A stretch of 27,886 nt of DNA from a virus. The position numbers and the translations under genes are program-made. This document shows, piece after piece, positions 1 to 27,886 of the stretch (positions within the stretch are counted from its first letter, which is position 1; every line of letters starts with the position of its first letter). Below the pieces are notes generated by a model. That model did no database searches. It saw only the letters and a program-made list of their open reading frames with translations, and was not told the origin of the DNA. The stretch lies in IMG/VR virus record IMGVR_UViG_3300012000_000103, positions 1 through 27,886 of that record; one strand, given 5' to 3'.

Positions 1-83
1 AATACAAACCAAGGTTCATCGTACTTAGTTTTTGTAAAAATCGCTGCATAAACAGGTTGACTATCAGCTTTTGTATACTTCAT
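1..83 (-). CDS. Partial small protein, unknown function (cut by window start)
   Basis: An ATG at 83-81 opens a reading frame that stays open to the window edge (27 codons visible, beginning MKYTKADSQP). A good ribosome binding site, AGGAG, lies 7 bases upstream, inside the end of the preceding gene. The gene overlaps the preceding stop codon (64-66) by 20 bases, as expected for a third gene in the leftward operon. The visible part shows no recognisable motif, so no function can be given. Confidence 0.6.
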   Translation of the reverse strand, partial: MKYTKADSQPVYAAIFTKTKYDEPWFV

Positions 84-549
84 TAATTAGCTCCTCTACT
101 GCTTCAATTTGGTGTTGTAACTTTGGTGCGTGTTTTTTACTGGCATATTGTAGAGCTGTTTGTAATCGTTTTAAAAACTCTTCTGCTCTGCCTCTTGGCC
201 CTAAAGCGTGGTGTGCTAGCATTTCTTGGCTTTCAACTGCTACAGCTCTAAGTTCGCCTTTTTTCGCTGGTTGCGTAGAGGGGGGTTTTTGGCCTAGAAT
301 TGCCAGAGCTTGGCGCTCAATTTCTGGATCGTATTTAACTACCTGTTGCACCCCTGTTTTAGCTTCTAGCATAACAAAATGCCTGCCCGGAAAGTGGGCC
401 TCTAATTCTTTTCTGGATGTGAACGTAAACGGGAATGCCCCTACTGGCTCATCATCAACCGTTGCAACCGGTAACGGCATACCGTTGTCTGCAACATGGA
501 CGGTGTAAACCTCGCCTCTTTTTTGAACGTAGATATTATTCTCTTGCAC
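64..549 (-). CDS. Hypothetical protein, 161 aa
   Basis: Second gene of the small leftward operon. The frame is open from a GTG at 561, but a GAGG sits 6 bases before the in-frame GTG at 549, so I place the start there; the 561 codon has no ribosome site. It overlaps the end of the upstream gene by 14 bases. The N-terminal half looks beta-rich. The C-terminal 60 residues are strongly helical and charged, with segments RAEEFLKRLQ and HQIEAVEELI that could form a coiled coil. I do not recognise the family. By position it may be an early or accessory protein. Confidence 0.7.
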   Translation of the reverse strand: MQENNIYVQKRGEVYTVHVADNGMPLPVATVDDEPVGAFPFTFTSRKELEAHFPGRHFVMLEAKTGVQQVVKYDPEIERQALAILGQKPPSTQPAKKGELRAVAVESQEMLAHHALGPRGRAEEFLKRLQTALQYASKKHAPKLQHQIEAVEELINEVYKS

Positions 550-787
550 ATTCCACCTCACGTAACCAGTTTAATTTATTAATCTTTTTGTAACGACGTT
601 TAAACTTTGGGAATTGACGTAGGTATTCTAAAGCCTCGTAGTAAATCTGGGTAGCCTCATCCGACAAAGCCCCCTCTAGGGGTAAGCCCAATTCGTAGCG
701 AAGCACGTCTTCGATAGCTTGTGCTATGACATGCAACTGTACTACGTCAAGCTTACCCCCTACGCTTTTTTTGAATCTCTGATTCAT
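536..787 (-). CDS. Hypothetical protein, 83 aa, probably translated from a leaderless mRNA
   Basis: The likely start is the ATG at 787-785 (protein begins MNQRFKKSVGGK). A longer frame begins at a TTG at 838 but would run through the promoter at 794-822 and has no ribosome site. No Shine-Dalgarno precedes 787; the -10 box ends 6 bases before it, so transcription is predicted to begin at the ATG itself. The protein is small and mostly helical: a middle segment (VVQLHVIAQAIEDVLRYELG) and a basic stretch (KFKRRYKKINK) suggest a compact helical or nucleic-acid-binding protein, but no family is recognised. It is first in an operon with the two genes to its left. Confidence 0.65.
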   Translation of the reverse strand: MNQRFKKSVGGKLDVVQLHVIAQAIEDVLRYELGLPLEGALSDEATQIYYEALEYLRQFPKFKRRYKKINKLNWLREVECARE

Positions 788-793
788 AATTAT

Positions 794-822
794 ATTATAG
801 CATAGGCTATATCTAAAGTCAA
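794..822 (-). promoter_or_regulatory. Strong sigma70-type promoter for the leftward operon
   Basis: On the minus strand TTGACT (822-817) is followed after exactly 17 bases by a perfect TATAAT (799-794), preceded by TGC, an extended -10. The expected transcription start falls at about 787, the first base of the ATG of the following gene. This is the best match to a host housekeeping promoter in the window and suggests early expression by host RNA polymerase. Confidence 0.8.
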
Positions 823-856
823 GTATTTTATTATACAATCGCTGGCACTTACGTAC

Positions 857-872
857 GCTAGTGTTTACTAGC
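857..872. repeat. Inverted repeat in the divergent promoter region
   Basis: GCTAGT and ACTAGC form a perfect 6-bp inverted repeat around a GTTT spacer. It sits in the 195-bp gene-free stretch (788-982) between the divergent operons, 35 bp behind the leftward -35 box and 80 bp before the rightward -10 box. It could be an operator for a dimeric regulator. The rest of the gap is AT-rich, with a short C-run near 881-886, and shows no gene. Confidence 0.4.
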
Positions 873-951
873 TATCACTACCCCCCAACACCACTTGTTA
901 TTATATCACAAATAAAAAAATAAAACAAGGTAGTTTTTTTGATACAACATG

Positions 952-960
952 TGTTATAAT
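952..960 (+). promoter_or_regulatory. Extended -10 promoter for the rightward replication operon
   Basis: TGT immediately followed by TATAAT (955-960) is an extended -10 element. No good -35 box lies 16-18 bases upstream (the area is a T-run), which extended -10 promoters tolerate. The start would be near 967, giving a short leader with a GGAGG site just before the ATG at 983. Confidence 0.6.
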
Positions 961-982
961 AGTTTTATCAAGTGGAGGAATT

Positions 983-1186
983 ATGACAAACAAATTTAAA
1001 GTTCAGATAGAAAGAGTTGAAAATGGTTATATTGTTACTAGTACTTTTGATGGTACTAGTATTAGCGATTTTACCACAACTACGTTTATTAAACAAGAAG
1101 TTAATGATGCTGTTGAGATTGCATTAAAGCATATCAGCAAAGCATCCGTAATGTTTTCAACTATGGATGACAAGGGGTCTTTATGA
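983..1186 (+). CDS. Hypothetical protein, 67 aa, first gene of the replication operon
   Basis: The ATG at 983 follows a strong GGAGG site (AGTGGAGGAATT). The protein begins MTNKFKVQIERVENGYIV and looks like two or three beta strands followed by one helix (NDAVEIALKHISK), a small alpha/beta fold. No family is recognised. Its last bases overlap the next start as ATGA, so translation is coupled to the nuclease gene. As the promoter-proximal gene of the replication operon it should be expressed early. An 8-bp inverted repeat lies inside it at 1037-1060. Confidence 0.7.
   Translation: MTNKFKVQIERVENGYIVTSTFDGTSISDFTTTTFIKQEVNDAVEIALKHISKASVMFSTMDDKGSL
1037..1060 (+). repeat. Perfect 8-bp inverted repeat inside the first gene of the operon
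   Basis: ACTAGTAC, an 8-base spacer TTTTGATG, then GTACTAGT. It can fold as a hairpin in the mRNA about 70 bases after the predicted transcription start, and it shares the CTAGT core with the inverted repeat at 857-872. It encodes the symmetric peptide TSTFDGTS, so it may simply reflect the protein; a regulatory role is inference. Confidence 0.35.
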
Positions 1187-2115
1187 ATACTTTAATCAAA
1201 GCAATGCAAGCAATGATAAATGACACAGAGCGTGTCAATTATCGTGACCGTAGAGCACACTATGCAAGTGGTAACTTAGCTTGTTTGCGAGATCAGTTTT
1301 GGTCTTGGAAAAAAGTTAAAGAAACTAATCCTACGGATTTTCTTGGTAGTATGAAAATGCTTGTCGGTAATGCTGTAGAATCGGGTATTGTAAACTCAAT
1401 GCTTTCTAAATTACATTTTGTTGGTTGGCATATTATTGGCACTCAAGTTCCTGTTGGCGGTAGCAATCCTAATTGGGACGGATATCTAGATTTGTTAATG
1501 GCAAAAAAGACTGAGACTGGTTGGGAAAAATTTGTAGTAGAAATTAAAACTAAGTCTGGTTATGGTGCTAACATGTTCTTTGAAAAACCAGAACCATCGC
1601 CAGAATATATGACTCAGATTGGCTTATATCTTAGAGATCTATCTAAAAAAGGAGTAACAAACAATGGCCTTTTTCTTTACATTTTGCTTTCTGATGATCA
1701 TTTTGGTGAACTTGTTTCTGTGTATTGCTCCTACGATTCTGAGACAGACACAGTTACGGCAAGCCACTTTGAACGAGGTAATGGGACTAGTGGTGAACTT
1801 AATGTTACCCTTAATCTTGCCGAAGCTTTGGAGCGATGGGTATTACTTGACGAGCATCTTCGTAATAATACTGTCCCTGCAGGTGAGTATAAATATAAGT
1901 ATGAACTCACTCCTGAGTTTCTACGTGAAATACCCGACGCAAAACTCAAAAGAATCGTCGAAGGGTCGCTAATCATGGGAGATTGGCAGCCAGTATATTC
2001 ACGTTACAAAGATTTGCAACTAGAGGTAGACAAAATAAACCCAGAAAGAACGGATGAAGAACGCGCCTTAGCAAGGGCTGAGTATCGCAGACGACATCCA
2101 AGAAGTAAAATCTAA
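1183..2115 (+). CDS. PD-(D/E)XK exonuclease, RecB/Cas4-like, 310 aa
   Basis: The RecB-family nuclease motifs appear in order: GNAVE at 62-66 (motif I Glu), NWDGYLDLL around 97-105 with the metal-binding Asp (99/103), VVEIKTKSGYG at 118-128 (the E-x-K of motif III) and YMTQIGLYL at 142-150 (the Q motif). Proteins of this family are metal-dependent DNA exonucleases used by phages in recombination and DNA end processing. There is no helicase domain, and only isolated cysteines rather than a Cas4 iron-sulphur cluster set. The start overlaps the previous stop (ATGA) and follows AAGGGG. It is the first recognisable enzyme of the operon and lies just before the small beta-rich protein and the ATPase, suggesting a joint role in recombination or replication. 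The family assignment is firm; 5'-3' versus 3'-5' polarity cannot be read from sequence. Confidence 0.85.
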   Translation: MNTLIKAMQAMINDTERVNYRDRRAHYASGNLACLRDQFWSWKKVKETNPTDFLGSMKMLVGNAVESGIVNSMLSKLHFVGWHIIGTQVPVGGSNPNWDGYLDLLMAKKTETGWEKFVVEIKTKSGYGANMFFEKPEPSPEYMTQIGLYLRDLSKKGVTNNGLFLYILLSDDHFGELVSVYCSYDSETDTVTASHFERGNGTSGELNVTLNLAEALERWVLLDEHLRNNTVPAGEYKYKYELTPEFLREIPDAKLKRIVEGSLIMGDWQPVYSRYKDLQLEVDKINPERTDEERALARAEYRRRHPRSKI

Positions 2116-2126
2116 AGGAGAAAACA

Positions 2127-2435
2127 ATGGCACATAACACAGCGAAAAAAACACCTGATCTCGGTATTGGTTACAAGGGAACCTATACTGATAAAGAAGG
2201 AAAGGAGCAAGAATATATTAAACTCTTGATTCGTGCAGAACAATTGGCTAACGTGGAAGCCGATGAAAAAGGCATGATTAAGTTGTCAGTATTTCCTAGT
2301 CTTTCTAAGAAAAAACAAACTGATCCAGACCTAGTAATTAAACCAGCATTGTCTAAAGCTAAGTCAGGTTCAGCAGTAGCACAAACTAATGGAGTACAAA
2401 ATGCAAGAGCAAAAGGATCAAACTTTCCTTTCTAG
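2127..2435 (+). CDS. Small beta-rich protein, candidate ssDNA-binding protein, 102 aa
   Basis: Starts after a strong AAAGGAGAAAACA site. The N-terminal 75 residues look like short beta strands (IGYKGTYTDKEGKEQEYIK, then MIKLSVFPSL with PDLVIKP), a pattern shared by small OB-like or DUF736-like phage proteins that sit beside recombination genes. The C-terminal 25 residues look disordered and end in NFPF. Many single-strand-binding proteins end in an acidic tail finishing in PF; here the tail is basic rather than acidic, so the resemblance is only partial. It lies between the nuclease and the ATPase, and its end overlaps the ATPase start by 35 bases. No firm family; ssDNA binding is inference. 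Confidence 0.65.
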   Translation: MAHNTAKKTPDLGIGYKGTYTDKEGKEQEYIKLLIRAEQLANVEADEKGMIKLSVFPSLSKKKQTDPDLVIKPALSKAKSGSAVAQTNGVQNARAKGSNFPF

Positions 2436-3240
2436 TAAAAAACTAGGTCTTGATGTCGATAGCTTTTTAAAGCATTTGCATAAAGAAGTTAACGGTATTA
2501 AGACAGGAATTGATCGCCTTGACGCGCAGCTTCTAGGATTAGCTGGCTTTGTTGGCATCATCGGCGAACCTAAAGCATGTAAGTCAACGCTTGCATTGCA
2601 AATTGCCGCGTATAACATAAGTCAAGGAAACCCAGTGTACTTCATTGACCAAGAGAACGGTAAGTCAAGGCTGTCTCATAGACTACTTTGCCACTTACAT
2701 GATCTTTCTTGGGGTGAACTAAAAAGAATGCCAAACGTGGGGGAGCTGTATCAACGGCTCTCCCAGTTACCTCTGCATTGTCATTTTGGTAAAGTTGATA
2801 TGACTGACATTGAAGCTGCTGTAGATAAGATGATGAAAGGTTATCCTAATAAAAAAGCTTTAGTTGTTGTAGATAGTTTACAATCTGTAGCAAGAAATCT
2901 TTCTGACTTAAGAATGTCAGTAGACCAATGGTTGCTAGATTTAGATGCTCTGAAGCTTAAGTATGATGGACAATTAACCATTCTTATTATCTGTGAAAAA
3001 AGACGTGGAGCTTACGGCGCAGCAAGTGTAGACTCTGCTAAAGAATCAGGCCGTATTGAATACAAGATTGAGCAACAACTTGATCTTAGAAATCAGGATG
3101 GTCAAATTATTATTGAATGTACTCTAAATAGAGATGGCCCAAAGGGTGTGCAAGTACCACTAGTTAAAGTGTTAAAGAACCCAGCTAATGAACATAGTTT
3201 TACTTTTAGACTTGAGCAAGAAGAGGAATTGAAAATATGA
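2401..3240 (+). CDS. RecA-fold ATPase (AAA_25/RepA-helicase type), 279 aa
   Basis: A P-loop ATPase of the RecA/DnaB superfamily. Walker A is GEPKACKST at 55-63, strand 2 ends in FIDQEN (81-86) with the expected catalytic Glu at 85, and Walker B is ALVVVDS with Asp158. Residues 30-75 resemble the region where DnaB-, RadA- and RepA-like proteins begin their ATPase core. The last Gly of the P-loop is Cys60, an unusual change. I chose the ATG at 2401 because GGAG lies 6 bases upstream; an in-frame ATG at 2389 has no such site. In context it is either the phage replicative helicase or a recombinase partner; no other helicase or primase is visible in the window. The end overlaps the next start (ATGA). 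Confidence 0.8.
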   Translation: MQEQKDQTFLSSKKLGLDVDSFLKHLHKEVNGIKTGIDRLDAQLLGLAGFVGIIGEPKACKSTLALQIAAYNISQGNPVYFIDQENGKSRLSHRLLCHLHDLSWGELKRMPNVGELYQRLSQLPLHCHFGKVDMTDIEAAVDKMMKGYPNKKALVVVDSLQSVARNLSDLRMSVDQWLLDLDALKLKYDGQLTILIICEKRRGAYGAASVDSAKESGRIEYKIEQQLDLRNQDGQIIIECTLNRDGPKGVQVPLVKVLKNPANEHSFTFRLEQEEELKI

Positions 3241-3725
3241 AAAATACTCAGATAATATTATCGGATACTGAATTATCAATATGCAAAACAATTGCAGAAT
3301 TGCGATATGCAAATAATAGAAAGTTTGGTGTTCGCAATTCAAAAATTGGCGCGCAATCAGATGAAGAAACTGATTTTGAGGGTATTTGCGCTGAATTAGC
3401 TTTTTGCAAACTTTATAATTTATATCCGGATTTTACAGTGTTTACTAGAAATACTGAGACAGACGCCGGAGATGTTATTTTTAACGGGCGCTCTGTTGAT
3501 GTTAAAACTACAAAGTATTTAACAGGAAAATTATTAGCCGCCCCATGGAAAAAAGCTACTGGAGATTTATTTGCATTAATGGTTGGAACTTCACCAACAT
3601 ATACTTTTAAAGGTTTTATGAAGCAAAGTGAGCTACTAAAAGACTCTAGATTAGGAGATCTTGGACATGGTCTAACTTTTATCGCTTATCAAAATGAACT
3701 TAAAGACTTTATGGAGTTATACTAA
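3237..3725 (+). CDS. PD-(D/E)XK nuclease-like protein, 162 aa
   Basis: A second, shorter nuclease-fold protein. Glu53 lies in the helix EGICAELAFCKLY, and GDVIFNGRSVDVKTT gives Asp79, Asp88 and Lys90, the D-x(n)-(D/E)-x-K signature. Small proteins with this layout act as endonucleases or structure-specific nucleases, but the substrate cannot be read from the sequence. It is translationally coupled to the ATPase by an ATGA overlap, and the polymerase start follows its stop after one base (TAATATG). Full length for a minimal nuclease fold; no other domain. The assignment rests on motif spacing, so moderate confidence. Confidence 0.65.
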   Translation: MKNTQIILSDTELSICKTIAELRYANNRKFGVRNSKIGAQSDEETDFEGICAELAFCKLYNLYPDFTVFTRNTETDAGDVIFNGRSVDVKTTKYLTGKLLAAPWKKATGDLFALMVGTSPTYTFKGFMKQSELLKDSRLGDLGHGLTFIAYQNELKDFMELY

Positions 3726-3726
3726 T

Positions 3727-5667
3727 ATGAAACTTATAGCACTCGACATTGAAACTACTGGACTTAATCCAAGGATCGATCGCATACATGGTATTGGGTT
3801 TGCCAGTGAAACTTCTGCCGGATATTTGGAGGCAACAGATGAAAAAATCAAAGCATATCTCAGTAATCCTGAGAACCATGTTGTTGGTCATAACATTCGC
3901 TTTGACCTTAAGTTTCTCATTGCTAATGGATTTGATGTAAAAGCTAAAATTTGGGATACAAAACTCATGGCCCAATTACAAAATGAGAATCGAGGATTGG
4001 GTTTAAAAGAACTATCGGGAGAAGATAGATTAGAAGCCAAAAGAGAAATTGATCGCGCAGTTTCTCAAATAAATGGCCGTTCGGTTGCAGACCTCTGTCG
4101 GGCTGATTTGGATAATCCCAGTCGGCCTTATAGAGAACTCATTGCAAAATATTGTAAAGAAGATTGTGAAAATACTTTAGCCTTATTTAATTCCTTGTCA
4201 GATTCATTAAAAATGATACATACAAGAATGCAAGAAAAGGGTTTTAAGAATACTGTGTTAACTTATTATACCGAAGAAACCATGCCCCTAGAATCAGTGT
4301 TACTTGATATGGAGTTACGTGGAATTAAATTAGATGAAGACAAATTAAGAGATTATAGAGCTAAATTGCTACTAGAAAACAACTATTTAATGGAACAATT
4401 AAACGACGTTTGCATTGACCAAATAACCAATATAGAAGGAGAACTCTATGAAGAAGCAATCGCAGAAAAGAAAAGTCAAAAAGGCAGGGATAATGTGCAA
4501 AGATCCAGTGCGAAGCATGGTACTAAATTTAATTGGCAAAGTGCGGATCATCTTTCAGCGCTTATCTTCGGCCAATACGGAATACCCGAAAGTGCTGTGG
4601 AAGAAACTGCGACAGGTAAACCGTCGACTTCAGAAAGCTCTCTCGAAAGTTTGCGACAAAGTCTTAAAGAGAGTGATCCGGTCCATAAAGTACTCACGCT
4701 CTACAAAACGTACAAAAAGAATCAGAAGTTAATTACGACTTATACGGGAGAGGAAAAGGGGCTAATGTCACAAATAGAGGATGGCCGCATCTATGCTGAG
4801 TATCTACAGGCTGGGCGTGGCAAAGAAGGTAGCAAAGGCGGCACTGTTACAGGTCGGCTGTCCTCTAGAAATCCAAACATGCAGAACCTACCGCGCGGTT
4901 CAGAAATCAAACGATTCTTTGTTCCTGATACAGAAAATGATGTATTTGTTTACTTTGACTATAGCCAGCTTGAATTAAGACTTGCGGCCCACTTATCTCA
5001 AGACCCCCTCTTAATACAGGCGTATAATGATAATCTAGACCTACATGAGATTACTGCAAAAGCTATAGGTGCCGACAGACAGGTAGGTAAATCCACTAAC
5101 TTCGCCATGATCTATGATGCCTCGGCATATAGATTGTCGGACATCATTAACAAAAGTATAGATGAATCTCAATATATTATTAACGAATTCTATAAGTTAT
5201 ATTCAGGCTATAAAAAGTATTTACAAAAACAGATGCGCTTTATGATGGTTAATGGTCTTGTGGTATCAGAAGCCGGTAGAACAAGAAGACTACCTGAGAT
5301 ATTGCAATTGCCGTCAAATACAAAAGAATGGCGACATGCTATAAAGCAAGGATATAATTTTCCTATTCAAAGTTTGGGAGCTAGTATAACTAAACGAGCG
5401 ATGATAGAGTTGCACAGGCGAAACTTTCGCATCGTAACTCAAGTTCACGATTCGGTTGTTATACAGCTTTCCAAAACTCAGGTAAATAAACTTGAAGAAA
5501 TTCAAGAAGTTGCTGAGACAATTTACCCTCTAACAGTGCCGTTAAAAGTTGATATAAAACTTTTGACTTCTTTGTTAGAATCTGATAAAATACAAATAGA
5601 AGGAGTAAAAAATGAGCAATGTAGCAACAGTAAGCAAAATAAAGGAAGCATCAAAAGCTATGCTTGA
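3727..5667 (+). CDS. polA-like: Family A DNA polymerase with 3'-5' exonuclease domain, 646 aa
   Basis: The phage replicative polymerase. The exonuclease domain has DIETT with Asp7/Glu9 (Exo I), HNIRFD with Asp60 (Exo II) and YCKED with Asp146 (Exo III), so proofreading should be active. The polymerase domain has motif A DYSQLELR (Asp411, Glu416), motif B with Arg451, Lys455, Phe459 and Tyr463, and motif C HDS at 574-576. Two positions are unusual: the Gly normally after motif B Tyr is Asp464, and the Glu normally after the motif C Asp is Ser576. No 5'-3' exonuclease domain is present, as is usual in phages. The frame is open from 3694, but the ATG at 3727 puts the conserved DIET motif at the N-terminus, where the family has it. 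The last 18 codons overlap the next gene. Confidence 0.95.
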   Translation: MKLIALDIETTGLNPRIDRIHGIGFASETSAGYLEATDEKIKAYLSNPENHVVGHNIRFDLKFLIANGFDVKAKIWDTKLMAQLQNENRGLGLKELSGEDRLEAKREIDRAVSQINGRSVADLCRADLDNPSRPYRELIAKYCKEDCENTLALFNSLSDSLKMIHTRMQEKGFKNTVLTYYTEETMPLESVLLDMELRGIKLDEDKLRDYRAKLLLENNYLMEQLNDVCIDQITNIEGELYEEAIAEKKSQKGRDNVQRSSAKHGTKFNWQSADHLSALIFGQYGIPESAVEETATGKPSTSESSLESLRQSLKESDPVHKVLTLYKTYKKNQKLITTYTGEEKGLMSQIEDGRIYAEYLQAGRGKEGSKGGTVTGRLSSRNPNMQNLPRGSEIKRFFVPDTENDVFVYFDYSQLELRLAAHLSQDPLLIQAYNDNLDLHEITAKAIGADRQVGKSTNFAMIYDASAYRLSDIINKSIDESQYIINEFYKLYSGYKKYLQKQMRFMMVNGLVVSEAGRTRRLPEILQLPSNTKEWRHAIKQGYNFPIQSLGASITKRAMIELHRRNFRIVTQVHDSVVIQLSKTQVNKLEEIQEVAETIYPLTVPLKVDIKLLTSLLESDKIQIEGVKNEQCSNSKQNKGSIKSYA

Positions 5668-5938
5668 TGCACTTGAAATGGCACCAGCAGAAAAGCGATT
5701 CCGCTTGCAAGTTGGTATTACACTTCAACCTCAAGGTAACTTGTCGTCAGAAGAAGTAAAGACCGCCATTAGAAAGTATCATCAAGCAGTTTCAAACTTT
5801 GATGAGAATCTACAGGCTGCTATGGTGTTTGATCTAGCTGCTGAGGATAGCGTGTTACAAGATATTTTTAAACGCGCCCAAGCCTCTATAACGCCAGTAG
5901 AAGCGGAGACTCAAAGTGTTGAAGCAGCCAAAGCATAG
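5612..5938 (+). CDS. Hypothetical protein, 108 aa
   Basis: Begins inside the polymerase 3' end (56-base overlap) after an AGAAGGAG site. The protein is mostly helical (IKEASKAMLDALEMAPAEKR at the N-terminus, then EEVKTAIRKYHQAVSNF) with an acidic, alanine-rich C-terminus. No enzyme motif or family is recognised. Being lodged between the polymerase and a resolvase, it could be a replication accessory protein; this is inference from position only. Its 3' end overlaps the GTG start of the next gene by 23 bases. Confidence 0.7.
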   Translation: MSNVATVSKIKEASKAMLDALEMAPAEKRFRLQVGITLQPQGNLSSEEVKTAIRKYHQAVSNFDENLQAAMVFDLAAEDSVLQDIFKRAQASITPVEAETQSVEAAKA

Positions 5939-6380
5939 GTTGTTTATTGACCCAGCCAGCATATCAACTGGCTGGGCCTTATTCTCAGATGACGAATTGG
6001 TTCGATCTGGGACTGTCGCAACAAATAAAAAAGATGACGTTTTTGATAGACTTAACTACATATTTAATGAATATAAAAAGTTGAAGTTTACAAACGTAGA
6101 TGAGGTACACATTGAGCAGCTTGTTCGCAACACTCATATTTATACACATTGGTCTGTTTCTGTTATTGCTATGGCTCTTTATAATCCAGATCGCACTATT
6201 GCTGCCGACATTAGCATATCGGCTTGGCAGAAGGCTACATCGTGGAAAACGACGAAAGATCCAATTAAAGCTTATAAAGGGCGGGTTAGCTCCGAAGACG
6301 AACTTGCCGCAATCGGGATGGGAACCTACTATACCAGAAGATTTTCTGGATTAGGCAAAAAAGCTAGGAGAAAAAAATGA
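5916..6380 (+). CDS. RuvC-like Holliday junction resolvase, 154 aa
   Basis: RNase H-fold endonuclease. The first strand LFIDPASISTGWALF carries Asp12, the second conserved segment EVHIEQ carries Glu67, and SSEDELAAIGMG near 125-136 carries the acidic pair expected before the last helix. This arrangement is that of RuvC-type crossover junction nucleases, which cut four-way DNA junctions made by recombination and clear branches before packaging. The start is GTG at 5916, supported by GGAG 7 bases upstream. The C-terminus is very basic (GLGKKARRKK), fitting DNA binding. It overlaps both neighbours, so it is part of the replication and recombination operon. Confidence 0.8.
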   Translation: MLKQPKHRLFIDPASISTGWALFSDDELVRSGTVATNKKDDVFDRLNYIFNEYKKLKFTNVDEVHIEQLVRNTHIYTHWSVSVIAMALYNPDRTIAADISISAWQKATSWKTTKDPIKAYKGRVSSEDELAAIGMGTYYTRRFSGLGKKARRKK

Positions 6381-7102
6381 AACCCAAAGTATTATTATTT
6401 GATATAGAAACGTCACCTAACTTAGCATACGTCTGGGGTAAATACCAACAAGACGTGGTTGCCTTTGAAGAAGAATGGAAGATAATCTCGGTAAGCTATA
6501 AATGGCTTGGCGATAGGTCGGTCCATTGCAAAGCCCTATGCGACTACAAAAAGGGGCATAAGGAGTTGCAATTGTTGTCTCATATTTGGGATCTATTTGA
6601 TTCTGCAGACGTGGTCATTGCACACAATGGTGACTCATTTGACATTCGCAAAGTGAAGGCTAGAATGCTTGCGCATAACATGCAACCCCCCTCTATGTTT
6701 GCGACTGTAGATACACTAAAGGTTGCTAGAAAATACTTTAAACTTAATAGTAATAAACTAAATGATATTGCAAAAACGTTACAAATTGGTGAGAAAGTTA
6801 AACATACAGGTTTTGATCTTTGGCTTGGTTGTATACGCGACAACAAGAAAAGCTGGGGGTTACTTAAAAAGTATAATAAACAAGATGTAAGACTTTTAGA
6901 AAAAGTCTATCTTGCTATGCTACCTTGGATGGAAAAGCATCCTAATATGGCATTGTTAGAGGGGCATACTGGATGTCCTAAATGTGGATCAGAAGAAGTT
7001 CGTAAAGATGGTTTTAGAGCTAACAGCATGACTTTATCACAACAATGGGAGTGTAAAAATTGTGGTGGCAAATTTGCTACAGGGGTAAAGCGCCATGAAT
7101 AA
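6377..7102 (+). CDS. DnaQ-like 3'-5' exonuclease with C-terminal zinc ribbon, 241 aa
   Basis: RNase H-like exonuclease of the DEDDy type. DIETS (Asp9, Glu11) is Exo I, HNGDSFD at 83-89 is Exo II and YNKQD (Tyr166, Asp170) is Exo III; it resembles the exonuclease part of family B polymerases. A C-terminal zinc ribbon has Cys200, Cys203, Cys226 and Cys229 (CPKCG and CKNCG). The ribbon may bind nucleic acid. The gene starts after GGAGAAAAAA, overlapping the resolvase end (ATGA). The polymerase already has its own proofreading domain, so this enzyme probably acts separately, for example in end processing or RNA/DNA turnover; that is inference. Confidence 0.85.
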   Translation: MKPKVLLFDIETSPNLAYVWGKYQQDVVAFEEEWKIISVSYKWLGDRSVHCKALCDYKKGHKELQLLSHIWDLFDSADVVIAHNGDSFDIRKVKARMLAHNMQPPSMFATVDTLKVARKYFKLNSNKLNDIAKTLQIGEKVKHTGFDLWLGCIRDNKKSWGLLKKYNKQDVRLLEKVYLAMLPWMEKHPNMALLEGHTGCPKCGSEEVRKDGFRANSMTLSQQWECKNCGGKFATGVKRHE

Positions 7103-7373
7103 ATTCAAGAAAATGACGCCGGTATATATCAGATTCTGGGACCATGCTAAATGGACAGGATCTAATTCAGAAGCCTTAACCTGTGAAGTAGTAGGTATAT
7201 ATTATGATGAAGATGATGTATGCTACAAAATAGCATCATGGGTTTGCAATGGAGAGATTGAAGAAAATGCAGAGCAGTTTGCTATAGTTAAGTCAGCAGT
7301 AGTCCACATTCAACCGCTTAAATTTACTAGGAGAACCCATGACTCAGAAAGAAAAATTGGAAATAATAATTAA
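7095..7373 (+). CDS. Small phage protein of the W-D/C-G class, 92 aa, unknown function
   Basis: Overlaps the exonuclease end by 8 bases. The protein is beta-rich, with FWDHAKWTG, then CEVVGIYYDEDD, then IVKSAVVHIQPL. This order (W-D, later C-x-x-x-G followed by acidic residues, ending I-V-K and I-x-x-L) resembles small single-domain proteins found in many phage early regions, for which I know no function. The C-terminal 20 residues are basic and polar. The next gene starts inside it with a 35-base overlap. Confidence 0.6.
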   Translation: MNKFKKMTPVYIRFWDHAKWTGSNSEALTCEVVGIYYDEDDVCYKIASWVCNGEIEENAEQFAIVKSAVVHIQPLKFTRRTHDSERKIGNNN

Positions 7374-7569
7374 GAAAATTGCAATCATGGACGATCACAT
7401 GGATTATCTTAGATCCATGGTAGAACGACTAGAAGATAGAGTACTATCTTTAGAAGAACAATTGCAAAGCGAGTATAGAGAACACCGCGAAATTATCTTC
7501 GAATCCGCTTGGCCAAATTACGAAGATGACGAGAAAGACGACGACGATGATGACGATGATGAAGAGTAA
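7339..7569 (+). CDS. Coiled-coil protein with poly-acidic tail, 76 aa
   Basis: The ATG at 7339 follows AGGAGAACCC, a strong ribosome site. Residues 2-50 form a likely coiled coil (MVERLEDRVLSLEEQLQSEY). The C-terminus is extremely acidic: residues 60-76 are nearly all Asp and Glu, with eight consecutive Asp. Acidic tails of this kind are seen in DNA mimics and in proteins that bind basic partners; the role here is unknown. It is the last gene of the rightward operon, and its 3' end overlaps the 3' end of the leftward rhomboid gene by 77 bases on the opposite strand. Confidence 0.7.
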   Translation: MTQKEKLEIIIKKIAIMDDHMDYLRSMVERLEDRVLSLEEQLQSEYREHREIIFESAWPNYEDDEKDDDDDDDDEE

Positions 7570-8083
7570 ATAACACTCCTCCCACTAAGCCACCAAAATG
7601 GGCAGCATAAGCTATACCCATAGGAAAAATTAAAGATATCATTGCCAATTGCAATTGACTAAATAAGTAGAAAGCTAATAGGCATCTTGCTGCCAACCTA
7701 ACCGGCTTTGGCCCATCATACATAGAAAGGGCTGCCCCTACTAGCCCAAAGATAGCACCACTACTGCCGATTAAACCCAATGATTTAAAAGCGGAAAGAT
7801 AGTTAAAAGCTGCCTGAAATATAAAGGCACAGGCACCCAGTGCAAAAAACAAACGAACAAACTTTTTAGTGCTTTTAAGCTTATATTCTAAATACAGCAT
7901 AAAAGGAGCACCAAAAATATAGTTGCCAAATAGATGACCCCAGCTACCATGACTTACCATATGTGTAAAAAACGTTACAAAACGCCACATATATGATGGT
8001 TCGCCATGAATATAAGCAGTTACTGTAGGATCAAAGAATAATAAGGATAGTACACCAACTAAAAATAAAGCAATTGAGGCCAT
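7493..8083 (-). CDS. Rhomboid-family intramembrane serine protease, 196 aa
   Basis: Polytopic membrane protein with the hallmarks of rhomboids. With the ATG at 8083 as start, the second membrane segment carries His41, His45, His50 and Asn54; the 4-5-4 spacing equals that of E. coli GlpG His141, His145, His150 and Asn154. GSSGAIFG contains the GxSG motif with the catalytic Ser at 108, and AHFGGLVGG carries the catalytic His162 in the last helix. Six hydrophobic segments are discernible, matching the basic six-helix core. Rhomboids cut membrane-spanning helices. The C-terminus is very basic (RHHRRRLSRH). The start overlaps the stop of the holin-like gene (TAATG) and follows GGGG; a TTG at 8095 is an in-frame alternative. 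It ends the lysis cassette. Family assignment is strong; substrate unknown. Confidence 0.88.
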   Translation of the reverse strand: MASIALFLVGVLSLLFFDPTVTAYIHGEPSYMWRFVTFFTHMVSHGSWGHLFGNYIFGAPFMLYLEYKLKSTKKFVRLFFALGACAFIFQAAFNYLSAFKSLGLIGSSGAIFGLVGAALSMYDGPKPVRLAARCLLAFYLFSQLQLAMISLIFPMGIAYAAHFGGLVGGVLFTLHHRHHRRRLSRHLRNLAKRIRR

Positions 8084-8304
8084 TAGATACCCCAATGCTT
8101 TAGAGCAAAGCTAACAACTAGGGATGCAACGGTCGCAACACCTGCGACCTTTACTTTTAGTTTATTTACCTCTGTCTTAACTTGTGTGAGATCCTCTTTG
8201 ATCTCTTTAAATTGTTGGTCTGTTTCTAATGCATGTGCTTTACTAAGAGCTTCAAGCACAGCTAGACGCTTGTCTATTTTATGAAGCAATTCTTCAGCTT
8301 TCAT
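8083..8304 (-). CDS. XhlA-like small membrane protein, probable holin component, 73 aa
   Basis: The N-terminal 50 residues form a charged coiled coil (LLHKIDKRLAVLEALSK through LTQVKTEVNKLK), followed by one C-terminal membrane segment (VAGVATVASLVVSFAL) ending HWGI. This layout is that of XhlA/haemolysin-like phage proteins that work with holins in lysis. The ATG at 8304 follows AAGGA by 5 bases. It overlaps the end of the 54-residue gene and its stop overlaps the rhomboid start (TAATG), so all three should be co-translated. A holin role is inferred from topology and position next to the GH73 enzyme. Confidence 0.7.
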   Translation of the reverse strand: MKAEELLHKIDKRLAVLEALSKAHALETDQQFKEIKEDLTQVKTEVNKLKVKVAGVATVASLVVSFALKHWGI

Positions 8305-8458
8305 CTTTATCCTTCTTTCTTAAAAATCTCATAGGTAAATCCAAAAAGTCTAGGATGAGATCGTCCCATTTCCAAGGCGTATACCTTGCAATGACTTTGA
8401 GTGCGCCAATGATTGTAAATAAGGCGCTAATAATATCTAAAAAATCTTGAAAGTTCAT
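8294..8458 (-). CDS. Small holin-like membrane protein, 54 aa
   Basis: A short gene filling the gap between the glucosaminidase and the XhlA-like gene. The ATG at 8458-8456 overlaps the glucosaminidase stop as ATGA, and the TGA at 8296-8294 lies inside the next gene. The protein starts MNFQDFLDIISALFTIIGA, a hydrophobic membrane segment, followed by IARYTPWKWDD and a basic tail (RFLRKKDKDES). A single membrane helix followed by a TP...DD stretch is familiar from small phage holin-like proteins. No strong ribosome site is visible, so expression probably depends on coupling. Together with the 73-residue protein it would form the membrane part of the lysis system. Confidence 0.7.
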   Translation of the reverse strand: MNFQDFLDIISALFTIIGALKVIARYTPWKWDDLILDFLDLPMRFLRKKDKDES

Positions 8459-9027
8459 TTTAATCTTTTTTCTACGCTTTGTTTAAAGGCTTGTAGTTTT
8501 TGTTTATACTTTGAATCTGTAGCATAACCACCTGCTACCATGCCATCTACATAATCTGAATAAGTATTGGCTTCTTTTGCTTTTTTATACCTGTCAAGTT
8601 GAAACAATTCTTGCATTCTATTTTTATAATCTTCCGCATTTTTTAAAGAAACAAACTTGGCTTTTACTTTTTTTATTTTGCCATTTTCTTCTTCTGTTGT
8701 TATTGCTATTTTGTAGTCTTCTCCAGGTCTTGCTTTAGTACCACCAAAATTATAAGGTGCTGCTAGTCTTGTACCCCATGCAGACTCTAGAGCTTTTTGT
8801 GCTACAAACGCCTTTGCTGCCTCTGGGCTTAAACCTAAATTTACTCCCATTTCATACATATCCTGTGTAAATTTTGACCTACCTTCTTCTGTTTTAGCAT
8901 ATGGAGAAAGTGAATTTATTTGCTTTTCAGGTACTAAATCGGTAGGTATAGCTTGTTGCTGTTGTGGTTGTCGTTGTATAACTTGTTGTTTTGTTGACCA
9001 CATATATGGTGGTAAATCTGCTGCCAT
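8455..9027 (-). CDS. GH73-type N-acetylglucosaminidase (endolysin or virion lysozyme), 190 aa
   Basis: Peptidoglycan hydrolase of the FlgJ/AtlA-like glucosaminidase family. Residues 75-97 carry the signature around VAQKALESAWGTRLA with catalytic Glu81, then YNFGGTKA; FVSLKNAEDYKNRM and GGYATD (near 166-171) followed by YKQKL are the usual later landmarks. It cleaves the glycan backbone of the host cell wall. There is no signal peptide. The Gln-rich N-terminus (residues 14-26) resembles the internal virion proteins just upstream, so it might also be packaged. The ATG follows AGGGG by 6 bases and sits 1 base after the large virion protein's stop. It is followed by two holin-like genes and the rhomboid, forming a lysis cassette. 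Confidence 0.85.
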   Translation of the reverse strand: MAADLPPYMWSTKQQVIQRQPQQQQAIPTDLVPEKQINSLSPYAKTEEGRSKFTQDMYEMGVNLGLSPEAAKAFVAQKALESAWGTRLAAPYNFGGTKARPGEDYKIAITTEEENGKIKKVKAKFVSLKNAEDYKNRMQELFQLDRYKKAKEANTYSDYVDGMVAGGYATDSKYKQKLQAFKQSVEKRLK

Positions 9028-9028
9028 A

Positions 9029-11794
9029 CTATTCCCCTTTCATAAACTCGTAAAACTTCTTGTATTTTGATTCACTTGAGTTTGGAAATACATCAGCTTT
9101 TTTATACATTAGTTCAATAGCTTTGTCAATATCTAATTCAATACCATCTTCAGTAGTTAATTTAATAAGACCTTTAGGGATAGGCGTTAATGTTTTTAAT
9201 GGATCTTTGGCAATAATAAATGGTGTTGCTGTTATACCGCGAGAAACAAGATCTATAACACTTTCTGCTGGTAAAGTACCACTAGGTAATGATTTATCAG
9301 TAAAGGCGTCAAAAACAGCTAACACCGATAATGGATAAACAATTTGTTTTGCAAGGTATAAAGGTTTTCCTTCTGCGACAGCTTCAGCATTTCTTGCTAA
9401 AATATTTCTTGCATAAGTAGTAAAAGGAAATAATTTACCTATAGTGCTTCTAAGAAGTTCTGGCTTGTCTGCTACACTGTATGTAAAATTAACTCGCTGT
9501 GTAATTAACAAAGCATAGACATCTCTTGCATTTTCTACACCACCAGAAATAAAAGCCCTACTCACCATTTCTCTTTGAGCTGTTGTAAGAGCAGACTCAT
9601 TTAATAGAGAATTTATAGCTTGTTGACCACCACGATTCCAATAAGCTTCAAATTTATTCTGTGCTCCTAATATAGTTTGAAGTCGGTTACCAGATTCTCC
9701 AGCACCCATAGTTTTTTTTGCTACCCACGCTTGCGGTGCATTTATAAAATCTATAGCTTTTGCAATTTTGCTTTTAGGGGCCTTTGTAAATTGTTCTTCT
9801 AAGTTAGCTGTGTCTTTAATTAAGGAAGCTTGCAAAATCTTTTTTGCCTGTTTCATTCTTTCTTTACCAAGACCTAAAATACCCTTAGCCATGTCTTTAG
9901 CACCGCTTGCCCACCATGTAGGTCCAAGTTCTATGCTGCCAAATAAAGGGGCTTGTAACAATTGATTAAACCAAGTTTTAGGATTAACCCCTACGGTATT
10001 ATTATACATTGCTCTTGAGGCTGCATCGGAGATTTCGGTTGCTACAGTGTCTGCTTCTGGAACAACACGAACAAATTGATCAATTAAAGGTTTAATTTGC
10101 TGTGTTTTATAAGTACCAAATAGTTGCGATGCAGTTTTTTGAGAATCAATATTAAGAACGTCCGCTAAATATCTATTAAAAGCATCTGCCTCATTCGTCA
10201 ATCCAGAAAGTTTAAGCTGGTTTAATATATCCACACCCCCCTCTAAAGCAGGACCAATAAACTTTTGACGACTTGCTTCAGCAACGTACCGTTGCATAAC
10301 ATTAGCAAAGTCTGTTTCGTGTACAGCGGGGTTAAATAAACCAGATTTTCTGGCTTGAGCAAGAGCAGGGTATTTATTAGCTTGTACAGAGGTTTTTGTT
10401 GAGATATTTTCTAAAGTTGGTAATTCTCTAATAGGTATATAGCCGGGAAGTTTGGGTAATTTTAAATCATCAGCAACAGAGTCTAAATAAACTCGTACAT
10501 TTTTTAATGCATTTTCTTGTTGCATTGTAAATCTTTTTGTTGTTTCAGGAATCATCACTTTACCCGGAATTGGAACGGGTTTTGGATTAAATATAATAGA
10601 ACCATCAGGTTGAGTTATAAAATATTGTAAATCTTGTAACATTGTTTTAGGATCAACACCGGAATCTATAGCTTGTTTATAAAGAGAACTTAAAATTTTT
10701 CTTTGATCCTGCCTGTAATTTGCAGCTTTGGTTTTTACATTTACCAATTCTTGGGCCATTTCACCAGTACCAACGCCAGTACGTTTTTGAACTTGACTCC
10801 ACCTAAAAATTTCACCTAAAATATCATATTTACTAATTTTTTTAGTTTCAGGAAAAATACCATTAGCATTTAAAACTTCATTAAAAACTGCTTGCCTAAT
10901 CCCGTCGGCATTATTATTTTTTATAACACCTTTTTCTACTAAAGTATCAACAAATTTAGACGTAGTTAAAGCTTTATCATAAATATCTGCTGGGGTATTT
11001 CTAACACCAAAAGTGCGTTCAATATTAACGCGGTCTGCAACAGGTATTGCAATATTATCTATTGCTGATTTTATTTGTGTTTGCTTTGTTACTATATCTT
11101 CTAATTTTGTAGCTAATTCTTCTGTAGGTCTTTCAGCGGCATTAGCTCGTTCTATAAGCTTAAGAAGATTAAGTCTTCTTTTTTCTAATTTGTCGAATGT
11201 TTTACCAAGTTCTTGCCCAATAACTTTGCTTGGTTTTAACGCCATCTTTTCTAATACCGGGACATATTCAGAGGGGTTTAAAGCTGTAACTGGTGGTTTT
11301 AAAGCTGTTTGTGGTTGCAACACTGCGGCTTCTGGCGCAAAAGAACCTGCTGCTATTTGAACACCAGTTTCTGAAAGATTTTGTGGTTCAAAAGTCAAAG
11401 TTTCTGCTAATGGTTTTGGCATTGCTGCTAAAGCACTTTCAGCCAAAGTTGGTTGAGTAATACCCATTTGCTTTAACTGTTGCACTACTGGTATTTGTTG
11501 TTCAAATTGGGTTTGGGCTTGTAATAACTGAGAAGGGATTGCTAAAGTACCAGACAAAAAAGCTTGATTAAACCGTTCTGATTGCTGCTTTAAAGCTTCA
11601 TTTCCTGAAGGCAATTTAACTTGCTCAGGAGATGGTAATTCCATAGACACTGGTATAGAAGTTGGGATTTGTTGTGCTGGAGCTAAAGATTCTAATTGTT
11701 CTAATTCTTTTTGTTCACTTGGAGACAAACCTGTACTACTTCCAAGAGATTCTAGTTGTTTTAATTCCAATTCTTCTTGTGGAGTCAACGGCAT
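9029..11794 (-). CDS. Large internal virion protein, 921 aa
   Basis: A very large protein placed, like T7 gp16-type core proteins, at the end of the virion gene series and just before lysis. The N-terminus has two copies of a short motif, roughly LxPxExxELxQLESL, at 3-17 and 23-37. Residues 20-130 are Pro/Gln-rich and probably disordered; 190-400 are helical. The C-terminal third has a conserved-looking region (SGNRLQTILGAQNKFEAYWN; GKLFPFTTYARNILAR) of a kind seen in large phage virion proteins that line the DNA or are ejected, then hydrophobic stretches (YPLSVLAVFDAF; ITATPFIIA). No lysozyme or protease motif is visible. Assignment as an ejected or core protein is inference from size, position and composition. 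Confidence 0.7.
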   Translation of the reverse strand: MPLTPQEELELKQLESLGSSTGLSPSEQKELEQLESLAPAQQIPTSIPVSMELPSPEQVKLPSGNEALKQQSERFNQAFLSGTLAIPSQLLQAQTQFEQQIPVVQQLKQMGITQPTLAESALAAMPKPLAETLTFEPQNLSETGVQIAAGSFAPEAAVLQPQTALKPPVTALNPSEYVPVLEKMALKPSKVIGQELGKTFDKLEKRRLNLLKLIERANAAERPTEELATKLEDIVTKQTQIKSAIDNIAIPVADRVNIERTFGVRNTPADIYDKALTTSKFVDTLVEKGVIKNNNADGIRQAVFNEVLNANGIFPETKKISKYDILGEIFRWSQVQKRTGVGTGEMAQELVNVKTKAANYRQDQRKILSSLYKQAIDSGVDPKTMLQDLQYFITQPDGSIIFNPKPVPIPGKVMIPETTKRFTMQQENALKNVRVYLDSVADDLKLPKLPGYIPIRELPTLENISTKTSVQANKYPALAQARKSGLFNPAVHETDFANVMQRYVAEASRQKFIGPALEGGVDILNQLKLSGLTNEADAFNRYLADVLNIDSQKTASQLFGTYKTQQIKPLIDQFVRVVPEADTVATEISDAASRAMYNNTVGVNPKTWFNQLLQAPLFGSIELGPTWWASGAKDMAKGILGLGKERMKQAKKILQASLIKDTANLEEQFTKAPKSKIAKAIDFINAPQAWVAKKTMGAGESGNRLQTILGAQNKFEAYWNRGGQQAINSLLNESALTTAQREMVSRAFISGGVENARDVYALLITQRVNFTYSVADKPELLRSTIGKLFPFTTYARNILARNAEAVAEGKPLYLAKQIVYPLSVLAVFDAFTDKSLPSGTLPAESVIDLVSRGITATPFIIAKDPLKTLTPIPKGLIKLTTEDGIELDIDKAIELMYKKADVFPNSSESKYKKFYEFMKGE

Positions 11795-11796
11795 AG

Positions 11797-12852
11797 TTAT
11801 CTACCTTGTTTGCGTCTCAATTCTTGTAATCGTGCTTCTTGTTCAGGCGTTCTTAATTGGGGTGTTTGTAACCCGTATTGTTTTTCTTGTTGCGCGTGTA
11901 ATTTTTGTGCATAACTATCTGCTTCTTGTTGCGTATTAAAAATACCTAAATGCTGTCCTGTTTTTTTATAATATTGAATCGCTTCTTCAGGTTCCATTAT
12001 TTTACCCTCTTGGCTTACAGTTGGAATTAATACTTGTTTTCCATTTTCTTCAAAAGACATAGATCTTACTGTAGAAATAGAACCATCTGCATTTCTAACA
12101 ATTGGTCGAGTATTTAGATTAATATTTCCTGAAATATTTTCTTGTTGCACCTGAACTCTTGGCTGTTGCACTACTAATTTTTTAGATTTAAAAAAACCCG
12201 GATCTTCAATAAACGTTTGTCTTGCACTTTTTGTAAATGATTTTAATGCGTCGCTAGATAATTCTGGATATAAACTAGAAACTTGTTTGTCAAAACCATC
12301 GGCAGTTAATTTTCCCTGATTTTGAAGATCCCTAATTCTAGCAAACCGATCATTTTGTTGTAGAAAATTTGAGGCAGCAGCAATATCTCCAGCTTTAAGA
12401 AGGGCGTCAAATTGCTCATATTCTCTAGGGGATAAAAATTGTCCAGCTTTTTGAAGTCTACCAATACCTGCTGCGATGTTTAATTTGCGCTGATTGTCTT
12501 CTTTAATCTTTTCTTTTGCCAAATTTAGTCTTTGCTCAGCAATTTGCAATTGTCTGTCTTGTCTTTGTTCTCCTCGTGCTTGTCTTTCTCTGGTTAAACC
12601 TAAAGATTGTAAATAGGCATTTTGAGTTTCCTCTTGCATTTGCAATCTTCTTTCAGATTGTTGTCTTCTAACAGCTTCTTGTTGAGCCTGTTGTTCCAAT
12701 CTTTGCTGTTCTAGCTGTCGCTCTTGCATTTGTTGAGAAAACTGTGTTAATGGTTGACCTAATCCCGGCCTATTTACAGCGATACCTGTAACATTACCGC
12801 CAAGACCTAAAATTGCCGGTATTAATGTGCTTGCGTTATCTTGTCCACCCAT
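11797..12852 (-). CDS. Internal virion-like protein with Gln-rich coiled coil and a recurrent phage C-terminal module, 351 aa
   Basis: Residues 38-125 form a long Gln/Glu/Arg-rich coiled coil ([20 protein letters not shown]). Residues about 241-326 form a module with [51 protein letters not shown] and [16 protein letters not shown] recall this module as recurring in many unrelated phage virion and large proteins, without a known function. It starts after AGGTGA and the next gene begins 2 bases after its stop. Position between two other Q-rich proteins suggests an internal head or ejection protein. Confidence 0.65.
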
Positions 12853-12859
12853 ATATCAC

Positions 12860-13423
12860 CTAATATTTAGTTTGTTGTTGTGTTCCAGTTAATTGTAAAG
12901 CCTGACCAACAGAGCCAAGTAAAGCTTTTTGAGCTTCAAGAGGAGCTGCTCTAAGACCCAATTGCTGAATAAGTGCTTGATTACCAGCTTGTTGTGCTTG
13001 CAATCTAGCTTGATTTTGCAATTGCTCTCTTTGCTGTTGCTGTTGAAAAGCTTGAAATAGCACAGGATTAGCTTGCAGTCTAGATTGCATATCAATTTGC
13101 CGTTGCAAAGCCATGTTAGCTCCCGGCTGCCCCCTAAATTGCTGTGCAATAGCTGCTCTTTGAGCTGCTGCTTGCTGCGCCATTTGTTGAGTAGCTTGGG
13201 ATGCAAGACCTCTAGTCATTACATCCGGTCTAGTAGAAAATTGAGGAGTAAATCCGGTTTGCAATTGTTGTGCAGCTTGTTCTGCTGCACTTCTATAACC
13301 ACCCACACCACCGACTCCGCCAGCAATTTGAGATTGATAATCTGTTAAATACCCCTTATACATTTGTAGTAATTGGGGATCTAATATATTTTTTTGTTCT
13401 GTTACTTCTGGTCCGCCACCCAT
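12860..13423 (-). CDS. Gln/Ala-rich internal virion-like protein, 187 aa
   Basis: Low-complexity helical protein, extremely rich in Gln and Ala (QQMAQQAAAQRAAIAQQ; QAFQQQQQREQLQNQARLQ), with a Gly/Val turn near 34-42 (GGVGGVGGY). No enzyme motif. Such Q-rich helical proteins are common among ejection proteins of short-tailed phages, and this one lies between the Gly-rich protein and the larger coiled-coil protein. Function is inferred only from composition and position. Confidence 0.65.
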   Translation of the reverse strand: MGGGPEVTEQKNILDPQLLQMYKGYLTDYQSQIAGGVGGVGGYRSAAEQAAQQLQTGFTPQFSTRPDVMTRGLASQATQQMAQQAAAQRAAIAQQFRGQPGANMALQRQIDMQSRLQANPVLFQAFQQQQQREQLQNQARLQAQQAGNQALIQQLGLRAAPLEAQKALLGSVGQALQLTGTQQQTKY

Positions 13424-13433
13424 AAATTCTCCT

Positions 13434-14093
13434 TTATCCTTGCGATAATTGTGATAGTTGTTGCATTAAATCTCCACCTTGACCGCTAAAAATAGCAGGC
13501 ATTGGCGCTATTTGAGACGGAGGTGATGGAGGGGTTTGAGCTATGTTTGCTGCAAGATTTGCAGCAGAACTTGTAGCATTAATATAATCTGCTGTAGTCC
13601 AACCTTTACCCTTGGTTGTCGGTTGCTGTTCTACAGCTAAAGCCTGTTCATTTGTCATTTGCCATGGTTCCGGTTTTAAATTAGCAGGTGTAAATTGTTG
13701 TTCTACACTACCCTGCATATTTGGTGGCAACGCATAAGAAGGCATTCCAGCAGGTACTGGCATAGCCGTTTTATTTAAAGTAGCCATTAAATTAGGTTGT
13801 GTTTCTGGGATATTTTGTACAGAAACTTGTTGGCTTGCTAAGTTAGGTGCAATTGCTCCATCAGTAGGCGGAGTTGTAATTGCATCTGCAGCAGCATTAG
13901 CACTTGAACCTCCGATAGCTCCACCGCCGGCACCTAAACCAGAAGCTAAACCACCACTCACAGCTCCACCGGCAGCTCCTATACCTGCCCCTTTTGCAAT
14001 ATCCCCAAAACTACCCCCCTTAGCCGCAGCGACACCACCACCAGTGACAGCGCCTGCAACCATAGGTATCCAGATTGCCTCTAATCCAGTCAT
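13434..14093 (-). CDS. Gly-rich, glycine-zipper internal virion-like protein, 219 aa
   Basis: The N-terminal 70 residues are almost all Gly, Ala and Ser (VAGAVTGGGVAAAKGG; GAGIGAAGGAVSGGLASG), a glycine-zipper pattern that often inserts in or crosses membranes. The remaining part is Pro/Gln-rich and disordered, ending MQQLSQLSQG. I place the start at the ATG at 14093, which overlaps the acetyltransferase stop as ATGA and has GGGAG 7 bases upstream; an ATG at 14099 is too close to that site. A membrane-penetrating role at DNA ejection is plausible but inferred. Confidence 0.65.
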   Translation of the reverse strand: MTGLEAIWIPMVAGAVTGGGVAAAKGGSFGDIAKGAGIGAAGGAVSGGLASGLGAGGGAIGGSSANAAADAITTPPTDGAIAPNLASQQVSVQNIPETQPNLMATLNKTAMPVPAGMPSYALPPNMQGSVEQQFTPANLKPEPWQMTNEQALAVEQQPTTKGKGWTTADYINATSSAANLAANIAQTPPSPPSQIAPMPAIFSGQGGDLMQQLSQLSQG

Positions 14094-14614
14094 ATCCATT
14101 CTCCCTTAAGCTGTGTAAAAAGCCACTCATCGTGCATTTTACCATTCCAATAGACGTTGTTTCTTAAAAGCCCGTCTAGTTTAAAACCATTTAAAGCAAG
14201 TATTCTTTTAATCTCTTTTCGATGGGTAAGCACTCGTATAAAAATCTTTTCTAGGTTTAGGTAGTTAAAAACATAGTCTTTTACAAGTTCACCAGATTCA
14301 AATATTACCTTAACTTTGTTTGGACAATCTTTTTCCATCAAAATGCCGTATTCAATTTGTTTGTTATGTTGATCATAGTTAGCAAAACCAACCATACCTA
14401 CAATTTCATCTTCTACTCTTACAAAGAAAGATGCGCTGTGCATGTGTGCAACGGCAGCATCATCGCCCCAAGTAAATTCAGGGGCATATCTTCTAAAGTA
14501 TTCTGCGTAATATGGATCTCGTGACCACTCACGTATTTTATGGACATTATCAATAGAGATTGCCATTAGAGATACTGTAGGTTTATGCTCAATTTTAATT
14601 TGTTGTAAGTGCAT
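14090..14614 (-). CDS. GNAT-family N-acetyltransferase (second copy), 174 aa
   Basis: RimJ/RimL-type GNAT fold: an N-terminal strand and helix with IREWSRDPYYAEYFRR, a central strand (IVGMVGFANYD) and C-terminal motifs (IRVLTHRKEIKRILALNGF; LDGLLRNNVYWNGKMHDEWL) typical of this family. These enzymes transfer acetyl from acetyl-CoA to an amine. It is a paralogue of the preceding gene: the starts match (MHL..., then EW..DP....YFRR) and the ends match (DE-L at the last strand). It ends naturally at LKGEWI. It lies between fibre and internal virion genes, so it is expressed late; the substrate may be a virion, host or small-molecule amine. Confidence 0.8.
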   Translation of the reverse strand: MHLQQIKIEHKPTVSLMAISIDNVHKIREWSRDPYYAEYFRRYAPEFTWGDDAAVAHMHSASFFVRVEDEIVGMVGFANYDQHNKQIEYGILMEKDCPNKVKVIFESGELVKDYVFNYLNLEKIFIRVLTHRKEIKRILALNGFKLDGLLRNNVYWNGKMHDEWLFTQLKGEWI

Positions 14615-14624
14615 TTGAGTTTAC

Positions 14625-15218
14625 TCAGTATTTTATAATATAATTTAAAGCTATATTTGCAGGTCGGGTTTCTGTATCCCCTGAAAGCGATACAGAAGCG
14701 GAATCAGATAATTGATAATTACTTAATATTGTAGCATCAGCAGCCCAGTATTCCCTCCTAAGTAGTGAGTATAAACACTCATCAACTAATTTGCCCCGAT
14801 ATAAACATGATTTTTTTAAAGTACCTTCATGCTCATAACCAGCGGCTTCTAAGTTTTGTTTTAAACCATCGCGATGCGATAGTATTATGCAAAATATTTT
14901 ATTACAACCAAGTTTATCAAAAAGAATGCTTTTGACAACTTCATTAACTTTAGTAGAATCTCCACGATCTTTTTTAGCTAAAAGAACACCCCATTTAGCC
15001 GTCCTACTTAAATGATCTTCTATGCCCATGCTAAGAAGACCTATTGCACTACCATTTTTCATTACTATATATTTATCACCCATTTGTTGCATAAACTTAG
15101 ATGGTTCTGCCCAGTCACACAATGGTGGTGTACGTCTAAAATATTCGTCTAGATTTGGGTCTTGTGCCCATTCTATAACCATATTAAAGTCTTCAATTGT
15201 AACTGGACGTAAATGCAT
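14625..15218 (-). CDS. GNAT-family acetyltransferase (first copy) with grafted fibre C-terminus, 197 aa
   Basis: Residues 1-158 are a GNAT domain (VIEWAQDPNLDEYFRR; KWGVLL; IILSHRDGLKQNLEAAGYEH; YRGKLVDECLYSLLRREYW). Residues 159-197 are not part of it: they end SGDTETRPANIALNYIIKY, the kind of sequence that closes phage tail-collar fibres, and the adjacent fibre ends in the same NYIIKY. Compared with its paralogue, which stops at the end of the GNAT domain, this copy has 39 extra residues. The start is 1 base after the fibre stop and has no ribosome site, so translation probably depends on coupling. The domain call is firm; the origin of the tail by duplication is inference. Confidence 0.8.
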   Translation of the reverse strand: MHLRPVTIEDFNMVIEWAQDPNLDEYFRRTPPLCDWAEPSKFMQQMGDKYIVMKNGSAIGLLSMGIEDHLSRTAKWGVLLAKKDRGDSTKVNEVVKSILFDKLGCNKIFCIILSHRDGLKQNLEAAGYEHEGTLKKSCLYRGKLVDECLYSLLRREYWAADATILSNYQLSDSASVSLSGDTETRPANIALNYIIKY

Positions 15219-15219
15219 T

Positions 15220-16284
15220 TTAATATTTAATGATATAATTTACGACCAATGAAGGTTGAGTATTGCTATGCGCTTGTCCGTCCCCAGTATTAGCTGTATA
15301 TACCCACGGACTTCCTGGTACTGGATAAGTGTTTGTAGCTTCATGTCCACGGCTATGATTTATTCCATCTGTACCATAAGCATTATAATAACTACCAGAT
15401 GCAGCCCTTTCTAAAGTATCTGTTAAATGTTGATGGCTTGGAATTTGGTTTGTTGTTAGCGTTACAGTTTCACTACCGCCAGTAGAACCTACTGTATTTG
15501 TAGCAACAACGGCACCGGCAGGAACAGATCCGCCAGCACCCATCGGCACCCTTCTTCTCATGTCAGGCAATCTAAAATTTCCTATAGCTTCTCCACCAGT
15601 ATTAAAAGATGAACCTACAATAGAATATAAATTTGAATATGTTGATTGAGAAACTTCTTGACCTTGACAAAGCAACCAGCCAAAAGGTGCAATCGACCCA
15701 GCAAACATTACCATAGATCCAATAGGATTTCCTAAATTCTGCCATTGAATACTGTTTTTTACTTCTACTGTTTGTGTTGTGCTATTATATATTACTGAAC
15801 CTTCTTCTGGAGAAACTATAGCATCTCGTTGTATTGTAGTTTGTACTGGGAGTTTAATTCTTGTACTGTATACAAGAGTAGTATCCCCTAAAAGATTTAA
15901 ACTTGTTTTGGTTAGTTTTAAAGTATCAGTAGCACCATGTAAAACGTGAATTGCAGGGATGGTAGCTCCAGAAGCAAGAACCATTTTAAGTTCTGCAGCT
16001 CCAGACGCCGTTTGTGTTTGACTATCAGTAATTAGAATAGAAGCCTTACCTGCCCCTAGTAAGGCTCCCTGAGTTATTTTGATAGATTCATCATTACCGT
16101 TATTTTGAATAACAATCGCATTTCCATTGGCAATCGTAAAAGCTAGATCACCCGTAAATGTTGTCATGTTATCTTGATCTAATCCTGTAGACCAAGAAAC
16201 AATTTGAGCAAAGTTAGCATTAACTTCGCTTGCTAAAGCAGGCGTTCCTGCTACAAATGTATTAGGTATCGTTAAAACTGCCAT
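15220..16284 (-). CDS. Tail fibre with collar domain, 354 aa
   Basis: The N-terminus (IPNTFVAGTPALASEVNANF) is of the type that begins many phage fibre proteins. A phage tail-collar domain spans about 188-250 (MVMFAGSIAPFGWLLCQGQE and FRLPDMRRRVPMGAGG). The C-terminus contains HQH and His-rich turns and ends SLVVNYIIKY, typical of collar fibres. The protein likely forms a trimeric receptor-contacting fibre or tail tip. It starts after AGAGG by 6 bases. The next gene, an acetyltransferase, starts 1 base after its stop. Confidence 0.85.
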   Translation of the reverse strand: MAVLTIPNTFVAGTPALASEVNANFAQIVSWSTGLDQDNMTTFTGDLAFTIANGNAIVIQNNGNDESIKITQGALLGAGKASILITDSQTQTASGAAELKMVLASGATIPAIHVLHGATDTLKLTKTSLNLLGDTTLVYSTRIKLPVQTTIQRDAIVSPEEGSVIYNSTTQTVEVKNSIQWQNLGNPIGSMVMFAGSIAPFGWLLCQGQEVSQSTYSNLYSIVGSSFNTGGEAIGNFRLPDMRRRVPMGAGGSVPAGAVVATNTVGSTGGSETVTLTTNQIPSHQHLTDTLERAASGSYYNAYGTDGINHSRGHEATNTYPVPGSPWVYTANTGDGQAHSNTQPSLVVNYIIKY

Positions 16285-16296
16285 ATGGACCTCTTA

Positions 16297-16671
16297 TTAG
16301 GGCTGGCGATTTAAAAACCAGAATTGTGCGGTAGCTGCTGTAGCTGGCGCAGTGTTACCTGTTCTTGTGGTAGTTACTGCAACAACACAACCATTGCCTA
16401 AAAACTTATAAGACATTTCATCCGCATCTTTACCAAAAGCACTGCTTCCGGGGATACGAACAGTAAATGCCGGAGAAGTGGTTCCTACAGTTACAGAAGC
16501 AGCACTTGCTGCGTCAAAAACTTGTAAGAAAATGTCCGATGCTGTATTGTTTTCAACTAAGAAACCATAAAGGTTTCCTCGTCCTACGAAAACTTCTAAA
16601 GCACTGGCACTTAGGTTATTTGTATATAAATGAAATGGAGCACAACTTGAACTGCTTGTGGGTGAACTCAT
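16297..16671 (-). CDS. Small beta-rich virion protein, 124 aa, unknown
   Basis: Starts after AAGGATAAACCA. The sequence is a run of beta strands rich in Ala, Thr, Ser and Val (ALEVFVGRGNLYGFLVEN; FLQVFDAASAASVTVG; GCVVAVTTTRTGNTAP), ending FWFLNRQP, with almost no helix. This suggests a beta-sandwich such as a decoration, fibre-adaptor or tail-attachment protein. It lies between the nozzle-like protein and the collar fibre, so a tail role is likely. No family is recognised. Confidence 0.65.
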   Translation of the reverse strand: MSSPTSSSSCAPFHLYTNNLSASALEVFVGRGNLYGFLVENNTASDIFLQVFDAASAASVTVGTTSPAFTVRIPGSSAFGKDADEMSYKFLGNGCVVAVTTTRTGNTAPATAATAQFWFLNRQP

Positions 16672-16685
16672 TGGTTTATCCTTTC

Positions 16686-18740
16686 CTAAATACCAGAGAA
16701 AATGCTACCTGATACACCCCAACCGAGGAGTGTTAAGGGGGCATCTGCCTCTGTTTGTTTAAAAACTAATTGCATGGTTTTGGCTTTTCTATGTGGGTCA
16801 TAAACTAATTCGGATAGTCTTGGACCATTCCAAATTAAATCTGGAGATGCCGCAACAGCAGGTGCTGTTGGATATAGTGGATTTAATGGATTTGCATTAT
16901 AGATATCTACCTCATCTTGCGTAAATGTCCAACTATAATCATTCCACGTAGTGCCAACACCAAATATTTTAAAATCTTCACAAAATTCTTCTTCAGAACC
17001 TAAATCATAAATAGAACAAAATTCAAATTCGTAAGTATCATCCGCTGCTTCAGCGAATATGCGTGCATTTTTATATAACTTTTGCACCATTGGTTGACCA
17101 AACATGTAAGGTCTAGAAACCAATTTCATGTATATAGGATCACCATCATCATTTGTGCCAGTATTCATTTTATAATACTGCCCATTAAGACTGGTGTTTC
17201 CAAAATAAATATCTAAGCCACCACTTGCAGTAGCTTCCGTTTGAAAAAAACAACCTGCTTTAAGGCCCGGATGTGTAACATTGCTAATACCTTCGCCATA
17301 AGTTGTCCATCTAAATTCTGGATATTGCTGATAATCACCAACTAAAGTTAAGTTGGGTTCTGCGGCATTTGTATCTTCAAAAACTTGTATATAAATTCTT
17401 CGATTTTTAGTATCATTAATGGCGCTTAATTTATAAGATTTGGTACCACTAAAGTCGCAATTTCTAATTGTCTCTTGAATTGCTTTTGCAATAGGTCTTA
17501 CATTTTGCCCATCAGTAGCATAGACATTATCTCTACCTAAAAAGATTAGTTCGTCAAATACTTGAGTTTGAGCATAGTGTGATACCGCACCAATATGTTC
17601 AGATATTTCTCGGTAAATATAAGTTACAGGGTCTTCATTTCTACCTAAGTCTGGTAGACCTACTTCTTCTAATCTACCAACTGAACGTTCTTTTAGAACA
17701 ATTGGGATACCTTTAATTTGACCGGCCCCTACCACAGCATCCGCAGCTCCGAATTGCCCCTCAACTGAGAATTCGTTTACCACAGGAAAACTCTCTGGTA
17801 AAGGCCCGTTAAACCCGATCTTAGAAAATCTCCCTCTATTCATAGAAGGATGGAATACTAAAAGTCTGTTTCTCGCGATAACTGGAAATCTTGCTTCATC
17901 ATAATCTGTGTATTCTGTAAGTCTTGTGTTATCTAAAGACATTTGTTCAGATTGTAAAGAGTAATCAGATATATTTGATGCGTATGAAGTTAAATTAGCT
18001 TCAATCTCATCTTCTAAAAACAAAACATTACCATTAACAAACGTTCTAAAAATTCTTATTTTTTTGTCTAAGTGAGACAAATTAGCATCCCCATACGTAG
18101 GTAAATCAGTTAATGTTAAATTAATTGTTTTATTTACTGCTGTTGTGTCAATTGTTGCCGATAATTCAGAAGGACTGCTTTCAGCTACTAAAATATTATT
18201 ATAATAAAAGGCATATGTGTAAGCATAAACATATTGTCCTTCTTCAAGATCGCCGCCTGCAGCGGCAGACCCTGTTGGAGGGGCAGAGGGGGGATCAATG
18301 CCCATATCTCTCGTTGCAGACTGGGCTTCATAAACTTGTGGTATTAGTACCTTGCCACCGTCAAACACAAAAAGACTATCACTTAATTGTGCAAAAGAAG
18401 GTCTACCATTAAAACCAAAGCCGCTTTTAACAGAAACAAGACTGCCTGCTACTATTTTACCTAAATAGGCTGCTGTAGAATTGTTTGTAGCATATAATAA
18501 AGTTTGGGCAGTTCCATTACTTAATTTAAATTCAATACCTTGACGAATATTATAACCTGTTGCCGGCGTATCTAAAGCTTCCACAAAACCGCTGCGTTTT
18601 ACATAACCACCGGTAGAACCAATGTTAATGTTAAGAGCTTCGCGTACGTATCCCGGAGCCATTAAATTTTCAGGCGAAGTGGTATCTAAACCCTTTGCAT
18701 CTGAATATTCTAATTCTGATACGTAATTCTTAGTACCCAT
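16686..18740 (-). CDS. Tail nozzle-like / tail tubular B-like protein, 684 aa
   Basis: A large beta-rich protein in the position of T7 gp12 or P22 gp10, directly after the adaptor gene. It has an N-terminal head-tail joining segment (NLMAPGYVREALNINIG), repeated beta blades (YGDANLSHLDKKIRIFRTF; RNRLLVFHPSMNRGRFSK), and KGIPIVLKERSVGRLEEVG with LIFLGRDNVYATDG, resembling propeller-containing nozzle proteins. The hexameric protein would form the distal tube of a short tail. The ATG overlaps the preceding stop by one base (TAATG). The exact family is not certain; size, order and fold pattern support it. Confidence 0.7.
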   Translation of the reverse strand: MGTKNYVSELEYSDAKGLDTTSPENLMAPGYVREALNINIGSTGGYVKRSGFVEALDTPATGYNIRQGIEFKLSNGTAQTLLYATNNSTAAYLGKIVAGSLVSVKSGFGFNGRPSFAQLSDSLFVFDGGKVLIPQVYEAQSATRDMGIDPPSAPPTGSAAAGGDLEEGQYVYAYTYAFYYNNILVAESSPSELSATIDTTAVNKTINLTLTDLPTYGDANLSHLDKKIRIFRTFVNGNVLFLEDEIEANLTSYASNISDYSLQSEQMSLDNTRLTEYTDYDEARFPVIARNRLLVFHPSMNRGRFSKIGFNGPLPESFPVVNEFSVEGQFGAADAVVGAGQIKGIPIVLKERSVGRLEEVGLPDLGRNEDPVTYIYREISEHIGAVSHYAQTQVFDELIFLGRDNVYATDGQNVRPIAKAIQETIRNCDFSGTKSYKLSAINDTKNRRIYIQVFEDTNAAEPNLTLVGDYQQYPEFRWTTYGEGISNVTHPGLKAGCFFQTEATASGGLDIYFGNTSLNGQYYKMNTGTNDDGDPIYMKLVSRPYMFGQPMVQKLYKNARIFAEAADDTYEFEFCSIYDLGSEEEFCEDFKIFGVGTTWNDYSWTFTQDEVDIYNANPLNPLYPTAPAVAASPDLIWNGPRLSELVYDPHRKAKTMQLVFKQTEADAPLTLLGWGVSGSIFSGI

Positions 18741-19480
18741 TACTCATCCCAAACATTAAAACCCGGAACGTCGCTGTTACCATTAACACCGTCAAAACGA
18801 GACTCCATTAAAGATTTAATTCTTGGGTTTTCAGTTTCACCAAGATTTCTCATGTCATCTAAAATGTCAGATCTAATTAATGCCATAGCTTCTTGCTTTT
18901 TAACCGATGCTCTATCATCATTTTCACGATCAAGGGCTAAAGCAATAACATATTCAATTAAAGATTCTTGATATTTATATGGAATTGGTACTGCAGATGT
19001 CATGCTATCTGGATCTGGTACAGTAGGTGTTATTTTACCATCAATTTTAAGAGCCATTGCTTTAACTGTTGGAGGCCAAATTCTTATTGAATTGTCTCCT
19101 GTAATAGCCCAGTGTGAAGGAGTATCATTAACAGAACCATCACTATTTTCTGCGTCTAATCTTCTAATTTGATTTAAATCAATTCGTTTCATGACAACAC
19201 CATCAGCTTCAGCTCGAATTGTTTCAACGTCAGTAGACGCCATTAAAAAACCGATATTAGCTACGGAAAGATCGTATTCTGCTTGTCCTGTAACTGTATT
19301 AAGAGTAAGGCCGGTCTTTCTTAAAAAAGACCAGTCATGCATTTTACAAAATCTAAATATTGCTAGTGGGACAGTTTCTCGAACGTAATCTCTAAAAGTA
19401 GAGCTGGTATTACCTACGTAGTTAGTAACTCTAGAAACTATATCATTTCCAGTATAGCCTGTTGTTTGATTAATTGCCAT
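18740..19480 (-). CDS. Head-tail adaptor / tail tubular A-like protein, 246 aa
   Basis: Resembles phage adaptor proteins that sit under the portal: RETVPLAIFRFCKMHDWSFL, then LTLNTVTGQAEYDLS and IRIWPPTVKAMALKIDGK, and the later helix IEYVIALALDREN. The usual length of such proteins is 180-250 residues. I take the ATG at 19480 as the start because AGAGG lies 7 bases upstream; a TTG two codons earlier is too close to it. The gene overlaps the preceding one by 11 bases and is stop/start-coupled to the nozzle gene. Confidence 0.75.
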   Translation of the reverse strand: MAINQTTGYTGNDIVSRVTNYVGNTSSTFRDYVRETVPLAIFRFCKMHDWSFLRKTGLTLNTVTGQAEYDLSVANIGFLMASTDVETIRAEADGVVMKRIDLNQIRRLDAENSDGSVNDTPSHWAITGDNSIRIWPPTVKAMALKIDGKITPTVPDPDSMTSAVPIPYKYQESLIEYVIALALDRENDDRASVKKQEAMALIRSDILDDMRNLGETENPRIKSLMESRFDGVNGNSDVPGFNVWDE

Positions 19481-19931
19481 CTTCAAACCTCTTTGCGAAT
19501 TCTAGCTTCTGAAAGAAGCTCATTTTATCGTAATCTGATTCGCCTAAACCCTTGCAATTAAATGCTTTTCTTACTTTATCTAGGGTTGTTACTTTTTTAT
19601 TTACCAGTGTTAAAGCTATACTGCGCCAGCCCGGTACGCACATTCTTGAATACTCTAGATTGAATATATCATATTCTGGAATAAAGTCAATACAAATTCC
19701 ACAAATAAATGAGTCAAACTCACCTTTTTCTAGGGCTTCTAAATATTTGATATGGTTAGAGTTTACAGTACCATATTGTTCAGTAGACACGTTTATATCA
19801 TGTCTTTTAGGATTTTTTAGGTAAATACCCGAATGTCTATGACCTTCTTCTCTTTTTATAGACTTATCCGTTTGAACATAAAGCAAAGGATTGGCCTTTT
19901 TAAGCCTTTTTTGAAAGTCACCGATAAGCAT
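19470..19931 (-). CDS. Hypothetical protein between capsid and adaptor, 153 aa
   Basis: The frame is open back into the capsid gene, but the best start is the ATG at 19931 with GAGG 9 bases upstream; an ATG at 19964 lies directly after the terminator-like hairpin and has no ribosome site. The protein is basic at the N-terminus (GDFQKRLKKANPLLYVQ), with GHRHSGIYLKNPKRHD, then ICGICIDFIPEYDIFN and VPGWRSIALTLVNKK. It is not a member of any family I recognise. Its position would suit a head-completion or capsid-associated protein, but this is only positional. Confidence 0.65.
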   Translation of the reverse strand: MLIGDFQKRLKKANPLLYVQTDKSIKREEGHRHSGIYLKNPKRHDINVSTEQYGTVNSNHIKYLEALEKGEFDSFICGICIDFIPEYDIFNLEYSRMCVPGWRSIALTLVNKKVTTLDKVRKAFNCKGLGESDYDKMSFFQKLEFAKRFEDGN

Positions 19932-19970
19932 AGCTTTTTGCCTCGCAGGTACTAGTGTAAACATTTTATG

Positions 19971-20003
19971 AAAAGGGGGAGTAGATTTCCCACACCCCCT
20001 CCT
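19971..20003 (-). terminator. Terminator-like hairpin after the major capsid gene
   Basis: On the minus strand AGGGGG (20000-19995) pairs with CCCCCT (19979-19974), with a 15-base loop, followed by more T. The stem can be extended by three weaker pairs. It starts 8 bases after the capsid stop. A partial terminator directly after the capsid gene is a common phage arrangement that keeps capsid mRNA high relative to tail mRNA. The loop is long and the T-run short, so termination is probably leaky. Confidence 0.5.
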
Positions 20004-20010
20004 ACTTGCA

Positions 20011-20952
20011 TTAGATTCCTGAAGCACCATTGATTGCAATAACTCGTTTAGAGCTTGCATCAAGATATTTAACAGCAAAGCCGTTAATCTTGTATCCAAC
20101 TGTTGCAAACTGATCCAACGGATCGTTAGCTCCAGCAGAACCATGGCGTTTTACAATCATTTTCATTGCATCGCTGTTTAATTCAACAACGCCGAAAGCT
20201 TCTTCGCCAATGACGAAAGATTGATGAACATCAATTCCACCAACTCCGCTACCAACAGAAGTTAGCATTTTGTCAGAAACCAAGAATCTCATCCCGTACA
20301 TTTTACCAATTTCACCGTTCATTAAAGGACGGTTATCGGTGTATTTTTGAATGTCTAGGAAAGAGCCAGCATTGGTATCAACTAGCAGATCATATTCAGC
20401 TCTTGGGTGAAGAACTGCAACATAATCACCAGACTCGTGTGGTCCGATGTAGTCTGCTTTTTGACGAATCATAGCTTCGATAAGTTCTTTGTGTGAAAGA
20501 ACATCGCCAGCTTGGATTGCAGCAAAGTTTGCTCGGTTGTTTACGTTTTGGTTTGCGCAGTTATTGGCCAACTCACTTACGATAAGTTGTTCAATAGTTT
20601 TTGCAGCAGCAACACCAAATCGCTCAGACAAATTATCCATTACAGGATCAATTGCAGTGTCTGACAAAAGGTCAGAAACTTTAGCATATTGTCCGTATTG
20701 GGAAATTGATGCTGTTACGTTTGAAGTACTGAAAGCGATTTCGGCAGGAGGAGTTCCTTCTGTCAAAGTGCTTACTGATCCAGCAATTGCTGAATATCTT
20801 AGCCACTTAACGTCTTTTCCATTTCCTTTTGGAAGTCTTTGTTTTCTTCCGAGAGGTTGTAGGACCAAACGAGGTTCAAGTGTGCTAAGGAGTTTTTTCT
20901 CATAATACAAGTGCAGATTTGCTGCATTTGTAGTAGTTGTCGATGTAGCCAT
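20011..20952 (-). CDS. Major capsid protein, N4-gp56-like HK97-fold family, 313 aa
   Basis: Matches the N4-gp56 capsid family in layout: N-terminal YYEKKLLSTLEPRLVLQPLG, then TLTEGTPPAE, ASISQYGQYAKVSDLLSDTA, a long helix (RFGVAAAKTIEQLIVSEL), the central YVAVLHPRAEYDLL and a C-terminal GYKINGFAVKYLDASSKRV. Length is as expected for an HK97-fold subunit with no large insertion. A strong AGGAG precedes the ATG by 7 bases. Directly upstream is the scaffold gene and downstream a terminator-like hairpin, the usual capsid arrangement. Subunits form the icosahedral head. Confidence 0.88.
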   Translation of the reverse strand: MATSTTTTNAANLHLYYEKKLLSTLEPRLVLQPLGRKQRLPKGNGKDVKWLRYSAIAGSVSTLTEGTPPAEIAFSTSNVTASISQYGQYAKVSDLLSDTAIDPVMDNLSERFGVAAAKTIEQLIVSELANNCANQNVNNRANFAAIQAGDVLSHKELIEAMIRQKADYIGPHESGDYVAVLHPRAEYDLLVDTNAGSFLDIQKYTDNRPLMNGEIGKMYGMRFLVSDKMLTSVGSGVGGIDVHQSFVIGEEAFGVVELNSDAMKMIVKRHGSAGANDPLDQFATVGYKINGFAVKYLDASSKRVIAINGASGI

Positions 20953-20966
20953 TTTTTAGCTCCTAA

Positions 20967-21788
20967 TTAGTCGTCAGATCTACCTAATGCTTTACGCATA
21001 TCATCTAAGGATAATTCAGCAAAACTAACTTGCTTATCACCTTGAGAAGAGGCCGATTCTGACTGCGCACGTTGTTTTTCAGATCGCACAGAAAGACCAT
21101 CTTTCTGCGCGCGCGCAGCAGCTTCGCTTGTGTAGTGATCTATATTTAATCCTTTAGACATTAAATCTAAAGCTTTTAAAACTCGAACAGAGTTAACATG
21201 TTCTGGTTTTACTATATCAGATAACTCAGCTGCTAGTTGCTGCATAATTGGTTCTCGTCTAGCATAGTCGGGATTATTCCGCTTCTGTGTATTGTAGTAT
21301 TCTACAGCTTCTGCTTGCATTTGTGCAAGAGTCTGTTTTTTAAGTTTGTTAGATACAGAATTGTTTAGCTCTTTTAAAGCCTCTCTAATAGCAACTCTTG
21401 GATCTTCTTCAAACTTAGCCTCAAATACAGAAACAGGGTCCACTTCTTCCTCTGCTTGGATTTGAACCTGTCTAGGTGCTTGGACTTGATTTTGATGAGT
21501 AGCGTATGCGCTCTCAACTTGTTTATATCTTGTCTCTAGCTCCTCTTTGTCTTTTCGAGCTGACCCTAATTCGCTTGCTAGTCGTCCACGATCTCGCTCA
21601 AGCTCTTTATAAGCTTGAATGATTTCCATTGGACTCTTACCAACAAATTTTTGCGGTATAGAGTTAGCGTCTTCAACTGCTGCAGATTGTCCTTGAGTAG
21701 ACAACTCAGGGGTCTGTTGCTCAGTTGTGGCCTGAGCATTGCTTTCTTGCGAGGTCGCCTGTTGATTTGCGATTGTCTCGTTTGCCAT
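20967..21788 (-). CDS. Capsid scaffolding protein, 273 aa
   Basis: Acidic, Gln/Glu/Ser-rich, mostly helical and likely disordered at both ends. Residues 60-105 form a coiled coil (ELERDRGRLASELGSARKDK). The C-terminus ends in a short predicted helix (FAELSLDDMRKALGRSDD), the kind that binds capsid subunits during assembly. A very strong AGGAGGAACAC site precedes the ATG. Location immediately before the capsid gene is the standard scaffold position. No protease signature is seen. Confidence 0.8.
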   Translation of the reverse strand: MANETIANQQATSQESNAQATTEQQTPELSTQGQSAAVEDANSIPQKFVGKSPMEIIQAYKELERDRGRLASELGSARKDKEELETRYKQVESAYATHQNQVQAPRQVQIQAEEEVDPVSVFEAKFEEDPRVAIREALKELNNSVSNKLKKQTLAQMQAEAVEYYNTQKRNNPDYARREPIMQQLAAELSDIVKPEHVNSVRVLKALDLMSKGLNIDHYTSEAAARAQKDGLSVRSEKQRAQSESASSQGDKQVSFAELSLDDMRKALGRSDD

Positions 21789-21804
21789 GTGTTCCTCCTA
21801 CAGT

Positions 21805-22143
21805 TTAGCCCTCTTTAGGGGACTGGTTTTGTTCAGCCAAAGCCCTACCCTCTGCGATTTTATAATCAACATAGGTTAGGACATTTTGGTAAGCTTTTAT
21901 AGCCTCTTGGAGGCGACGAATCTTTTCAATATCTTGCTCATAAGCAAGCTTTTCTTTTAAATCTGTTATTGTAACAACAAGTAAACTATTAACTACTTTC
22001 CAGCCATCAGACCTTAACATAGCTTCTAAAGCATGGCCTTCTTCAATTATGCGTTTTTTTTCACCATCTATAATTTCTTCTTTAGATGTAAATTCACCAG
22101 TTTCTGGCATCCATAACTTTAGATTTTCATTTTCGTACAACAT
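21805..22143 (-). CDS. Small helical head-region protein, 112 aa, unknown
   Basis: Begins 3 bases after the portal stop. Residues 1-30 are charged (MPETGEFTSKEEIIDGEKKR); residues 47-90 are helical, with a coiled-coil-like part (LKEKLAYEQDIEKIRRLQEA). It has no recognisable motif. Small proteins between portal and scaffold occur in many podovirus genomes without known roles; it may aid head assembly. It could conceivably be a displaced small terminase, but no DNA-binding motif is visible. Confidence 0.65.
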   Translation of the reverse strand: MLYENENLKLWMPETGEFTSKEEIIDGEKKRIIEEGHALEAMLRSDGWKVVNSLLVVTITDLKEKLAYEQDIEKIRRLQEAIKAYQNVLTYVDYKIAEGRALAEQNQSPKEG

Positions 22144-22146
22144 AGT

Positions 22147-24021
22147 TTATTGTAACCCAAGTCCGGTTAAAATGTCAAGTGTTGGTTGTTGATTTAATTG
22201 TGGTTCAGCGCCCATTGGTTGAGGGGCAGCTGCTCCTTGCTGCGCATTAATAGCCTGTTGGGCTGCTAATTGCTGCATTTGCATTGCTTGCCGCTCTTCT
22301 GGGCTGTTTACAAAACGTTTAACCTGACGTCCTAAGAGGGGGCGTAATAGGGCCTCTAGCAATACCTCAGATTTGACTGTTCCGGGCTGAGAGTTTTCAA
22401 TAGCCTGAAGTATTTGGGAGACCGTTTGTATCTTTTGAAATTGCCCCTCCGGTCCCCCATTTTCTAAGGCTGTTTCTACCACGAAATCAAAAGACCGGAA
22501 GAACGCATCCGCTGGCAATTGCGTGAATGGGTTAGGTGAGTTAGGATCAGAAACTCTAACCCAGTGATCCTCGGTCACGAATTGCCTATTTGTCATAAGC
22601 ATTATTTGCGCTACGCGTTTAAAATACATTTCAGACAATGTTCTAGCTTTAAGACTGATTCTAGAACTTGCAAAGCTTTGAATAAAGTTAACACCTGTTG
22701 CAGAACGGCCAAATTGCTTACCTAAGTTAGAAGCAATAGGAGCTGCATTTACAAGAGCCGTTGCATTCTGGATATCGCCTTGGATAAAGGCCATCTCTTC
22801 TCTAGATCCGATAGACGGGTCCATAGGTGGAAGAGGTTTAATACCATTAATGTCATTAGTCCAGATAACACCATTAGGTCTAGAAAATAAACTTTTAGTG
22901 TTAATACCTGCTGCTCGGTCTGCAATCCACATAGGATTGACAGATAAGTTGATATTATCAAGTCTGGCATTACGCAGAGTATTGGCTTCTTTAATTAAGG
23001 AACGAACAGCCAACAATTCTGGAATACCATAAAATTCTGATTCTCTAGAATAGTTAGGACATGCAACAAACGGTTTAAATTTGTAATCATAGAAGTTTTC
23101 TTCCATGCGTAATACCACATCGCCGTTTGCAATAACGATTAGATATTCTTTAAATTCACCATCTTTTTTAGGATCAAATAAGCCCCAGTATTCCCAAACT
23201 TCTACTTCACCTTCATCTTTGATACCTTCTACGTTGTCGTTAAGTTTATCGAAGTCTGCTTTATAGTCATCTGAATAATAGGGTTTTGCCCATGCCGAAT
23301 TACCTTTACTTTGAAGGCTGATCTCAATCTCGTCTACGTTTTTGTAGTTTGTATTTTGACGTAACGCGGTAATGGTTTTGTAGGTACGATGTACGCAACC
23401 GCGCATAGCAACAACATCGCCGGGACGTTTAACAGTCCAGTCAGGAAAGAAATCATAGATAGGAACAATCTCAAGATCAGGCCCATCAAAGAGAACCTCT
23501 ACGGCTGGCTGTTTCATCGAAATAGGCATGCCGCTAATAGGATCTATTTGCGTAACTCTACGCAAGGTTTCAAGTTCTTTATATCGGTAAGGTACTTTTG
23601 CAATGGCTGTACCGTCTAATAACATAGCCTTAATAAAATTGGCGGTTTTGCTTTGAAAACCCATTTCTTCAAATTGGTGGTGATGGAAATCCGTCATAGG
23701 ATCTTCCCACATAGCATCTTGATAATCTTGACCTTTAAATTGTATTACACTACCCCCTCTAAAGAAGGCGTCTACAATTTGTGGTGTTTGTGTTTCAATG
23801 ATTGTAAAACCAAAAGGAAGTTTAAGATTAGCACGTTGAACAATAGAACGACCGGAAGGACTCCAATTTTCATAAAGTTCTCTAGATTTTCTAGCTAACT
23901 CTAAATGAGGTTCACGATATTCTTTGCTGTTAAGCATAAATGCCCTAACAACACGAATAGCATGTTTTTCACTATCACGTTCTTGAACGTCTTGTTCATC
24001 ACGTTCGAATGGATTTTTCAT
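22147..24021 (-). CDS. Portal protein, 624 aa
   Basis: The head-to-tail portal of a podovirus. The N-terminal half has RRGG-like and acidic segments of portal proteins (SPSGRSIVQRANLKLPFGFT; EIVPIYDFFPDW; VAMRGCVHRTYKTITAL), the middle has EVEVWEYWGLFDP and PNYSRESEFYGIPELLAVRS, and the C-terminus is a long helical, Gln/Ala-rich region (MQMQQLAAQQAINAQQG) like a portal barrel. I take the ATG at 24021 because GGTGA lies upstream at correct spacing; a GTG at 24027 is too close to it. The next gene upstream is the terminase, its packaging partner. Confidence 0.88.
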   Translation of the reverse strand: MKNPFERDEQDVQERDSEKHAIRVVRAFMLNSKEYREPHLELARKSRELYENWSPSGRSIVQRANLKLPFGFTIIETQTPQIVDAFFRGGSVIQFKGQDYQDAMWEDPMTDFHHHQFEEMGFQSKTANFIKAMLLDGTAIAKVPYRYKELETLRRVTQIDPISGMPISMKQPAVEVLFDGPDLEIVPIYDFFPDWTVKRPGDVVAMRGCVHRTYKTITALRQNTNYKNVDEIEISLQSKGNSAWAKPYYSDDYKADFDKLNDNVEGIKDEGEVEVWEYWGLFDPKKDGEFKEYLIVIANGDVVLRMEENFYDYKFKPFVACPNYSRESEFYGIPELLAVRSLIKEANTLRNARLDNINLSVNPMWIADRAAGINTKSLFSRPNGVIWTNDINGIKPLPPMDPSIGSREEMAFIQGDIQNATALVNAAPIASNLGKQFGRSATGVNFIQSFASSRISLKARTLSEMYFKRVAQIMLMTNRQFVTEDHWVRVSDPNSPNPFTQLPADAFFRSFDFVVETALENGGPEGQFQKIQTVSQILQAIENSQPGTVKSEVLLEALLRPLLGRQVKRFVNSPEERQAMQMQQLAAQQAINAQQGAAAPQPMGAEPQLNQQPTLDILTGLGLQ

Positions 24022-24057
24022 TGTCACTCACCAAGAGTAACTTAGCAGTGTGCCAAA

Positions 24058-25773
24058 TTACCCAACAATAAAGCCAGTATCAGGATCTACAACTAGTTCC
24101 ATAATTTCATTCATGGTACTTTCTGTAGTTGTATCCCAGTCTCTAGCCGAATGCATTTCTTCTGTTAAAGCTGCTGCCATAACAAGATCGTCATGAGCAT
24201 CAGATGAAGCTTCACGTTTTACCGTTCCACCACTTTTACCAGAAATTTGCACAAAGGTTGACATTTCGGAAATTAAATCTGCATCTAAGATAATAACTTT
24301 ACCTTCTTTAGCTGCAGTTTTTAACTTTTCAGTTATCAAAATCTTGCTTTGGTTGGTTGTCAAAAACCCAACTTTTTTAGTTGGTTTATTGGTCATTTCG
24401 TCAATTGCAGATCGTTTATAGAGATTACGATAACCAATCTCTTTAAGAACATGCAATACAACGTGACCATGATTATTTGATTCAACGCATATCCAAGCAT
24501 TGTTATAAAATTTAGCTAACTTATATAGTTCTTTTGCAAAGTCATCTGGGGTTAAATCACCCCAAATACGTGCAACTAATTTTCCGGTTTTCGTATCTTT
24601 TACGTAGGCAGCTCCATTATCTTGTCCGACACCACCACTTGGATCAGCTCCAATTACGTAGACACGCGCAGGTTCAGGTTCTTCCCAAACACTGACACAA
24701 CCTTTAGCATCCTCATGGATCTCTAAAACATTTCCATGACTAATTAGATGCCCTACAAATACTGGCTGCTTTGTGTTTCTGTCTTGCATTTTTAAAATGC
24801 TACTTGAAAACACATTGGCATCGCCAGTTAAAAAACAATCTAAATCATTCGTTGGGTATTCATTTTCAAACGATTCTTCATCGCCACCACATTTAGCTTC
24901 AATACAGTATCTGCGCCAAAAAATGTGATTCTTAGTGATTTTGTTTGGGTATGATTCTAGCATTTCCATTTCTTTGCTACTTAATGTGCCTTCTTTTGGA
25001 AATTCCCAGTCATCTATATTTTCTGGGTAGTATCTATACCAAGGTACAAAAAATCCTTTGTAAGGGGCAGTTTGTTTATTGTTTCGCCAAGACTGCCACA
25101 ATCTGTAAAATTCTCCAGATCTACCTGCTGCGGTTGATTCTAACGTGATTTCTCCGTTATCCGGTACGCCGTTTAGTGAACCAACAAGGCGATCTTTTTC
25201 TAAACGTGATGCTTCAGATACATGCATAAAATGAATAGTCTTACCTCGGAAATCGTGTAGCACTAGAATTGAAGATTCTAATGGACGGCCAAGACCGTCA
25301 GTTGCAAACGAGAGAGAGGTTGAAGAATCACTTTTTTCTTCTGGTCTATACATATGGCCCCAATCTCTTAGGAACCAATTATAGCAAAATTTTGTAATAT
25401 CATTAAAGATGGTTTTAACAACTTGCAACTTGTGGCATAAAACGCCGGTTCGCATGTTGCTTTCCCACAAAGCATAATCTAAAGCACGAATACAGTTTAA
25501 AGTCGTAAAGCCAACTTGCCTACATTTGAGGATAATGTTACGCGTACTTTTTGTCTTTAAATACTGTTCTTGTGGAGCATTTGGTACAAAGAACTTGGCT
25601 TGCTTAGTAAGCTTGTCTTGAACCCTATATAGGTTCCTAACACGCTCCTCATGTCCGATTGCAAGCATCGCGTCTCGAAAGGCCAGTTTGCCCCTCTCTG
25701 GCCCTTCAAGCTCTGCGATTTTGAGGACTTCCTCGAAGACCTCTTTAAACTTTTTTGTATAGTGTTTGGACAT
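24058..25773 (-). CDS. terL: Large terminase subunit, 571 aa
   Basis: DNA-packaging motor with ATPase and nuclease domains. Walker A-like CRQVGFTT lies at 84-91, and the Walker B-like strand ends IHFMHVSEAS (180-189, Glu187). The C-terminal RNase H-type nuclease has IGADPSGG (Asp377), WICVESNNHG (Glu431) and SSDAHDDLVMA (Asp525/528/529), so all catalytic acids are present. Full length for the family. The start is the ATG at 25773; no Shine-Dalgarno is present, and the expected position is taken by a 12-bp hairpin (25781-25808). No small terminase subunit is recognised nearby. Confidence 0.93.
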   Translation of the reverse strand: MSKHYTKKFKEVFEEVLKIAELEGPERGKLAFRDAMLAIGHEERVRNLYRVQDKLTKQAKFFVPNAPQEQYLKTKSTRNIILKCRQVGFTTLNCIRALDYALWESNMRTGVLCHKLQVVKTIFNDITKFCYNWFLRDWGHMYRPEEKSDSSTSLSFATDGLGRPLESSILVLHDFRGKTIHFMHVSEASRLEKDRLVGSLNGVPDNGEITLESTAAGRSGEFYRLWQSWRNNKQTAPYKGFFVPWYRYYPENIDDWEFPKEGTLSSKEMEMLESYPNKITKNHIFWRRYCIEAKCGGDEESFENEYPTNDLDCFLTGDANVFSSSILKMQDRNTKQPVFVGHLISHGNVLEIHEDAKGCVSVWEEPEPARVYVIGADPSGGVGQDNGAAYVKDTKTGKLVARIWGDLTPDDFAKELYKLAKFYNNAWICVESNNHGHVVLHVLKEIGYRNLYKRSAIDEMTNKPTKKVGFLTTNQSKILITEKLKTAAKEGKVIILDADLISEMSTFVQISGKSGGTVKREASSDAHDDLVMAAALTEEMHSARDWDTTTESTMNEIMELVVDPDTGFIVG

Positions 25774-25780
25774 ATTTTAA

Positions 25781-25808
25781 GAAGGGTCCAGATTTCTCTG
25801 AACCCCTC
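25781..25808 (-). promoter_or_regulatory. 12-bp GAAA-capped hairpin between fibre and terminase genes
   Basis: On the minus strand GAGGGGTTCAGA (25808-25797), loop GAAA, then TCTGGACCCTTC (25792-25781), pairing over 12 bp with two G-U wobbles and a stable GNRA tetraloop. It starts 11 bases after the fibre stop and ends 7 bases before the terminase ATG. The T-run after it is short (TT), so a simple terminator is uncertain. The only Shine-Dalgarno-like bases (GAGGGG) lie within its 5' arm. It may be an attenuator, an RNase III site or a translational control hairpin. Confidence 0.6.
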
Positions 25809-25819
25809 AAGTTTATAAA

Positions 25820-27886
25820 TTATATAATGAACCAGTGTGTTCCGTTAGAAACAAGCATTACCGATTCGTAAGGCATTACAACTTTATAATCAGATTGCCC
25901 ATCAATCTGTTGACCAGACTGAGGTAGAATTTGAATATATTTAGATTGTGATGCAGCTCCTGACTGTTCTTTAATAATAAACACTTTTCCAGCGCCCATT
26001 ACTGAAGCACTTGGAAGTGTCATTACGCGAGATACAGAAAGGTCAGAAACAGCAATAATATAATCACTTTCAACAATAGTATAATCTACTGCTTTTGTGG
26101 AATATGCTACTTTTTGTCCTCTAAGCATTCTAACTTCATTACCAACAATTTCCATTGGTGTTTGAAAAGAAGAAGTACCATTTGGTATAACACTAAATCT
26201 TAATTTACTACCTCTATTAGTAGTACTTAAAGCTTCATTGCTTACGCCTGCAATTGATACTATTGGTGATGCGACGCTGTTAGTACTTAAACCACCGCCA
26301 AAAGAAATTACACCCATAATAGTTTCTGCTGCAAGGGCAGAATACGTACTTGTAGTCGGGTTGTAACCATATCTGCCAAGAACTATAGAAGGATTACCAG
26401 TAAAGTTAGTAAGATTTAAACCAGTACCACTCATAGATCCATATGATGTCGTTTGCGCTGCAGGAGAAGCATTAGAATATCCTAATAAAATATTTGATTT
26501 AACGTTTATTTGATTAGGTCTGTTTGCTGTACTATTACCAATGTTAAAGGTTTCAGCAGAAAATAAGAAGTTACCTTCTAAATTTCTACTTCCATCTTTT
26601 TTAAACAATGTTAAATCTTCAGCAGATCTAGCACTTGCTTCAGCACTAACTTGACTATCGACATAGGTTGTATCTGGAATTAATACGTTATTAACGTATA
26701 AATTCTGAAACATATCGACTCTATTGCCTGCAAAAGAAGCTACCACTGTTCTACTTGTAGAACCGTTGGCAGTTGCCTCTATGTTTAGCTTACTTCCACG
26801 AGCTGATGATGTATGGCCCTCAGTTGCAATACCACTTAATTTAACGGAAGAGGTATACCCAGTTCCATTATATGGCTGAAAATTCATTGCCCCGATAATG
26901 CCATTTAAAGTAGGCACACTCGTAGCTCTTAAAGCCATTTGTGAATTTGCAGGCAAATCAATATTTAATTGACCTGTCATTGAATTTGAACCATCAAGTT
27001 TTAATCGAAGAGCATCTGCAGCGTTAACATAGCTCTTTGTTACTGGATCAGCTTCAAGAACATCTAAACGTCCATCAAGAAGACCTTCGGCAGCAAGTGC
27101 TCTAGATTCTTCTGCGTTAACGTCAGATTGTCTATCGCTAACTTCTTGTGCTAATGCAGCATTATTACTAAGAACATATGAAGCAAATGCATTATCATTA
27201 GCAGTGTCAACGCTGTTAATTAACTGTACGATTTCTGCAAACGAATCTTTATCAGCTTGCGAAGCAGAAAGTATAGCATCAATACGCCCTTTTTCAGTAG
27301 AGACTTGACCTTGTAAATTGCTAACTTCTCCGTCAACGTAAGTCTTGGTGACTGGGTCTTGTTCTAAAATATCAAGACGTCCATCAAGAGCAGCTTCTGC
27401 AGACATTGCTCTTTGTTCTTCAGATTCAACAATACCGTCTGCGTATTCTTTTGCGTCCTTTTCGGCTTTAGCAATAGATCCTTCAATGTTATCTGCGCCT
27501 TCAATAATATCAAGTCTACCATCTAGTGCAGACTCAGCAGACATAGCACGCTGTTCTTCAGCATCTACATCAGCTTGGCGATCGCTAATTTCTTGCGTAA
27601 TCTGTCCTTGTAGGTCAGATACTTCGCCATCTACGTATGTTTTGGTAACTGGGTCAGACTCTAATACGTCTAGTCTAGAATCTAATGCAGATTGAATACC
27701 ATCTACATATGCTTTGGTTGTAGGGTCTTGTTCTAGTACATCAATGCGACCATCTAATAAACCTTCTGCTGCAAGAGCACGAGACTCTTCAGCATTTACA
27801 TCTGACTGACGATCAGAAATTTCTTGGGTGATCTGCCCTTGCAAATCAGAAACTTCTCCGTCAACATATGCTTTGGTTACCGGATG
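25820..27886 (-). CDS. Long coiled-coil tail fibre (partial, 5' end beyond window)
   Basis: The frame is open to the right-hand window edge, so the protein is longer than the 688 residues visible. The visible N-terminal third consists of repeats of coiled-coil modules such as DRQSDVNAEESRALAAEG, LLDGR-DVLE-DP-TK and YVDGEVSDLQGQI. The middle third is beta-rich shaft. The C-terminus (DYTIVESDYIIAVS; PSASVMGAGKVFIIKEQSGA; GQQIDGQSDYKVVMP; LVSNGTHWFII) has the pattern that closes many trimeric phage fibres, with a receptor-binding tip. It is the first late gene visible in transcription order, followed by a hairpin and the terminase. A second fibre with a collar domain lies at 15220-16284. Confidence 0.85.
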   Translation of the reverse strand, partial: HPVTKAYVDGEVSDLQGQITQEISDRQSDVNAEESRALAAEGLLDGRIDVLEQDPTTKAYVDGIQSALDSRLDVLESDPVTKTYVDGEVSDLQGQITQEISDRQADVDAEEQRAMSAESALDGRLDIIEGADNIEGSIAKAEKDAKEYADGIVESEEQRAMSAEAALDGRLDILEQDPVTKTYVDGEVSNLQGQVSTEKGRIDAILSASQADKDSFAEIVQLINSVDTANDNAFASYVLSNNAALAQEVSDRQSDVNAEESRALAAEGLLDGRLDVLEADPVTKSYVNAADALRLKLDGSNSMTGQLNIDLPANSQMALRATSVPTLNGIIGAMNFQPYNGTGYTSSVKLSGIATEGHTSSARGSKLNIEATANGSTSRTVVASFAGNRVDMFQNLYVNNVLIPDTTYVDSQVSAEASARSAEDLTLFKKDGSRNLEGNFLFSAETFNIGNSTANRPNQINVKSNILLGYSNASPAAQTTSYGSMSGTGLNLTNFTGNPSIVLGRYGYNPTTSTYSALAAETIMGVISFGGGLSTNSVASPIVSIAGVSNEALSTTNRGSKLRFSVIPNGTSSFQTPMEIVGNEVRMLRGQKVAYSTKAVDYTIVESDYIIAVSDLSVSRVMTLPSASVMGAGKVFIIKEQSGAASQSKYIQILPQSGQQIDGQSDYKVVMPYESVMLVSNGTHWFII
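27010..27886 (-). repeat. Degenerate coiled-coil repeats in the long fibre
   Basis: At least three to four imperfect repeats of about 35-45 residues, each with E-V/I-SDRQ, (A)EE-RA, L(L/A)-DGRLD-LE and DP-TK-YV. Copies at 27746-27814 and 27068-27136 encode the same 23 amino acids, while DNA identity is much lower because 16 of the 23 codons differ. Another pair carries EEQRAMSAE followed by SALDGRLD or AALDGRLD. The tandem units would form a trimeric coiled-coil shaft and probably arose by internal duplication. Confidence 0.75.

Follow-up and report, generated by a model that had tools for sequence, protein, structure and literature searches.

GNAT1, a predicted GNAT-fold protein encoded directly behind a collar fibre in an uncultured podovirus-like virus, is very likely the product of a composite gene, in which one mosaic crossover joined a fibre and its GNAT gene (fibre B and GNAT1) to the end of another fibre and a second GNAT gene (fibre A and GNAT2). 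The comparisons show that a foreign fibre end forms the tail of GNAT1, that GNAT1 exists without this tail, and that similarity to the relatives of the left-hand side collapses at this place; from them we infer a single event, accompanied by a swap of the receptor-binding tip.

The window (the whole stretch of DNA analysed here) is the viral record of 27,886 bases. Among named phages its terminase has only distant relatives (best 36%). The minus strand carries, in order, a tail tubular B-like protein, a 124-aa protein, the collar fibre, GNAT1 and GNAT2, and after GNAT2 come small Ala/Gly/Gln-rich and internal-virion-like proteins. A phage-encoded rhomboid-family protease (window 7493-8095; PF01694, E=4e-17) adjoins this structural arm. 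Among the related phages compared below, L018 is a record of L002, L027 a record of L003 and L060 a record of L036. The features are:

9029-14099, minus strand: right-hand arm (p221, gp14-like p187, p351 and gp16-like p921), belonging with GNAT2
14090-14614, minus strand: GNAT2, a divergent second GNAT, starting 10 nt past the GNAT1 stop (PF13302, E=1e-7)
14625-14746, minus strand: probable grafted C-terminus of fibre A, GNAT1 residues ~158-197 (SVSLSGDTETRPANIALNYIIKY) plus the stop (phrog_523, phrog_6459, L005 fibre end)
14723-14763, minus strand: interval holding the probable recombination junction (the L018 DNA match ends at 14763; the fibre-family match begins at residue 166, position 14723)
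14747-15218, minus strand: GNAT1 core, about residues 1-157, predicted SpeG/RimL-like GNAT fold (phrog_1249, PF13302)
15220-16284, minus strand: resident collar-domain tail fibre (fibre B), ending QPSLVVNYIIKY-stop
16297-18740, minus strand: left-hand arm adjoining the fibre (p124 and tail tubular B-like), 85% and 80-83% identical to L002/L018

The two parts of GNAT1

The GNAT1 reading frame (14625-15218, minus strand; 197 aa) starts MHLRP 1 base after the fibre B stop and ends in SVSLSGDTETRPANIALNYIIKY-stop. A preliminary description of this DNA had placed NYIIKY-stop at the end of fibre B, the MHL start of GNAT1 1 base later and the MHL start of GNAT2 10 bases past GNAT1, and the reading frames agree exactly. 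Two kinds of family match divide the protein without overlap: residues 1-157 match the acetyltransferase family phrog_1249, and residues 166-197 match the tail-collar/fibre families phrog_523 (E=1.3e-5) and phrog_6459 (E=3e-4). The PF13302 score is 24.9 bits against a cut-off of 25.4. In the structure model, pLDDT is about 80-90 at residues 1-150 and below 50 at residues 162-197, where the tail is predicted to be disordered. The best Foldseek matches are to SpeG polyamine acetyltransferases (E=1e-11, TM 0.67-0.80), and as modelled the core is a GNAT superfamily fold of the SpeG/RimL type. The extension of 39 residues described earlier is present and fibre-like by its PHROG matches; its length is better given as about 36-40 residues, ending SGDTETRPANIALNYIIKY, with the natural end of the GNAT near residue 157 and an exact start that is uncertain by a few codons.

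The acetyl-CoA pyrophosphate-binding signature of GNATs, Q/R-x-x-G-x-G/A, lies between beta4 and alpha3. In the alignment this site reads K83-D-R-G-D-S in GNAT1 and R-E-S-G-D-S in L002; GNAT2, L005 and L029 lack its glycine. Since the signature is only roughly kept in GNAT1 and lost in the latter three, catalysis is uncertain, and acetyltransferase activity may vary or have been lost across GNAT1, GNAT2 and their relatives.

A fibre end on a GNAT

The tail carries the motif TETRPAN. A search of viral contigs with degenerate DNA for TETRPAN[I/V/M] gave 82 places, and the motif was in frame at 74 of these. In 53 of the 74 the distance from the first T to the stop is exactly 16 codons, which is also the spacing in the GNAT1 tail. 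A tail-collar fibre C-terminus would be TETRPAN, then 9 residues and a stop, on a protein that also contains a collar domain. GNAT1 lacks that domain and yet ends in the terminal motif with the exact 16-codon spacing; it is the only GNAT with TETRPAN among the 82 matches. Judged from these sequences, the tail is the C-terminal end that tail-collar fibres generally have and no chance match: it appears as a fibre remnant on a protein that is not itself a fibre.

The remnant resembles one kind of fibre end more than another. The L005 fibre truly ends SVSLTGDTETRPANISLAFIIKC, a near match to the GNAT1 tail, and the last 72 nt of the two are 68% identical as DNA (random, 26%). Against the end of fibre B, right-aligned at the stops, identity is 81% over the last 21 nt and 70% over the last 30 nt; it falls to 39-43% over 60-120 nt and is near background upstream. 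The residues upstream of NYIIKY also differ in type (SGDTETRPANIAL versus AHSNTQPSLVV). The tail evidently derives from a different fibre-tip allele than fibre B, one like that in L005.

GNAT2 and the site behind the fibre in related phages

GNAT2 has 174 aa, starts MHLQQ, ends KGEWI and matches PF13302 above the cut-off. It is 28-29% identical to GNAT1 and 23-31% identical to all other family members, and a search of viral contigs for its relatives found none beyond the same phage. Its start, MHLQQIKIE (window 14575-14614), resembles the MHLRPVTIE of GNAT1, and the alignment sets the true first strand of GNAT2 13 residues after that start; MHLQQIKIE is possibly another remnant at a GNAT start.

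For GNAT1, a search of GTDB genomes found no relatives, and INPHARED gave only two weak matches (21-26%). The preliminary description had suggested looking for relatives with a single, tail-less GNAT, and these exist. L002 and L003, the closest relatives, each carry GNAT1 in single copy, at 86% and 82% identity, stopping after residues 156-158 and lying directly behind fibres that end QPSLVVNYIIKY and QPYLVFNYIIKY. Tail-less GNATs also follow fibres in L005, after an intervening 109-aa ORF (L005 4670-4999); in L029 and L030, where the fibre ends TGTETRPANIAIAYIIKT; and in L050, where the GNAT has 170 aa and a GNAT2-like N-terminal extension. No GNAT accompanies the NYIIKY fibre of L026, whose backbone is 84% identical to that of L027, which has one. 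By these comparisons what follows the fibre varies between phages, from different GNAT alleles to no GNAT.

Six phages have a collar fibre and a GNAT, two a collar without a GNAT (L026, L034) and two neither (L020, L025); the counts are too few for significance, and a strict link between GNAT and collar tip was rejected. A GNAT of the same family also lies away from the fibre (record G005, L060 1716-2228), so the link is not strict and the family is mobile within these genomes. That GNAT adjoins a 128-aa protein and terminase-small-subunit-like genes.

A selected functional fusion, in which the tail would dock GNAT1 on the collar or fibre or package it in the virion, is improbable. It would suit an open, intact frame that is kept in two records of the phage, a fibre end (ETRPxN..Y.IK) that is highly conserved in fibres, and the annotation of certain phage GNAT-fold proteins as virion proteins. 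However, of the collar C-domain the tail keeps no more than the last segment, for which disorder is predicted, no other GNAT among the 82 motif matches has one, and the tail-less relatives show that the protein can do without it; moreover, the two records are effectively one population, from which selection is not measurable. The earlier suggestion that the tail attaches the enzyme to the virion, though possible, has gained no positive support. In a specific form, the grafted end would insert into or cap the collar C-domain of the fibre trimer and make GNAT1 a virion-borne, fibre-attached protein. This is quite improbable; if true, an accidental tip swap would have created a new tail-associated enzyme.

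The junction

Compared with L018, the window changes character abruptly. On the left, identity is 83% in tubular B, 85% in p124, 84% in the N-terminal part of the fibre, 63% in the fibre tip and 86% through the end of GNAT1. On the right it drops to 29% in GNAT2, 48% in the gp14-like protein and 40% in p921, and p221 and p351 have no match in this phage, which is otherwise 83-86% identical left of the junction. In the gp14-like gene L018 is itself 73%, 69% and 65% identical to L027, L026 and L029, with tubular B at only 62%; because L018 stays close to these more distant phages there, the right-side divergence belongs to the window. Divergence makes the exact position of the break hard to place.

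Fibre B has a Collar domain (PF07484, E=1.5e-18) and a Gp10_C domain (PF21939), and its N-terminal part is 84-86% identical to L002/L004. A second fibre lies at 25820-27844, and its C-terminal half (residues 346-674) is 98-99% identical to the L026 fibre; tubular B of L026 is only 59-63% identical to that of the window. The tip of the second fibre marks a recent exchange between distant members of the group; tip swapping therefore occurs elsewhere in it too, which favours the mosaic reading.

The junction is found in two records. L039, another IMG/VR record of this phage, matches window 9867 to 15910 at every position, junction included; this supports the junction without proving it, as both records may come from related samples. 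The records differ at 8455-9050, a glucosaminidase-like lysin region (PF01832) and variable site, and are otherwise near-identical. The second record (L001 3767-4999) also lacks window 15911-18195, so that residues 1-182 of tubular B are fused in frame to mid-fibre in a 410-aa ORF, and nine SNPs are clustered beside this gap at 18198-18315; the loss could be a true deletion in a variant or an artefact of chimeric assembly.

The same question arises for the junction at 14.7 kb, which might join two co-occurring phages in silico. The deletion and SNP cluster in L039 form a suspicious junction and show that assembly of this population is imperfect, but the 14.7 kb junction is identical in both records and precisely in frame, with all genes intact, and a chimera is very unlikely here. 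Least probable is a tandem duplication of the last ~39 fibre codons plus the GNAT within one genome, which we reject on protein and DNA identity as strongly disfavoured: although fibre end and GNAT do follow each other twice in a row, with both ends NYIIKY and both GNATs starting MHL, GNAT1 resembles GNAT2 far less than it resembles outside homologues (82-86% in L003/L002), the fibre ends are alike only in the last 21-30 nt and differ in type upstream, the nearest GNAT1 relatives are single-copy and the right-hand arm is foreign too. The preliminary description had read both the repeated pattern and the fibre nature of the tail rightly; of its two explanations, duplicated or acquired twice, duplication falls and acquisition twice comes closest to the two-lineage mosaic favoured here.

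A possible route to the composite gene

Under the favoured mosaic, two phages belonging to one group would have recombined within the ~40-bp interval, by a crossover that was non-homologous or micro-homologous. The left parent would have carried fibre tip B followed by GNAT1, the arrangement of present-day L002, and the right parent fibre tip A ending SVSLSGDTETRPANIALNYIIKY, followed by GNAT2 and its own internal-virion genes. A break in the last GNAT1 codons and about 35-40 codons before the fibre A stop, in frame, would have deprived GNAT1 of its own stop and given it that of fibre A. The right parent, with an intact fibre A end before GNAT2, was sought in viral contigs with GNAT2 alone, p921 alone and as an alignment, a gp14-like alignment and the exact 17-residue tail as degenerate DNA; only the same phage was found, and the gp14-like alignment brought up L050. 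The right half of the two-parent model is therefore what we infer. Two or more successive events, for example insertion of tip B plus GNAT1 and then deletion of the remaining fibre A, would leave an identical pattern.

GNAT1 most likely still functions through its core, as an exchangeable SpeG/RimL-like protein among late structural genes, and the tail, since it is predicted to be disordered, is taken as a passive leftover. More speculatively, the in-frame join was perhaps kept for translational coupling: because the fibre A stop lies 10 nt before the GNAT2 start, the fusion keeps that stop-to-start spacing.

The locus offers a clear example of phages swapping receptor-binding tips: another gene preserves, in unusually legible form, how the lost fibre ended, so that both the type of tip replaced and the break point can be deduced. 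When phages of this uncultured group have a gene behind the fibre, it is often a GNAT, with variation both in its alleles and in whether it occurs at all; its presence in L027 and absence from the 84% related L026 raise the question of what a GNAT-fold protein does beside a receptor-binding tip.

Comparison with known systems

The composite gene itself is new; its kind, a legible recombination scar, is already known. In Alteromonas phages A5 and V22, tail-fibre tips are exchanged modularly together with an adjacent gene, as fibre plus chaperone (PMC10579305). Here too a variable unit, made up of the fibre tip and its following gene, is exchangeable between otherwise different phages, but the adjacent gene is GNAT-fold and no chaperone, and a fused reading frame resulted. 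Composite (mosaic) viral genes have precedent (PMC4202312), and GNAT1 likewise appears to be built by recombination from segments of two gene families; unlike those, it is a single fusion that looks accidental and has as its second part a remnant of only ~40 residues.

GNATs are also known from this neighbourhood. In cobaviruses a GNAT lies near the tail and internal-virion genes (SIO1 pc40), and a correspondence with T7 gp13 has been suggested (PMC6775973). T7 gp13 (PF11090, phrog_308) occupies the same place in structural gene order, between gp12 and gp14, as GNAT1 and GNAT2; neither of these matches PF11090 or phrog_308, T7 gp13 itself matches both, and homology to it is not supported by any family match. 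Like the SIO1 protein, GNAT1 belongs to phrog_1249 and lies between tail tubular B and internal virion proteins, but the SIO1 annotation has no collar fibre in that interval and the sequence similarity is remote.
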